NCBI RefSeq assembly: GCF_018842675.1
Contig: NZ_JAGTWO010000002.1
Coordinates: 224,841-288,840 of the forward strand
Source of the DNA: Candidatus Pantoea bituminis
GTDB taxonomy: Bacteria; Pseudomonadota; Gammaproteobacteria; Enterobacterales; Enterobacteriaceae
Length of the DNA stretch: 64,000 nt
Direction of reading: 5' to 3'
Shown: piece by piece, positions 1-64,000 of the stretch
How positions within the stretch are numbered: the first letter of the stretch is position 1
How the letters are laid out: every line of letters starts with the position of its first letter
Position numbers and translations under genes: made by a program
Notes under the pieces: generated by a model
What the model was told of the DNA's origin: nothing
Databases searched by the model: none
What the model saw: the letters and a program-made list of their open reading frames with translations, nothing else

Positions 1-211
1 TATCTCTGTAACCTGTCAGTGCTTTTCCGATAAGCGTTTCAGATTTTCCGCTTCCGTACATTTCGGCCGTATCTATTACGCGTAACCCCATACTGATGCC
101 AGTTCGCAATGCCTCAATCTCTTCGGACTCTGAATGTCGTCCCTGCCCCAGGTGCCAGCTTCCCATGCCAATAGCAGGAACCGTTTCGCCATTAATAGTG
201 TCTGTTTTCAT
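1..211 (-). CDS. Aldo/keto reductase, N-terminal part only
   Basis: The gene starts at 211 and runs off the left edge, so only about 70 residues are visible. The reading begins MKTDTINGETVPAIGMG and contains IDTAEMYGSG, the aldo/keto reductase segment that supplies the catalytic Asp and Tyr. Members are soluble NADPH-dependent reductases of aldehydes and ketones. The start overlaps the restored end of the upstream transporter gene by 20 bp, so the two are probably co-transcribed leftward. The natural substrate cannot be told from this fragment. Confidence 0.85.
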   Translation of the reverse strand, partial: MKTDTINGETVPAIGMGSWHLGQGRHSESEEIEALRTGISMGLRVIDTAEMYGSGKSETLIGKALTGYRD

Positions 212-1564
212 GCAATTTCTCTTTTGTCAGTTTAAATGTATGTTCTTCCAGTGAACTCTGTTTTTTGCCCAGCCATTGGCTGTTAATAAACCAAATCAAA
301 GAGACAGGCAGGGCTACCCAAATCATTAAGGGACCGATCAGCCCGGCTCCCCCATCGCCATCCAACTCCATGCACCGACCTGATCCCCGGCACGGTATAC
401 CGCGGTATCAATAACATTTTTGGCTTTGTATTTATCTTCACGATTCAGGACGGTGAACAGCACCTCTCGAGCCGGCCTTGCAAGCGCATAATTGCTCGCA
501 CGACGCAGGACTGAAAAAATAACAACTGAACAGGTTACGGGCCATAACGAAAGGCTGGCAAAACCCAGCATAGTGATAAAGGGTAATAACCCGAGCACGA
601 TACGTGTTCCATAACGCATTAACAGACGGCTGGTAATGAAGAGCTGAGTACACAGCGTAAGCAGATTGACAGCCAGATCGGTCATCGCAAAGAAGGCGGT
701 ACGGTCATCATTATGCTGAAACAGACTTTGCACCAGCTCCGCCTGACGAAAATAAACCAGCGTAGAGGTAATGGAAAAAAGCAGCATATAGAGACAGATA
801 TTCAGTAAATAAGTTGACCTGAATATACGTGCTATCCCGGAAAAAACACCGCCACCAAGAGGCTGATTTTGATCCTGAGCGGCTTCATTATTAGTTCTGT
901 ATTCACTGCTTTGAGAGAGATGCGTAAACACGCTGAGATGCTTTACGCAGTAAACTGCACATTCAAGCAATACAGCTGAAAGTATGAACAATCCATAGGT
1001 GTTTAAGCGATGCGCTAAAAGCGTTGTTAATGCTGAGCCGATAATGGCGCCGAGCGTCGCCCCCGCAGCCATAATAGCAAACAGGCGGCTGGCCCGTTCC
1101 CGGGAAAAAATATCTGATACCAGCGACCAGAAAACTGACACCACATAAAGATTAAAAACGGACACCCAGACAAAAAACACTCGTCCTACCCAGACGCGCT
1201 CATCTATAGGCAACCAATACATAAGCCCCGCGAACACAACAAGATTGACAATAAAAAATCGGTACACAAGAGGAATAAAGCAGCTTCGGGGTAATTTTCT
1301 TGATAAGGCAGCGAAGGGGATATTCAGGGTAAGTATGACAATGAGAGTTGCACTGAACAGCCATTGCAGATTGTGTATACCACCGTCAATCCCTAATGTA
1401 TCGCGGACGGGACGCAATACATAATAAGAAGACAAGACACAGAAAATATAAATTATGCACCACAGTAGCGCCTGAACTTCTTCGGACTTAACCGGTGCAA
1501 GGCGCAATAAACATTTTACAGCTACGTTGTGATTTGTCTCTGTTCCCTGATCTTGGTTGCCCAT
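192..1564 (-). pseudogene. MFS protein of the NTP/NDP-exchange-transporter-like group, one-base frameshift near the C-terminus
   Basis: This is a polytopic membrane protein. The open frame from 1564 gives 408 residues with the motif SYYVLRPVRDTLG near residue 47, which is typical of the proteobacterial MFS group related to ATP/ADP translocases. The frame ends early in a C5 run at 349-353 (G5 on the coding strand). Adding one G restores GGAGLIGPLMIW, a further transmembrane stretch and a stop at 192, giving about 457 residues. The restored end overlaps the aldo/keto reductase start. The transported molecule is unknown; nucleotide exchange is known only for some relatives. The missing base may be a sequencing error. 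Confidence 0.7.
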
Positions 1565-1647
1565 ACTAACTCCTTTTACTGTGGAATTCAGGCTACTTGC
1601 AAGATGCTGTTGATCATATGGACATCAGCAAATGCGGTAGGCACGCC

Positions 1648-1670
1648 TATACATAGACAATCTAGGTATA
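1648..1670. promoter_or_regulatory. Palindromic operator candidate upstream of the MFS gene
   Basis: TATACATAGA and TCTAGGTATA are 9/10 inverted copies separated by CAA. The site lies about 85 bp upstream of the leftward MFS start at 1564. The core AATCTAGGTAT recurs at 4379-4388, in the divergent promoter between the PQQ dehydrogenase and the second MFS gene. A shared regulator is inferred; no regulator gene sits next to either site inside the window. Confidence 0.5.
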
Positions 1671-1703
1671 TTGAATTTAACTGTCAACCTTACGTGATGA
1701 ACA

Positions 1704-4310
1704 TCACATTGCATTCCGGTAGAATTCAATAACGGAACCTTTACTTTTAAGTACGAAGGGCAAAATTGCGGGGGCGAGAAGATAGTAAACGTGTATAAAT
1801 AATAAAGGCGACTCTCCCTGTCGCCTTATGCATTCTGTTAAATCAAACTTTTTTGGTAAAGCGTAAGCAATGACGTAATCGCCTTCTGGCGTCATCATGC
1901 CGTGATGGCCACCTGCCATGATTATGACAAACTGCTGGCCGTTAACTTCATAGGTCATAGGTGTTGCCTGACCGCCTGCAGGTAGTTCATCTTTCCATAA
2001 TGTTTCACCTGTCTTAACATCAATTACGCGAAGATAATCATCGGTAGTGGCCCCAACAAATGCCAGGCCACTTCGGGTCGTCAACACGCCACCATTATTA
2101 GGCAAACCAATCTGCAATGGTAACATTGAGTGCAGTCCCCACGGACCGTTTCGCTCAGCCGTGCCTAAAGGACGATCCCACAAAGTCTTACCGGTGGCCA
2201 GGTCAATGGCTTTGATCATACCGAAGGGCGGTTGTTTGCAAATTACACCTATGTTTGAAACCCAGCCTGTATTGACATCCTGTCCATATGGCAGTCCGGC
2301 TTGAGGACGATTACGACCCGGTGGAGGATTTTTGTATCGCTTATCGCCCAACCAAAAAACGCCCATCGCATCGTCAACTGCACGGGGTATCAGCTTTGAA
2401 TAACTTGGCAAATCATTATAATTTTCAATGATTATTCCATTATTGACATCCACTGAAATACTTCCCCAGTCAGAGCCACCGTTGTTACCGGGGTATTCAA
2501 TCCAGGGTTTGTCAGCACTTGGCGGCGTATAGATCCCCTGGTAGTTAGCAGCCCGATACTGAATACGGCACACCAGTTGATCGATGGGTGATATTCCCCA
2601 CATCATTTTTTCAGTTAGATCTGGTTTTGGGGTATGGCTGTAGAGTGAACGACGCTGCGTTGTGGCCCGCTCAGATGGTTCCACACCGCCTTGTGGGGCT
2701 GACTGATTAACTACCTTATGAAGTGGCTGACCAGTGCGACGGTCCAGAACCCATAAATCGCCCTGTTTTGTCGTCTCGATTAAGGCAGGAACTAATCCTT
2801 TATCGGTTGGAAAATCAACCAAACTTGGCTGTGCCGGCGTGTCGTAATCCCATACATCATTTTTGACAAACTGATATACCCAACGCGGCTTACCTGTTGT
2901 GACATCAAGAGCGGTAACAGAAGAGCTGTACTTACGTTCTTCGGCCGTGCGTGTGGAACTGTAATAGTCACCAGCAGAATTAGCCATAGGCAAATAAATC
3001 AGACCAAGCTTTTCATCTGCCACTGCGGTAGACCACATATTAGGCGTGCCCAGAGAGTACGTTTTACCTTCCGCAGGCACAGTTTTGATGTCAGGCTGCT
3101 CCATATCCCAGGCAAAGCGTAACTGACCCGTTACAGCATCAAAACCACGTACCACACCAGAAGGAGCTTCTCGTAATTGCCCGTCCATAACCTGCTGACC
3201 TGTTACGACAACGCCACGCACAATAGTAGGCGCAGCTGTAACAGAAACGATACCTGCAGGCCATTGTCCCATACCATTCATCAGATCGACGAAGCCATGA
3301 TGGCCGAAATCCTGACAGAGTTCACCTGTACGAGCATCAACAGCTGCCAGTTTGGCATCCAGTGTACCGACAATGATACGATCAGCGCACGCCTGGCCGG
3401 CCATGGCTTGCGGATTAGCGTAATAAGCTACACCGCGACAAGCGGAATTGGGCGGAGAATATGCTGTCGGCGTTTTTGGATCGAACATCCATTTCTCTTT
3501 TCCAGTTGCAGCATCGATAGCAAAAATTTTATGACGAATAGTGCAACCATAAACCACATCACCCACTTTGATGGGCGTAAGCTCATTACCGAAATTAGGC
3601 GTATGCGCTTCTCCAGTACGGTACTCCCAGACTCGTTTCAGATGACTTACGTTTTCAGGTGTGATCTGTGTCAGGGTCGAAAAACGCTGCGCACCGTGAC
3701 CGCCACCATAAGTCGGCCAGTCCTGTGCTGCAGGTACAATTGCATCATCAAAATAGTTTCCAGCCTGGGTATTCGCGGCTTCAACAGGGTAGGGCTTTTG
3801 AGCTATCGGGATAGCAATGCCTAACCCTATAACTGTCAAAACAAGCAAGGCAACACCGTAACGCCGGTATCCTCTGGTTCCGTCAGTTTGTTTGGCTGGC
3901 ATTAGTAACACAGCGAAAATCAAAAACATAAGAGCAAGATCAAGACGCGGGACGAGTGCCCAGCCGTTTAAACCCGATTCCCAGAGTGACCATATCAGTG
4001 TTGCGATAAAACTTAAGGCATAAAAATAAAGACCAACGATCCAGCGAGATAAGAGCATGAGCCCAATGATGACCCAGGCAATGCCTGTAATTAAATAATA
4101 TGGACTACCTGAAAGCTTAACGAGGTTAAATCCCAGGACTGCCAGTACGGCACCAGACAGGATCAGCAACAGGCCAAACCCCAACATTCCCAGCGTTCGC
4201 AGGCGCGAATGCCGGGCACTTCCTTCACGTGATGAATTCATGGATAAGCTCAATAGATGTGTAGAAAATGTGCTTACAATGTCCATGGTGTAATTTGAAG
4301 CCTGCATCAT
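1704..4310 (-). CDS. Membrane-bound PQQ-dependent dehydrogenase, glucose/quinate/shikimate family
   Basis: The enzyme oxidises a polyol or sugar in the periplasm with PQQ and passes electrons to ubiquinone. About five N-terminal membrane segments (to about residue 165) precede an eight-bladed quinoprotein propeller. Family landmarks include DWPTYGGGHGAQRFS, WDYDTPAQP with the catalytic Asp, GDLWVLDRRTG, and the C-terminal PAGGQATPMTYEVNGQQ. The first Met is at 4310, but a Met at 4241 just before the first hydrophobic segment is an equally good start. The frame passes YALPKKF into about 40 non-family residues and through a terminator. One extra A in the T6 run at 1849-1854 (plus strand) would give the usual ending and a TGA stop near 1845. 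The family covers both Gcd and quinate/shikimate dehydrogenases and the substrate cannot be decided here. Confidence 0.88.
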   Translation of the reverse strand: MMQASNYTMDIVSTFSTHLLSLSMNSSREGSARHSRLRTLGMLGFGLLLILSGAVLAVLGFNLVKLSGSPYYLITGIAWVIIGLMLLSRWIVGLYFYALSFIATLIWSLWESGLNGWALVPRLDLALMFLIFAVLLMPAKQTDGTRGYRRYGVALLVLTVIGLGIAIPIAQKPYPVEAANTQAGNYFDDAIVPAAQDWPTYGGGHGAQRFSTLTQITPENVSHLKRVWEYRTGEAHTPNFGNELTPIKVGDVVYGCTIRHKIFAIDAATGKEKWMFDPKTPTAYSPPNSACRGVAYYANPQAMAGQACADRIIVGTLDAKLAAVDARTGELCQDFGHHGFVDLMNGMGQWPAGIVSVTAAPTIVRGVVVTGQQVMDGQLREAPSGVVRGFDAVTGQLRFAWDMEQPDIKTVPAEGKTYSLGTPNMWSTAVADEKLGLIYLPMANSAGDYYSSTRTAEERKYSSSVTALDVTTGKPRWVYQFVKNDVWDYDTPAQPSLVDFPTDKGLVPALIETTKQGDLWVLDRRTGQPLHKVVNQSAPQGGVEPSERATTQRRSLYSHTPKPDLTEKMMWGISPIDQLVCRIQYRAANYQGIYTPPSADKPWIEYPGNNGGSDWGSISVDVNNGIIIENYNDLPSYSKLIPRAVDDAMGVFWLGDKRYKNPPPGRNRPQAGLPYGQDVNTGWVSNIGVICKQPPFGMIKAIDLATGKTLWDRPLGTAERNGPWGLHSMLPLQIGLPNNGGVLTTRSGLAFVGATTDDYLRVIDVKTGETLWKDELPAGGQATPMTYEVNGQQFVIIMAGGHHGMMTPEGDYVIAYALPKKFDLTECIRRQGESPLLFIHVYYLLAPAILPFVLKSKGSVIEFYRNAM
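1797..1827 (-). terminator. Rho-independent terminator of the PQQ dehydrogenase gene
   Basis: AAGGCGAC and GTCGCCTT form an 8-bp stem with a 7-nt loop. On the coding (minus) strand the stem is followed by a T-rich tail. As sequenced, the dehydrogenase frame reads straight through the hairpin, which argues that its proper stop codon lies just upstream. Confidence 0.75.
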
Positions 4311-4367
4311 GAACGCTTTTAGTTACAGATAATTAACAACAAAAGATACGTATGTAACAATTTATCT

Positions 4368-4388
4368 ATACCTTTATAATCTAGGTAT
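4368..4388. promoter_or_regulatory. Second copy of the CTAGGTAT operator in the divergent promoter
   Basis: ATACCT and AGGTAT are inverted with 9 bp between them, and the right half carries AATCTAGGTAT as at 1660-1669. A weaker half-site, ACCTACCTAAATATACA, follows near 4413. The position between the leftward dehydrogenase (4310) and the rightward MFS gene (4516) would let one regulator control both. Confidence 0.45.
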
Positions 4389-4515
4389 GTAGAATAGTGA
4401 AGTCAAGCCCTACACCTACCTAAATATACATATATCTTATTGATTAATAGGTTTTTACTAATATGCGCCAGTCAGAGCATGGATTCATAAAAAGTGTGTT
4501 AAGACTGGAATAAGG

Positions 4516-5918
4516 ATGAAATACATGGCCTGTAATGGTGTAAAAGCTCGCAGTAATTACGCTCTTGCGTTGCTGGTAGCCGTAACCTTTTTTATGGAAA
4601 ACCTTGATGCAACAGTAATTACAACCGCTATACCCCAGATGGCAAAAGATTTTTTGATAAGTCCTGTGGTGCTGAATGTTGGAATCAGCGCCTATTTGTT
4701 AGCAGTTGCAGTAGGTATTCCTCTAAGCGGCTGGCTGGCAGAGCGATACGGCGCACGCAATATATTTGCCTCAGCCATCCTCCTTTTTACAGTTGCTTCA
4801 GTTTTATGTGGTATGAGTGACAGCCTGACACAGTTCACTCTCAGTCGTATTCTGCAGGGTTTCGGAGGGGCGCTGATGGTGCCGGTTGGCCGAATGGTGA
4901 TTTTACGGGTCACCGAAAAAAGGACATAATAAAGATAATTGCTCTGATTACCTGGCCAGGACTAATTGCGCCAGTACTGGGACCGCCTCTTGGTGGGTTC
5001 ATTGTCACTTACGGACAATGGCCCTGGATTTTCTGGCTGAACATCCCGCTCGGGCTTTTGACAGTCATCGCAACATATTACCTTGTACCACAGCTAAAAA
5101 ATGTTGAAGTCCGTCGCTTAGATGTTCGCGGTTACCTTTACACATCTGCAGCCTTCACAACGTTGATTATCGCGCTTGAATGCCTGGGACAGGCTGAATT
5201 TCTTAGTGGCATCATATTATTAACTACCGGGGTGTTATGTGCTTTTAAGACATATAACCACAGTCTACGTTATCCAAATCCACTGCTGCCTTTTTCAACA
5301 CTGAGAATTGATACTTTCCGGAATACCATAGTCGGCGGCTCGCTGTTCAGGGCATCAATCAATGCCATTCCTTTTTTATTACCATTACTTTTTCAGCTCA
5401 CTTTTAACTGGAGCGCTGCTCAAGCCGGAGGTATGGTGCTATGGGTCTTTGCAGGAAATCTGGCAATGAAGCCTGCAACCACCTGGCTAATGAAGCGATG
5501 GGGTTTTAAACGCGTTTTAATAGTTAACGGGACCATCAGCTTTGTATCAATGTTAAGCCTGCTGTTTATCAACCCCGGACTGGATTATTACGTTATAGCT
5601 CTTATTCTGTTTATTGGTGGTCTGTCACGCTCTTTACAGTTTAGTTGTTATAACAGTGTTGGTTTTGCAGATATTCCACAAAATAAAATGAGCGATGCAT
5701 CAATAATTTTCAGCATTTTCTTTCAGTTCAGCATGAGTGCAGGCGTTGCTATCGCTGCACTTTTACTGCGAGCCTCTATGTTCTGGTCCGGTAACGTCAG
5801 CCTCACTCACAGCAATATCAATGTTTCCTTTATTGGTATCGCCGCGTTAATCATGTTATCCCTTTATGATGCTTTTAAATTAAAGAGCAATGCAGGTTTG
5901 AAGATATTGTTAAAATAA
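4516..5918 (+). pseudogene. DHA2-family (EmrB/QacA-like) MFS transporter, one-base frameshift
   Basis: This is a 14-helix type proton-driven exporter of the inner membrane. The first part (to 4929) has FFMENLDATVITTAIP, the DHA2 motif D1, then GWLAERYGARN and LQGFGGALMVPVGR. The frame breaks in the A6 run at 4916-4921. One more A gives TEKKDIIKIIALITWPG and joins the second part, which holds PVLGPPLGG (motif C) and runs to 5918, about 467 residues in all, normal for the family. ATG 4516 has AAGG just upstream. It is divergent from the PQQ dehydrogenase gene. The substrate is unknown. Confidence 0.75.
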
Positions 5919-6420
5919 CGCTGACTCAGGTTCTGCATAAAAGCATGTCAATACAAACAGTTATTTAAAATCTTAATTATCCGCTATAACAGCGGGGAAG
6001 GAAGATAGCATTCCTGTTGCAAGGCTTGGTTATCTGGATCTTATGGCGCTGATGTACCCCTGATTAGACGTTCACCCGGTAAAGAAGAGATGCCCGTAAA
6101 CTCAGCGCAAAAAATATGGTGATTTCTTCAGACGCAAAATCCATGGGACAAATGGCCTATAAATTTGCCATCATTATTGATATCGTACCGTAGTTTCATG
6201 ATTTGAATCCTTATGTCACTACACCTGCGCCTCAGGGAGCTTTAGTTCTTGTCAGGTATCTTGGTCCAGTCGAACCAATCCTCAGCTCGTCTGTGGCGGA
6301 AAAACAGTGGCAGGCTCGCTCATCGGCATATTTGAAGAAACACAGGAGATGCTGGATTTGTGCGGCAGTCACGGCTGAATCAGACACCTCAGGATCTTTT
6401 AAGATGACTTAAAAGAGAGG
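5919..6420. other. Unassigned stretch before the IS relic
   Basis: There is no convincing gene. A 69-codon open frame at 6203-6412 has no recognisable family and no ribosome site. The stretch looks like decayed sequence between the MFS gene and the IS3 remnant. Confidence 0.4.
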
Positions 6421-7590
6421 TGCCCATAAGCGGTAAACGTTATCCCTAAGAGTTCAAAATTGAGGCGGTCTATCAGGCGGTTTCGTGGTCATTCCATTGT
6501 AAGTGTCGCCACCCGTCCTGATATCGCCACGCACAACCTCTATGTCTGGATAAAAAGTACGGCCCTGATTCATCAGCCAATAAAACTCAGTCCGATACCC
6601 TGTCTGAGATCCGCCGACTCCAGAAAGAACTAAAGCGGGTTACCGAAGAGATATATATTAAAAAAATCGCGGCGTACATCGCAAAGCTGTCCGACTGAGA
6701 TACGCCTTTATGCGCGACGACAGCTGTTGCTGGCCTGTTCGTTTGCTCTGCCGGGTTCTGGATGTTCATCCGAGTGGATTTTATGCCTAGCTTCAGCTGC
6801 CGTATTCACAGCGACCCCAGGCAGACCAGATGCTGACCGGAGAGATCAAACAGTCTGGCTTGAGTCAGGCTGCGTCTCTGGTTACCGCAAGATTCATCCC
6901 GACCTGCGTGATACAGGTCAACAGTGCGGGTTGACCGGGTCTGGCGACTGATGAAGCATGCCGAAATATAGGCCTAGGTTGGTTACCGAAGCCCGCGGGC
7001 ACGCAAAGGTGAAGCCAGTATCGTGACGCTCAACAGACTTCAGCGGCAGTTTAATCCGTACGCGTCAGATAAGCGTTGGGTAACGGACATAACCCACATC
7101 CGGACCCACGAAGGCTGACTGTGTCTGGCCGTGGTTGTTGACCTGTTCTCCCGGAAAGTTATCGGCTGGTCAATGCAACCCCAGATGACAAAAGAGATTG
7201 TCCTGAATGCCCTTCTGATGGCCATATGGCGGTGTAATCCTCAAAAACAGGTTCTGTTTCACTCAGACCAAGGCTGTCAGTTTACAAGTCATGAGTGGCA
7301 GTCGTTCCTGAAATCACACGATCTGAAAGGTAGCATGAGTCGTCGCGGCAAATGTCACGACAACGCGGTTGCAGAAGGCTTTTCCAGCTACTGAAACGCG
7401 AACGGATAAAGAAAATGAGCTACGAAGAGCGGGGTGAAGCCTGCGGTGATGTTTTTGATTACATCGAAATGTTTTATAACAGTAAGCATTGGCATGGTTC
7501 GAGCGATCAGATATCGCCGACTGAATATGAAAAACCAATATCATCAACGGCTCGGAAGTGTCCAGATTATCCATAGCAATTCAGTACATT
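6421..7590 (+). mobile_element. Decayed IS3-family insertion sequence
   Basis: An orfA relic reads about GKRYP, FKIEAVYQAV and SEIRRLQKELKRVTEE, a leucine-zipper-like end, and KIAAYIAKLSD. The orfB relic reads VVDLFSRKVIGWSMQ, LFHSDQGCQFTS, MSRRGKCHDNAVAE and YIEMFYNSKHWHG, which are the DDE transposase core. Stops and shifts occur throughout, for example at 6953, 7118 and 7394, so it cannot make transposase. The ends are inferred from where the similarity stops. I did not identify clear terminal inverted repeats. Confidence 0.75.
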
Positions 7591-7756
7591 ATGATGACTC
7601 GCCGGGAACTCTCTTTATACCAAGTGTAAAAATCTTTATTAAGGTTATCATGTCCTTTAGGGTTATCATTCTTCAAGAATAAAATTGAATCTTCTCATCT
7701 GACAGGCTTAATATTCGCATAACGATGTCAAAAATTTGAGGCTAAAGTCTGAACAG

Positions 7757-8482
7757 ATGAGTAAAAATGCCGAAATTTCCGCCAATACTAATTCAAACGG
7801 CCTACCCCCACCTTTAGTCACTGCCAAAGAAACACAGTCAGCTGTAGCTTATAGATTGCTCAAGCAGCGGATACTCGATGGCGCGCTGCCGGCTGGTACG
7901 CAGTTACTTGAACATGAAGCAGCCGACTTGCTTGGTATGAGCCGGACGCCCGTACGTGAAGCCATGATCCGGTTACACAAGGATGGCATGGTCGACATTC
8001 GCCCTCGTCATGGAATGCGGGTTTTGCCCATCTCTGCCGATGACATGCAGGAAATTTATGATGTTCTTACTTTACTTGAAGGCTCAGCAGCCGCGACGCT
8101 CGCAGAAAGAGGGATAACGGATGAACAAAAGCAGGAGCTTGAAGCTACGGTCGCCGCAATGGATCGCGCGCTGGAACAGGATGATCTTCAGGCTTGGGCT
8201 TCTGCTGATGAAGTATTTCACGCGAAGCTCATTGAGTTCAGTGATAACAAACGCATGATCGGCATGGTTTCTCAACTCTGGGAACAGTCACACCGTGCCA
8301 GGATGTTAACGCTAAAAATGCGCCCCCGCCCGACCAAATCTAATCGGGAACATCAGGCTCTGATTGAGACTATTTCTGCAGGAAAGGTGAAGCAGGCACG
8401 TCAGATGCACGAATCACACCGTAAGAAAGCAAGCTCGATGCTCGTGAAGCTCATCAGAGAGCTAGGCGCCACGCAGATTTAA
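7757..8482 (+). CDS. GntR-family transcriptional regulator (FadR/FCD subfamily)
   Basis: This is a DNA-binding repressor or activator that senses a small acid. The N-terminal winged helix contains VAYRLLKQRILDGALPAG and MSRTPVREAMIRL. The C-terminal FCD domain has the expected helical pattern and metal-type residues (DEVFHAKLIEFS, EHQALIETISAG, MHESHRKKA). I prefer ATG 7757 (MSKNAE) over the in-frame start at 7736. The neighbouring MFS and sugar-acid genes share a palindrome of the type bound by such proteins (9021-9036 and 14952-14967), so it is the likely regulator of both units. Confidence 0.85.
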   Translation: MSKNAEISANTNSNGLPPPLVTAKETQSAVAYRLLKQRILDGALPAGTQLLEHEAADLLGMSRTPVREAMIRLHKDGMVDIRPRHGMRVLPISADDMQEIYDVLTLLEGSAAATLAERGITDEQKQELEATVAAMDRALEQDDLQAWASADEVFHAKLIEFSDNKRMIGMVSQLWEQSHRARMLTLKMRPRPTKSNREHQALIETISAGKVKQARQMHESHRKKASSMLVKLIRELGATQI

Positions 8483-9020
8483 TTAACCGAACTGCGGGAC
8501 TAAAATCACATCCTGCAGTTACCCGGTTTCCGTTCCGCTAGCATCATGGATGCTTCACATCTTCCTGCATAAAAGGACCTTTTTATTAAATTCAATGTAA
8601 AATTTTCTAGATTAAATTCCGGCTTAAATTATAACTTTTCATGCATAACACCCTGATCAATAAATCCTTTAATGCATACAACTCTCGTTGTGGATCGTGA
8701 ATTCTTAATGATGTGGTGTGTTTAACACTGCCGTTTAGGTTTTATATTCCAGCGCAGCTACAACAGCTTTGCATGACATTACATTATAAATTACTGACAT
8801 GACTCATTTGGGCTTCTACAGCCCTTTTTATTGCCTGATCCTTTAATGATTTATCCGAAGCGTTGCCAGCCCTTCAAAAAAACTGCGTCACTATCATTCC
8901 TAAAACGCAATCGCCGCTTTCATGATAACTGGTCACAAATTATTTTCCTGCAAGTTTGATAACGATCACACATCCGTAACTTTGCCATTTTAGGCCAATT
9001 GACTTAAATCAATGCACTAA
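8483..9020. other. Non-coding promoter region, no gene seen
   Basis: This is AT-rich and has stops in all frames. It separates the regulator from the MFS gene and leads into the operator at 9021. I find no tRNA or clear small RNA. Confidence 0.5.
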
Positions 9021-9036
9021 TTAACGTATACGTTAA
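9021..9036. promoter_or_regulatory. Putative GntR operator upstream of the MFS gene
   Basis: TTAACGTATACGTTAA is a perfect 16-bp palindrome with a GTATAC centre. It lies about 100 bp before ATG 9137. A closely related site, TTAATGTATGCATTAA, sits in front of the leftward operon at 14952-14967. Binding by the neighbouring GntR protein is an inference. Confidence 0.6.
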
Positions 9037-9136
9037 CGAGTGTGTTACGAGTACGTAATTTAGTACACACAGGAAACGAGGAAGTACAACATAATGTTCA
9101 AGGCGTATCTCGCTGACACAACCAGGAATAACTACT

Positions 9137-10426
9137 ATGTCTAAAGCACGCTATGCACTGGTGGCTGTAGCTTTCAGTCTTACCGCTCTGCTCTTTGTTG
9201 ACCGAATTGCTATCTCCGTTGCAAAAGGCCACATCGAATCTGATTTTGGTTTAACGGATACTGAATTCGGCTGGGTACTTTCAATGTTTTCGCTGGGCTA
9301 TGCACTTTTCCAGTCCCCCACAGGAGCTATGGCTGATAAATGGGGCCCACGCTCCATGCTGGCGCTGTTTGTGATCACCTGGTCAGCGTTAACCGGCCTT
9401 ACTGGTCTGGCCTGGGGATTCGCGTCGCTCATGGTTGTGCGCTTCCTGTTCGGGATCGCCGAAGCGGGTGCTTTTCCGACATTTGCACGTGCCATGTACA
9501 GCTGGTTACCTGCAAGTGAGAGGGCTTTAGCGCAGGGTATCAATTTATCCGGTGCACGTATTGGTGCCGCATTTGCATTACCGTTTGTGGCATGGATGCT
9601 TGACGCTGCGGGCTGGCGAGAGTCTTTTTATATCCTGTGTGCTGTCGGTGTCATCTGGGCTGTGTGCTGGTATATGTGGTTCCGCAATGACCCGGCCGAT
9701 CACCGTTCAATCTCGAAAGCAGAATTAAAATTCATTGAAGAAGGCCGTGAGACAAAGCTTTCTAATGCTAATGAGCGCGTTACCATAGCCGAGCCAGTGG
9801 ATATGTCCTTCCGCTCAAAAACGATGTGGCTGCTCATGCTTCAATATTTCGCGCACAGCTTCACCTTCTATTTTGCCTTAACGTGGTTATTCCCGTACTT
9901 ACAGAAAACCTATGGCCTGAGTGCTGTCACTACCGGTTTTCTGGCAGGTGCGCCACTAATTGCCAGCGCAATTGGTAACTGGGTAGGTGGTGCTACAGTA
10001 GATATGATGTACCGCAGAGGATACGGACTTTGGTCACGCCGGCTGCCTGCCATCATTGGTTTTATCTTGTCTGCGGCCGGCCTGGTTGGCGCGATGATGA
10101 GTGATTCAGCATACATGGCTGTTGCCTGGCTCTGCCTTGCGATGTTCGGTACCGATGTGACCGTACCACCATCATGGGCATACTGTATCGATGTGGGTGG
10201 AAAGAAGTCTGGCGCAGTCTCAGGCAAGATGAATATGTGTGGTAATCTCGGCGCCTTCCTGACCAGTATCGCCTTCCCTTACATGTTGACAGCTTTTGGT
10301 AGCACCATGCCTTTCTTCATTTCAGCAATCGTTCTGAACCTGATTGGTGCTTACTTCTGGTTCCTGATTAACATCAAGAAAAAAGTCATGGTGTCTTTGC
10401 TAAAGCTAGCTGACAAAAAAACGTAG
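9137..10426 (+). CDS. MFS transporter, ACS (anion:cation symporter) type
   Basis: This 429-residue, 12-helix inner membrane protein belongs to the group that imports sugar acids such as galactonate, glucarate and hexuronates. Landmarks are NRIDRIAISVA-like ALLFVDRIAISVAKGHI in helix 1, QSPTGAMADKWGPRSML between helices 2 and 3, FGIAEAGAFPTFARAMYSWLP, and a charged central loop around residue 200. ATG 9137 has AGGAATAACTACT upstream. Its operator is shared with the tetronate-type operon, so a four-carbon sugar acid is a reasonable substrate guess. Confidence 0.85.
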   Translation: MSKARYALVAVAFSLTALLFVDRIAISVAKGHIESDFGLTDTEFGWVLSMFSLGYALFQSPTGAMADKWGPRSMLALFVITWSALTGLTGLAWGFASLMVVRFLFGIAEAGAFPTFARAMYSWLPASERALAQGINLSGARIGAAFALPFVAWMLDAAGWRESFYILCAVGVIWAVCWYMWFRNDPADHRSISKAELKFIEEGRETKLSNANERVTIAEPVDMSFRSKTMWLLMLQYFAHSFTFYFALTWLFPYLQKTYGLSAVTTGFLAGAPLIASAIGNWVGGATVDMMYRRGYGLWSRRLPAIIGFILSAAGLVGAMMSDSAYMAVAWLCLAMFGTDVTVPPSWAYCIDVGGKKSGAVSGKMNMCGNLGAFLTSIAFPYMLTAFGSTMPFFISAIVLNLIGAYFWFLINIKKKVMVSLLKLADKKT

Positions 10427-10437
10427 TGTTTACTCCT

Positions 10438-10460
10438 GGCCAGCTCTGCTGGCCTTTTTT
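10438..10460 (+). terminator. Rho-independent terminator after the ACS transporter
   Basis: GGCCAGC and GCTGGCC form a 7-bp stem with loop TCT, followed by TTTTTT. Confidence 0.85.
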
Positions 10461-10489
10461 CGTTTCAGTTAAAATGAGATTCTTAAGGT

Positions 10490-11452
10490 ATGACAGCTCC
10501 TGTAGTGAATGCTCTGCTGCCCGTGGTGATATTGATACTGATAGGTTTTGCAGCCGTGCGTAGAGGCTGGCTGAAGAGCAGTGCAATAATGGATATTTCT
10601 AACCTGGCCTTTCTCATCCTTGGTCCCGCGCTCTTCTTCCGCAGTATGGCGCAGGTGCATCTTAACGAACTGGATTTTAAACCTGTCATCGTTTACTTCC
10701 TGACGATATGGGTCGTGTTCTTCGCCACGATGTTTACACAGGGCATTAATCGCCGGGGTGCGATCATGGCGCTTTCAGCCACCTTTTCGAATGTGGCAAT
10801 GATTGGGGTGCCGCTGATCAACTTTACCTGGGGGCAGGAAGGACTTATCGTACTATTCACACTAATGTCAGTTCATACGCTAATTATGCTGACAATGGTT
10901 ACTAGTCTCATTGAGTTTTCCATATCGAGAGAACTGGCTGCAGGAAACACAACTTTACGTACAGGCAGGTTAAGGTCTTTTTTCAGGACGTTCGGCGTAT
11001 CTATGCGTAAAACGCTTCTGCATCCCGTCCCACTACCTGTTATTTGCGGAATACTTTTCGGTTTGACCGGACTTAAAATACCCACACCGGTAGATAACGT
11101 TCTGGTTCTGCTTGGACATGCTTTCTCGCCGGTGGCGCTGATCCTCGTAGGAATGACGCTTGCTACCAGCAAATCAATATCACGCTGGCGTGTACCTCTC
11201 ATGATGGCATTGGCTAAGAATTGCCTTCATCCTGCCGCATTACTCATCATGGGATTACTGACTAACCTGTCAGGCTTAAGCCTGAAAGTGATGATGATTA
11301 CCGCTGCTTTGCCCATTGGTGCTAACGTTTATTTGTTTGCCCATCGTTATAAGGTGGCACAGGAAGAGGTCACCGCAGCGGTGGCTATTTCAGCGGTATT
11401 GGGACTGATAACGCTGCCAGCTGTAATGCTGCTTCTTTCATTTATTGGTTAG
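10490..11452 (+). CDS. AEC-family (auxin efflux carrier) permease
   Basis: This 320-residue protein has about ten hydrophobic segments in two five-helix halves. It starts MTAPVVNALLPVVILILIGF, with the family segment PALFFRSMAQV near residue 45, and a second half containing VICGILFGLTG and SPVALILVGMTLA. AEC proteins move organic anions such as malate in several bacteria. It starts 64 bp after the previous stop, behind a terminator, with AAGGT before the ATG. A role in the same sugar-acid pathway is likely but unproven. Confidence 0.8.
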   Translation: MTAPVVNALLPVVILILIGFAAVRRGWLKSSAIMDISNLAFLILGPALFFRSMAQVHLNELDFKPVIVYFLTIWVVFFATMFTQGINRRGAIMALSATFSNVAMIGVPLINFTWGQEGLIVLFTLMSVHTLIMLTMVTSLIEFSISRELAAGNTTLRTGRLRSFFRTFGVSMRKTLLHPVPLPVICGILFGLTGLKIPTPVDNVLVLLGHAFSPVALILVGMTLATSKSISRWRVPLMMALAKNCLHPAALLIMGLLTNLSGLSLKVMMITAALPIGANVYLFAHRYKVAQEEVTAAVAISAVLGLITLPAVMLLLSFIG

Positions 11453-11461
11453 GTAAGAAAT

Positions 11462-11494
11462 AAAAAAGCCATTACCTCTTTAGATAATGGCTTT
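11462..11494 (-). terminator. Terminator between convergent AEC permease and aldolase genes
   Basis: AAAGCCATTA and TAATGGCTTT form a 10-bp stem around a 9-nt loop. The minus strand continues with TTTTTTA, so it best serves the leftward operon that ends at 11632, and it could also stop the rightward permease transcript. Confidence 0.75.
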
Positions 11495-11631
11495 GGATCC
11501 GGGCGGAACTTAATCAGTTTTAAACAACAGCCATAATGGCCGACAGGATAATGAGAAAATACAAAGTAAGCTCTCAACAGAGTATGCCAAACGTCGCCAC
11601 AGCCAGTGAAAAAGGGCCGCCGCCTCAGACA

Positions 11632-12260
11632 TCAGCTTTTCATTCCACTCAATGCTTCTTTTTCTGGCTCAGTGAGATATCTCACCTTCATATCTTCAAG
11701 AAGGAATTTCAGCTTCGCTGTTTCTTCCAGCTCTTCGGCATTATCTGATGCATTAATGAAGTCAGTACCTGTTACCACCGGGCCATGATTTGCCAGAAGC
11801 ACCGCGGTATATCCTTGCGATGTATATTTGGCAATCTCCTTACCAATTTCATTTGATCCCGGACGGAAATAAGGCAAAAGTGGCAGTTTACCTATCCTCA
11901 TGACGTAGTAGGGGGTGAAAGCCTCAATCACGTTTTCTTTCTCGATATGATCGATCGACGAAAGCGCAGTAAGATAAGTAGAATGGAGATGAACCACTGC
12001 ATTTACTGCCGGATTACTACGGTATATATCGAGATGAAAACCGACTTCTTTAGAGGCTTTTTTACCCGATATAAGCTCGCCATCAAGGGTCACTACGGAA
12101 AGTTCATCTTCCACTAAACGCCCAAGGCAAGACCCCGTCGGTGTGGCCAGAATATTACCATCGGGCAGTTTGAGTGAGAGATTACCCCTCCGCCGCATGT
12201 GTATCCGCGCTGGAAAAATGACAGTCCCTGGGAGACCATTAACGCTCTGTAATTCATCAT
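11632..12260 (-). pseudogene. otnC: Class II aldolase, 3-oxo-tetronate-4-phosphate decarboxylase type, N-terminal frameshift
   Basis: OtnC-type enzymes decarboxylate 3-oxo-tetronate 4-phosphate to dihydroxyacetone phosphate. The body from NLSLKLPDGN to the end is intact, with the zinc-binding HLHST and the later LLANHGPVV region. The upstream part is out of frame: adding one C to the C4 run at 12185-12188 gives FFQRGYTCGGGGNLS and a start ATG at 12260 or 12257 that overlaps the kinase stop, the arrangement expected. Without the repair only a longer unrelated N-terminus starting at 12318 is readable. Zn and substrate residues in the visible part look intact. Confidence 0.78.
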
Positions 12261-13522
12261 CAGTACCTCGATTCCTGGATGAGAGACTTGGCACGTTCAA
12301 AAAAATCATCGTCACCAAAATTGCCTGATTTCAGTGCGAGAAACAGGCTCTTATCCAGCGTTGCAACCCAGGGAACGCCGGGGCAAATTAACTTACCCAC
12401 CAGCAGTTCTTTAACATTGAGTGCCTGAGTTACGGCACCGGAGGTTTCTCCACCTGCGCAGATAAAATTACTGAATCCGCGCTGCTTCAATTTTTTAACC
12501 ATGTGCGTAAACAGCACTTCGATACGTGCGGAAACGTCAAAGTCATATGTCGCCTTAATTTCAGCCAGACGTTCCTTGTTGACTGTGGCACAGATCATTG
12601 GAGGGTAATCAGCAGAAACATTCGCATTTAACCATTCTGCAATTTCCTCACTGTAGGCGTCGACATCGTCAAGCTTATCGACATCAACCTGATGTGTGCG
12701 GGCAAGGGACTTATAGGAGTTTACCTGCCGGTTTGTCTGCGTCGAGCAAGAGCCTGAGATCACCACTGTTTTACCCTGGCTTGGCTTAAAGGCCTTACTT
12801 CCTCCAGTATCACCCTGACGGTTGGACAGCGCTTTAGCCATGCCATGACTCAGACCCGAAGCACCAGTAACAAAGGGATGATTAGCAAATGCAGCACCTA
12901 TAGTCGCCAGATGTTCATCATTAAACGCATCAATAACAACGTAGCGGTTCCCCTGTTTTGTCAGCCCCTCAAAAGCCTGACGTACAGCAATAATCCCTTT
13001 CTCAACGGTTTCATAGTCGATCAGGCCGGTAGTTCCCTGCGACTGACTGTCCATAAGTCTGATCAAATTGGCATCACGCATTGGCGTCAGCGGGTGATCT
13101 TTCATGCCCGATTCGTCCAGCGGTTCACCTTTGACAAAAAGATTACCATAGAAAACTTTTCGGCCGTTGACCGGTAGCGAAGGGACAACGATCGTCGAAA
13201 CCAATCCCGCTTCATTCAAGATGGCATCAGTAACGGGGCCAATATTGCCCTCAGAGGTGCTGTCAAAAGTTGAGCAATACTTGAACTGAATGACATCGCA
13301 GCCTTGTTTTTTCAGCCACTTCCAAGTAGCTACACAATCTGCAACGGCCTTTTCAGGTTTTTGTGTTCGACTTTTAAGACTTACTACGATGGCATCTGTT
13401 TCAAGTGGCACGTCATTTAACTGGACACCACTCAGCTGGATGCAACTCATTCCCTCTTCAACCAGAAAACTGGCTGCATCCGTGCCGCCAGTATAATCAT
13501 CAGCAATGATTCCAACTTTCAT
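12260..13522 (-). CDS. otnK: Four-carbon acid sugar kinase, 3-oxo-tetronate kinase
   Basis: The 420-residue protein starts MKVGIIADDYTGGTDAASFL, the signature of the DUF1537 kinase family, and has a C-terminal GETSGAVTQALNV ATP-site segment plus VISGSCSTQTNRQV. Characterised OtnK proteins phosphorylate 3-oxo-tetronate at C4. It is followed directly by the aldolase gene (overlapping stop/start) and preceded by the dehydrogenase gene (15 bp), so a three-step pathway unit is likely. The D- or L-, threo or erythro preference cannot be read from sequence. Confidence 0.88.
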   Translation of the reverse strand: MKVGIIADDYTGGTDAASFLVEEGMSCIQLSGVQLNDVPLETDAIVVSLKSRTQKPEKAVADCVATWKWLKKQGCDVIQFKYCSTFDSTSEGNIGPVTDAILNEAGLVSTIVVPSLPVNGRKVFYGNLFVKGEPLDESGMKDHPLTPMRDANLIRLMDSQSQGTTGLIDYETVEKGIIAVRQAFEGLTKQGNRYVVIDAFNDEHLATIGAAFANHPFVTGASGLSHGMAKALSNRQGDTGGSKAFKPSQGKTVVISGSCSTQTNRQVNSYKSLARTHQVDVDKLDDVDAYSEEIAEWLNANVSADYPPMICATVNKERLAEIKATYDFDVSARIEVLFTHMVKKLKQRGFSNFICAGGETSGAVTQALNVKELLVGKLICPGVPWVATLDKSLFLALKSGNFGDDDFFERAKSLIQESRY

Positions 13523-13537
13523 AAACGCCCCTACTTC

Positions 13538-14620
13538 TTACTGCAGATGTTTCTTCACGGCATCAGAAATCTCTTTCAGGCCGGAAGTTCCACTCAGTTC
13601 ATAAGGCAGCAGCTTTTCTGCCTCATAGGCTTTAAGCACCGCATCTTCAATATTTCTGGACGCGATCGCCAGCTCCTCGCAGTCGTGTTTCTCTGCCAGG
13701 TAATCAAGCATCATGGAGGCTGAAAGAATCATTGCGGTAGGATTGGCTTTACCCATGCCAGCGATATCGGGTGCAGACCCATGGCAAGGCTGGAAAAGTG
13801 CGTGGGTATCACCGATTTCACCGCTTGGTGCCATCCCCATACCACCCATAAGTGCTGCAGCGAGATCGGACAAAATGTCACCGTACTGATTTTCAGTAGG
13901 CATAACGTCAAATTCCCACGGACGGCGAACCATATCTAGCGCTGCAAAATCGACATACTTGTGCGCCGCATTGACATCAGTAAAGTCTTTGGCCACCTCA
14001 TAAAACCATTCACGCGCGTGATGCTGTGAAGACAGCACGTTGGCTTTATCGATGTGTGTCACGAGGTTTTTACCGCGACCTTGAGAAAGACGACGGCGCG
14101 CGAGCTTAAAGGAGAAGTCAAAGAGCTTCTTCGATACCGTACGCGAGATACGCATCAGGTTATGTTTGTATTCTTCATCGTCTGTCGTGAAGCCGCGCGG
14201 GAACGCGAATAAGCCTTCGGTAGATTCGCGAATAATGACGAAGTCGAGATTTTTGGTTCTCTCATCAACTAAAGGTAACGGTAAAGATGGGATGGTTTTA
14301 CACGGGCGGACACCAGCATAAAGACCCAGACGCTTGCGCAAATCATGTTGTGGTCCAATTTCCGTGCCATCCGGGTAACGAATGTCCGGATGTCCCATCG
14401 CACCCAACAGAATCGCATCAGCTTTCTCTGCTCGCTCAAAATGGCTTTCAGGGAAAGCATCGCCAGTTTCAGCATAAAACTGAGCCCCTGCGTCTATATG
14501 GTCATAGACCAGACCTACATCCAGATTACGTGTAGCCGCATCCATAATCTCCAGAGTTGGAGCCATGATTTCACGACCGATTCCATCGCCTGGCATAACT
14601 GCAATATTGAATTTTTTCAT
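13538..14620 (-). CDS. Isocitrate/isopropylmalate dehydrogenase family protein (tartrate/D-malate type)
   Basis: This 360-residue NAD-dependent beta-hydroxyacid dehydrogenase starts MKKFNIAVMPGDGIGREIM. It contains VIIRESTEGLFAF, the substrate-loop region, the Lys-containing HIDKANVLSSQ, and ENQYGDILSDLAAALMGG, whose Asp residues bind the metal. Family members oxidise isocitrate, 3-isopropylmalate, D-malate or tartrate. In the usual tetronate pathway an LtnD-type dehydrogenase and an OtnI isomerase come before OtnK; neither is present here, so this enzyme may supply the 3-oxo acid in another way. That role is an inference. Confidence 0.85.
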   Translation of the reverse strand: MKKFNIAVMPGDGIGREIMAPTLEIMDAATRNLDVGLVYDHIDAGAQFYAETGDAFPESHFERAEKADAILLGAMGHPDIRYPDGTEIGPQHDLRKRLGLYAGVRPCKTIPSLPLPLVDERTKNLDFVIIRESTEGLFAFPRGFTTDDEEYKHNLMRISRTVSKKLFDFSFKLARRRLSQGRGKNLVTHIDKANVLSSQHHAREWFYEVAKDFTDVNAAHKYVDFAALDMVRRPWEFDVMPTENQYGDILSDLAAALMGGMGMAPSGEIGDTHALFQPCHGSAPDIAGMGKANPTAMILSASMMLDYLAEKHDCEELAIASRNIEDAVLKAYEAEKLLPYELSGTSGLKEISDAVKKHLQ

Positions 14621-14634
14621 GGGTTACCTCGCCA

Positions 14635-14931
14635 TTATTTTTGAATAAGGTCGTAAAACATAACGTCTTTGCTCACCAGCATTCCGGCAGTTTCAGCATC
14701 AAAGCTGAGAAAATGAGCAGTCTTCAGATGCACTTTGAAAGCTTCCATATCTTTATATTCTTCATAGAGAAGGAACTCGACCTGATGTGATTCTTCATTC
14801 GTCATTTCAGAAACACTGAAGAAATCACAACCTGGCTCAGTCAATGAAGTGGCAGCATTTGAAAGCAGGAGGGGTTTGAAGCGCGGGTAGTCATTCTCAT
14901 CCACTACCATCTTCACTAAGACAGTTAACAT
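14635..14931 (-). CDS. Antibiotic biosynthesis monooxygenase (ABM) domain protein
   Basis: This small single-domain protein of 98 residues starts MLTVLVKMVVDENDYPRF, with the ferredoxin-like ABM pattern of alternating strands and the segment FFSVSEM...EFLLYEEYKD. I chose ATG 14931, which has AGGTAGG upstream, instead of the upstream in-frame ATG at 14964 because the latter falls inside the operator. Such proteins act as quinol monooxygenases or as companion proteins in sugar-acid operons. It is the first gene of the leftward operon. The specific reaction is unknown. Confidence 0.75.
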   Translation of the reverse strand: MLTVLVKMVVDENDYPRFKPLLLSNAATSLTEPGCDFFSVSEMTNEESHQVEFLLYEEYKDMEAFKVHLKTAHFLSFDAETAGMLVSKDVMFYDLIQK

Positions 14932-14951
14932 TTGCCTACCTTTCGTATTCG

Positions 14952-14967
14952 TTAATGTATGCATTAA
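14952..14967. promoter_or_regulatory. Putative GntR operator of the leftward sugar-acid operon
   Basis: TTAATGTATGCATTAA matches the palindrome at 9021-9036 at 13 of 16 positions. It is 20 bp upstream of the ABM start codon, a position suited to repression. Confidence 0.6.
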
Positions 14968-15142
14968 TCAGGGTGCATGTTACGATACACTCGCCTTTTG
15001 CAACAGTGCCACGCGTTTTTTTCACAAAAATTATACGCAGGTCACACTTGTGATTTCACATATGAACATTAACAGAGCCACTGGGAAATCAGGATAATCA
15101 ATAAGTTACTGATTTATTTGGTTGAAATTTGAGAGATAGAAT

Positions 15143-15918
15143 ATGATCCCGTTTCAGCGCCAGAAACTTCTCCTGCAGATCGTCGAAGAATGTGAGTACG
15201 TCAGTATAAATTTTCTGACTTCTCATTTCGGTGTTTCTCATATGACTATCCGTCGAGATATCGCTGAGCTTGAAAAGCATCAAAAGGTCAAGGCGGTTTC
15301 CGGAGAGGTACGTAAAGCCGGCGGTGAAAGCACGGAATTGCCGCGTGCATTTAAAGTCAACATCGCGCGGGATGCAAAAACTGCAATTGCTAAATCAGCA
15401 GCAAACTTACTGAATTTCGAAAAAGTGATTTATCTTGATGCAGGCACTACCTGTTACGAGATAGCACGTGAACTCGCCACGCGAAATGATCTGATTTTTA
15501 TCACCAATGATATTGAAACGACGAACCTGCTCATAAAGTTAACTCGCTCAGAGGTTTACTTCATTGGTGGTAGAATTGATAAAGAAAATGGATCTTCTGT
15601 CGGTTTGCTGGCATCGGAAACACTAAGCAAATTTAACATAGATTTGGCCTTTATCTCCGCTGCCGCGTTTAACGCTACAGGAATATCTTCCAGTGATGAG
15701 AACAAAGCTCAAATAAAAAAAGGGTTTCTTTGGTTTCATTAAAAAGCATTCTTGTTGCAGACGCGTCAAAATATGGGCTAATTGCACTCCATAAGTGTCT
15801 ACCTCTTAATAAATTCGACACGCTAATCTCAGATAGTAACCTCCCCGACCATGTTCGTGAGAAACTTGAGACAAGCGTCTCAAATATTATCATCGCCCAA
15901 CCTAATGTGAATGAATGA
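15143..15918 (+). pseudogene. DeoR/GlpR-family regulator, one-base frameshift
   Basis: This is a sugar-phosphate-sensing repressor. The N-terminal HTH reads PFQRQKLLLQIVEE and VSHMTIRRDIAELEKH. The sensor domain follows with YLDAGTTCYEIAREL and GSSVGLLASETLSKF. The frame shifts at the A7 run 15715-15721. One more A continues through KRVSLVSLKSILVADASKYG, the expected C-terminal core, to the stop at 15918, giving about 258 residues. It lies between the tetronate operon (divergent) and dctA, and could control either. Confidence 0.78.
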
Positions 15919-16307
15919 CTTTTACAATGTGAATCCATGTGATAAATTAATTATCAGTAAGTTTTGGGCGAAATCTTCCCGGCTACTAACACGATTAATT
16001 TATTGATATTAAAAACATCCTGTTCATTAGATAGCTTAATTAACCCCCCTGTCTTCTCTTCATCCATAAAACCCAATAATTGGCAATCTGAAAACGCTAA
16101 TACTGCAACCCGTCACACAAAGCTTATAGGCTTAATATTTATATTTCCGTTCAAGTCACATTTATTAACCACCCGCATAGCCATTTATTATTTTTCATAT
16201 TTAGTTATTACCGAGTTTAACTTTTTATGTACATGTTGTCCTGCCTCCAGCCCGGACAGCTTTGCTTTTTGCAACGCCAGATAGCTTAGTTATGGAGCAT
16301 TCAAATC
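15919..16307. other. Non-coding leader before dctA
   Basis: This is an AT-rich spacer of about 390 bp. A 106-codon frame inside (15964-16284) has no family resemblance and I treat it as chance. It probably holds the dctA promoter. Confidence 0.45.
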
Positions 16308-17636
16308 ATGTCTAATTCAATCGACACCTCTTCAGGAATGAGCTGGAGTATTGGTGGAATATGCAGACTTATTATGAAAAATCTCTACCTACAGGTAGTC
16401 ATCGCAATGGTGATTGGGATTTTATTGGGCCATTACTTTCCATCTATGGCAGCGGAAATGAAACCGTTTGGTGACGGTTTTATCAAGCTAATCAAAATGA
16501 CGATTGGCATGGTCATTTTCTTTACCGTGGTGTCCGGCATCGCCAATATGCGCAACTTCAAAGAGGTGGGCAAAATTGGTGGTGCTGCGCTGATCTATTT
16601 TGAAATCGTTTCGACCATCGCATTGTTGATTGGCATGGTTGTGGCGCATGTCCTTCAACCTGGTGCCAGTTTTAATGTGGATCCGGCCAAACTCGATGCA
16701 AGTCAAATCAGCCAATACGTTACTGCCTCTCATACCGGTGGAATGGCTGATTTTATACTTAGCATAATTCCCAAAACGCTTTTGGGTGCTTTTACCGGTG
16801 ACAGTATTCTCCCTGTTGTCTTTGTCTCTGTGTTAATGGGGCTGGTACTGGGACGTATGGGTGATAAGGGTAAACCTTTGCGCGATTTTGTAGACGCGGG
16901 TGCAGAATGGATTTTTGGCATCATCAACGTGATCATGCGCTTCGCACCGATCGGTGCTTTCGGTGCAATGGCATTTACCGTAGGTAAGTTTGGCGTTGCA
17001 TCTCTCAATTCTCTGCTCGTGCTAATTGTTTGCTTCTACATCACTGCTGTGATTTTTGTTTTTGTGATACTGGGTTCAATCGGCCTTAAATATGGCTTTA
17101 ATATCATGTCCGTGTTGCGCCATTTCAAAAGTGAACTCCTGCTGGTATTAGCGACGTCTTCATCTGATGCAGCTTTACCATCGGTAATGCGTAAGCTTGA
17201 AGATCTGGGTTGCCGTCCCGGTACTGTAGGTTTAGTTGTGCCTGCCGGTTATGTGTTCAACTCTGATGGCACCAATATCTATCTTACAATGGCCATACTT
17301 TTCCTCGCTCAGGCCATGCATGTCGAACTAACCATCTGGCACCAGTTGATGATTTTGGCCGTAGCTACCCTCACCACGAAAGGTTCAGCTGGCGTACCTG
17401 GCGCAGGCTTTGTATCGCTGGTTGCCACTCTAGCTCTTGTACCCGAAATTCCACTGGTGGGCGTAACGATGCTTTTGGGTATTGATCGCATCATTAGCGA
17501 AGGTCGCGCGATAGTTAATGTCATTGGCAATATTGTTGCCACCCTCGTTATTTCCAATCGAGAAAAAGAAATTACTCCACAAAGCCTGAAGCTGGCCATG
17601 CTTCAGGAAAAACATAACAAATCTCAGCCTTCTTAA
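16308..17636 (+). CDS. dctA: C4-dicarboxylate/proton symporter
   Basis: This 442-residue SDF-fold transporter imports succinate, fumarate, malate and related acids. It has the serine-rich hairpin LATSSSDAALPSVMRKLE, the substrate segment GYVFNSDGTNIYLTMA, and the second hairpin TTKGSAGVPGAGFVSL, ending with the helix RIISEGRAIVNVIGN. ATG 16308 follows TGGAGC. The next gene, an Ldh-family dehydrogenase, starts 25 bp later, so uptake and oxidation of a hydroxy-dicarboxylate are probably linked. Confidence 0.92.
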   Translation: MSNSIDTSSGMSWSIGGICRLIMKNLYLQVVIAMVIGILLGHYFPSMAAEMKPFGDGFIKLIKMTIGMVIFFTVVSGIANMRNFKEVGKIGGAALIYFEIVSTIALLIGMVVAHVLQPGASFNVDPAKLDASQISQYVTASHTGGMADFILSIIPKTLLGAFTGDSILPVVFVSVLMGLVLGRMGDKGKPLRDFVDAGAEWIFGIINVIMRFAPIGAFGAMAFTVGKFGVASLNSLLVLIVCFYITAVIFVFVILGSIGLKYGFNIMSVLRHFKSELLLVLATSSSDAALPSVMRKLEDLGCRPGTVGLVVPAGYVFNSDGTNIYLTMAILFLAQAMHVELTIWHQLMILAVATLTTKGSAGVPGAGFVSLVATLALVPEIPLVGVTMLLGIDRIISEGRAIVNVIGNIVATLVISNREKEITPQSLKLAMLQEKHNKSQPS

Positions 17637-17661
17637 TCTGTCATTCATTCCAGAGGTAGAT

Positions 17662-18729
17662 ATGACAATTGAAAATGATGTACTGGTCTCTGAAAACCAA
17701 TTAACTGCATTTAGCACTCAGATTTTAAAGAATATTGGCGTTCCCTCAAATGATGCTGAAATTGTGGTAAAGAACCTCATTGAGGCCGATCTGCGAGGAG
17801 TTTACTCACATGGCGTAGTACGTTTCCCAATTTACGTAAAGAGGATACTTGATGGTGGCACGAACCCAAAAGCCAGGATGAGTATTCTACGCGAGACACG
17901 GACTACTGCCGTTATTGATGGCGATAACGGACTGGGTCATCTCGTCGGCGTTCAGGCCATGCAATTAGCTATAGAGAAAGCTGCCGAAGGCGATTGCGTT
18001 TTTGTTGCAGTGAAGAACAGCAATCACTTCGGAGCTGCAGCCTATTACACCGAAATGGCTGCGCGACATAATATGATTGGCTTTTCCTTCACTATAGGCG
18101 CAATTAATCACATGACGCCCTGGGGCGGTGCCGAAGCCATGCTGGGGAATAACCCCTTCTCCGTAGCTTTCCCGACACGAGAAGATTTTCCCGTGGTTCT
18201 GGATATGGCATGCAGTATCGCGGCGCGTGGAAAAATTATCGTTGCGGCCAAAGAAGGTAAACCTATTCCGAACGACTGGGCAACCGGGCCGGATGGGCTT
18301 CCCACCACTGATGCGGTTGAAGCACTGAAGGGCTTTGTTACGCCACTCGGTGGCCCTAAAGGTTATGCTCTGACTTTAACCGTTGGTCTTTTGAGCACCA
18401 TGCTGTCAGGTGCATTCTTTGGCAGTGATGTCGGAGACCTTTACGAGGAAACATCAACAGCGCAGAACAGTGGTCACTTGTTTGGTGTCTTGCCAGTGTC
18501 TTCATTTGATGAGATAGAAAATTATTTAAGCCGGATGGATAAGGCAATGGCCGATATGCGTAACGCTAAGAAAGCCACTGGTATTGAACGTATATACCTT
18601 CCAGGAGAACGTGAGCATCTCTCTTTATTGAAAAGTCGTAAAGAGGGCATTCCGTTAGGGCAAGCATTATTTAAGGAGTTAGTTGCGTTAGGAGAAAAAC
18701 ATCATTTATCTCTTGAAAAAATTGGGTAG
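17662..18729 (+). CDS. Ldh family (type 2 malate/L-lactate) oxidoreductase
   Basis: This 355-residue NAD(P)-dependent dehydrogenase of 2-hydroxy acids has the fold distinct from classical LDH/MDH. Landmarks are EADLRGVYSHGVVRFPIYV, whose Ser-His is part of the active site, the nucleotide-binding VKNSNHFGAAAYYTEMA, and NNPFSVAFPTRE, then GGPKGYALTLTVGLLS. AGAGGTAG precedes the ATG. The family includes malate, sulfolactate and ureidoglycolate dehydrogenases. The dctA partner favours a dicarboxylate such as malate or tartrate. Confidence 0.85.
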   Translation: MTIENDVLVSENQLTAFSTQILKNIGVPSNDAEIVVKNLIEADLRGVYSHGVVRFPIYVKRILDGGTNPKARMSILRETRTTAVIDGDNGLGHLVGVQAMQLAIEKAAEGDCVFVAVKNSNHFGAAAYYTEMAARHNMIGFSFTIGAINHMTPWGGAEAMLGNNPFSVAFPTREDFPVVLDMACSIAARGKIIVAAKEGKPIPNDWATGPDGLPTTDAVEALKGFVTPLGGPKGYALTLTVGLLSTMLSGAFFGSDVGDLYEETSTAQNSGHLFGVLPVSSFDEIENYLSRMDKAMADMRNAKKATGIERIYLPGEREHLSLLKSRKEGIPLGQALFKELVALGEKHHLSLEKIG

Positions 18730-18751
18730 CACGTAAATTGCAAATTCAACT

Positions 18752-18773
18752 GCCCGGATAGCTAAATCCGGGC
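18752..18773. terminator. Hairpin between convergent Ldh and LysR genes
   Basis: GCCCGGAT and ATCCGGGC form a perfect 8-bp stem with a 6-nt loop. No T run follows on either strand, so it is a weak or bidirectional stop at best. Confidence 0.5.
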
Positions 18774-18782
18774 CCATCTGAA

Positions 18783-19713
18783 CTAACGGCTTAACGTCAG
18801 ATGCTTTATCAACGCTGATGTCCCATCATTAAGCGCACTGCTGTTTGACCACGCTATCCACAATTGCCTGAATGACCAATGATCATTCAATTTAATAATA
18901 CGCAAGTTTCTCTCTGGCGGTGCGTATTACAGCAGAACGCGGCAAAACTGAAATGCCCAATCCCGCCTCAATAAGGCTGATGACGGCTTCAAACGAGGTA
19001 ACCTGAAAGGGAATATCAAGCGTTTTACCTAGAGAAACAGCCGCGTCTTTAATGAGATCCAGAATGGCGCTGCCATTATTGAGTCCGACGAAGCGCTGAT
19101 CGACAATTTGCGAAAAGTCACACTCCTCTCCCATTTCTGGCCTGAACATTGAGGGTGCCACTACGACCATCTGATCAATGCGATAGGTTTTCTTCTCCAA
19201 GCCTCGTGCATCAATATTACCAGAGAAAATCCCGATATCAATTTCGGCATGATTCAGTGCTTTTATAATTTCAATGCTCAGTCTCTCTTCAAGCAAGATC
19301 TTCATATCCGGATGTAAAGTTTGAAATGCATAGAGATCATTGGGTAGAAATTGCACTATTGATGACGTATTAGCCCAAACCTTTATATTTTCACTGATCC
19401 CCACCAAAAACTCATTCATGTTCTTAGTAAGCAAGTCGACGCTTGCCACTACTGACTTTGCCTGCATCAGTATGAATTCACCGGCGGGTGTTAAATGTAA
19501 CCCCTGAGGACGACGGTCAAAAAGACGCTGGCCTATAAGTTTTTCCAGTTCATTGATTCGTTTACTCACCGCGGAAAGCGTCATAAATACGTGCTCAGAC
19601 GTCAGTGTCAGGCTGCGCGTATGCGCTGCAAGAACAAAAATCCGAAGTGTTAACAGATCCAGATTGCTGATGTTGATCACACTTAAAGCTCCCGACTTGT
19701 TTATTAAAGGCAT
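18783..19713 (-). pseudogene. LysR-type regulator, C-terminal frameshift
   Basis: The HTH lies at about residues 18-76 (TLRIFVLAAHTRSL, TLSAVSKRINELEKLIGQRL). The cofactor domain follows, with EAGLGISVLPRSAVI near the end. The frame stops at 18892 after 273 residues. A shift in the GAGAAAC segment near 18907 would give LRIIKLNDHWSFRQLWIAW and a stop at 18783, the usual C-terminal strand for this family, so the gene is about 310 residues long. It is paralogous to the LysR gene at 41327. It lies downstream of, and on the same strand as, the sulfur-type flavoprotein genes, which it probably controls. Confidence 0.75.
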
Positions 19714-19807
19714 TTGTAACGAAGAGATAAAATTGATAGAAAATGAATAAGAATCCTATCTGTTAAGTTTGAAGGCTGTCAGCCAGGGTCCGTTTATAAC
19801 TCTAATA

Positions 19808-21034
19808 TCAGATATAACCACGTCGCGGTGGTAAAATGCCATTGAGATAATAATCCCCCACTGCGGCATATTTCCAGCGTACAGGATCATGCAGAGTATG
19901 AGTTCTCGCGTTCCGCCAGTGCCGGTCCAAATTGTACTGCGCCAGTAAAGCTTGAGAACCGGCATGCTCAATAAGCTTATTACTGGCATTCAGGCAAAGT
20001 TCGGTTGAAAGTATTTTAACTTCGGCGACCGCTATTGATGCTTTCGCCAGAGACGATGCTCCAGGGGATGATTTAATAGAATCGACGACCTCAGCAGCGT
20101 CTATGATCAGCGTTTCAGCGGCGTGCAAATCTGTCATCAGGGCACCAAAATCTGCCAACAGCAAGGTGTCCTTTGCGGCAAATCCCATTTCACAGTCTAT
20201 CCATGGCCGTGAACGACTGGTCACAAACGATCTGAAATCATTCAGAGCAGCTCGCGCAATGCCAATCTGTATGGCTGCATGATAAAGCTGAGAATAGGGT
20301 CCTAACCGGGTTGGATTATCAAATAATGACTGAAAAGGCAGAACGTCTGCCCTGTTGACCAACACATTATCGAGCAGCACCGTGCCGCTGGCTGTTGTAC
20401 GCTGTCCCATTGCCGTCCAGTCATTGCGCAATGTCAGTCCGCTGCTTTCTTTTGGCACATAAGCCATGTGCTGGAATCCATCATTGTCTTTAACAAAAAC
20501 GGCCAGCCAGTCGCACAACAATGCCCCAGTGCAATATGCTTTAGTCCCATTGATGCGATTACCAGCTGGTGTTTTTGAAATAATAGTGGAGCGATGTAAA
20601 GCTGATGCAGTTTTACCCTGAGTTTCAGCAACAGCATTGCCAAAACGCTTTCCCTTTAATACTTCATTAAAAAAATATTGCTGCTGTTGCTTGTTACCCA
20701 GTAAACGGAAGCACTCAACCGAATAGAAATGCGTTTGTGGAATTTGGCCAACGGATGGGTCGGCCTCGCTTAGTTTTATCACAACTTCCACCAGCGTACG
20801 TGCGCTCACATCGGCACCACCATACGCTTCAGGTACAGTTATCCCCTGCAACCCACTTTGCGCTAAGAGGACAAGCTCGCGAACGGGTAAAGCACGCGTA
20901 GAATCACGAGCGGCAGCAGTCTCTTTGATAACGGGAATAAGAGCTTCAATGACTTCCAGCGCTTCGCTGTTCGATCGTATAACATGGGCAGGCTTTGAGA
21001 TCCCGGGTGCGGTGAGGCGAATAAATTCTGACAC
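19808..21034 (-). CDS. Acyl-CoA dehydrogenase-fold flavin monooxygenase, SfnB/DszC-like
   Basis: This soluble flavoprotein of the acyl-CoA dehydrogenase fold uses FMNH2 and O2 in the SfnB/DszC branch. Seen are GITVPEAYGGADVS, EADPSVGQIPQTHF, FGNAVAE, GTKAYCTGALLCDW, and the C-terminal LDRHWRNARTHTLHDPVRWKY shared by this branch. The upstream gene stops at 21047. The frame opens with TTG at 21046, but TTGGAG there is a good ribosome site for a GTG at 21034, which I take as the start (about 408 residues). The C-terminal motif recurs in the paralogues at 21047 and 30456. The true sulfur substrate is unknown. Confidence 0.82.
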   Translation of the reverse strand: MSEFIRLTAPGISKPAHVIRSNSEALEVIEALIPVIKETAAARDSTRALPVRELVLLAQSGLQGITVPEAYGGADVSARTLVEVVIKLSEADPSVGQIPQTHFYSVECFRLLGNKQQQQYFFNEVLKGKRFGNAVAETQGKTASALHRSTIISKTPAGNRINGTKAYCTGALLCDWLAVFVKDNDGFQHMAYVPKESSGLTLRNDWTAMGQRTTASGTVLLDNVLVNRADVLPFQSLFDNPTRLGPYSQLYHAAIQIGIARAALNDFRSFVTSRSRPWIDCEMGFAAKDTLLLADFGALMTDLHAAETLIIDAAEVVDSIKSSPGASSLAKASIAVAEVKILSTELCLNASNKLIEHAGSQALLAQYNLDRHWRNARTHTLHDPVRWKYAAVGDYYLNGILPPRRGYI

Positions 21035-21046
21035 GCGTTGCTCCAA

Positions 21047-22267
21047 TTAAATGAAAGAATGACGTTGAGGAAACTCATCATTGAGCCAGTAGCTGCCAAC
21101 AATTTTATACTTCCAGCGAATCGGATCATGAAGAGTATGCGTACGGGCATTGCGCCAGTGGCGATCCAGACCATGTTGGCTGAGTGTCGAACCCGTGCCG
21201 GCCAGCTCAAATAGTTTTTGTGAAGCATCCAGTGCGATTTGCATCGTCAGAATACGGGCTTCTCCAACCGTAACTGAGACTTCGGCGGACACCTCAGCCG
21301 AAACGCTGCTGTCTTTAAACCTATCCAATGTGCAGGCTGCTTTTCTCAATAACCCGAGGGCAGCTTTTTGTTTTACAGAGAGCAAGCCGATAGCCGCCAC
21401 AATATAGGGGTCGTCTGCCGCCGCTTCCTTGCCGCTGTCTATCCATGGGCGCGATTTTGTTTTAACAAATTCCATCGTATCGCTGAGTGCAGCAGAGGCA
21501 ATTCCAGCGTCTATCGCCGCATGCAGTAGTTGTACATAAGCGCCCTGTAATGAAAGCTGATTGTCATACAGTTTATGCGCAGGCAGGATCTGCATCTCAT
21601 TAACCGATACCTGGTCAAATACTATGCTTCCACTGCCAGTAGTACGCTGCCCAAAACCGCTCCAGTCGTTGTGCAATGTCACGCCAATGCCATTAGTGGG
21701 CACTAAAACTCGTGTCAGTTGGCTATTATCATCAAGCGCCAACACCTGTAGCCACTGCGAAAACTGAGATCCGGCACAATAAAATTTGGTGCCATTGAGG
21801 ATAAATCGGCTCTCATGTCGGTTAAGGGTTGTCTTGATATCACGAGCATGTTTAGTGTTACGTTCCGATGACGCACTGCCAAATCTCTCTCCTGCCAGAA
21901 TGCGTTTAAAGTAGAGGCGTTTTTGTGCGTCCGATCCCAGGGTTTTAAGGCTGTTTATTGCTTCAAAATGCGTTAATGGAATTTGACCGATAGAGGGATC
22001 TGCTTCTGAAATTACACGGATAATCTCGACAAGCGTAGTGAGGGAAATATCGGCACCGCCGTAGGCGACTGGCAAAGTACAGCCTAAGAGACCAGAAGAA
22101 GCAAAACGCTCCATCTCATTTTCAGGCGGCGTTCTCTTCTCATCGCGCTCAGCCGCATCCTTTTCATAATATTCAGCCAGTGTTTTGGCTACCAACAACG
22201 CCTCGTTATCATTTTTTATTAATCTGGTCGAATTTTCCTGATCGACTGGGTATTGATTCTTTAACAT
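21047..22267 (-). CDS. Acyl-CoA dehydrogenase-fold flavin monooxygenase, SfnB/DszC-like
   Basis: This is a paralogue of the next gene, with the same landmarks: GCTLPVAYGGADIS, EADPSIGQIPLTHF, GTKFYCAGSQFSQW, QRTTGSGSIVFDQVSV, and LDRHWRNARTHTLHDPIRW. ATG 22267 (MLKNQYPVDQEN) gives 406 residues and matches family lengths; the longer open frame to 22411 has no support. It follows the SDR gene by 14 bp and abuts the next flavoprotein gene, so the three form one leftward operon. Two adjacent paralogues suggest different substrates or a mixed oligomer. Confidence 0.82.
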   Translation of the reverse strand: MLKNQYPVDQENSTRLIKNDNEALLVAKTLAEYYEKDAAERDEKRTPPENEMERFASSGLLGCTLPVAYGGADISLTTLVEIIRVISEADPSIGQIPLTHFEAINSLKTLGSDAQKRLYFKRILAGERFGSASSERNTKHARDIKTTLNRHESRFILNGTKFYCAGSQFSQWLQVLALDDNSQLTRVLVPTNGIGVTLHNDWSGFGQRTTGSGSIVFDQVSVNEMQILPAHKLYDNQLSLQGAYVQLLHAAIDAGIASAALSDTMEFVKTKSRPWIDSGKEAAADDPYIVAAIGLLSVKQKAALGLLRKAACTLDRFKDSSVSAEVSAEVSVTVGEARILTMQIALDASQKLFELAGTGSTLSQHGLDRHWRNARTHTLHDPIRWKYKIVGSYWLNDEFPQRHSFI

Positions 22268-22280
22268 ATTAAGCCTGCCT

Positions 22281-23032
22281 TTACGCTTTTTCTCTGTGAA
22301 TATTAAGTGCTGAGAAGGATTGCTTGACCGGCATGATTTCAATTGAATTGACATTGACATGTTCAGGCAAAGTCGCAATCCAATAGACTGTCTCAGCAAT
22401 ATCTTCCGCACTCAGCGCTTTAACATTCTCATAGCGTTTCCTCGCTGCCTGTTCATCGCCATTCAGGCGTACGGTGGTAAATTCTGTACCACCAATTAAT
22501 CCTGGCTCAACATTCGTAACCCGGATATCTGTACCAATTAGATCTGCGCGCAAGTTCTGGCTAAACTGTTTAACAAAAGCTTTAGATGCCCCATATACAT
22601 TTCCCCGGGATAAGGATATTTACCAGCGACGGAACCGATATTAATGATATGCCCGAAATTCGACTTTATCATTTTTGGCAAAATAGCATGCGTAAGCAAA
22701 GCGAGTCCTGTGATGTTAGTATCTATCATCTTTTTCCAGTTTTCGGTATTGGAACATTGTGCAGTTTCCACCCCCAATGCCAGACCTGCATTATTCACAA
22801 GCACGCTAATATCGGAAAAATCATCCGGGATCGCTTTCAGGAAATTTGTATATGAATTGATATTGGAAATGTTATGCTGTAATGGAAAGAAACTCTCTCC
22901 AAGCTCATCTTTAATAATACCCAGACGCTCTTTTCGTCTCCCTGTACCGATGACTGCCCTTCCTTCAGCAATAAATCTTTTAGCAATAGCAAGACCAATA
23001 CCTGAAGTAACACCGGTTATTAATACTGTCAT
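22281..23032 (-). pseudogene. Short-chain dehydrogenase, YdfG-like, one-base frameshift
   Basis: This NADP-dependent 3-hydroxy acid/serine dehydrogenase-like protein has ITGVTSGIGLAIAKRF (Rossmann glycine motif), VLVNNAGLALGVE, and HIINIGSVAGKYPYPG. The frame then breaks in the C4 run at 22603-22606. One more base gives GGNVYGASKAFVKQFSQNL, which supplies the Tyr-x3-Lys of the active site, and continues through VEPGLIGGTEF to MPVKQSFSALNIHR, about 251 residues, closely like E. coli YdfG. As read, the catalytic Tyr and Lys are lost. It is the first gene of the leftward operon. Confidence 0.82.
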
Positions 23033-23342
23033 AATGCCTCCTGTTGAAATATCCGCATTCTGGTTGAACAGTAGTTACAATCCACTTGAGAGATAATCAA
23101 CCTATATTTCCACAGAAGAAACCTAACTGAAATGAAGCGGATTTTGCGGTGATAATTCGGTTTTTATTGTTTTTAGTTATTAGCAGGCGGATTCTGGTTA
23201 TAAAAAGGGCAGCCTACATGCGAATAATAAAATTAGTTATGCGCAATATGTCATATGCATTTATTAATGATAAAAAATACTTTAGGCGTAATGAGCAAGC
23301 CCAATACCTTGTCGGGAATTAATTACACCGCAGGAAGTTGAA
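23033..23342. other. Divergent promoter region of the sulfur locus
   Basis: These 310 bp are AT-rich with no open frame of interest. They separate the leftward SDR/flavoprotein operon from the rightward ABC transporter operon and should hold both promoters. I could not assign a clear operator. Confidence 0.5.
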
Positions 23343-24941
23343 ATGACATCGTTTAATAAAAAGAATTTGGTCACTGCTATCATTACAATAAGCTCTGTGA
23401 CATTTATCCTTTCGACACATGCTGCAACACCAGCGGATACTCTTGTAGTGGCAAAAAACTTGGAGGATGTCATCTCGCTGGATCCCGCTGAGGCGTATGA
23501 AAACACCACCGGCGAAATCATTAACAACAGCTATTCAAGGCTAGTACATCGCGATAAGCATGACGCGACCAAAATCGTTGGCGACGTGGCACAGAGTTGG
23601 GATGTTTCCAGCGATGGCAAGACATACACATTTACGCTTAACCCAGCCGAGAAGTTTCCGTCCGGTCGGGCCATCGCCGCAGAGGATGTTGTTTACTCTT
23701 TACAGCGGGTGATCTTGCTAAATAAAACCCCTGCCTTCCTGCTGCGAAATTTCGGCTGGAATAAAGACAATGTAAACAGCAATGTTCAGGCAATTAAAGG
23801 TAAAGTCATCATTCATATACAGGATGCAATCGCACCGCAATTGGTGTTGCAGATTCTGGCAACATCAGTAACTTCAGTTGTAGATGAGAAGCTATTACAG
23901 CAGCACTCTAAAGATAACGATTATGGAAATGGGTGGTTACGCACTGCCTGGGCGGGTTCTGGCCCCTTCTCTATCCAGACATGGCAACCCAAGCAAGCCA
24001 TCGTTCTGGAGAAAAACAGTGCCTATTATGGTGAGCAGGCAAAAATTTCACGCGTGATTTTCCGCCACGTACCTGACAGCAGTACTCAGACGCTTTTACT
24101 TACAAAAGGAGACGTAGATTTAGCTTACAACCTTCAACCAGACCAGTTAGCTGATTTAATCAAAGACAAACAATTTAAAACTGTCGACTCGCTGAAATTG
24201 ACACAGATCTACATTCCACTCAACCAGAAGGTCGAACCGCTTAAAAGCGACAAAGTACGTGAAGCACTGAAATATCTCATCGATTATCAGGGGATCAAGA
24301 ATAATCTGTTAAAAGGCCAGTGGGTTATACATCAGTCTTTTTACGGTATTGGACAGCCCGGCGTACTGACCGACAATCCCTACCATCTTGACGTAGCCAA
24401 AGCTAAACAGCTGCTTGATGAGGCTGGATATAAACAAGGCTTCGAGCTCAAAATGGATGTAGAGAATACTTCACCTTACCCGGATATAGCTCAATCAATT
24501 CAGTCTACCTTTGCACTGGCAGGTGTAAGGCTTAAACTGGTCACCTCCGACCGCCGGCAAATTGTCACTGAATATCGAGATCGTAAACATCAGACCATTT
24601 TATGGCATGCCTCCGTAGACTATAACGATCCCAATGCATCCGCAGCTGATTACGCCTACAACACGGATAACAGTTTGCACTCAACAAACCGTAACCGGGC
24701 CTGGCGTAGCAGCTGGATAGACCACAACATCAATAAACTTACCGATCTCGCTCTTCATGAAAAAGATCCTCAAAAACGCCTCTCTGATTATCAGACGCTA
24801 CAGCGCGATATGTGGAAGGTTTCACCTTATATATTTCTGTTCCAGCAGAAAGAACGTCTTGCCATTAATGGCCATGTTCAAGACCTGGTCACCGGGCCAA
24901 ATTACGACGCAACACTCTATAACTACGTCGTAAAACGTTGA
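23343..24941 (+). CDS. Periplasmic substrate-binding protein, peptide/nickel-type ABC transporter
   Basis: This 532-residue family 5 (DppA/OppA) binding protein has a signal peptide to about residue 28 (cleavage near THA-AT). Family features are TLVVAKNLEDVISLDPAEAYE, YSRLVHRD, VVYSLQRVI, GSGPFSIQTW, and the C-terminal DMWKVSPYIFLFQQKE. It heads the operon for the permeases and ATPases that follow. A 260-bp stretch (24351-24610) is almost identical to the inverted paralogue at 28762-29021 although the flanks differ. The ligand is probably a sulfur compound, judging from neighbours. Confidence 0.88.
   Translation: MTSFNKKNLVTAIITISSVTFILSTHAATPADTLVVAKNLEDVISLDPAEAYENTTGEIINNSYSRLVHRDKHDATKIVGDVAQSWDVSSDGKTYTFTLNPAEKFPSGRAIAAEDVVYSLQRVILLNKTPAFLLRNFGWNKDNVNSNVQAIKGKVIIHIQDAIAPQLVLQILATSVTSVVDEKLLQQHSKDNDYGNGWLRTAWAGSGPFSIQTWQPKQAIVLEKNSAYYGEQAKISRVIFRHVPDSSTQTLLLTKGDVDLAYNLQPDQLADLIKDKQFKTVDSLKLTQIYIPLNQKVEPLKSDKVREALKYLIDYQGIKNNLLKGQWVIHQSFYGIGQPGVLTDNPYHLDVAKAKQLLDEAGYKQGFELKMDVENTSPYPDIAQSIQSTFALAGVRLKLVTSDRRQIVTEYRDRKHQTILWHASVDYNDPNASAADYAYNTDNSLHSTNRNRAWRSSWIDHNINKLTDLALHEKDPQKRLSDYQTLQRDMWKVSPYIFLFQQKERLAINGHVQDLVTGPNYDATLYNYVVKR
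24351..24610 (+). repeat. Near-identical tract shared by two inverted binding-protein genes (copy 1)
   Basis: The tract pairs with 28762-29021 on the other strand. I count three differences in 260 bp by eye (A/G, T/C and A/G), whereas sequence outside both ends is clearly diverged. Such a sharp block is what gene conversion leaves. Confidence 0.75.
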
Positions 24942-24955
24942 GGAAGGCCGAACTG

Positions 24956-25972
24956 ATGCGTGTGATCAAAAGACTGAGCAACAACATGGCTGTGTTTATA
25001 ACTACCGTTATTGGCCTGCTGTGTTTCACCTTTCTGATAGGCAAGTTACTGCCTATCGATCCTGTATTGGCGATTGTCGGTGAACATGCCACTGCGGATG
25101 TGTATGCGCAGGAAAAGGAAAAGCTGGGCCTGAACAATCCCATTCCAGTTCAATTTCTGGATTATCTGAAAAAAGTAGTGCAGGGGGACTTTGGTACCTC
25201 TGTGACTACGGGCAAGCCGGTGCTGCATGACGTGTGGAGTGCAGTACCAGCGACTCTTGAGCTTGGCACGACAGCAATGCTGATTGGCCTGTTACTGGGT
25301 ATACCCTCAGGCGTGTTGGCTGCTGTATACAGAAACAAGACGCCCGACCGCATAGTGCGCTTCTTAAGCATACTTTCACATGCCGTTCCGGGATTCTGGC
25401 TTGGGCTCATTTTCCTGCTCATTTTTTATGTTGAGTTGGGATGGACGCCGGGCCCGGGTCGGCTGGATATCGCCTATCAGTACAGTATTCAGCTAAAAAC
25501 GGGATTTATTCTCTATGACACCCTTACCCAAGGAGAATTTGATGCATTCAAGGATGCCGCTGCGCATCTTATCTTACCTGCAATGGTACTGGGTCTGGCT
25601 ACGGCCTCTTATCTGTGCCGACTGACCCGCGGCTATATGATCGAGGCATTAGCCTCTGAATATGTCACGGCTGCCCGAATGAAGGGAATGCCGGAGCATG
25701 TGGTGATCTTTCGGCATTGTATGCGCAACATTGCCGTTCCTCTCTTAACGTCAACAGCGCTCTGTTATGTGCATCTGCTAGAAGGTGCCGTGTTAACAGA
25801 AACCATCTTCACATGGCCTGGATTGGGACTGTATATCACTCAGTCTATATTCAGTGCAGACCTTCCGGCGGTAATGGGTGCGGTAACTTTTATCGGCATA
25901 TTTTATCTGATAGTAAACAAATTAGTCGACTCACTCTATCCCCTTCTTGACGCCAGGATAAACAAAAAATGA
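24956..25972 (+). CDS. ABC transporter permease, DppB-like
   Basis: This is an inner membrane permease of the peptide/nickel family, about 339 residues. The N-terminal TM is followed by the DppB-type LGLNNPIPVQFLDYLK, FGTSV, and the cytoplasmic EAA loop EYVTAARMKGMPEHVVIFRH. I chose ATG 24956, which has GAGGAAGG upstream, over the TTG at 24938 that overlaps the binding-protein stop. It overlaps the next permease gene by 4 bp. Confidence 0.86.
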   Translation: MRVIKRLSNNMAVFITTVIGLLCFTFLIGKLLPIDPVLAIVGEHATADVYAQEKEKLGLNNPIPVQFLDYLKKVVQGDFGTSVTTGKPVLHDVWSAVPATLELGTTAMLIGLLLGIPSGVLAAVYRNKTPDRIVRFLSILSHAVPGFWLGLIFLLIFYVELGWTPGPGRLDIAYQYSIQLKTGFILYDTLTQGEFDAFKDAAAHLILPAMVLGLATASYLCRLTRGYMIEALASEYVTAARMKGMPEHVVIFRHCMRNIAVPLLTSTALCYVHLLEGAVLTETIFTWPGLGLYITQSIFSADLPAVMGAVTFIGIFYLIVNKLVDSLYPLLDARINKK

Positions 25973-26908
25973 CTTATGAATCAGATGTTGAGAGAAGTAA
26001 ATTACAGGAAACCTCAACTTCGCTGTCTCCCGTGCAGCCAGGTCTTCTTCGTTTTTCCAGCAGCCTTTATAAAGTGCTATCAGGTAATAATCTTTTGCTA
26101 TGGGGCACGCTGATTTTATTTATCACATTTGTGGCGGTGTGCTCAGCCGGTTTGATTAGCCATTCAGATCCTGGATTACAATCGTTGGACGATCGCGTGC
26201 AGCCCCTTCTGCTCTGCACTGGTTTGGTACCGACCAATTAGGACGTGATATTTTTAGCAGAGTACTTTACGGAGGGCGTGCAACGCTTGTGATCGTATTG
26301 TGTTCAGCACTGGCCATTGCGCCAGTGGGCTTACTGGTCGGCATTCTGGCAGGTTACTACGGCAGTTTTATTGATAATCTGTTCATGCGCTTAACCGATA
26401 TTTTCTTTGCTTTCCCCCGACTGGTGCTGGCCTTAGCGCTGTCGGCAGTACTGGGTGCTGGGCTGTTTAATGCGGTATTCGCTATCGTCATCAGCGCCTG
26501 GCCACCCTACGCTCGTCAGGCACGCGCTGAAGTGTTAACGATTATGGAAACGGACTTTATTAAAGCTGCGAGGCTCTCAGGAGCCTCAGATTTTCGGATT
26601 ATATTTCACTATATATTGCCGCTCTGCATGTCATCAGCTTTTATCCGCTTAGCACTCGATCTCTCAGGGATCATCATTATCGCTGCCGGTCTTGGCTTCT
26701 TGGGATTAGGAATTCAGCCTCCTACGCCGGAATGGGGTGCAATGATTTCAGAGGGACGCCAATATATTTCTACGGCATGGTGGATTTCAATTTTTCCAGG
26801 TCTTTCAATACTTTTTATGAGCGCTGCATTTACCCTGCTGGGTGACGGCCTTCGCGATACCTTTGACCCAAAAAGGAGCTGTCAAACAATGACCATTCCT
26901 CTCCTTGA
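25969..26908 (+). pseudogene. ABC transporter permease, DppC-like, two homopolymer lesions
   Basis: This is the partner permease of the DppB-like protein. The first frame ends at 26241 because a C is missing in the C4 run at 26203-26206. With it, the reading continues PSALHWFGTDQLGRDIFSRV, the standard DppC segment, into the EAA loop METDFIKAARLSGASDF and FLGLGIQPPTPEWGAMI. Near the end the A5 run at 26870-26874 also lacks a base: restoring it gives DPKKELSNN and a TGA at 26906-26908. As read, the permease runs into the ATPase gene and looks like a fusion, which I regard as artificial. Confidence 0.8.
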
Positions 26909-27713
26909 ACTCGAAAATCTCTCGGTTTTCTATCAGGGCTGTGGCGTAGTGAAAGACGTCACGCTGACGCTTAATTATCAACAAAAAATCGCAATAGTTG
27001 GTGAATCGGGTTCAGGTAAAACGCAGCTTGCCCGTGCTATTGCCGGTATTTTGCCGGACCGCGCTCAAGTGACGTCAAAACGATTTCTCTTCTCGAGCAG
27101 TGAGTTGACGATGCTCAGTCGACGTGCACGCCAGGCCATGCGAGGCCGGGAAATCGCAATGATTATGCAGGACCCCCATTACTCTCTGAATCCGGTGATG
27201 CGTATCGGTGAACAGATCACCGAGGTTTACCGCTATCACTTCAACCTGCCACAGAAGGTGGCCAGGCAACATGCTCTTAAGGCCTTGTCCCGGCTACATA
27301 TAAACGATCCTGAAAAGGTCTTTAATGCCTGGCCACATCAAATTTCTGGTGGGATGGGCCAGCGCGTCATGATCGCGATGATGATGGCTGCCTCACCAAA
27401 ACTACTCATTGCGGATGAACCAACCTCATCACTGGATAGCTCAACCTCGATACGCGTCATTAATGAGCTGGATCAACTATTTAACCAGCACAAGATGAGC
27501 CTGATTTTTATCACCCATGATATTGAACTTGCGACGCGTTTTTGCGACGACATTATTGTTATGTACCGTGGTCAGATCGTTGAAAAGTTGCGCGCAAATC
27601 TTATTCAGCATGCACAGCATCCTTATACACAGGGTTTACTCAACTGCATACCACGTGCCGGGAATTTGCCTGAAAGACTCCCTACGCTGCATACAGGAGC
27701 GATGGTCATATGA
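26889..27713 (+). CDS. ABC transporter ATPase, DppD-like
   Basis: This is the cytoplasmic ATPase of the importer, 274 residues from ATG 26889 with AAGGAG 10 bp upstream. Walker A is GESGSGKT, the signature is SGGMGQR, Walker B is LLIADEPTSSLD, and the switch His is in ITHDI. The C-terminal peptide-transport extension HPYTQGLLNCIPR is present. It pairs with the DppF-like ATPase that starts in its last codons (4-bp overlap). Confidence 0.86.
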   Translation: MTIPLLELENLSVFYQGCGVVKDVTLTLNYQQKIAIVGESGSGKTQLARAIAGILPDRAQVTSKRFLFSSSELTMLSRRARQAMRGREIAMIMQDPHYSLNPVMRIGEQITEVYRYHFNLPQKVARQHALKALSRLHINDPEKVFNAWPHQISGGMGQRVMIAMMMAASPKLLIADEPTSSLDSSTSIRVINELDQLFNQHKMSLIFITHDIELATRFCDDIIVMYRGQIVEKLRANLIQHAQHPYTQGLLNCIPRAGNLPERLPTLHTGAMVI

Positions 27714-28381
27714 TGACTAATAACGTTCTGACTGTGAATGAACTTTCGTTACGCTACGGCAATAAGCAGGTACTCGATAAGATCAGCTTCTCAATCGCTA
27801 AAGGAATGAGTCTGGGTATCAGCGGTGAGTCGGGTTCAGGAAAATCAACCCTTCTCAAGGCGGTGATGGGTCTTGTTATACCCGATAATGGTGACATTTT
27901 AATTGCTGGCGCTGCTCGCTCCACACGACAAAGATTAGGCTTTTTTTCAAAGGACGTTCAAATGGTTTTCCAAGACCCTTTTGGATCCCTTCATCCGCGC
28001 CACACCATTCGTAAAATCATATCTGAACCAATAATAATCAATAATGGTGAGTTTCAAGAAGAAAGGGTAGAGTCGGCCTTAAAAGAAGTTGGTCTGAATA
28101 ATTCTTTCTTAACTCGCTACCCTCATCAGCTTTCGGGAGGGCAGCGTCAGCGAGTATCAATAGCCCGAGCCCTCATATTGAAACCTAAGCTGGTTGTTCT
28201 TGACGAACCGACCTCAGCATTGGATGTTTCCGTGCAGGCTGAGATCTTAAATTTGTTAAAAGACATTAAAAGCAGTCATGACTTAAGTTATTTGCTTGTA
28301 AGCCACAATCCGGCCGTGATTGAATACTTGTGTGATAAAGAAATGCTGCTCGATAACGGTCGATTGGTAAATACAGATTAA
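27710..28381 (+). CDS. ABC transporter ATPase, DppF-like
   Basis: This 223-residue ATPase has Walker A GESGSGKST, signature LSGGQRQRVSIARAL, Walker B LVVLDEPTSALD, and switch VSHN. It is shorter than typical DppF (about 330) because it ends soon after the switch region, lacking the C-terminal oligopeptide extension. It is the last gene of the rightward operon. ATGATG at 27710 overlaps the previous stop. Confidence 0.85.
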   Translation: MMTNNVLTVNELSLRYGNKQVLDKISFSIAKGMSLGISGESGSGKSTLLKAVMGLVIPDNGDILIAGAARSTRQRLGFFSKDVQMVFQDPFGSLHPRHTIRKIISEPIIINNGEFQEERVESALKEVGLNNSFLTRYPHQLSGGQRQRVSIARALILKPKLVVLDEPTSALDVSVQAEILNLLKDIKSSHDLSYLLVSHNPAVIEYLCDKEMLLDNGRLVNTD

Positions 28382-28401
28382 CCAAAATTGATAGTACAAG
28401 G

Positions 28402-28425
28402 ACACCCGGCGTTAACACCGGGTGT
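28402..28425. terminator. Bidirectional hairpin between convergent ABC genes
   Basis: ACACCCGG and CCGGGTGT form a perfect 8-bp stem with an 8-nt loop, followed by an AT-rich tail. It separates the DppF-like gene from the oppositely oriented second binding protein. Confidence 0.7.
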
Positions 28426-28433
28426 ATATAATA

Positions 28434-30034
28434 TTATTGTTTGATTGAGTAATTATAAAGAGTCGAGTCACTGGGCCCTGTCACTAAATATTTTACCCTC
28501 GAACTGGTCGCTAAACGTTCTTTTTGCTGAAAGAGGAAGATATAAGGTGAAACCTTCCACATTTCACGCTGTAGCGTCTGATATTCAGCAATTCGCTTAT
28601 TTTGATCACGTTCATGTAAGGCTTTGTCAGTCAGTGCATTGATATCATAATTTATCCAACTACTGCGCCATGCGCGGTTTCTGTTTGAGGATGACGGACT
28701 ATTACTCAGGTTATATGCAAAATCAGATGCGGAGACGTTTGGATCATTATAGGATCCTGAAGCATGCCATAAAATGGTCTGATGTTTACGATCTCGATAT
28801 TCAGTGACAATTTGCCGGCGGTCGGAGGTGACCAGTTTAAGCCTCACACCTGCCAGTGCAAAGGTAGACTGAATTGATTGAGCTATATCCGGGTAAGGTG
28901 AGGTATTCTCTACATCCATTTTGAGCTCGAAGCCTTGTTTATATCCAGCCTCATCAAGCAGCTGTTTAGCTTTGGCTACGTCAAGATGGTAGGGATTGTC
29001 GGTCAGCACGCCGGGCTGTCCGATTCCATAGAAGGATTGATGCGTAATCCATTGCCCCTGAAGCAGGTTTTTCTCAATGCCCTGATAGTCTATCAGCCAC
29101 TTCAGCGCTTCCCTCACTTTGTCTTTTTTCAGGGCATCAACAGTCTGATTAAGTGGTATATAAATCTGAGTAAATCTTAAGGTATCAACGGTAGTAAATG
29201 CTTTGTTCTTTAGTAGGTTATTAAGCTGATCGGGCTGTAGATTTGAAGCAATGTCAATATCACCTTTTTCGAGTAATAACGCCTGAGTGCTGCTATCAGG
29301 CACATGTCGAAAGACCACTTGGTTCAAATGTGATTTATTGCCGAAATAGGTGGGATTTTTTTCTAAAACGATCACCTGCTTAGGTATCCATTTTTTAATA
29401 ATGAATGGCCCGTTGCCTGCCCAGGCGGTACGTAGCCACCCGTTACCATAATCATTATTGACCGCATGTTCTTGCACAAGTTTTGCATCAATTATTGTCC
29501 CTGGCGCAGATGCCAGAATCTGGAGTACAAGTTGAGGGGCGATGTTTTCTTTGACACGTAAAACTACGTATCCCCTTCTATAAAGACATTCTGCTGGATA
29601 TTGTTTTCATCCCACCCGAAGGTCTTCAATAGAAATGAGGGTGTTTTATTTAGTAGAACAACGCGTTGTATGGAATATACAACATCATCAGGTGTAATAA
29701 TTCTTCCCGACGGGAAGCGTCCATCATTTCTTATATCAAAGGTAAATGTTTTCCCGTCACCAGATACTTTCCAAGAGGATGCAACATCGCCATTGATTAT
29801 TTCGGGATTTTTTGGATCGCGCCTAACCAATCTTGAATAGGAATTATTTAAAATCTCGCTCACGGTATTCTCATATGCCTCCGCGGGATCGAGTGTGATG
29901 ATATCCTCAAGATTTTTAGCTATTACCAGCCTATTTTGTGGGGTCGCAGATTCAGAGTGCTGAGCAAATATTGACAACGTCATTCCACCCATTGCGACGG
30001 CGAGGGTTTTGATGCGAGCTTTTATGTTAATCAT
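28434..30034 (-). pseudogene. Second periplasmic substrate-binding protein, one-base frameshift
   Basis: This is a paralogue of the binding protein at 23343, in the opposite orientation. The first part has a signal peptide, NRLVIAKNLEDIITLDPAEAYE, and VVYSIQRVVLLNKTPSF. The frame breaks at the C4 run 29572-29575. One more base yields EGGYVVLRVKENIAPQLVLQ and joins the second part (28434-29477). ATG 30034 is preferred to 30088. It has no permease of its own, so it may feed the DppBCDF-like system with a second ligand. The tract at 28762-29021 is nearly identical to the first paralogue. Confidence 0.8.
28762..29021 (-). repeat. Near-identical tract shared by two inverted binding-protein genes (copy 2)
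   Basis: This is the reverse complement of 24351-24610 with three differences seen by eye. The encoded block includes GQPGVLTDNPYHLDVAKAKQ. The edges are abrupt. Confidence 0.75.
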
Positions 30035-30455
30035 TTTCTTCCCGTTAATAGAATTAATACATGGTAAGTAGGAAGCTAGAAAATGCATGGCAAGGCGATA
30101 ACTTACTTTTTTGCATAAGGTTTTTCATTAATGTTTTTTTATTATAAGTTAATCCATAAGGTAGTAAAAATTAAGGTTAACACTTAAAACTATATAGCTT
30201 CAGAGCCGAAATACATCGATCTTCGATTTTTTCATTGGTTTTTATTATCTTTATCAGCTTATTTCTTAACGGGAAAGGGGGATTGATGATGACTCAACTG
30301 CGAGGTATTCCATTCCAGATGGATAGTCGATAAATTCAATTCGAAACGGGTATTTAATTACAGTCGTTATTTAATTTTTTTGAGTTATTTGCCTTGCCGT
30401 CATGCATTTTGAATGAAAGCGATTAACAGCAGATCACCTCAATCTGGAGCGTATT
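30035..30455. other. Divergent promoter region, no gene seen
   Basis: This AT-rich spacer separates the leftward binding-protein gene from the rightward SfnB/monooxygenase operon. I could not assign operators with confidence. Confidence 0.45.
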
Positions 30456-31724
30456 ATGAGTGTTTTATCAGTTTCAGAACACATGGATAATCCCACCGAT
30501 CAACAACTTTTAGACTTATTCCGTCCTGTATTCAGGCTTATCGCTGAGAATGCCATACAGCGTGAAATCGATGGCAGTCGACCCCACGAAGAAATGAAGT
30601 GGCTACGAGAGTCGGGATTTACAGCTGTCCGCGTTCCTCGTGCCTTTGGTGGATTAGGTGCGAGTTTACGACAGCTCCATCTGCTGCTAATCGAGCTGGC
30701 GGCAGCCGATTCGAATCTGTCACATGCGCTTAGAGTACAGTTTCGCTTTATTGAAGGGCACCTGAAACAGCGTGATACGCCCTGGAGCATTGCATGGCTT
30801 AAAAGAATTGCGTCGGGCGTAGTTATAGCTGCAGGCAGTGCTGAACGCTTTGGTGCTCATGGTAAACCAGCCACGCGCGTATCAGAAACGGCCGGAAAAT
30901 TTTATGTAAATGGGCAAAAATTTTATTCAACTGGATCTATTTACGCAGACTTTCTTTCCGTTACTGCGACTACTGATCAGGGAGAAGTCGTAACGGTATT
31001 GGTACCGGTTAGCGCTCCCGGTGTTGAAGTGATCGATGACTGGGTTGGATTTGGTCAAAAATCCAGTGGCAGCGGTACTGCAATATTTACTAATACCCCG
31101 GTTGATAAAGAAAACATTATGCCTCCCTCCCGTGGCACGGGTGGTCACTATGCACATGTGCAGTTATCGCATCTTGCAACCACTGCAGGCATTGTTCGCC
31201 GGGCAACCGACGAAATCAGCGAGTTCGTATCCACTCGTCACCGTACATACAGTCAGGCCAGCGCGGAAACACCTGCAGATGACCCCTTGGTTCAAACCGT
31301 AATTGGTCGAGCAGATGCCGCCGCATATTCTCTCAAAGCACTGGTGCTTCAGGTTGCCATGCAACTGGATGACTTGGCTGAAGCCCGCTGGAAACTTAGA
31401 TGCGGTAACAGCAGCCTGACGCAACAGGCTATCGACAAACTTGAAAATGAGGCGGGCCTCGATACGTATCGCGCACAGACAGTGGTTTTTGATGTGGCAC
31501 TGCGTACGACAAATGAAATTTTTGAGGTTGGAGGTGCTTCAGCCATAGACCAGAGACGTCATCTTGATCGTCATTGGCGTAATGTCCGGACGCTCGCTTC
31601 ACACAACCCGCTGATTTATCGCCATCGTCAGTTGGGTGAATTTCGCCTTAAGGGGAATTCACCTTTCGACAAGAAAGGAAAAAGTCAGAATCTGGCCAGT
31701 GAAGATGCAGGTCTTGGGGTGTGA
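30456..31724 (+). CDS. Acyl-CoA dehydrogenase-fold flavin monooxygenase, SfnB-like
   Basis: This is the third member of the family in the locus, 422 residues. It shows VRVPRAFGGLGASLRQLH, ADSNLSHALRVQFRFIE, GQKFYSTGSIYADF, GFGQKSSGSGTAIF, and the terminal HLDRHWRNVRTLASHNP. It heads an operon with three luciferase-like monooxygenase genes (27 bp to the next ATG). SfnB relatives help release sulfite from sulfones under sulfur limitation, and DszC relatives oxidise thiophenes. Its true substrate is unknown. Confidence 0.84.
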   Translation: MSVLSVSEHMDNPTDQQLLDLFRPVFRLIAENAIQREIDGSRPHEEMKWLRESGFTAVRVPRAFGGLGASLRQLHLLLIELAAADSNLSHALRVQFRFIEGHLKQRDTPWSIAWLKRIASGVVIAAGSAERFGAHGKPATRVSETAGKFYVNGQKFYSTGSIYADFLSVTATTDQGEVVTVLVPVSAPGVEVIDDWVGFGQKSSGSGTAIFTNTPVDKENIMPPSRGTGGHYAHVQLSHLATTAGIVRRATDEISEFVSTRHRTYSQASAETPADDPLVQTVIGRADAAAYSLKALVLQVAMQLDDLAEARWKLRCGNSSLTQQAIDKLENEAGLDTYRAQTVVFDVALRTTNEIFEVGGASAIDQRRHLDRHWRNVRTLASHNPLIYRHRQLGEFRLKGNSPFDKKGKSQNLASEDAGLGV

Positions 31725-31751
31725 GAACACTTTTCTTGAGGAAAAACAGTA

Positions 31752-33067
31752 ATGGATAAGCGTCAGCTCCATCTCAATCTCTTTATATTCGATGCCGGAC
31801 ACCATGAAGCTGCCTGGCGCATGCCGGAATCTGATCCACATGCAAATGTCAATTTCACCGCATATAAAAAATTAGCGCAACTTGCTGAAAGCGCGAAATT
31901 TGATTCTCTGTTTCTGGCAGACAGTCCGGCGATGATGGGAGAACCCGGGCGTAGGCCAACAGCGCGCCTGGATCCTACTATTCTGTTGTCAGCCATTGCC
32001 GCAAGCACGGAAAAGATTGGTCTTATTGCGACAGCTTCAACAACCTATAACGCACCATACGAACTAACCCGACGTTTAAGTTCACTTGATCATATCTCAT
32101 CCGGTCGTGCGGGCTGGAATATCGTGACTACCTCCATTAAGGAGGCGGCACACAGCTTTGGCCTACCTTTCCATCCGGGTCATGCGGAACGATATCAACG
32201 CGCAGATGAGTTCTTAAGGGTGGCAACTGAACTGTGGCAATCTTGGCAGGCTGATGCGGTAGTGACTGATAAAGAGGCCGGAATCCATGCTTATGCCGAC
32301 AGGATCCATTCAATTATACATCATGGTGCACACTTCAGCGTGGAAGGCCCTCTTAACATTTCGCGAAGTCCGCAAATCTATCCCGTGCTTGTACAGGCAG
32401 GGTCAAGTGAAGGGGAAAAGCATTTGCGGCCAAGTGGGCTGAAGCAGTGTTTACGGCCCAAACAACTTATGAAGAAGCACAGCATTTTTATGGCGAAATG
32501 AAATCACGAGCGGTACAACATGGTCGCCGGCCTGAGCATTTACTCATCATGCCGGGAGTCGTACCTATTATTGCAGACACGCTAACAGAGGCACGTGAGA
32601 TTGAGTCAGCATTAAATGAGCTCATCATTCCCGACTATGCCCTCTATAAACTTGCAAACTTGCTGCAGGTACCTATTGATGATTTAAATCTGGATTCATT
32701 TATCCCTGTCAATCTACCTCCTGAAACCCATGTTGAAGGTGCTCGCAGCCGACGAACATTGGTGGTAGAGCTTGCCCGGCGTGAAAAACTTACAGTGCGT
32801 CAGTTAATTAGACGGTTGGGTGGTGGTCGTGGGCACTGGACACTGGTGGGGACACCGGATCAGGCAACAGATGCTCTGCAGCACTATTTCGAAAAAGGTG
32901 CTGCCGACGGTTTCAATATCATGCCAGCACTTTTGCCCTCAGGGCTGAGCACTTTTATTGAGAAAGTTGTGCCCAGATTACAGGATCGAGGCATATTTCG
33001 CCGTGAATATACGGGCTCCACTTTACGTGCACATTACGGTTTGCCACTGCCGACAGCACACAGCTAA
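31752..33067 (+). pseudogene. Luciferase-like monooxygenase, NtaA/SnaA/DszA family, one-base frameshift
   Basis: This is an FMNH2-dependent monooxygenase with a TIM-barrel fold. Seen are LHLNLFIFDAGHHEAAWRMP, FDSLFLADSP, LDPTILLSAIAASTEKIGL, ISSGRAGWNIVTT and NISRSPQIYPVLVQAGSS. It is interrupted at the G4 run 32412-32415. With one G the frame continues GGKAFAAKWAEAVFTAQ and ends with GAADGFNIMPALLP, about 438 residues, the family norm. As read, the two halves overlap in different frames. Its partner reductase is not in the window. Confidence 0.82.
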
Positions 33068-33087
33068 TTCAACTCATGGAGGAATGT

Positions 33088-34094
33088 ATGTCTAAAAGGC
33101 TACGCCTTGCCGTTGAGCTACCAGGAGAAGATCTTCTTACAGCTATCAGCAGCGCTGACCATTTGATCACAAATTATATTAAACAACTCAATCCAGTCTA
33201 CCTGCTACTTGGTGCGGAACGTAATACCCCATTAATGGGTGTTTCACCGAATCCAGGGATACTTGCGTGCTGGATATCCCGCAGATTAAAAAATTGCGGT
33301 TTAGTTATAGCTGCATCGCTACAGCGTGACCATCCTTATAATCTCGCACGTCGCGTAGCATCGTTTGATCACATCAGTAAAGGCAGAACCGGCATCCTAC
33401 TGATGGCTGAGGATCATGGTCAATCATTGGGGCTTGTTAAGCGCTCGTCCTGGATAGAGGAGCCGCTCAGCGCTCTGGCAGTTGCTGATGGCATGATAGC
33501 TATGCGCAAGCTATGGCGCACTTGGCCACGTGAAACTCTACACGCAAATCCGGAAATATCTTCGGCTGCTAAGGTAAGATATGCCGTTCATCAGGGTGTA
33601 TTTTCAACGAGCGGGCCGCTGAATAGCCCAACAACGCTGCAGGGGAACCTCTGTTGTTTTGGTATGTAAACCCATATCCCTGGCATGATGATGACCGTCA
33701 TTGTTTGTCCTATGCGGATGCAGCGATAGTTAATTACGCAGACTTTAAACAATTCATCAGCTGGTCTTCCTCTGAAACCAAAAATGCCAATGATCGCCAT
33801 GAATCAGTTCAAATTCATGTGCGCCTAAAATTACAGGATTTGAAACAGGATGTTATTAACGATCTCGAACAACATGCTGAAGTCACCGCTCTGATATTAG
33901 TTTGTGACAAGCTATCTCTACCTGATTTGGTAGAAAGAGTGCTGACAATATCCCGCCTCAGCGCATTGACGAACTTACATGAGCCTTTTGAAACCTTGCG
34001 CTCGTTACTGAAAATTCCCCTCGCACTGAACCCGATTTGTCTGCTAATCCAACAGCTTTTAGTCCCACACCAGCGGAGCCAGCATGAAAAATAA
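33088..34094 (+). pseudogene. Divergent luciferase-like protein, one-base frameshift
   Basis: ATG 33088 has GGAGGAAT upstream. The restored product is about 335 residues, roughly 100 shorter than its neighbours. It keeps LARRVASFDHISKGRTGILL, the barrel strand and flavin-side segment, but has lost most conserved residues and the C-terminal FNLMP block. One G is missing in the G4 run at 33642-33645; adding it gives LQGEPLLFWYVNPYPW. It overlaps the following monooxygenase gene by 11 bp. It may be a non-catalytic partner subunit (compare luciferase beta subunits) or a decaying copy. Confidence 0.65.
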
Positions 34095-35356
34095 CGCTGC
34101 ACGTAAAATGATAGTGAACGTGAACGTACTGGATTTCGGCCATTCTGGTTCTGCACGAGCCTATTCTGGCCTTCCTGCTGATACAGTCATGTCCGCAGAT
34201 TTTTATGCGGAACTGGGTAGAATTGCAGAGCAGGGAACGCTGGATGCCTTCTTCCTTGCAGACCACCCTTCTCTTACGAACGACCCACGAAGCAGCAGGG
34301 GTGCCAGAGCACTTGAACCAACTGCAATACTGACAATAGTAGCTGAGACCACAACTCATTTAGGGCTTGTGGGTACGCTATCTACCACATACAACGATCC
34401 TGTTGAACTGGCAGATCGCTTTCTGACACTGGATCATTTGAGTGGTGGCCGTGCAGCATGGAACGCTGTCACGACTTATAGTGCGGCAACAGGGCCAAAC
34501 TTTGGACTTATAAATAATCCCGACCGTGAGACACGTTATCGCCGGGCAGAAACCTTTGTTGACGTAGTGGCTCAACTCTGGCGCGGTGCTTATACCGGAA
34601 AGGATGTACATATCGATAATACAGACTTTAAATTAAGCGGCCGGCTGTCGCTGCCGGGCTCTCCCCAAGGATTTCCTTTATTCATTCAGGCGGGGGATCT
34701 GACCAAGGTCGGGCGTTGGCAGCCAGAACAGCAAATGCTGTTTTTTCCGCTGAAATGGTTTTATCTGCAGCGCGGGAACATTATAATTACATAAAAAAAC
34801 TGCAGTAGCTAATGGTCGGAAGCATGAAGATATAGCCATATTACCTGGACTGGTAACTGTCATTGGCAGCACTCATGCAGAGGCTGAAGAGCGTGAAATC
34901 GCCCAGAAATCAAAAGAGCCTGGTGATTATGAAATACGCCGACTCAGTGAAAAGCTCGGATTTGACCTTTCAGAGCTTAAGCCAGATGACCCATTGCCTA
35001 AAGAGGCAATAGCGGATTTTCCAGATCCACAGCTATTTAAAGGTTCAATGGGTTTCCGTGAGGCCTCAGTTAAATTGCTTCGTGAGCGTCAATATACCGT
35101 ACGTGAAGCGGTATCCGCATTAGCTGGAAGTGGTCATAAGCGAATAGTAGGAACACCAGAAGACATAGCAAATTTCATGCAACAATGGTTTGAAGCCGGA
35201 GGAGCTGATGGTTTTAATTTAATGCCAGACGTTCTTCCAGATGGGTTAGAAGCTTTTGTTAATGAAGTTGTACCAATACTGCGCAAAAAAGGCATCTTTC
35301 GTCATGAATATGAGGAAATAACCCTTAGAGAACGATGGAAAATGCCTGCTTACTAA
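34084..35356 (+). pseudogene. Luciferase-like monooxygenase, NtaA/SnaA/DszA family, two homopolymer lesions
   Basis: This is the second full-size member. It has VNVLDFGHSGSARAY, LDAFFLADHPSL, EPTAILTIVAETTTHLG, LSGGRAAWNAVTTY and, at the end, GADGFNLMPDVLPDGLEAF. Two bases are missing: one in the G5 run at 34692-34696 and one in the A7 run at 34793-34799. With both restored the reading is continuous to 35356 (about 425 residues). The enzyme should use FMNH2 from a reductase elsewhere in the cell. It is last in the operon and is followed by a hairpin. Confidence 0.8.
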
Positions 35357-35386
35357 AAAATGAATTAGAATGTTTTATATTTTAGC

Positions 35387-35404
35387 GCCCTGGAAAACCA
35401 GGGC
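35387..35404 (+). terminator. Hairpin after the monooxygenase operon
   Basis: GCCCTGG and CCAGGGC form a 7-bp stem with loop AAAA. The tail is AT-rich but has no T run. Confidence 0.5.
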
Positions 35405-36154
35405 ATAACGTTATCTAGTCAAGATGCAATAATAAGAGAGCCTATCTATGATTTTCCTCTGGACTTAAAACCCAACCCAAGAAATTCTTAAATGGTAAAA
35501 TCCCTATCTAAAAATAATAACAAATTAGCCAAACCAACATTATCAAATGATCCGCCCCTTTCTTCGAGAACATAAATGGTTGAAGAGGTCAGTGAAAATT
35601 GAGTAACGCTTCAGTAATCCTGCATCTATAGTTATAAACAGTTCAGAGCGTAAACACTCTACGGTCAAGCCATATTTATGCACCTTAAATGTTGTGTTAT
35701 AAAACAACCTAATAGATTCATGCAGCATTTGAGATTAACCTAAAATCTCATCGGGGTTGTCCGGCATCAGTGTTCCCTTGTTGAATAACAGCCCATATAC
35801 TCCTTTATAGAAAGTATCAGAACTATACCCGCGTCTATTAACCCAACGGCAGAGTTCATATGGTTCATCATATTTCGGTAAAAAGAATTCTATAGGGAAG
35901 ACAAATCATTACCTATCCGGACCACCTGATTAGTTTATCAGTAGCCTTAAGCTAGCATAGTGATGCAGAATCGTGATCCTTAATGGCCTAGGCAACGTAT
36001 ACATAAATAATGCATTAATATGCCCACCATGCTTATCTATTAAGCTGGTTTATTTTTGGCCTTTCGCGCTATCACAAGACCGCTCTATTAAGATAGTAGT
36101 TTTACCTTGAGTTATTATTTCACCCAAAAGGAGTTGCCATGAATAGATTCTTTC
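35405..36154. other. Unassigned 750-bp stretch
   Basis: I see no supported gene. Short minus-strand frames exist at 35543-35728 and about 35745-35910 (the latter contains NRRGYSSDTFYKGVYG), but they lack ribosome sites and recognisable families. It could be the remains of a mobile gene. Confidence 0.4.
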
Positions 36155-36191
36155 AAAAAAACGGTTCATATTGCAAAAAGCAATATGAACC
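36155..36191 (-). terminator. Rho-independent terminator of the second dctA-like operon
   Basis: GGTTCATATTGC and GCAATATGAACC form a perfect 12-bp stem with a five-base loop. On the minus strand it is followed by a run of seven T. It lies 80 bp after the last stop of the leftward operon. Confidence 0.9.
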
Positions 36192-36269
36192 TTGACCTGA
36201 TATTTACAATTTAACGGTTTTCTTTATGCACTACGTTTGCGACTGCATAGCGCTCTGTAAGGGGGCCTT

Positions 36270-37554
36270 TTACTTGTCTACCCCCAATTCAGACTGAAGT
36301 TTTTCCATATCCAGTGAGCCATTCCAGCGAGATATGGCGATAGTGGCAACACCATTACCTATAACATTTATCAGCGCTCCACCCTCCGAAATGAATCGGT
36401 ACACTCCCAGTACAAGTACAAGGCCTGCGGCAGGAACACTGTTCATTGAACCTAGCGTCGCGGCAAGTGTAATAAATGCTCCTCCACTCACGCTTGCAGC
36501 CCCTTCGATGTGAGCAGCAGTATGATCAGCATTGATATCTGGTGTTCAATTGTGAGATTTATGTCCAATGCTTGCGCTATGAACACTGCGAGCACAGTCA
36601 TGTTGATGCAACTACCATCAAGGTTAAAGCAATAACCAGAGGGCACAACGAGCCCAACTACTGGTTTATCACACCCTAACTTCTCAAGTTTAGTAATCAG
36701 TCTCGGCAATGCCGATTCAGATGAAGACGTTCCAAGAACGAGAGCCAGTTCTTCACGAATATAGCGGAGAAACCGCCACAGGCTAAATCCGAATAGTTTT
36801 GCCACAATATTTAATACAACAAAGACAAAGAAAAAACCGGTCAGGTAATAGCAGATAAGTAATGAACCATAAGATGACAGAGAACCTATACCATATTTGC
36901 CGATGGTAAAAGCCATTGCCCCCATTGCACCTAAAGGAGCCAGATACATTACAATTTTTAGCATGCGGAAGAATGTTTTAGAAATGAGATCAATGGTATT
37001 TAGCAATGGCTTACCAAGATCACCAAGCAGTTGAAGGCCGAATGCAAACAATATCGAAATAAACAAAACCTGCAGTATATTTCCTTCTGCAAATGCCCCA
37101 AATACCGTGTCGGGAATGATATGGGTCAGAAAGCCAGTAACTGTTTGCTCATGCGCGGCCTTGGTATATCCTGCAATCGCGCTTCCATCAAGTGATGCAG
37201 GATCGATATGCATCCCTTCCCTGGTTTTAAGAGGTTCACACCTATTAGTCCGATGACCAGTGCCAGTGTGGTTAGCACCTCAAAGTAAACCAGGGAGCGC
37301 CACCCTACCCGGCCTACACTTTTAAGGCTTTTCATGCTGGCAATACCGCTGACAATCGTACAGAAAATAATGGGTGCAATCAGCAGGCGAATAAGCTTAA
37401 TAAACGTATCGCCAAGAGGTTTAAGATCCACACCAGCACTTGGATAATAATGGCCAATACCTATCCCTATGATAATGGCAATGATTACCTGAATATATAA
37501 ATGCTTATACCATTTATTTTTATTGATATTCGAGGCAGCGATGTTCTGAGACAT
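36270..37554 (-). pseudogene. Second C4-dicarboxylate (DctA/SDF family) symporter, two homopolymer lesions
   Basis: ATG 37554 follows CGAGGA and begins [20 protein letters not shown]. The three pieces join when one base is added in the C3 run at 37214-37216 and one in the C4 run at 36500-36503. The restored protein of about 428 residues has LVLGTSSSESALPRLITKLE, GLVVPSGYCFNLDGSCINMT, and TSKGAASVSGGAFITLAAT, with the gate hairpins intact. The serine hairpin reads TSSSE rather than TSSSD. It likely imports the dicarboxylate handled by the CoA-transferase and lyase upstream in the same operon. Confidence 0.82.
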
Positions 37555-37622
37555 AATAAATCCTCGGGTGGTGAGTGCTATTTGTAGGGTAACTTCGAGC
37601 ATGTCATTGCACGCCCTGATAT

Positions 37623-38564
37623 TTAAATAACGCTATTTTTTACAGACCCGCCGAAATATCCGGCAAGATTGTAGTTAATACCTTTAACTAAGTTATTCAC
37701 ACTGCTTTCACTGGCCCATGCTATATGAGGAGTGATAATCAGATTAGGGTGTTTGAGTTTTAACAACCTGTTGCTTTCAGAAGGTGGTTCGTGGCTAAGC
37801 ACGTCTAACGCAGCGCCCCCAAGTCTTCCCGACTCAAGCGCAACGATCAGATCATCTTCATTGATAAGCGGGCCACGGGCAGTGTTGATGATCATTGCTC
37901 CAGGCTTCATTTCTGAAAATACTCTGCGATTGATGACCTGACGGGTTTCCGGGGTAAGCGGACAGTGCAGCGTGAGAATATCACTGCTGCGTATTACCTC
38001 ATCGAAGGCGGTATAACCTTCCCGTCTATTGCTTTGTCCAGGCCTTTCTGCAAACAACACATGCATGCCGATGCCTTTGGCAAGTCGCGCAACGGTACTT
38101 CCTATTTCGCCGCGGCCAATGATCCCGAGCGTTGCGCTTTGAATATCTTGAATTGGTGTTTTATGCAGGCAGAAATGTTCTGACTCGCTCCACTCAGTGC
38201 GTGAAGCCAAGGTGTGCTCATTCAGGCAGCGCCTCAATGCAAATACTGAAGCAATGACACCTTCTGAAACACTGCGTGTTGAGTATCCAGGAACGTTGCT
38301 TACAGCGATTCCTTTCTCACGACAATAGTCAATGTCAATACAGTCATAGCCTGTGGCCGCCACGCAGATAAACCGCAATGACGGCAGCTTTTCTAAGACT
38401 GCGCGGCGCAATGGCACTTTGTTTGTAATCACAACTTCTGCGTTATCTAGTACACTAAGAAGTTCCTCTTCTTTGGTACTGGCTCGGTAAAGCCATGTAT
38501 CGCAGTACTCTGGTTTTTGTAAATCAACTGGGAGAGTACCTGCGTCCAGGGTAACTATTTTCAT
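37623..38564 (-). CDS. D-2-hydroxyacid dehydrogenase (NAD-dependent)
   Basis: This 313-residue enzyme of the glycerate/hydroxypyruvate reductase group has the NAD motif [14 protein letters not shown], the catalytic Arg in [10 protein letters not shown], Glu in LSHEPPSE, and His in ITPHIAWAS, all in the right order. It would reduce a 2-oxo acid or oxidise the hydroxy acid. Its ATG 38564 follows the VOC stop directly. The place in the pathway is not obvious. Confidence 0.86.
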
Positions 38565-38963
38565 TCAGCCACCTGTTTTATGGGAAGATTGGTAATGAGA
38601 AATCTCGATAAGATTCAGATCAGGATCGCGAAGATAAAATGAAGTAATGGGCCCACGCGCACCAGTTCGTGTAACTGGCCCTTCCAGGATCTCTACCTGG
38701 CTTGTCTCAAAATGCTGTTTTATCTGCTCTGTTGACCAGCAGCTAATCAGACAAATATCCAGCGAACCCGGAACTGGCAGATGTGCTTTAGGTTCGATTT
38801 CTTTTCCGTACTCATGGACATTAATTTTTTGCTGGCCAAATAAAAATGCAACGCGCTTTTCACCAAACATAATCAGTTCCATATTTAGTACACGGGTATA
38901 AAAATCCATGCAGGCCTTCAGGTCACGTGTCGTCAGAACCAGATGATCAAGATGCTTAATCAT
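38565..38963 (-). CDS. VOC (glyoxalase/dioxygenase) family protein
   Basis: This 132-residue single VOC protein has HLDHLVLTTRDLKACMDFY at the start, the metal-type His and the C-terminal YLRDPDLNLIEI with the Glu ligand. Members are lyases, isomerases or dioxygenases. It overlaps the lyase gene by 4 bp (ATGA) and is co-transcribed with it. Its reaction is unknown. Confidence 0.8.
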   Translation of the reverse strand: MIKHLDHLVLTTRDLKACMDFYTRVLNMELIMFGEKRVAFLFGQQKINVHEYGKEIEPKAHLPVPGSLDICLISCWSTEQIKQHFETSQVEILEGPVTRTGARGPITSFYLRDPDLNLIEISHYQSSHKTGG

Positions 38964-39942
38964 GCTTTCACTCCTACTTTGATGCAGCCGCTAAAACTCT
39001 GTTCAAGTGATCTGGGCATTGCATGCAATTCATCACGCCGACCAGCTCGCACGAGACTTCCGTGCACGTTATGACCAATCAAGGGTTCCAGGCTGCGTGA
39101 GATGTCCGTCAGTTCCGCGATATTAACTTTAGTTTCATAACCCATCAGCGAAAGCATATGCACCATGTCTTCAGTGCAGACATTACCGCTGGCTCCCGGC
39201 GCGTAAGGGCATCCGCCTAGACCACCAGCAGATGCATCAAAGCGAGCGATACCTTCTGACAGAGCTGCAATGGTGTTAGCGAGAGCGAGCCCACGCGTAT
39301 CATGAAAATGGAGCGTAATTTCCAGTTCAGGGAAAAACTTTTTCACGTTGCGGCAGAGGTTTGCGACCTGCGTCGGATATGCCATACCTGTGGTATCGCA
39401 AAGCGTTACCCCCTGACCCCCAGCCCTGCAAATCGGTCCACAAAGCCCAACACATCCTTTTCCGGCACGTCTCCTTCGAAGGGACAGCCAAACGCAGCGG
39501 AAAGCGACACATTGACTGCAACGGGTGAACCTGAAATCTCTGATATAACTTGTTTCAGCTGGTTGAAAGAGGCTTCTCGTCCCATACGCAGATTGGTGTT
39601 GTTATGACTTTCACTGCAAGACATCACCAGATTTGCTTCATTTATGTTGCACGCCATTGCGCGTTCGGCACCACGCAGATTAGGCACCAGCACGCTGTAT
39701 TCCACACCAGCGACTCGCTTAATCCCTTTCATCACCGCCTCTGCATCACGTAGAGCGGGTATAGCTTTCGGTGATGTGAAAGAGGTCACTTCAACCTTCG
39801 CGAAACCGCAGAGACTTAAACGATCAATCAGTGCAATTTTGTCTGGCGTTTCTACAAACACAGTTTCATTTTGCAGACCATCACGCGGACACACTTCCTG
39901 CATAAAGATGCGTTTTCCTTGACCCGGTTGAATTAAACTCAT
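38960..39942 (-). pseudogene. Hydroxymethylglutaryl-CoA lyase family protein, one-base frameshift
   Basis: This divalent-metal aldolase of the HMGL/DRE-TIM family cleaves 3-hydroxyacyl-CoA esters. Seen are VCPRDGLQNETVFVETPDK with the catalytic Arg-Asp, VEVTSFTSPKAIPAL, SCSESHNNTN, and, after the break, HFHDTRGLALANT (metal His) and GGCPYAPGASGNVCTEDMV with the active-site Cys. The frame breaks in the C5 run at 39417-39421, and one more base restores the reading and gives about 328 residues. Its start overlaps the CoA-transferase stop (ATGA), and its stop overlaps the VOC start. Confidence 0.83.
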
Positions 39943-41125
39943 ACGGTCCCCTTTTGCTTCAGGCGCTCAAGATCCTCTTCACTCATGCCCAATTCCATGA
40001 GGACCTCCTCAGTGTGTTCTCCCAACTCAGGAGCACGGCTTCGCAGCGTTCCAGGCGACGCCAGCAACTTTGGTACTATTCCGGGTAGTAAGATGGATGT
40101 GCCATCAGGCAATTGCTCTTTAAGCAGCATGTCCCTGGCCTGGTAATGTGGATCGTTAGCAATGTCAGCGGCATCGTAGATCTTCCCGGCAGGGATCCCC
40201 CTTCGTGAAGCGAGGCAAGTACTTCGGTGAGGCTGTATTGCGAGGTCCAGTCGCTGATTGCGTCATCAAGCATATCAACTTGTCTGACGCGCCCGTCGTT
40301 GTGGGCCAGCGCAGGATCAGTAGCAAGGTCGGGCCGATTGATGATATCCATCAGGCGCTGAAAAATTGAATCACCGTTGCCGGCAATCAGAGCATATTTA
40401 CCATCTTTACAACGGTATGCATTTGTAGGAGCAATACCGGGCAGACTACTGCCTGCGGGTTGACGTATGTGGTCGAATACAGAATATTCAGGGATCAGAC
40501 TTTCCATCATATTGAATACCGATTCGTAAAGGGCAACATCAATTTGTTGTCCTTCCCCGGTGGCGTCACGATGCCTTAACGCCAGGAGTACGCCAATAAC
40601 ACCATGTAAGGCAGATAGGGAATCGCCAATGGATACCCCAACTCTTACTGGTGTCCTGCCAGGTTCACCTGAGAGATGACGTAGGCCCCCCATCGCTTCG
40701 CCGATAACCCCAAAACCGGGGCGATCACGATAAGGCCCGGTCTGCCCGTATCCTGATACACTCAGAACAACCAGGCGCGGATTGAGTTCATGCAGCTTTT
40801 CCCAGCTAAGTCCCCATTTTTCAAGCGTGCCAGGGCGGAAGTTCTCAATCAAAACATCTGCGTCTTTCAGCAGAGTACGCGCGATCTTCTGCCCCTCCTC
40901 CTGCCTCAGATCTAATGTGAGCGAACGTTTGTTTCGCGACTGGGCAGCCCACCACACGGATGTTCCGTCATGCAGCATTCGCCATTTGCGTAAAGGATCG
41001 CCTTTGCCGGGCGGTTCTATTTTAATTACATCTGCTCCGAATTCAGCGAGCATGCGACCAGCCATCGGCCCAGCAATGAGCTGACCCATTTCAATGACAC
41101 GTAAATCTTCAAGTGGTGATGCCAT
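39939..41125 (-). pseudogene. Type III CoA-transferase (CaiB/BaiF), one-base frameshift
   Basis: This 395-residue restored protein starts at ATG 41125 with GGAGGAAGT upstream. It has LRVIEMGQLIAGPMAGRML, ADVIKIEPPGKGDPLRKW, SLTLDLRQEEGQKI, and GQTGPYRDRPGFGVIGEAMGG. The conserved catalytic Asp is in the GEG-QQIDVALYES region. The frame breaks at the C5 run 40197-40201; one more base gives HEGGIPAGKIYDAADI and continues to the stop at 39939. It activates a carboxylic acid as its CoA ester for the lyase that follows. Confidence 0.84.
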
Positions 41126-41202
41126 ACTTCCTCCGTTCACCGTTCTGTCACAGAGAAAGCATTGCGCTACGAAAGGATATTGAGAATTTATATTTTTTCA
41201 GC

Positions 41203-41227
41203 AACCCTTTCTTTTTGGAAAGGGTTT
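41203..41227. terminator. Inverted repeat between LysR and CoA-transferase operon
   Basis: ACCCTTTC and GAAAGGGT form an 8-bp stem with a T-rich loop. No T run follows, so it may be an attenuator or only a weak stop for the LysR transcript. Confidence 0.35.
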
Positions 41228-41326
41228 AATTAAAATATGGAAAAAAAACTTCCAAATTAATGATATTAGTCATAAATTTTTAATTAAAGTTAATTGAGGT
41301 ATGAAGAAAAAGAAATGGTTGTGCGT

Positions 41327-42238
41327 TTATCTTATGTTGCAATCTGGGACAGACATCAAAAATTGCAGTAGCTTTTCCGCCTCCGGCTGCAGCGGTTTTT
41401 TAGCATTGACTCCTAATCTAAGGGTTCGCTTTCCCCAGTCATCCAGTATGTCTACTGCTTTTAAAGACGTCCCCAGAAGAGCGGGTGTGATTGCACCAAT
41501 CGGCAAAATTCCAATCCCGAGCCCCGCCTGTATCATTCGACATACGGCATCAAAGCTTGTCACCTGAATGTTAACTTTTAAAATGTGCCCTGCGGCAAGA
41601 GCCGCATCCGTTATCCGACGAAGTAAGGAGCTACCCTGATTTAGCGCGACGTAATCCCATGACAACGTATCCGTGAATGTTATCTCGTGATGCTTAGCCA
41701 GAGGGTGTCCAATGGGCACGAGTAAAACAAGCCTGTCCTGCCGCCAGGGATAGGTTTTTAACGAAGTTGCATCTACATTATCTGCAAAAATTCCAATATC
41801 AACGCGGCCAGAATCGACTGACTCGATGACCTCTTCACTCAAGGCTTCTTCAAGGTGTATACGTATCCCCGGGCTATGCTGAAAGAAAGCAGCAAGATCT
41901 TCAGGTAAAAACTGAATTACCGCTGAAACATTTGCGGCGATCCGAACATGTCCTATTGCACCCTGAGCATAATCTTTCAGCTCACTCGCCATTGAATTCA
42001 CACTCTCGAGAAGGGAGCGAGCGTGTCGAAGTAGACCCTGCCCGGCCGCCGTCAGCTCCATTCCTCTTGCGTGGCGAATGAATAGCTGGCAGTTCAGATT
42101 GCGCTCCAGTTCAGCGATTCGCTTACTCGCCGCTGAAAGTGTGATACTGGAACTGGCTGCGGCTTTAGTCAGACTTCCTGAGTCAGCAGCAATAATAAAT
42201 ATACGCAATGTATTCAGATCAAAATGACTGGTACTCAA
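41327..42238 (-). CDS. LysR-type transcriptional regulator
   Basis: This is a full-length, 303-residue regulator: HTH at about 8-65 (LNTLRIFIIAADSGSLTKAA, TLSAASKRIAELERNLN), effector domain with GRVDIGIFADNVDA and the C-terminal GLGIGILPIGAI. It lies directly upstream of, and in the same direction as, the CoA-transferase operon and is probably its regulator. It resembles the LysR gene at 18783 in both domains, which suggests an old duplication. Confidence 0.86.
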   Translation of the reverse strand: MSTSHFDLNTLRIFIIAADSGSLTKAAASSSITLSAASKRIAELERNLNCQLFIRHARGMELTAAGQGLLRHARSLLESVNSMASELKDYAQGAIGHVRIAANVSAVIQFLPEDLAAFFQHSPGIRIHLEEALSEEVIESVDSGRVDIGIFADNVDATSLKTYPWRQDRLVLLVPIGHPLAKHHEITFTDTLSWDYVALNQGSSLLRRITDAALAAGHILKVNIQVTSFDAVCRMIQAGLGIGILPIGAITPALLGTSLKAVDILDDWGKRTLRLGVNAKKPLQPEAEKLLQFLMSVPDCNIR

Positions 42239-42349
42239 TTGGCTAACCTCTGAGGCAAAAACTATCGTGTAGAGGGTGACCTGCCCCCTTTATTAGATAC
42301 AACCCTCAGTCAGTATATCGGTTTGTTTACTGCCGGGTTCCCCGTTTTG

Positions 42350-43190
42350 CTACCGGGCTATAGACTCTGATGGCATCTGATAATTCAGGGCTGAATGTGG
42401 ACGACACCCGTTTTAATCCTTCCGCCAGTCATTAGTGATTTTTATGGCGTAAACAATATCGCTGCACGCGTGATCATTCAGGCATTCATCGCAAAAGCGA
42501 CCGTTAAAACTCGCAATAAATTCGTTCTGCGTTGGCTTGCCCGGCTAGATTAAACGCAGCTCCACGCCATGCTCAAAGGTCCGTTGATCCAGCGCACGAC
42601 AAGTAAATTCCGTCCTCTGGTCGGTTCTTATCGTCGCCGAATAGCTTTGAGACAGTGTAATGCTCATGATACGTGAACGTCTGAAATCCCGAAAGCGGCG
42701 GTGATCGTCAGGCATTCCTTCGTAAAATGATCCACACAGGTCAGGCGCTTAATCCAGCGGCTGCTGGCGAGTGCATCCATGATAAAATCCATCGATCCGG
42801 CCAGATTCGGAGCATTAGGGCGCAGAAGCGGAATTTGCTCTGTCGCCAGCCCGTTACGGCGGCGTCTGCGTTTTACGACCAGGTCGTTAACATGATAAAT
42901 GCGGTATACCTGACTGTGATTGACGTGAATTCCCTCTCGACGCAGTAGCTGCCATATGCGCCGGTAACCAAAATGTCGACGTTCAGGCGCCAGTTCAGTG
43001 ATGCTAACAGACCAGCGGGCGTTAGTAGCCGGACGTTGAGCCTCATAGCGGAAGGTTGACAGTAGTAAATCTGTCAGCCTGCAGATGACGTTGCGACAGA
43101 CCCGTTGCCTCACACATGACTTCTACGGTTTCCCTCTTCTGATCTGTCGTCAGAACTTTCGGCCCGGAGTTACCTGATGCGCCTCCTTAT
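42350..43190 (-). mobile_element. Decayed IS3-family (IS407-like group) element
   Basis: The clearest part is 42664-43113, which reads ERRHFGYRRIWQLLRREGIH, GLATEQIPLLRPNAPN, MDFIMDALASSRWIKRLTC and ECLTITAAFGIS, the N-terminal half of an orfB transposase. Further weak matches extend to both sides (an FNGRFRDECL-like segment near 42490). Stops and gaps are frequent and orfA is missing. It separates the dicarboxylate operon from the replication region. Confidence 0.72.
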
Positions 43191-43199
43191 CCGATCCAG

Positions 43200-43660
43200 T
43201 CAACTGGCTGTAGAAAGTTTTTGCCTCTGTCGGCTTGTATCTGTATCACCTGTCTTTCATATTCTCTGAAAATATCGACACACCATCGAGCATAGTATTC
43301 AACAGTTTTACATCCGGTCGCATTGCTATCAACCTGCTCACTACTTTGCCAATCAAACAATAGTTAACTGGTGGCAGAGCCTGTTGGGGCATGACAGTTA
43401 AGTCTACTGATATTTGCGCTGGATGTGACGGAAAGAAACAGAGTGCAGTTCCAGATGTTTGGTCTAAAAGACTTTCTAATGCTGAGGCAAGTAAATAGCG
43501 TGTAAACCGTTACCTCACAATGTGGCTTCTAAGCCGATGTGTCATAGTTGCCATTTTATTAACGTCGATCTGCGAAATTCTAAAATGGTGAGCGTCCTAT
43601 CGTTTACTGTAGGGTAGCGAGGCTTTGAACAAGCCGACAGGCGCGGCAGGCTTTCTTTAT
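43200..43660. other. Unassigned stretch between IS relic and origin
   Basis: There are no supported genes. It contains stops in all frames and no clear repeats other than the beginning of the GATC cluster that follows. Confidence 0.4.
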
Positions 43661-43678
43661 CAACATATCTACAGGGTA

Positions 43679-43740
43679 GATCAATTCTTTGAAGATCATT
43701 AGAAGATCAATATGAGATCATTAGAAGATCCAAAGAGATC
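43679..43740. other. Origin: phased GATC cluster
   Basis: Six GATC sites start at 43679, 43694, 43705, 43716, 43727 and 43737, spaced 10-15 bp. The unit AGATCATTAGAAGATC occurs twice, 22 bp apart. An AT-rich run follows (TTATATATATATG). This is the layout of an unwinding region with Dam/SeqA control in iteron plasmids. Confidence 0.7.
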
Positions 43741-43785
43741 ACTAATGTTATATATATATGATTTAAAAGATAAAATTACTACTTT

Positions 43786-43910
43786 GGGTATTCACTTTCA
43801 TGAGGAAGGCATCCACTTTCATGATAAAGGTATTCACTTACATGAAAAGAGGATTTACTTTCATGTAAAAGGTCTCTACTTTCATGAGAAAAAGGTATTC
43901 ACTTTCATGA
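43786..43910 (+). repeat. Six upstream iterons of the replication origin
   Basis: The consensus GGTATTCACTTTCATGA recurs at about 43787, 43808, 43829, 43851, 43871 and 43894. The spacing is 20-23 bp, that is about two helical turns. The copies vary by a few bases. They lie between the AT-rich GATC region and repA, as expected for initiator binding sites. Confidence 0.88.
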
Positions 43911-43935
43911 TAAATGAGTTTTGCTGGCCTGAGGG

Positions 43936-43944
43936 TGTGGATAA
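43936..43944 (-). promoter_or_regulatory. Perfect DnaA box at the repA start
   Basis: TGTGGATAA is the exact complement of TTATCCACA. It sits between the GAGGG ribosome site (43931-43935) and the GTG start at 43945. Confidence 0.7.
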
Positions 43945-44829
43945 GTGGCAAAAGACAGTGCAATCATCGACATAAGCAATCCCTTTGCGATTGTCAGAAA
44001 GGATTCAGAAACAGTTTATCTACTGGAACCAAACAGCAATAAGACCGTTCAGCCGGTTGCTTTGCTGCGACTTAGCGTTTTTACACCTGTCGCACCGCGC
44101 GAGAAGGGAAAGCGCGATTTTATGATCGACGCTTCAGATGAGCTTTCAAGCCTTGAAGTTGCTCAGCGTGAAGGGTATACGAATATTAAAATTCAAGGAG
44201 CTAAGCTCAGTATGTCTACGGATTTTAAGACGTGGCTGGGCATCATCATGGCTTTTTCCACCTATGGCTACAGTAACGAAACGATCCGCCTTCCGTTTAC
44301 GGAGTTTGCAAAGATGTGCGGCATTAAATCTGCCGATTTAAACATCCGCTCGCGCAAGCGCCTGCATGATTCTCTGTTCAACATTTCCAGTGTCACGCTC
44401 GCTTTCAGCAGCAAAGACGGTAAGAAATCCATGTTCTCGCATCTTGTGCAGCGCGCTGTGCTGAACATGAATACCGATACGGTGGAGATCACCGCGGACA
44501 GCAACCTCTGGGAGCTCTACCGTTATGATCATAAGGTTTTGCTGGGCCTTAAAGCGCTGTCAGAGCTCTCTAGGAAGGAGGCTGCGCAGTCATTGTACAT
44601 CTACTTCGAAAGCATGCCTCCCGGCACGTTGTACATCTCAATGAAGCGTCTGCGTGAGCGTCTCGCTTTAGGATCGCCCGTTAAACTGCAGAACTCGATC
44701 ATTCGGCGCGCGATGACCGATCTCAAAAAGATAGGCTACATCGACTTTATTGAACTTAAGAAAGGTCGAGAGATTCAGTTCGTCATTAATAGTCGCTCAC
44801 CTAAGCTCCAGCCGTTACCCGGTCACTAA
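43945..44829 (+). CDS. repA: Replication initiator protein, Rep_3 superfamily
   Basis: The protein is 294 residues from GTG 43945 and consists of two winged-helix domains typical of iteron-plasmid initiators. Seen are LLRLSVFTPVAP, TWLGIIMAFSTYGYSNETI, KRLHDSLFNISSVTLAFSS in the first domain, and SMKRLRERLALGSPVKLQN, RRAMTDLKKIGYIDFIEL in the second. It binds the flanking iterons and opens the origin, and probably represses its own promoter through the upstream iterons. The nearest known relatives are RepFIB-like initiators of large enterobacterial (Pantoea-type) plasmids, by recollection of family sequence. Confidence 0.86.
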   Translation: MAKDSAIIDISNPFAIVRKDSETVYLLEPNSNKTVQPVALLRLSVFTPVAPREKGKRDFMIDASDELSSLEVAQREGYTNIKIQGAKLSMSTDFKTWLGIIMAFSTYGYSNETIRLPFTEFAKMCGIKSADLNIRSRKRLHDSLFNISSVTLAFSSKDGKKSMFSHLVQRAVLNMNTDTVEITADSNLWELYRYDHKVLLGLKALSELSRKEAAQSLYIYFESMPPGTLYISMKRLRERLALGSPVKLQNSIIRRAMTDLKKIGYIDFIELKKGREIQFVINSRSPKLQPLPGH

Positions 44830-45061
44830 GGTATTCACTTTCATGAAAGAGGCAATACGGTCTCTGCTTTCATGAAAGCATCTTAGTAAAGGTCTCCACT
44901 TTCATGTAACCAAGCTTCGGGGGTATCTGTTTCCATGTCTTACCTGGAAAGTATCCAATTTTTTGCATAAATACCTTCCTTCTGAGTTCATCTGCCCGTA
45001 CATGCATTTGAAAGGGTTCTACTTTCATGAAGGGGACTGCCGAAAGGTATTCACTTTCATG
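44830..45061 (+). repeat. Downstream iterons, direct orientation
   Basis: Copies begin at 44830 (perfect), 44859, 44891, about 44922 (degenerate), 45014 and 45046. The spacing is irregular. Such arrays downstream of the initiator gene usually serve copy-number control and incompatibility. Confidence 0.78.
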
Positions 45062-45088
45062 CAAACCTCATATTTCTGGTCGCTCGTA

Positions 45089-45199
45089 CAGGAAAGTAGA
45101 GACCATACCTCCAGTACAGTCAACATTGTTCATGAAAGTGAATACCGTTAAGCCCTCAGAATAACGTTTCTTATGCCAGACATTATGAAAGTGAATACC
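45089..45199 (-). repeat. Downstream iterons, inverted orientation
   Basis: Inverted copies are CAGGAAAGTAGAGACC at 45089-45104, CATGAAAGTGAATACC at 45131-45146, and TATGAAAGTGAATACC at 45184-45199. Together with the direct copies this gives head-to-head arrays. Confidence 0.75.
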
Positions 45200-45438
45200 T
45201 TCATAGAAAATTAGGTGTGTAAGTATACGCCATCATTATGTGCATTATTTTTATAAACTAGTGTGATTCTTAAGGCGAGCTGAATCAGCACTCATGCACG
45301 GCCAGGCCTGGAATGCTCGGTGCTCATTTCGTTGCGCTCTATCTTAATTTACTTCCGCGCATTGCGCGATATCGCAATAGCGCCGCTAAGGGTTAATTGA
45401 CTGGCTATAGTGAACGATTTTCGTGCTCAGTATCGTCT

Positions 45439-45454
45439 CATGAAAGTGAATACC
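45439..45454 (-). repeat. Isolated inverted iteron
   Basis: CATGAAAGTGAATACC is a perfect inverted match to the consensus. It lies 240 bp from the main group. Confidence 0.7.
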
Positions 45455-45579
45455 TTTCTGGACATGTTACCTGATAGTCACTTATTCCGGTTGAATATCT
45501 GTCTTTAGATGAGCGTAATGTCCCTTTCACCATGGTAGAGGAGGCTCAAATTTCCTGCAGAATTCAAACAGCGTTGCCA

Positions 45580-45900
45580 TCTGAATATGAGAGATCATGT
45601 GACTTCTGTTTCTTAACAGTCTGCGCCGTGATGTCCGTGCAGCCCGACTCGGTCGTGCCCTGTCCGTGTGCGCCATGGACATGATCTGCACCGACCATTA
45701 ATTACTAGCACTTAAGGCTACCGCCCTGTTCCACTAGTTTGCTGACTCGACGCAGCACGACTTCATCTACACGTTGTGAAACGCCGGCGAGCGGCTCAAT
45801 GAAGTACTAGCGCTGCGTTGGTGGGATTTCCGGCTCAACGGTGTAACTTTGCACGTGGTGATACGTACCGCCAAGTAGCGCCGATCTTAGCCTGTTTTCC
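45580..45900 (+). pseudogene. Tyrosine recombinase (ResD-like) relic
   Basis: Fragments read SLRRDVRAARLGRALSVCAM and, further on, NAGERLNEVLALRWWDFRLN, where GERLNE-LAL carries the first catalytic Arg of the tyrosine recombinase family. The pieces lie in one broad reading direction but several stops interrupt them. Plasmids of this type often carry a multimer-resolving recombinase next to repA, so this is probably its remains. The catalytic C-terminal part is missing. Confidence 0.5.
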
Positions 45901-46126
45901 AGAAGCTATTTTTCAGGATTTTCACTCATGAACCTGTACAGCATTCTTTTCTTGGAATAACTCGCTGCTGGGCCTGTGAACATCACAGCAATAAATGTAT
46001 GCCGGAATCATCAAATATTCGTAATATCCGGTATTTACAGAATTACGATTATAAGTTTATACGACTTTACTCTTTTGCGATTATGTGACATTGTTCCTTA
46101 AAGTCGCATTTACGCTTTTAAGTTTA
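45901..46126. other. Unassigned AT-rich stretch before the partition remnant
   Basis: No gene is seen. Sequence homologous to ParF begins only at about 46127 (KLARSAI), so a rearrangement boundary lies near here. Confidence 0.45.
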
Positions 46127-46485
46127 ACAAACTTGCTCGTTCTGCAATTATGGCAGCCGATCTAGTTTTAATTCCCGTCCAGCCGAGTCCTTATGATGTA
46201 TGGGCGGCTGAAGAAGTTGTAAACCTAATTAGCGAAGCCAGAATATATAAAGAAACCCTTAAATCTGTATTTGTGGTTAATCGTAAAATTACAAATACGG
46301 CAATTGGTCGCGATGTTGTGGAAGCCTTGGCAACGTATAAGACACGGGTACTGAATAATACTGTCTCTCAGCGGGTAGTGTTTGCTGAGGCTGCGGGTCA
46401 GGGTAAGGCAGTGCTTGAGCTGGGTGAATCCTCTGCAGCTAATGAAATTAAAGCGCTGGTTAAAGAAATACTGGAGATCGAATAA
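46127..46485 (+). pseudogene. parF: 5'-truncated ParF/ParA partition ATPase
   Basis: The reading LARSAIMAADLVLIPVQPSP, then NRKITNTAIGRDVVEAL and a normal C-terminus, match the last ~115 residues of small (type Ib) partition ATPases of about 210 residues. The N-terminal half with the deviant Walker A (KGGxGKT) and Walker A' motifs is absent, so the product cannot bind ATP as a ParF. The open frame starts at ATG 46150. It overlaps parG by a few bases, so the pair structure is preserved. Confidence 0.7.
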
Positions 46486-46721
46486 TGACAGGTAAAAAAG
46501 TGAACTTTTCGCGCAGGGCTGAAAGAACCGTTTCGGCTGATGCCTGGGTTGAAAATCGTGAACCGCCTTCAGAACAGCCAGAGCAGGAAAAAATGAAGCG
46601 CCTGACCATTGACGTAACGGAGAGCCTGCACAAGGCCATTAAGTCAACCTGTGCAAGCCGTGGCACCAAGATTGCTGATGAGGTCAGGGAACTTCTTCGG
46701 GAAAAGTATCAGCCTGACTAA
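46485..46721 (+). CDS. parG: ParG-like ribbon-helix-helix partition protein
   Basis: This 78-residue protein has a basic, flexible N-terminus followed by RLTIDVTESLHKAIKSTCAS and GTKIADEVRELLREKY, a ribbon-helix-helix dimerisation and DNA-binding fold. ParG proteins bind centromere and operator sites and stimulate ParF. It overlaps the truncated parF end. A repeat array that could hold its binding site begins just after its stop. Confidence 0.75.
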   Translation: MTGKKVNFSRRAERTVSADAWVENREPPSEQPEQEKMKRLTIDVTESLHKAIKSTCASRGTKIADEVRELLREKYQPD

Positions 46722-46730
46722 TTTGATGTT

Positions 46731-48290
46731 ACATCGTTTTGACGTAAATAAAGAAAAGTAGAAATGCGATAAAACAGAAACACAGAAGCACAAATACCTT
46801 CGGTTTGTGCTTTTGCTTACTGTCGGGAACTCAGAGAAACGAATGTTGTATGATGGCTATAAAATCTCGTGCATTATCTGCTGTACCCTTTCAAAGCATG
46901 GATAGCAAGCCACAATGTACTGTGTCCAGGTAGGCCTAATTTATGCGTCAGACAAATAAATCCAGTGATATCGTATTAACGTAAATGCAGAAATACGTAA
47001 TCACAGGCACTTGCAACCTTTACTGAAACCCAATTTGCGGTAAATCATAAAACCGCTGCCAGTATCTCTCGTAAAATCTGCCTCAGCTTCTCAACCTCTT
47101 GGCTAGCGGACCACAACAGTATCACTGTCCGGATAGCTCTGGGTTAAGTATCAGCCATGAATTAAAAGTAAAATCGCATAAACGTAAATACAGAAATAAA
47201 GAAAAGCGATTATGCAAAACAAAGATGTAAAGATTCTTGCGACTTATGCAGCTATTTTATTGGGGCGATCAGCAAATGTGTCGTATAAACCGGCAACGGA
47301 TTCCTGTCATGAGCCACGATGTCCTGACGTTGACCGCAGTCGGGCGTGTTTGATTCTAAATAGCGCAGCGCAGAGTATAAGACAGCAGAGCCAATTTTAT
47401 CGTAAAAACAGAAATGCGATTATACAGAAAGAAGGAACGCTTAGACTTGCGGCTTGTTTAAGCATTCTTCAGTGTAGATTACAGAACATGTTGTATAAGG
47501 CAGGGCCAATATCTCGCGTTTTATCAGTCTTGACTTTTAAAAGTTTGGCCACAGTCATAATGTATCAATGCCCAGTTTCCTGTGACATATATACCAGCCG
47601 GATTAATTTATAAAAAATCGTATTAACGTAAATGCAGAAAAAAGAAACATAGATGTTTGAGGCTTGCGTAACTGTTCTCCTGTTTAATCACAGAGCGCGT
47701 TGTACACGGGGTTAATAGTATGCGTTTTATCAGTCATAGCTTTTCAAAAACCTGACCACAGGCAAAACACACCTTTGTCCAGCTTGCTCAGGTATAAGTG
47801 CCAGCTGAGCATTTTCAAACCGCATCGCATAGACGTAAATGCAGAAAAACAGAAATACGATAATGCAGAAAAGATAACGTACCGGCATTGCGGCTTGGGC
47901 TGGTATTTTTTTGGCGATTAACAGATGTGTCGTGTAAACCGGCAACAGAGTTAACCTGTCATGAGCCATGGTTTTCCAACGATCAGGTCGGCAAATCAGG
48001 GAGCTAAATAGAAGTCGCGTAGGGACAAATACCGGACAGCCAGTTACACTATATCGTTTTAACGCAAATACAGAAAAAAGAAAAACGATTATACAGAAAT
48101 GAAGAAATGCAGAAGATAGAACCTAAGCTTCAACCTTACTTTCAGTACATCAACGAAACGCGTCATGTAAGGCAGCGATAATTTCTCGCGTTTCATCTGC
48201 CATGGTTTCTCGATACCCTGACCGACAAACCACAACGTCCCTCTGCCAGCTTTGTTAAGTCTGCCCATAATACGCATCAGCGCCTCGCTG
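46731..48290. repeat. Seven-unit array of about 220-bp degenerate repeats
   Basis: Each unit starts with an A-rich element close to ATCGTATTAACGTAAATGCAGAAA. These lie at about 46731, 46969, 47172, 47398, 47616, 47823 and 48051, spaced 203-238 bp. The rest of each unit aligns by eye with the 3' end of the adjacent umuC relic (for instance CTCGCGTTTTATCAGTCATGG and CCTGACCACAGGCAAAACACA). No long frame is conserved. The array may be a partition site, a by-product of repeated umuC tail duplication, or both. Confidence 0.75.
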
Positions 48291-48780
48291 TTAGCCTTTG
48301 GTTTTAACTTATCAAACAGGCCTAACTGCGCGACGCTACTATTATAAAAATTGTCCAGCCTAATACCTGCCTTCACGTATCGCGGAGCGTCAGCCCACAT
48401 TTGTTAAAAAACAGATATGGCCATCTTAATGATCTCTCTGGTGTCATTTGTAGGGATCTGACATTTTGCTGATCCATGAGGGGGCCAATATTCCCCGCTT
48501 TAGTCATATCCATTGGTGCGAAAAAAACGATAAACTGTCCAGCAATACTGCTTTTCTCCGTGGAGCTTTTCAGCGGCACGTTCGGCAAAAACGCACAGTA
48601 ATTGACGAACTTCATCCTTACTCGTGACTTTAGTCCCGTAAGATAGGCTGCACACGATTTGCTGCTTGTTTGACGGAATTTCCTCTAGCTTCAGGCAGCA
48701 TTCTCCCCGTAGCTCTCTGACGCTGCGCTCCAGAACAACGTTCAAATTCTTGCGGATGAAAACTCTGTTAACCGCTTGTA
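48089..48780 (-). pseudogene. umuC: umuC relic, C-terminal part only
   Basis: Fragments in shifting frames read VLERSVRELRGECCLKLEEI, FAERAAEKLHGEKQYC, AGIRLDNFYNSSVAQLGLFD, ANSEALMRIMGRLN, TLWFVGQGIEKPWQMKRE and LSLPYMTRFVDVLKVR. All belong to the little-finger and C-terminal part of the error-prone polymerase V subunit. The N-terminal catalytic palm is missing and frameshifts occur near 48400 and 48600. It is not functional as a polymerase. Its tail is repeated to the left in the array. Confidence 0.75.
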
Positions 48781-49280
48781 TAATTTACAGAAGCGTGAGT
48801 TACGTTTACTTTCAGCGTTAGCTGGCGTCAGCCATTGTGGTTTCTGGGCTTTACGGCTCGGGAGCGGACAGCGGATATCAACGCTCCCTGCATCAGCAGT
48901 AGGCCGGGCATTCACTGGTCATAAAAGACGTGGCTGCTAGGAACCGAACGGTTTTACCCGTCCATGGAGAAGGCATTTTCATCTCCTGTTGCCTTGTTTC
49001 GTTCTCAGTAAACTTTCGCCGTGCAGAAACCAAGCATATGTGCGGTCTCGCGAAAGTCTCAGAGCTAAACGTCCGCCCCCGGCGTCTTACGGGCTGCAGT
49101 TTTGCGCTTTTTTCCTGAGTGCTGATCATCTATGAGAACGGAAAACGTTACATCTAGCGCGCAAGATATCCGCCGTCCTGTTATTAGGCCTTCAGTGAAT
49201 ATCGTTTACCGGGATCCGCTTAATTGCTAAACTGAATACAGATTTTCGCCGTATTCAGGCATACAAACAGGATTACGAAC
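48781..49280. other. Unassigned spacer before ietA
   Basis: No supported gene; short frames on both strands lack family resemblance. It should contain the promoter of the ietAS operon. Confidence 0.45.
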
Positions 49281-50317
49281 GTGGCAAGCGCAGACCAGCT
49301 AAAGGCACTGATTAAATCGCACATAAGCCGCGATGATAGTCACTTTTATTCAGTGGCTATGCAGGTCGCTGCGCATGAAGCCAGACAGGGCCACGGCCGG
49401 CTTGCGGAAGAACTCCTGAGCATGCTGGATAAAGGTAAGGCGAAGCTTGCCGCTGATAAAGGTGGGAAACTTGTCCCACTGTCGAATGCCGCGAAGTCCC
49501 GCACTGAGCTGGGTAACTTGTTAAGCGTCAGTGAACCCGATGATCGTATTGCTGATATGGTGCTCAGTAATTCAGCCGAAGCACAGTTGAACCGACTTGT
49601 TCGTGAACAGCGTATGATGACACGTATCCGTGAACATGGTCTTTCTCCTCGTCGTAAAGTACTGCTGGTGGGGCCTCCCGGAACGGGAAAAACCCTGACT
49701 GCTTCAGTGCTGGCGGGCGAGCTGGGCATTCCGCTGTTTCAGGTGCGTTTTGATGCCCTGATCACAAAATTTATGGGGAAACGGCCGCCAAGCTCCGTCA
49801 GATTTTTGATGCGATGGTCGATATCCGCGGCGTTTATTTTTTCGATGAGTTCGACGCTATCGGCTCGCAACGGGGACTGGCAAACGACGTCGGTGAGATC
49901 CGCCGCGTGTTGAATAGCTTTTTGCAGATGATCGAGCAGGATAACTCTAACAGCGTCATTGTTGCTGCAACGAACCATCCTGAGATCCTTGATTATGCTT
50001 TGTTCAGACGCTTTGATGATGTCGTTGAATATCACCTGCCCACATTGGATCAGGCGCTTGAGCTGCTGCGCACCAGGCTTGACGATTTCATTCCTAAGCC
50101 TTTCAGGAAAGCCGGGCTGGAAAAATTACTCGCCGGACTCAGTTACGCAGAAATCTGCCGCGCGGCAGATGAGTCGATGAAAGAAGCGCTAATGAGTGAC
50201 AAAAACAGCGTGGATCTGGTGCTGCTGGAAAATGCTCTACAGGAACGGCATCAGGTCAGCCAGAAGCTGATAAATAACGGAAATTATAAATTAAATCATG
50301 ACGGAACCAGCCGCTAA
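49281..50317 (+). pseudogene. ietA: IetA-like AAA+ ATPase, one-base frameshift
   Basis: This is the ATPase of an ATPase/subtilase pair. GTG 49281 follows AGGATTACGAAC. Walker A GPPGTGKT is at about residues 131-138. After the break come Walker B GVYFFDEFDAI, sensor 1 VIVAATNHPEILD, and the arginine finger segment FRRFDDVVEY. One G is missing in the G4 run at 49775-49778; adding it gives KFMGETAAKLRQIFDAM and a protein of about 346 residues. As read, the ATPase stops before Walker B. The gene overlaps the protease start by 20 bp. IetA of Agrobacterium pTiC58 is the antitoxin-like partner of IetS. Confidence 0.83.
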
Positions 50318-52811
50318 CCGACAACGCCACATTATTCTTCCCTGTACGTTTGTCAATGAACCGTTCAGAACGCCCTCAACAGGTGGTGGCTCTTCACCAC
50401 TCCTACCGGAACGAGATCGCCAGCAGCACGGCACCATGCTTATGGGCCATCTGCAGCAGGTCAAGGCCATTGCCGCGAAGGCGAAGTTAGTGCAAAACGC
50501 CGTTGGGCTTCAGAGCGGAGTCGGCATACAGGTAGAATTTGTCGGTCAGCCTGACATAGCACTGGCATTCGAAAGCTTGGGCTATGAGGTAGGTCGCGAT
50601 AAGGCAAAGCACATCGAACTCCTCAGCCTTCATGTCGATGAAAATATCACCTCGGCGAACGTCTTCATTCCCGATGGGAAAATTATCCATTTTGAAAATT
50701 ACCTGAATGACTATCTGACAGACCGGCGCCGCGCGGACAATGTTTCACTCGATCGGAAGGCGTTAGTCAATACGCTGTCGGCTATTCGGCTCTCAACAAT
50801 CCGCTCTCTGTGGACTGATGAACCGAATCTTTTGCCAGCCGATCCTGCTGAGGAATTCTGGTGGGAGGTATGGCTACCGGTGCGCGGAAACCGGGCGGCG
50901 GTATTTGAAGATTTCCGGGCTGTAATTGCTGCCTGTCAGTGCCGCGCAAGCGAGCATGCAGTTCCGTTCCCTGAACGGACCGTGACGTGGATGTATGGCT
51001 CTCAGAGCGCTTTCTCACAGTCAGCGCTTTTGCTTAACTGTGTGGCCGAGCTTCGCCGGGCAAAAGATACGGCGGAATTCTTTACCGGCTCAGGATTCGT
51101 CGAGCAGCGGCTCTGGGCCGATGATGCACTGGCACGTCTTCAGATCCCCGCAGAGGGAGAAGATGTGCCTTACGTGTGTCTGCTCGACTCCGGACTGAAC
51201 CGGGCACATCCGCTGCTGGCCCCGCTGGTGCATGAAAATGATATTCATACCGTCAGCGAAGCTTGGGGGACTGACGATCGCGTTAATCACGGTACAGGAC
51301 TTGCCGGTATTGCTTTGTATGGGGACATGTTTGAAACGCTAACTGGCCAGAGTGCACTGATCATTAATCATCGTCTTGAGTCAGTGAAACTTACTAGCGG
51401 GCAGGGTAATAATAGTGCGGGTGGCGCGCATGAGCATGCCTACCTCTTTAGCAATGCGGTCACGCGCCCTGAAATCCTGAATAACCGACGCCGGGTTTTC
51501 AGCTCAGCCGTTACGGCCACGGACTATCGCGATTTTGGCAGGCCCTCCGCATGGTCCTCAATGGTCGACTCGCTGGCTGCGGACTCTGGCTCAGAGCCAG
51601 CTTATCCGCGCCTTTTCGTTCTCTCAGCTGGTAATATTTTTGACCGCGATCACTGGAAGACGTATCCGGACAGCCTTTCGGTTAACCAGATCCACGATCC
51701 GGCGCAAGCCTGGAACGCGCTCACAGTCGGAGCCTGCACTCACAAAACGACAGTTAATGAAGCTGACTTCTGGCCACTTGCGACTGAGGGAGGTCTCAGC
51801 CCCTTCACCTCAACTTCAACGCTGTGGGACAATGTGTGGCCACTGAAGCCGGACGTGGTCTTTGAGGGCGGAAATGCCGCAGCCAACAGTGAATTTGCGG
51901 ATAACTTTGCGAGCCTTGAACTACTAACGACAGATGCCTATCACCATCGCCGACTGTTCTCCACCACCAATGCCACCAGCGCGGCTTCTGCGCTGGCGGC
52001 AAAAATGGCGGCACAGTTAATGGCGCAATTCCCGGATCTGCGACCAGAGACCATCCGTGCGCTGATAACGCACTCAGCCCGTTGGACCACTCGGATGCTT
52101 GAGATGTATCCACCTGCTAATCAGGGGGAATATGCGACCCTGATCCGGCATTGCGGCTGGGGCGTGCCTGATGCTGAACTGGCTATCTGGAGCAGGAGCA
52201 ACAGCCTGGCGCTAATAGAGGAAAGCAGTCTGTTCCCTTATCATCGCACCCGGGATGGGATCAAAACCCGGGAAATGAATCTTCATGCACTGCCGTGGCC
52301 GGCTGATGAGCTACTAGCCCTGCAGAACACGCCGGTGGAAATGCGCGTGACGCTGTCGTATTTCATTGAGCCTAATCCATCTGCCCGCGGCTCGGCGTCG
52401 AAATTCTATTATCCTTCGCACCGTCTGCGATTTGCCATGAAGCGACCAACCGAGCGGCTGGATGAATTCAGAACACGTATTAATGCGGCCGCAGAGACCG
52501 AAGAGGGCACTTCTGCCGTGTCGGGAAGCGACAGCAACTGGCTGCTCGGATCCCGTCAGCGTCACAAGGGCTCGCTGCACCAGGATATCTGGAGGGGCAC
52601 TTCTGCTGAGTTAGCTAATTGCGGCTACGTGGCCGTCTATCCTGGGCAGGGGTGGTGGAAAACCCGCCGGGCGCTAGAGCGCTATGATTCAGAGGCACAT
52701 TACAGCCTCATCGTCTCTATTCACTCACCGGGTACTGATATCGATCTGCTGACACCGGTCCAAATAAAAACCGATGCGCTGATCGCCAACAATATTGAGA
52801 TATCATCCTGA
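50298..52811 (+). CDS. ietS: IetS-like subtilisin-family (S8) serine protease
   Basis: This is an intact 837-residue protein. The catalytic Asp297 is in VCLLDSGLNRAHP, His331 in VNHGTGLAG, oxyanion Asn446 in LSAGNIFD, and Ser561 in NATSAASALAA, in the usual order (the common GTS is ATS here). The N-terminal ~290 residues include TGGGSSPLLPERDRQQHG, a conserved segment of this subgroup, and the C-terminal ~200 residues form an extra domain. No signal peptide is seen, so it acts in the cytoplasm. IetAS was described as a plasmid stability and incompatibility toxin-antitoxin pair, and homologues were later reported as anti-phage. Confidence 0.88.
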   Translation: MTEPAANRQRHIILPCTFVNEPFRTPSTGGGSSPLLPERDRQQHGTMLMGHLQQVKAIAAKAKLVQNAVGLQSGVGIQVEFVGQPDIALAFESLGYEVGRDKAKHIELLSLHVDENITSANVFIPDGKIIHFENYLNDYLTDRRRADNVSLDRKALVNTLSAIRLSTIRSLWTDEPNLLPADPAEEFWWEVWLPVRGNRAAVFEDFRAVIAACQCRASEHAVPFPERTVTWMYGSQSAFSQSALLLNCVAELRRAKDTAEFFTGSGFVEQRLWADDALARLQIPAEGEDVPYVCLLDSGLNRAHPLLAPLVHENDIHTVSEAWGTDDRVNHGTGLAGIALYGDMFETLTGQSALIINHRLESVKLTSGQGNNSAGGAHEHAYLFSNAVTRPEILNNRRRVFSSAVTATDYRDFGRPSAWSSMVDSLAADSGSEPAYPRLFVLSAGNIFDRDHWKTYPDSLSVNQIHDPAQAWNALTVGACTHKTTVNEADFWPLATEGGLSPFTSTSTLWDNVWPLKPDVVFEGGNAAANSEFADNFASLELLTTDAYHHRRLFSTTNATSAASALAAKMAAQLMAQFPDLRPETIRALITHSARWTTRMLEMYPPANQGEYATLIRHCGWGVPDAELAIWSRSNSLALIEESSLFPYHRTRDGIKTREMNLHALPWPADELLALQNTPVEMRVTLSYFIEPNPSARGSASKFYYPSHRLRFAMKRPTERLDEFRTRINAAAETEEGTSAVSGSDSNWLLGSRQRHKGSLHQDIWRGTSAELANCGYVAVYPGQGWWKTRRALERYDSEAHYSLIVSIHSPGTDIDLLTPVQIKTDALIANNIEISS

Positions 52812-52954
52812 ACAAGGCTCTTTTGCCAAGGATATCAGCCGGCTGGAACAGCCGACACGGCGCTTACGGTTTTCTTTTTTCAGTTTACGCGTCCCGTTTT
52901 GACGGAAAAAGGTATGTCGCGCTCTACTAGAGAAGTACCGACAGCGCTAGATAA

Positions 52955-52994
52955 GCCATCAGACAGTGATAATACATTATCACTGTCTGATGGC
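52955..52994. repeat. Perfect 19-bp inverted repeat
   Basis: The arm GCCATCAGACAGTGATAAT (52955-52973) has an exact reverse complement at 52976-52994, with only AC between. It lies about 145 bp after ietS. No T run follows, so it is not a standard terminator. It could be a hairpin for transcript end protection or a recombination site. Confidence 0.6.
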
Positions 52995-53164
52995 TGTTAC
53001 TTTATGGCAGGGCGTTAGTTAAGGTTATGAAAAATGTAGTTTATATCTTAGCATGTATGCTCTTATATAAATGTGTTTGAATTATTATACTCTTCGCTTC
53101 TGACATAAATTAGCCCGTCGCGGGCATACAGTCTGCTATGAGCTGAGAGTTCAACCAATGGATA

Positions 53165-54335
53165 TAACTCACGGGTTAAAACGCTCTGCGGGAGACTCGT
53201 AGTTTAGCATTTTTTCTCGGCCTCTCCTTAAGTTGCCTGGCAACATTATTTAGCCTTTGCTGGCTGTGAACTGACAGGTCTGTCCCTTTTGGAAAATACA
53301 CTCTGAGCAGTCTGTTCGTGTTTTCATTTGAACCACGTTGTCAAAGAGACTAACAGTCTCAAATATAAACCTGTATATCAGTGGCTAAAGTAAATATGCT
53401 GTGACTGGTTATTTCAGCTCCTCTGCCCCAGGTTAATGTTTTATAAAGTTCAGCTGGTAAAGTTCGGACTTGTATGATTAGTGCTGATATTACCGTCGGC
53501 TCTAGATATCACAGATTTTAACCAGCATAACGACGAACCAGGGTTAGCGTTCCACCAGGGTGATGATAAAGGAATTTTTAGCGCTCTGTATAAGGTCACC
53601 TTCTCAGTGGCCCGGTATCGCTCAGTCTGTTATACCGGGTGGTCTGACGCTGAAATGGACAGTATCCGGGATTGCTCCCAGCCCTCTACCTTTAAGCGAT
53701 TTTGTTCTGGATTTTCGTACTGTTCTTCTGCTTATCAGACACTGTTGCAGTTCTTTTTTAACGCTCCCCGGGTTTGTATGAAAAGCGTTTTATAAATTAT
53801 TTCGTGTGATTGGAGCATTCTCTGACTAGCGGGACAACAGCGTGTCCGCCAGCCGGCGTTTTGTTGCGAGCCGCCCTGACGCATTTTTCTTGCAGTGATT
53901 TTACACAATGCAGGTTATTCCGTTAGCTTGCAGGGTTTAGGTCTCAGGGTACTGTCTCATGCTTTTTTGCCAGCGTTTGATGCAGGGTATTGCTTTGCGT
54001 CCCCGAGTCTCTTGATCTCGTGGCTGAGAGTCGACGAGGCTCTTGATAATTTATCTGCTATTTCCTGATACTGAGCTTTTTAACCAGCCCTCCGGATATC
54101 TCCATATCTCCTCTCGTTCATCAGGCGAAAGAGACAGCGGGTGGCCTGTTTGGGTTGGGAGAAGATACCCGCCTGCCTGAAAAAATCGTGGGCATAATCG
54201 AAGTGGGATATCTGTCGAACATTTTGTCGATATCATGCAAACAATCCCCCTGATTATACCTGTTTTGAATAACCGCTTTCTGTTCTGTCGTGTAGTAAAT
54301 ACGCATTCTTCGTTTCATGGTAACGCCCTCACTGT
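53165..54335 (-). mobile_element. Decayed IS30-family insertion sequence
   Basis: The start of the transposase survives at 54121-54318 as MKRRMRIYYTTEQKAVIQNR with the N-terminal HTH. LSPDEREEIW follows in another frame, and the tail is recognisable near 53165-53350 ([15 protein letters not shown] and [19 protein letters not shown], minus strand). Many stops and losses show that it is inactive. Exact terminal repeats were not identified. Confidence 0.68.
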
Positions 54336-54503
54336 TTAAGGATAGCGTTGCATTGACCAGTTGAACTTACAGCGAAGAGCGGACATATGCTCGTTTGTAC
54401 GTCTTTCACCCTTATGTGCTAACGACATGTTCTCTCCACGCATAAGGCCTGAAGCCGATGACTGCAGGTTTTCGTCTGCATTCATAGCTCCTGCCTCGTA
54501 AAG

Positions 54504-55402
54504 TCACATCGTTTTCCTGAAATGCCTCGTCAGAAGTGAGATCACGATATTAACTCTTGTGGATTCAGCTCTGGCCGATGTCACCGCATAGACGTTGCGC
54601 TTTGCCAGGGAAAGCCTGGTAGGGCGCGGAGCTTCCCAGAACGGACAGACTGCTCAGCATCCTCTGAAAATAGAATAGCCAGCCCCATACCTGCGCATGC
54701 TAGCTCTCTGGCGACAGAAGCACGCCCGGGGCAGTCAATCCGGTTATCGGGTAGTGCCGCCGGCAGTTCCAGCGCGGCGAGCGTATTGATTAATCCCCGG
54801 TCATTGTGATTTATCCACTGAGCCCGGGGCAGGTCATTTACACTGAACACCGGATACTTGTCGAGATAATCAGGAGAGGCATAGATGGAAGTATCCCAAG
54901 TGACCAGAAAGCGGGCTATAAGATTATCACCTTCTGGCTGCTCAACAAACCGGAGGGCAATATCAATATTACGCTCCGTCATGTCAGCAAACCCGTCATC
55001 TTCCAGCAGCACAAGCCGAATGCCGGAATAATGCTCCTTCAGCTCACGGATCATGTTTTGTATGCGAATACCTTCTGCTTTGCCAGAAGGCAGAGTCAGG
55101 CGCACCTCTCCTTCAGGAGCCGCCTGCATTTTTCGCATATCCAGGCTTGCCTGCTTCTCGATGTCTAACAGCTTTTCTCCATACTCCCGAAGTTTTCTTC
55201 CCTCTTCGGTCGGGGAAAGGCTGCGCGTGGTCCGGTTGAGCAGCTGTATCTTATAAGCTTTTTCCAGCGCGCGAATATTCTGGCTGACTGCGCTTGCACT
55301 CATGCCCAGCTGTGATGCAGCGGCGGTCATGCTGCCGAGACGTAACACTGTGGTAAAGATGCAGATAAGTTTCAGGTGTTCCATTGTGAAGATAAGCTTC
55401 AT
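54504..55402 (-). pseudogene. LysR-type regulator, near-terminal frameshift
   Basis: The HTH is at about residues 9-68 (LKLICIFTTVLRLGSMTAAA, GMSASAVSQNIRALEKA). The effector domain has MTERNIDIALRF and GMGLAILFSEDAEQ. The frame stops at 54581 with GFPWQSATSMR. One A added in the TTT/AAA run at 54601-54603 gives FPWQKRNVYAVTSARAE and a stop at 54504, the normal C-terminus, about 298 residues. It is divergent from the nitronate monooxygenase gene (78 bp apart) and probably regulates it. Confidence 0.78.
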
Positions 55403-55479
55403 TCTGAATTCGATTTGAAGGGGATTATCCGCTTAAGCGGTGCCCCGTTACAATGTCGTTTTACGCTATTGAGGTATAT

Positions 55480-56462
55480 ATGGAACTACGAGGCTTACGC
55501 GTGACAGAAATTCTGGGTACACGCTATCCCCTTATTCAGGCTCCCATGTCGTGGGTGACCGATGCCCGCCTGGTCGCTGCCGTATCGAATGCAGGCGGTT
55601 TGGGCGTATTCGCTCCCGGTGCCGGACACGATACTCAGGCAAAGGGGCTCAAGGAGGATGCTGAGCGCATTCGGGCCCAGATCCGGCAAGCTCGCAGCCT
55701 CACTCATTTCCCCGTCGGCATCAACATTCTGTTGCTTGGCAGCGAAGAGGATCCTCTCGGTGCGTTTTCGTCTGCCTGGCTCAAAGTGGCTTTCGAAGAA
55801 GGCATTCGGCATTTCGTTACGGTTGGCCGCGCCTCTGAGACGGTTTTCCGAGCCATCAAAGAACATGGCGGCATCGTTATTCATCGGCTGTTAACACCGA
55901 CCGTAGTCGGCATGCGCGAAGCTGAAAGATTTGGTGCGGATATACTGGTGGCGACAGGTTATGACGAGGGGGCCATCTTCCGGGGCAGTCGTGGGGAACG
56001 TTTACCGTTGTGCCTGCCATTGTCGATGCCGTATCGGTTCCTGTACTAGCAGCTGGCGGCATCAACGATCGCCGTGGCGTACTGGCGGCGTTCGCTCTCG
56101 GAGCTGAAGGCGTATTTATCGGCACACGGTTTATTGCAACGGAAGAGTGCCCGGCTGCACAAGTAACCAAAGAAGCGATCGTCGCCTCCGGTTATAAAAA
56201 TATGGTGTATGCGTCTCCCATGCAGCGGTCTATCAGGACACGAACAGCGGACAGGCTAGCGGAAATGCTTAGAGATCCCGGAAATACCGTTGATCTGGAC
56301 GCTGAGATTAGCCGCTTCGGCGGGCTGCTCCCCGCCATGCGTCAGGGAAAAACGGATGAAGGCATTATTTCGGTTAATACCGGAATTGATGTTATCCGGG
56401 AAATTCTGCCGGTCGGGAAGCTGATCAGGCAGCTCATTGAACCCTGCCGGCCGATCAAATAG
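55480..56462 (+). pseudogene. Nitronate monooxygenase, one-base frameshift
   Basis: This FMN enzyme oxidises propionate 3-nitronate and related nitronates. ATG 55480 follows TTGAGG. The start PLIQAPMSWVTDARLVAAVS and GGLGVFAPG bind FMN, and HFVTVGRASETVF follows. The frame breaks in the G5 run at 55968-55972. One more G gives GYDEGGHLPGQSWGTFTVVP, the catalytic-His region, and continues with VLAAGGINDRRGVLAAFALG and GTRFIATEECPA to 56462, about 327 residues. Divergent from the LysR gene. Confidence 0.83.
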
Positions 56463-56475
56463 CCCGACAGTAACA

Positions 56476-56500
56476 AGGCCGGCATGTTTACGCATGCCGG
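56476..56500 (+). terminator. Hairpin after nitronate monooxygenase
   Basis: CCGGCATG and CATGCCGG form an 8-bp stem with a 6-nt loop. The following bases are not T-rich, so activity is uncertain. Confidence 0.45.
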
Positions 56501-56552
56501 TGTAGCCGCATCTGGGTCGCCAGCACATACAGCATGGTGACTGTCACGATAA

Positions 56553-57124
56553 TTAACAGAGTATTTTCGCCATAAGCTTCGTAAAAGAAGGCACATCCCT
56601 GCTGAAAGAGAAATCGGAATTGATCGCCTTGCGGGCAATCAGGCCGTCCAAAAACGCAAACAATATGACAGTGACTTCTTCAGAGTTAAGATCCCGGCGA
56701 AACTCGCCTGCGGCTATGCCTTTCTCAATGATCCCCGCGATGCCCCGCCGCATGATTTTATCGCTGGAAAGAATCGCCTCCTACAGATCCGGATTCCGGG
56801 CAGACTCGGCCATTATTTCAACCCAGAGATGATGGGTGACCGTGTAGCCTACGTCGGTGATACAGGAGATAATCTGACTGCAAAGGCGATCAAAATGCGA
56901 AGCGGTATAAAGTTCATTATGCGCCGTCAGAGCCGAATTCTGCTCTTCCAGAACAATAGCCCGTATAAGCTCATCTTTGCTTTTAAAGGAGGTGTACATG
57001 GCACCCTGGCTTATACCGGCGGCGTGGATATTTCACGCACACTTGTTGCACTGAAGCCTTTTTCAGCAAAGCAGGAGGCGGCTGCGGTAATCAGCTTATG
57101 ATAGGTTTCGGTGTCCTTTAACAT
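56553..57124 (-). pseudogene. TetR-family regulator, frameshift plus nonsense
   Basis: The reading starts at 57124 with MLKDTETYHKLITAAASCFA, EKGFSATSVREIST. A base is lost near 57025; restored it reads AAGISQGAMYTSFKSKDEL. A TAG at 56781-56783 (probably CAG before) interrupts the same frame, after which IEKGIAAGEFRRDLNSEE continues to the stop. A substitution and a shift in one gene suggest real decay. It lies after, and in the same direction as, the MFS gene, and the AATGAATGATCATTCATT site at that gene's promoter is a plausible target. Confidence 0.75.
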
Positions 57125-57238
57125 AGCGGCCTTTAACGGTGAATTAACACCGGTACTTTAACGTGTTCTTATGCCACGGGCCATAGACGGGGCTACCGGT
57201 CAGGCCAGCAGTTCCGTGTGAGACTCCATCCGGTAGGT

Positions 57239-58432
57239 TTACTGTATTCCGGCTTTTGCGCCTTTATTCTGTGGGCGATATGCCAGCAGGATAAGCGCGC
57301 TCACCAGAACACAGGCGGCTGCAATATGATATCCCGCCGGCAAGCCCAGCGTGTCAATCAGCTTTCCTCCGGCCGCAGAGCCGGCAGCGATCGCGACCTG
57401 TATGGTGAAGGTGAACATGGCCGAACTCGCCTCTTCGTGTCCGGTGGAAGCCCTCTGATTCCAGATGTTCATACACAGCGGCATAGCTCCCCAGGCCAGC
57501 CCCCAGACCATGACCATCAGGGTTATTGCCACGGGCCAGGAAGTCATCTGGGGCAACATAGCCAGCGCCAACATCAGCAGCACCAGCACCGTGGTGAAGG
57601 TGGCCGTGAGCTGACGGCTGATAAAGGCGGAGGCAACAAAATTCGAAGCAAACCCGGCAATGCCGTAACCGACCAGAATCCAAGTGACGGCATCAGAACT
57701 GATGCCCGTCTGCTGTAAGAGCGGGGCCAGATACGTGTAAGAAGCGAAGTGAGCCCCGAAGATAAGAAATATCAGTGCCTTGCTCTTCCTTACCGTCTGC
57801 AATTTCAGATAGTCGGCGATAATGGACAGCTTTATAGCTTTTCCTGCTGGCAGGGAAGGCAGGGCAATAAGCTGCATCAGCAATGCCGCTGCCGAGATGA
57901 GGCCGGTGGAGATAAACGCGCCCCGCCAAGTAAAGAGCCCTGCAGTAAACGTGCCGAAAGGTACTCCCAAAATCATGGCGGCCGTCACGCCGGCAAATAC
58001 CGCAGCAGTGGCCTTGTGCGCCTTTTCCGGCGTAGTCAGCCTTCCTGCCACGGCCAGAGCAGTGGCCCAGAAGGCACCTAGGCACAGGCCCACCATTGCA
58101 CGGCTTATCAGCAGGACGCTGAAAGAAGGCGCCCAAGCCGCAACGCCGCAGGATGCCAGCAGAAGGAATGAAAGAAACAGAAGCACGCTTCGTCTGTCCG
58201 TTTTGCCCGTGACCAGCATGATGCCCGGCGCGGCCATTGCGGCCAGTATGCCTGGAACGGTAATCATCATCCCAGCCTGGCCTTCGGTAATGTTAAAGCT
58301 CGTTGCCACCTCCGGCAGAATGCCGACAGGCAGAAATTCTGCCGTGACGGTGGCAAAAACACCCAGCGTAAGGGACAAAACGGCTGCCCATGCGTGGAAC
58401 GCTGAGATCGGGGAGTTATTAGCTGAAGTCAT
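57239..58432 (-). CDS. MFS transporter, sugar-efflux/arabinose-efflux (SotB/AraJ-like) type
   Basis: This 397-residue, 12-helix inner membrane protein starts at ATG 58432 (MTSANNSPIS). The longer frame to 58507 starts inside an operator and is unlikely. Landmarks are TAEFLPVGILPEVA, LVTGKTDRRSVLLF, GLCLGAFWATALAVAGRL and GVPFGTFTAGLFTWRGAF, typical of the SotB/AraJ efflux group. It shares a leftward transcript with the TetR gene. The substrate is unknown. Confidence 0.82.
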   Translation of the reverse strand: MTSANNSPISAFHAWAAVLSLTLGVFATVTAEFLPVGILPEVATSFNITEGQAGMMITVPGILAAMAAPGIMLVTGKTDRRSVLLFLSFLLLASCGVAAWAPSFSVLLISRAMVGLCLGAFWATALAVAGRLTTPEKAHKATAAVFAGVTAAMILGVPFGTFTAGLFTWRGAFISTGLISAAALLMQLIALPSLPAGKAIKLSIIADYLKLQTVRKSKALIFLIFGAHFASYTYLAPLLQQTGISSDAVTWILVGYGIAGFASNFVASAFISRQLTATFTTVLVLLMLALAMLPQMTSWPVAITLMVMVWGLAWGAMPLCMNIWNQRASTGHEEASSAMFTFTIQVAIAAGSAAGGKLIDTLGLPAGYHIAAACVLVSALILLAYRPQNKGAKAGIQ

Positions 58433-58490
58433 AAGAAATTCATATTGTCCTGTGATGAAGAGCCACTGACAGGATGCAGTTAGCCGGGTG

Positions 58491-58508
58491 AATGAATGAT
58501 CATTCATT
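58491..58508. promoter_or_regulatory. TetR-type operator palindrome at the MFS promoter
   Basis: AATGAATGATCATTCATT is a perfect 18-bp palindrome. It lies 60 bp before the MFS start and about 160 bp before the divergent EamA gene. A related site is at 61387-61408. Confidence 0.65.
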
Positions 58509-58668
58509 TTAAGGGTTAAAGACTGCAGTAGCTAGTTACGCCGCACGATGTGCCTGGCAGCAGTATATCAGCCCGGAAGCATACTCCTGTGAGTGGACGA
58601 ATTATCCTCTTCAGGCGGCATGATATTCGTGAGCCGGACATTTCCTGTATTTTTTAAGGCGGGTAAAT

Positions 58669-59575
58669 ATGTTACGTGAACACACTGGCGTCCTCTGCGT
58701 GGCCATGTGCTATACCCTGATCGGCATCAGCTAGCCGATTGCCAAAGAAGCAGTAGAGAGTATCCCGATCTGGACATTCACTCTACTGACGTTGCTGATT
58801 GCAGTGGTGTCGCTGTTTCTGTTGTCGCTCTTCGTTGATAAAACAGACTTGCTGAACATCCCGCTTCGTGACTGGACGGCCATTGGCGCGCAGGCTTTGT
58901 TCAGCGCAGCTCTTTTTACCGTGTTTCTGCTGTATGGCCTGCCGACGACCACGGTGGTGGCCGCTTCCGTCACCACGAGTGTGGCCTCTGCGGTGGTCCT
59001 TGTACTGTCAGCCGTATTTCTGAAAGAAAGGATGCGTATTAAGTCGCTGATTTCGGTTTTTCTTGCGGTTGTCAGCGTGATCGTATTGCGCTGCCGGGCG
59101 AAGGAGGCGGTGCAGGCCATAACGCCCTTTCAGGCCTGTTTTTCCTAACACTGTCAACTCTCTCCACGTCTGCAGTAATTATTTTCGCGCAGAAGCTGTC
59201 GAGTCAGCTGAAGCCGCTGACCAAGGCGACCGGCGTCTGTCTGGTGAGCGCTATTCTGCGCATTCCTCTTACGTTACCTGAGCTTCACGACTTTGCCCTG
59301 ACATCACTGACGCAGAGTCAGATTCTGATCCTGGTATATTACGGTGTGGGCCCTGTCGTATGTTTTCTTTTTTACGGTATCTGGCGGATCTCGGCCTCCA
59401 CGGCTGGCATGACGGTCGTCCCGGTACCAGTGGCCTCGGTACTCACATCTGCTCTCTTTTTGATGCCGCCATCACGTCAACAGACCTGGCGGCCGCCTGC
59501 CTGATAGTGGCATCCATTGTGATTGCCGAAATGAAATTCCGCCGCCGGGCGACGGTAGCCACGGTAAGATCCTGA
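58669..59575 (+). pseudogene. EamA/DMT-family transporter, nonsense plus frameshifts
   Basis: Start ATG 58669 (MLREHTGVLCVAM). A TAG at 58732-58734 interrupts helix 1 (GIS*PIAKEAVES). The open frame that follows includes LPTTTVVAASVTTSVASAVV and FLKERMRIKSLIS, characteristic of the DMT fold. A base is missing near 59092 (restored: VLALPGEGGGAGHNAL) and one in the T5 run near 59458-59462 (restored: ALFFDAAITSTDLAAACLIV). The restored protein has about 300 residues and ten helices. The early nonsense change indicates a real pseudogene. Confidence 0.72.
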
Positions 59576-59584
59576 GAGGTAGTT

Positions 59585-60328
59585 ATGTCGAAAAATAAAG
59601 GAAAGAAAATGCTCCGTTAAAGTCTGACGGTACTGTGCGCACTGGCGGTTGTGGCTGCTGCAACTGCGAACGCTGTCATACTGCCCGCAGTAAAGGAGTA
59701 CGTGAAACTTAACCATCCCATCCGCGAAAAAATGGAAACGTATTCCGGGCTGAGTGAAGTGAAGCTGTATACGAAGGGCGTCTGGAACCCGAGCGGGTCC
59801 ATCATCGACGGCATTAAGCTTCTCGGCATTTCCAGCACCTATCACCTATATAGATGCGCCTTTTCATATGAGTAAAAAGGGTGGGTAAATTGTTGGCTAC
59901 CCTTTAAAGAAACTGGTTAATCTGCCGGTGATTGTCGTGGGAAAAGCACCGGAACGACGGACGTATGAGGTGGAGGATTTTCAGGGCAAAAAGGTGGCCG
60001 GAAAGGCCGTCCTGCTACATACCGGGCAGGGCAGGTATTTTGGCGAGCGGGCTTACAGCAAAAACTCACCTTACGTGTCGACAGAGACCGCAGATTGGCT
60101 GGTCAGGCATGGTGCCGTTCTGGTTGGCATAGACGCGGTACTGATTGATGATTAAGACCATACTGAATCCACACCGGTACACGATATCCTGCTCAGCAAC
60201 GGCGTCATTATTGCAGAGGACATGACTAATATAAGCGCAGTAAAAGTTAGGGACACTTATCTGACTGCCGTCCGTCCCGTATGCCGATGGCAAGCTTTCC
60301 CGCACGGTTTTTTGCTACTGTAAATTAG
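59585..60328 (+). pseudogene. Cyclase-family (kynurenine formamidase-like) protein, several lesions
   Basis: Pieces in three frames match the cyclase family: LNHPIREKMETYSGLSEVKL, TYIDAPFHMSKKG with the metal-binding D-x-P-x-H, VLLHTGQGRYFG, SPYVSTETADWLVRHGAVLV and STPVHDILLSNGVIIAEDM, and an MASFPARFF end. Stops occur at about 59618, 59884 and 60153, and shifts near 59847 and 60272. The start has a signal-peptide-like stretch. Family members hydrolyse or cyclise amides and lactones with Zn or Mn. It is not functional as read. Confidence 0.7.
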
Positions 60329-60421
60329 TTGTTTGTTGCGTCCTGTCTATACACTTAGGGTGCATGAAAGGATGATTCAGCAAAGGAGGGGCTAGGATAA
60401 CGCTGGCCCCTTTTGATCAGA

Positions 60422-61285
60422 TTACTTCAGCAGGGGCAGTTCATTGAGCAAGTTTTTGAGGTTTATCATATCCCACGGCATGTGTTCAGCAATGGTGAGT
60501 CCGACGGCTTCAGCCTCAGAGCTCGCCTGATTAATCAACGTGAGCACGTCTTCCATAGTCAGTTTCCCTTCTGCCACATCGCCAAAGTCATGTTCTCCAC
60601 GGCCCGGACGGGCAAAGAGAACGGACCGGAAAATTGACGGATCCAGTACATCAAGATCTAGATGAATTGCCAGATACTCAATTTTCTCCCTGGCAATCCA
60701 GTCCATTACCTCTTTACCACCGTTTTTGACCTGCTCAGGGCCTGATGTCGCAATATTATGACTGGAGAGGTAGTCGCTTTCATAAACCAACGGATCGTGG
60801 ATACCGGCGATCATAATTTTCGACGGCAAAAGCTTGTGCATGACGTGATTCACTAAATCCTGATCTCCGGTACCGATCAGCGCGCCCAGCACGTGGGCAT
60901 GGGCATTCGGGTACTGTTCAGCTGTCTGAACGTCAGGATGGGAGTCGACCCATAGCACGCCCAGCTTGTCCCCGTACTTTTTGAGCAGATGCGCAAAAGG
61001 TGCAAGTGAAACAAGGCAGTCGCCGCCCAAAATGACAAGCGCGTCAGGATCGTGCTTTTCAATCAGGGCGGCTGCATCATTCAGCTGGCTGATAATCTGT
61101 GGCTTGCCGGTAATGCCGTCTACTTCGGTCAGGGACTGGTTGCCGGGTGAGGCAACCGGAACTTCCTCTACTGGTCCTTTGGCTTCCGGAGCGAGGAAAG
61201 AAAGAAGAAGAGATCCGAGATGATAGGGAGGGTTGTTTCCGCCCTGCCACTGGGGAAAAGAAAGTCGAAGAGTCTTCCTGGTCAT
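60422..61285 (-). CDS. Arginase/agmatinase/formimidoylglutamase superfamily protein
   Basis: This 287-residue protein has the ureohydrolase fold. Metal-site segments are LVILGGDCLVS, VLWVDSHPDVQ, and AIHLDLDVLDPS, with IAEHMP near the end. The first segment carries Cys where arginases have His (GGDH), so the usual first Mn ligand is changed. A subset of the superfamily has GGDC, so this need not be loss of function, but arginase activity cannot be assumed. It is divergent from the TetR gene at 61683 and has an AATGAATGA palindrome in its promoter. Confidence 0.82.
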   Translation of the reverse strand: MTRKTLRLSFPQWQGGNNPPYHLGSLLLSFLAPEAKGPVEEVPVASPGNQSLTEVDGITGKPQIISQLNDAAALIEKHDPDALVILGGDCLVSLAPFAHLLKKYGDKLGVLWVDSHPDVQTAEQYPNAHAHVLGALIGTGDQDLVNHVMHKLLPSKIMIAGIHDPLVYESDYLSSHNIATSGPEQVKNGGKEVMDWIAREKIEYLAIHLDLDVLDPSIFRSVLFARPGRGEHDFGDVAEGKLTMEDVLTLINQASSEAEAVGLTIAEHMPWDMINLKNLLNELPLLK

Positions 61286-61386
61286 ATTATACCTGCCTTT
61301 ATTTTCGATAACTTCTGATAATCATGAAGCAGTCCGATTTCTGGCTTTCAGAACAGTAACTGCCATATCGAACAATTATAAATAAT

Positions 61387-61408
61387 AATGAATGACTGTT
61401 CATTCATT
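61387..61408. promoter_or_regulatory. TetR-type operator candidate at the arginase promoter
   Basis: AATGAATGAC and TTCATTCATT are near-perfect inverted arms (9 of 10) around TG. They resemble the 58491 palindrome, suggesting one regulator for the MFS and arginase genes. Confidence 0.55.
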
Positions 61409-61540
61409 GTCGACTATGTCAGAACCTGACGCAAGCTGAGCAGTTTGTTCAGGAAAAACTATATAGCTGATGGAGTGACCTGAAGTTTATTTTGCAATGT
61501 CCGCTTCTGGTACAAAGCGGACTGCCACGCCTGCCGATGT

Positions 61541-61566
61541 CCGCTATGAGCGAAAAGCGGACATGC
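61541..61566. repeat. Intergenic repeat GTCCGCTATGAGCGAAAAGC, copy 1
   Basis: The same sequence recurs at 62578-62598. A related GTCCGCTT...AAGCGGAC hairpin lies at 61499-61525. It looks like a dispersed enterobacterial intergenic element. Confidence 0.5.
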
Positions 61567-61631
61567 TATCGCCGTACATAAAAAAATTAGCAAACATGGT
61601 GAGCTTAAAAGCTAAAGATATACAAGTCCTT

Positions 61632-61661
61632 TCAATTGTAGATTGTTCGATCTACAATTGA
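61632..61661. promoter_or_regulatory. Perfect 12-bp inverted repeat before the TetR gene
   Basis: TCAATTGTAGAT and ATCTACAATTGA flank TGTTCG. It ends 21 bp before ATG 61683, so it probably is the autoregulatory operator of that TetR protein. Confidence 0.7.
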
Positions 61662-61682
61662 TTATCAACACAGGGGAATGAA

Positions 61683-62320
61683 ATGAAATCATCTGTTGGC
61701 AGACCTCGAGAATTCGATCCACAGGACTTCCTGAACACTGCACTGGAATGCTTCTGGCAGAATGGATATCGGGCAACCTCAATGGCCGATCTTATGAAAG
61801 CATCAGGCTTAGCTAGCGCCAGTATCTATAAGCTCTACCCGGATAAGCGAGCAATTTATCTTGCGGCGCTACACCAATACATGGATGAAGGTGTTTCCAG
61901 AGGAGCGAAGCGCGAGGTGGAGTTATCGCCAGAAGCTGCATTGCGCGAAATGCTCGATTTTGTGGCGCTTGTATCATCCTCTCCTGATGGAGAGAAAGGC
62001 TGTTTTACCATTGCCGCTGCCAGTGAACTTTTGCCGGGTGACGAAGAGGTAAAAAAAGGGTTCATCATAAATTTAATTCAATAATCAATCGGTTGGAAAG
62101 TATATTATCCAACGGTCAGACTCAGCAGGTCTTTCGACGCGATGAAAGCGCGAGAGTAATGGCTCTGAGCATTTTTATGATGCTGGAAGGGATGCGGGTA
62201 TACGGAAAAATTCAGCCTGATAGTGAGGAGCTCAAAAGGTGTAACGAATTTATTGTCAGATCGGTGCTCTTAAACAGAGATGTTGATAAGAAAGATCCTT
62301 CAAGTAAGGCATCAACATGA
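61683..62320 (+). pseudogene. TetR-family regulator, one-base frameshift
   Basis: The HTH is at about residues 10-58: FDPQDFLNTALECFWQNGY, ATSMADLMKASGLASASIYKLY. The C-terminal domain continues to 62084, where the A7 run at 62051-62057 is one base short. Adding one A gives EEVKKRVHHKFNSIINRLES and the frame runs to 62320, about 213 residues, the family norm. It is divergent from the arginase-family gene and carries a perfect inverted repeat at its own promoter. Confidence 0.8.
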
Positions 62321-62499
62321 CTAAAGTGGGCATAATTGTTCGGCGTCGGAAAAGAAGGCAAACAATGGTTGTGCTCGAATGTGAAGATGGCATGGCCTTA
62401 TGCGGTTGGATCGATAAAGGAAAGTTTTTCAAAAGGCGCTTTTCACTGTCTCAGCTAAAGATATGTGTGCCTTATTCAAACTTTTGGCCTCTGACTTGA
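62317..62499 (+). CDS. Small hypothetical protein
   Basis: A 60-codon frame overlaps the TetR stop by 4 bp (ATGA). It is rich in Lys and Arg (VGIIVRRRKRRQTMVVLECE) and contains ALCGWIDKGKFFKRRFSLSQ. I do not recognise a family. The overlap with the regulator stop is the only support for translation. Confidence 0.35.
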   Translation: MTKVGIIVRRRKRRQTMVVLECEDGMALCGWIDKGKFFKRRFSLSQLKICVPYSNFWPLT

Positions 62500-62871
62500 A
62501 GCGCCATGATCTCCCTTGCGGGTTGCTTTATACAGACGTCCGTTTATGGCACAGAGCCAACTGCCGTGGCCCCCATGTCCGCTATGAGCGAAAAGCGGAA
62601 GCTCGCAGTTAAGGTCGCAAATCAACGGTCGCATTACTAACATTGCGGTGTGTTAATCGGTCACAACCTTAAATTGCCAGAAAATAGCACAGCACAGGGC
62701 AGGCAACGCCCGCTCGCGGCACATAACGGACGTGCCAGAAAGACATGATTTCTGCCCTGATCAACTAGCGGACAACTCCGGTCGGGACGTTAACACCCTG
62801 CTGAGGGATAATTTGGTAATTTAACGGAAATGGTTAAGCTGTTTATACACTCGCTTAAGGGATAATCATAA
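62500..62871. other. Non-coding spacer before the CorA gene
   Basis: No gene is seen. It contains the second copy of the GTCCGCTATGAGCGAAAAGC element (62578-62598) and the promoter of the CorA gene. Confidence 0.5.
62578..62598. repeat. Intergenic repeat GTCCGCTATGAGCGAAAAGC, copy 2
   Basis: Matches 61541-61566 over the shared 20-mer. Confidence 0.5.
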
Positions 62872-63837
62872 ATGATTGTAAACAGTATGGTCTACCGCTC
62901 AGGCCGCGCCGCCGAGGCCGTCGATATTGAGGATATTAGCGAAGTCATTCAGGAAACTGATGCGTTTATATGGCTGGGACTCTGGCAGCCTGAGCCTGCC
63001 TTTATGTACAAAGTACAGGAAGAATTCGGCCTGCACGACCTGGCTGTAGAGGATGCACTTAACGCACATCAGCGGCCTAAAATAGAGCGTTACGGCAACT
63101 CGGTATTTATTGTGGCGAAGACTGCCAGCGGCCGGGGTGATAATATTGAATTTGGCGAAACGCATTTGTTTGTAGGACGGAACTATCTTATCACGGTTCG
63201 CCACGGTGCTTCAGAAAGCTATGCCCCCGTACGTGCCCGTGCTGGAGAGAATGCAGGCATGCTGTCATTCGGTCCGGCCTATCCACTTTACTGTATTCTG
63301 GATTTCATTGTGGACGGCTATGCAGAGCTGACCGCACGACTCAGTACAAAAATCGGTGAGATGGAAGCCATACTCTTTCACAATGAATTTGACCGTGAAG
63401 CCATCCAGAACGTGTATTCTCTTCGCCGTAATCTTCTCGCGCTCCGCAATGCAGCCCAGCCAGTTGAAGAAATCTGTACGGAGCTTATCCGTATTCATGA
63501 AGAGTTAATCCCGAAACCCCTCAGGGCGTATTTCAGAGATATTCAGGATCACGCCCGCCATGTTGTAACGGATGTCAACGACATGCGCGAACTGCTTGGC
63601 AGTGCGATGCACGTCAACCTTGCGCTGGTTTCAGTGCAGCAGAACGAAGTCGTCAAGAAACTTGCCGGCTGGGGTGCAATACTGGTGATCCCGACGGTAA
63701 TATTCAGTATGTATGGCATGAACTTCGACAACATGCCTGAACTTAAGACACTCTATGGCTATCCGGCGACAGTCACTGTCACACTGATAGCCTGCGCATT
63801 ATTGTGGCAGCGATTCAGGCGTGCTCGCTGGCTATGA
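62872..63837 (+). CDS. CorA-family divalent cation transporter
   Basis: This 321-residue protein has a large cytoplasmic N-terminal domain with the ending LAVEDALNAHQRPKIERYG, a long stalk helix, and two C-terminal membrane helices. The signature YGMNF is at residues 281-285, just after the first helix, and the second helix ends in basic residues (RFRRARWL). These proteins move Mg2+, Co2+ or Zn2+ as pentamers. ATG 62872 has AAGGGATAATC upstream. It is divergent in context from the regulators before it. Confidence 0.88.
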   Translation: MIVNSMVYRSGRAAEAVDIEDISEVIQETDAFIWLGLWQPEPAFMYKVQEEFGLHDLAVEDALNAHQRPKIERYGNSVFIVAKTASGRGDNIEFGETHLFVGRNYLITVRHGASESYAPVRARAGENAGMLSFGPAYPLYCILDFIVDGYAELTARLSTKIGEMEAILFHNEFDREAIQNVYSLRRNLLALRNAAQPVEEICTELIRIHEELIPKPLRAYFRDIQDHARHVVTDVNDMRELLGSAMHVNLALVSVQQNEVVKKLAGWGAILVIPTVIFSMYGMNFDNMPELKTLYGYPATVTVTLIACALLWQRFRRARWL

Positions 63838-63844
63838 TGCAAAC

Positions 63845-63880
63845 GTGGGCTGAAAGGCCGTCTGGTTTTTGAGCCCACTT
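63845..63880 (+). terminator. Hairpin after the CorA gene
   Basis: GTGGGCT and AGCCCAC form a 7-bp stem around about 20 nt that includes a T5 run. It is a possible but weak terminator. Confidence 0.4.
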
Positions 63881-64000
63881 CTGTGCTTTGAGGTCACATA
63901 CCGCCTGGCGTTCCTGGCAAAAATGCCATTGCTGCACGCATTCCACAAGGTTTGTCAGGTCATCCCTGTTATTTAGACATCGATGATTTCTGCTTTTGGT

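What the first reader, a model, noticed from the sequence alone, without database searches (positions are those of the whole stretch)
46731..48290. Seven tandem 220-bp units built from the umuC tail
The region between parG and the umuC relic is not random. A-rich elements recur every 203-238 bp, and the sequence between them aligns with the last ~150 bp of umuC (antisense). The copies grow less similar away from umuC by eye. This suggests repeated duplication of a umuC-tail plus A-rich unit. The regular spacing and A-tracts also suit a bent-DNA partition site for the adjacent ParG protein. I know of no description of such an array.
Basis: partly seen in the sequence, partly recalled or inferred. 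Interest (0 to 1): 0.78.

Follow-up and report, generated by a model that had tools for sequence, protein, structure and literature searches.

The report
Amplified plasmid partition site array
Next to a plasmid's DNA-sorting gene parG lies a row of seven repeats that each carry what look like ParG docking boxes plus a scrap of a neighbouring repair gene, so a bacterial 'centromere' seems to have grown by tandem duplication, the boxes staying alike while the scraps decayed.

Summary
The array is real: seven units of 203-237 bp (46733-48290) between parG and a umuC relic, in one orientation. Each is an A-rich element plus a spacer descended from the antisense 3' end of umuC. The elements have an 8-bp periodicity (boxes such as TACAGAAA, TGCGATTA, AACGTAAA). 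Similar boxes flank parA/parG in other plasmids with related ParG: a motif learned from those alone picks out the array, and a profile of the elements finds parA-upstream or parG-downstream sites there (12 of 14 matches). Pantoea plasmid pJZ29-03 keeps a plausible starting layout: parA, parG, boxes, antisense umuC. Some unit ends resemble the parG tail, so the duplicated segment probably ran from parG across the site into umuC. Element cores are 86% identical between units, spacers 47%, which suggests selection on the boxes. parA has lost nearly its first half, apparently recently, and the contig carries another ParAB, so the array is probably orphaned now. No second array was found in 60 other congeneric or 393 other order-level genomes searched. 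Verdict: a tandemly amplified type Ib (ParG-type) centromere, a new variant of a known kind; ParG binding is inferred.

The parts
45729..45887 (+). relic of a tyrosine recombinase gene like the one upstream of parA in related plasmids (frame with stops)
   Evidence: tblastn with the JZ29 recombinase, 55% identity over 53 residues, stops inside; annotated gene in L046
46030..46130 (+). parA-upstream region with 8-bp periodicity (probable operator / original partition site)
   Evidence: 46034-46128 is 78% identical to L046 4260-4355; lag-8 z 4.2 over 45990-46140; box-in-phase count not above shuffles (121 of 300)
46150..46485 (+). parA remnant, 111 aa, lacking the N-terminal part with the deviant Walker A motif
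   Evidence: 284 bp of the JZ29 sequence absent; NF041546 match covers profile 97-203 of 203
46485..46721 (+). parG, 78 aa, ribbon-helix-helix centromere-binding protein
   Evidence: PF09274 above cut-off; 1p94 TP228 ParG, E 7e-4; 83% identical to JZ29 ParG
46733..46796 (+). element of unit 1: 8-bp boxes
46797..46969 (-). spacer 1: decayed umuC 3'-tail copy
   Evidence: z 7.3 against 21 umuC tails
46970..47009 (+). element of unit 2
47010..47172 (-). spacer 2: umuC-tail copy; 47138-47160 on the + strand resembles the parG 3' end
   Evidence: z 6.5; parG tail 3 of 1000 shuffles as good
47173..47230 (+). element of unit 3
47231..47397 (-). spacer 3: closest to spacer 6; umuC relation weak on its own
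   Evidence: unit 3-unit 6 z 14.4; z 2.3 to umuC
47398..47436 (+). element of unit 4 (first part of the core missing)
47437..47616 (-). spacer 4: umuC-tail copy; 47577-47609 on the + strand resembles the parG 3' end
   Evidence: z 15.3; parG tail 0 of 1000 shuffles
47617..47650 (+). element of unit 5 (core identical to unit 2, 24 of 24)
   Evidence: box-in-phase count not above shuffles (83 of 300)
47651..47823 (-). spacer 5: umuC-tail copy; 47783-47815 on the + strand resembles the parG 3' end weakly
   Evidence: z 11.1; parG tail 28 of 1000
47824..47876 (+). element of unit 6 (six boxes fit in one phase)
47877..48052 (-). spacer 6: umuC-tail copy
   Evidence: z 7.7
48053..48116 (+). element of unit 7 (two runs of boxes, one base out of phase)
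   Evidence: box-in-phase count not above shuffles (149 of 300)
48117..48290 (-). spacer 7 = 3' end of the umuC relic itself (DUF4113)
   Evidence: PF13438 E 9.6e-14 in ORF 48089-48400; z 73
48131..48799 (-). umuC relic (C-terminal half, with stops)
   Evidence: tblastn with JZ29 UmuC, 46% identity over residues 196-423

Best explanation
The array is a tandemly amplified partition site (centromere) of a type Ib, ParA/ParG plasmid partition locus. The starting layout was probably like that of Pantoea plasmid pJZ29-03: parA, parG, a short run of boxes just after parG, then the 3' end of an antisense umuC. A segment of about 220 bp, from the end of parG across the boxes into the last ~130 bp of umuC, was duplicated in tandem up to seven copies, perhaps partly in blocks of three units. 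Each unit offers 3-6 boxes of 8 bp in one phase (not all contiguous) on which ParG ribbon-helix-helix dimers would line up, as on parH of TP228 or the heptads of pSM19035. Selection kept the boxes; the gene scraps between them drifted. The array would have raised the number of ParG complexes per plasmid for capture by ParA. parA has since lost nearly its first half, so the array is probably orphaned, with ParG perhaps still binding it. SHOWN: the array, its umuC origin, the 8-bp periodicity, the sharing of boxes with parA/parG flanks of other plasmids, the parA truncation. INFERRED: ParG binding, the partition role, selection as the cause of box conservation, the order of events.
For: Periodicity: array elements have excess self-match at lag 8 (z 7.0, 0 of 500 shuffles), 16 (3.2) and 24 (4.2); spacers have none at lag 8 (475 of 500 shuffles as high); parA-upstream DNA has it in the window (z 4.2), JZ29 (3.4) and P. 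stewartii (4.0). Forward test: a 16-bp motif trained on parA-upstream and parG-downstream DNA of 7 other plasmids or genomes, none from the window, gives 26 positions of 10 bits or more in the array against a shuffle mean of 0.5; the rest of the window has 18, of which 6 lie upstream of parA. Reverse test: a profile of the seven elements, run over 14 other loci, gives 14 matches at E<=1 (8 of them at E<=0.1) in 9 of the 14 loci; 12 of 14 lie within 200 bp upstream of parA or 120 bp downstream of parG, about 5% of the sequence (best E 4.7e-5, right after parG in Serratia proteamaculans). Unit 3's element also matches JZ29's parG-downstream site by blastn, 28 bp, 89%, E 0.002. C2's ParAB region had no match. 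Layout parA-parG-umuC(antisense) in JZ29. Spacers from umuC. parG-tail similarity before the boxes, summed over six unit ends: 117 against 80.4 +/- 6.6 shuffled, maximum of 1000 = 108. Core identity 0.858, spacer 0.467, core higher in 15 of 15 pairs; shuffled cores 0.352. ParG pN 0.099, pS 0.849; parA remnant dN 0.075, dS 1.49 against JZ29. ParG belongs to the ParG family and matches TP228 ParG.
Against: No binding data. parA is truncated and no close intact ParA was found in the genome, so the locus probably cannot partition now. The parG-downstream sites of Serratia and JZ29 match the element profile on the opposite strand, so the elements are not a straight copy of such a site. Five of the 14 other loci (L124, L133's neighbours excepted: L136, L145, L150, L151 and L124) gave no profile match, though L124, L136, L145 and L150 encode ParG relatives. 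parG-tail similarity is clear only for units 2 and 4, weak in 5, absent in 1, 3 and 6. Box-in-phase counts are not above shuffles for u5 (83 of 300), u7 (149 of 300, phase slip) or the window's parA-upstream region (121 of 300). Upstream lag-8 signal is weak in three Serratia plasmids and G024 (73-182 of 500 shuffles as high) and mixed in six more distant loci (z 3.7, 2.1, 0.5, 1.7, 3.1, 1.7). No other plasmid or genome examined has an array. The motif seed, the box pattern and the element boundaries were chosen by hand after seeing the sequences; only the motif's training excluded the window.
Confidence: 0.74

Rival explanations
1. The boxes are ParG sites, but the amplification never mattered: slippage or unequal crossing-over multiplied an existing parG-downstream operator/partition site, and gene conversion or chance rather than selection for array function kept the cores alike.
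For: Only one genome searched has it; parA is broken; relatives have only a short box run after parG; similarity is not ordered by neighbourhood (adjacent-unit test p 0.58).
Against: Core identity 0.858 against 0.467 in spacers, higher in 15 of 15 pairs; conversion confined to 24-50 bp in each unit and sparing the spacers would be odd; parG and the parA remnant evolved under purifying selection.
Confidence: 0.2
2. The array is a site for another DNA-binding factor of the plasmid (replication initiator, recombinase or dimer-resolution system, or the ParB of C2).
For: A Rep3-type initiator (43945-44829) and a recombinase relic (45729-45887) lie nearby; in Serratia plasmids a palindrome built of related boxes lies downstream of parG.
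Against: The boxes recur at parA/parG flanks in plasmids of other genera and replicon types; the repeats near rep read differently (TCATGAAAGTGAATACC-like, by eye); no profile match in the C2 ParAB region.
Confidence: 0.04
3. Decaying junk: umuC-tail duplications with A-rich linkers that look alike by composition.
For: The umuC tail is indeed pseudogenic, and A-rich DNA aligns easily.
Against: Core identity far above shuffled cores (0.858 against 0.352); 0 matches of 10 bits or more in 14 overlapping A-rich 70-mers elsewhere in the window; 8-bp periodicity in elements but not spacers.
Confidence: 0.01
4. Tandem small-RNA or terminator units.
For: A hairpin-like stretch lies after element 1 (about 46786-46820, by eye).
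Against: No Rfam match at E<=1 in 45900-48900; 3 promoter-like and 0 terminator-like sites in 45900-48400, not above shuffles.
Confidence: 0.01

Closest known systems
parFGH of plasmid TP228 (type Ib; ParG and centromere parH)
   Same: ParG-family ribbon-helix-helix protein; centromere made of degenerate short boxes with AT-rich spacers (PMC7308502, passages) and further repeats between centromere and genes (PMC5016525, passages)
   Different: parH is upstream of parFG (PMC5389482, passages) and continuous (PMC5016525). Here seven separate box runs lie downstream of parG, ~220 bp apart, with gene scraps between. Box letters differ from the ACTC boxes of TP228 (recalled).
parS of pSM19035 (omega/delta system)
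   Same: RHH protein, contiguous short repeats in both orientations; at least four contiguous heptads needed for full ATPase activation; six parS sites on one plasmid (PMC9499535, passages)
   Different: 7-bp not 8-bp repeats; nothing in the passages read describes an equally spaced tandem array of units carrying gene tails
sopC of plasmid F
   Same: tandem centromere repeats downstream of the partition genes (twelve 43-bp repeats, PMC9178275, passages)
   Different: short, near-identical repeats (near-identity recalled) bound by an HTH ParB; here long diverged units with an RHH-type protein
parAG-umuC segment of Pantoea sp. JZ29 plasmid pJZ29-03 (L046)
   Same: same gene order, ParG 83% identical, boxes on both sides of parAG, antisense umuC next to parG
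   Different: no array: 148 bp between parG and an intact umuC; intact parA

Membership tests
type Ib (ParF/ParG-type) partition locus | small RHH centromere-binding protein of the ParG family | tested here: met
   PF09274 24.2 bits against cut-off 21.4; 1p94 ParG E 7e-4 over 40 residues
type Ib (ParF/ParG-type) partition locus | intact small Walker-type ParA encoded next to it | tested here: not met
   111-aa remnant lacking the first ~87-96 residues; other matches in the genome are distant, 26-47%. As it stands the locus is a damaged member.
type Ib (ParF/ParG-type) partition locus | centromere of short repeated boxes near the genes | tested here: met
   8-bp periodicity and boxes shared with related loci
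type Ib (ParF/ParG-type) partition locus | ParG binds the boxes and the site stabilises the plasmid | not testable with these tools
   needs footprinting and plasmid-retention assays
tandem centromere array (sopC-like) | several copies of the binding site in direct tandem | tested here: met
   seven elements in one orientation; that they are binding sites is inferred
umuC tandem duplication | spacers homologous to the umuC 3' end, one orientation | tested here: met
   6 of 7 spacers with 0 of 300 shuffles as good; u3 10 of 300
higher-order (three-unit) repeat | units three apart more alike than others | tested here: inconclusive
   permutation p 0.038 (periods 2 and 4: 0.74, 0.90); u4 is closest to u5

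The most novel reading that the evidence does not exclude
A bacterial plasmid centromere that evolved like a eukaryotic satellite: ~220-bp monomers, each with one cluster of boxes for the centromere-binding protein, multiplied in tandem (perhaps as three-unit higher-order repeats), the boxes held by selection while the rest of each monomer, scraps of the flanking parG and umuC genes, drifted to ~50% identity.
Probability: 0.45. Interest if true: 0.72.

Novelty: new variant of a known kind. Interest (0 to 1): 0.57.

Why it matters
It shows in sequence a route by which a plasmid centromere can grow: tandem duplication of a single site with bits of the neighbouring genes attached. It offers a natural series of diverged sites that separates box from filler. 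It also points to an 8-bp box code at the flanks of parAG in a ParG subfamily (clearest in Pantoea plasmids, also seen in Serratia, Pseudomonas syringae and some Aeromonas plasmids), which can be tested directly.

Tried and rejected
Small RNAs or terminators: no Rfam match, no excess of promoter or terminator patterns. Other copies: pattern search of the own genome; blastn of the plasmid collection (the listed records match parA/parG or umuC; 42 of the 82 records were not listed); 60 relatives by blastn (19 of 60 including the own genome; nearly all matches are the umuC tail, three short ones at query 879-921, 1238-1266 and 1353-1398 have E 0.0014-0.0063); element profile in 61 congeneric genomes including the own (own genome only) and 394 order-level genomes including the own (own genome with 7 matches, 14 others with one weak match each, E 5e-4 to 0.0097; none of those 14 loci of ~3 kb encodes ParG, ParA or UmuC). 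Both large profile searches used stricter filters that lose weak matches. Self-comparison of the 1.5 kb after parG in 7 plasmid loci showed no such array; the 6 more distant loci were looked at only over 200 bp on either side. A viral-contig scan with AACGTAAATRCAGAAA gave 67 stretches with one match each, taken as chance and not followed. ParG in the phage collection: one unannotated record, not followed. General decay with distance from umuC was rejected. In one search the profile (nhmmer) part failed on a wrong option and was not rerun; the result rests on local alignments with shuffles. A genome-contig scan for ParG returned 25 loci, mostly Bartonella, not used. Papers on such an array: searches listed none by title or start of abstract; Wu et al. 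2011 on parH is not held, so absence from print is not established.

Full report
OBSERVATION. Between parG (46485-46721) and a umuC relic (48131-48799, minus strand) lie seven units starting at 46733, 46970, 47173, 47398, 47617, 47824 and 48053, spaced 203-237 bp. Each has an A-rich element and a spacer. The 24-bp core has six matches in the window at up to 3 mismatches and none elsewhere in the 5.2-Mb genome at up to 2; unit 4 lacks the first part. All 21 unit pairs score above shuffles (z 3.3-14.4); with the first 65 bases removed, 11 of 21 pairs have 0 of 200 shuffles as good and 10 have 4-69.

SPACERS. Against 21 umuC 3' tails (18 from own-genome or same-genus loci, JZ29, two Rahnella plasmid loci; 20 of the 21 were found because they match the relic, which favours u7), the spacers score above shuffles on the expected strand: z 7.3, 6.5, 2.3, 15.3, 11.1, 7.7, 73 for units 1-7 (the nhmmer part of that script failed). 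Unit 3 is weak on its own but closest to unit 6. So the umuC origin holds, but there is no gradual decay away from umuC and no neighbour effect (permutation p 0.58). Units three apart are somewhat more alike (p 0.038), a hint of a three-unit block; u4 is an exception, closest to u5.

ANCESTRAL LAYOUT. Pantoea sp. JZ29 plasmid pJZ29-03 has parA, parG, 148 bp, then umuC and umuD on the other strand. The window keeps the order parA-parG-umuC, with the array in place of the 148 bp. DNA just before the boxes resembles the parG 3' end clearly in units 2 (3 of 1000 shuffles as good) and 4 (0 of 1000), weakly in 5 (28 of 1000), not in 1, 3 and 6; summed over six unit ends 117 against 80.4 +/- 6.6 (maximum of 1000: 108), and the sum falls to 92-77 when the window is slid. 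The duplicated segment was therefore probably the end of parG, the site, and the last ~130 bp of umuC.

THE ELEMENTS ARE PARTITION-TYPE BOXES. Read in steps of eight, unit 6's element becomes ATCGCATA GACGTAAA TGCAGAAA AACAGAAA TACGATAA TGCAGAAA. Self-match at lag 8 is strong in the elements (z 7.0, 0 of 500 shuffles) and absent in the spacers (475 of 500 shuffles as high). The same layout stands upstream of parA in JZ29 (TACGATTT TACAGTTA TACGCAAA TACGATTT ..., 10 boxes in phase, 0 of 300 shuffles), Serratia proteamaculans (5 and 5 boxes, 4 and 1 of 300) and Pseudomonas syringae (6 boxes, 0 of 300), and boxes follow parG in several plasmids. Lag-8 z upstream of parA is 3.4 and 4.0 in JZ29 and P. 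stewartii; in three Serratia plasmids lag 16 is the strong one (2.7-4.3) and lag 8 weak; G024 is weak. In six more distant loci lag-8 z is 3.7, 2.1, 0.5, 1.7, 3.1 and 1.7. Boxes in one phase exceed shuffles in units 1, 2, 3, 4 and 6 (0-8 of 300) but not in 5 (83) and 7 (149), nor in the window's parA-upstream region (121) (the box pattern was chosen by hand).

TWO CROSS TESTS. Forward: a 16-bp motif trained on parA-upstream and parG-downstream DNA of seven other plasmids or genomes, none from the window, gives 26 positions at 10 bits or more in the array against 0.5 in shuffles; the rest of the window has 18, of which 6 lie upstream of parA. It is a permissive model (242 effective sites) with a hand-chosen seed. 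Reverse: a sequence-only profile of the seven elements, run over the window and 14 other loci, gives 14 non-window matches at E<=1 (8 at E<=0.1) in 9 loci; 12 fall in the ~5% of sequence just upstream of parA or downstream of parG (one straddles the parG stop; binomial p 2.5e-14; related plasmids are not independent, so this is a guide). Two fall outside: inside parA of L149 and near the end of the ParG gene of L146. L124, L136, L145 and L150 encode ParG relatives but gave no match. The best parG-downstream matches are on the opposite strand. blastn also links unit 3's element with JZ29's parG-downstream site (28 bp, 89%, E 0.002, opposite strand). The ParAB region of the same contig (L151) has no match.

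CONSTRAINT. Cores are 0.858 identical between six units, spacers 0.467, core higher in 15 of 15 pairs; shuffled cores give 0.352. The simplest reading is selection on the boxes; gene conversion limited to the boxes is not excluded.

STATE OF THE LOCUS. ParG is intact and constrained (pN 0.099, pS 0.849 against JZ29). The 111-codon parA remnant is also constrained (dN 0.075, dS 1.49), yet 284 bp of the JZ29 sequence with the start and the Walker A part are missing, so the loss looks recent. The genome has no close intact ParA; other matches are 26-47% identical. The 288.8-kb contig carries a separate ParA/ParB pair and an ORF that reads like a replication protein by eye (no NCBIfam match). The array is best read as a partition site that worked until recently and is now orphaned, with ParG perhaps still binding it.

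KNOWN SYSTEMS. ParG aligns with TP228 ParG (1p94). Passages read in PMC5389482, PMC7308502 and PMC5016525 describe parH as degenerate boxes with AT-rich spacers, upstream of the genes, not curved; PMC9499535 describes pSM19035 heptads, at least four contiguous needed, six parS sites; PMC9178275 describes sopC as twelve 43-bp repeats. Repeated boxes and tandem centromeres are thus known. A ~220-bp tandem array downstream of parG with gene tails inside each unit was not seen in 60 other congeneric genomes or 393 other order-level genomes (profile, stricter filters) or in the plasmid collection by blastn, and no paper listed describes it by title or start of abstract. Novelty: new variant of a known kind.

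ORGANISM. This is inference.

On re-reading the calls I corrected the counts of genomes (own genome excluded), the extent of the parA loss, the description of box contiguity, the loci without a profile match, and added the failed nhmmer step and the mixed results.

Noticed in passing
49281-52811: AAA ATPase split over two overlapping ORFs (49281-49913, 49814-50317; looks frameshifted) followed by an S8 peptidase (50298-52811): matches to the IetA/IetS anti-phage defence pair (PADLOC IetA E 2.5e-33 and 3.3e-36, IetS E 4.7e-38).
   Followed up: partly
L134 3343-3382; L137 3380-3441; L138 3393-3430; L124 downstream of parG: A ~40-60 bp near-perfect palindrome (CTGTATTTAATGAAA ... TTTCATTAAATACAG-like) built of related boxes head to head, 100-190 bp after parG in Serratia and (by eye) Pantoea loci, with a tyrosine recombinase gene upstream of parA in several: a resolution site or a second partition site?
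   Followed up: no
43712-45480: Rep3-type initiator ORF (43945-44829) with TCATGAAAGTGAATACC-like repeats nearby, by eye: apparently a second replicon on a contig that has its own ParAB.
   Followed up: no
42664-43360: Transposase-like ORF fragments on the minus strand, by eye.
   Followed up: no
L047 3998-4309 and L048 3955-4278: Rahnella sikkimica plasmids carry umuC C-terminal sequence where no gene is listed, one near a RepB-type initiator.
   Followed up: no
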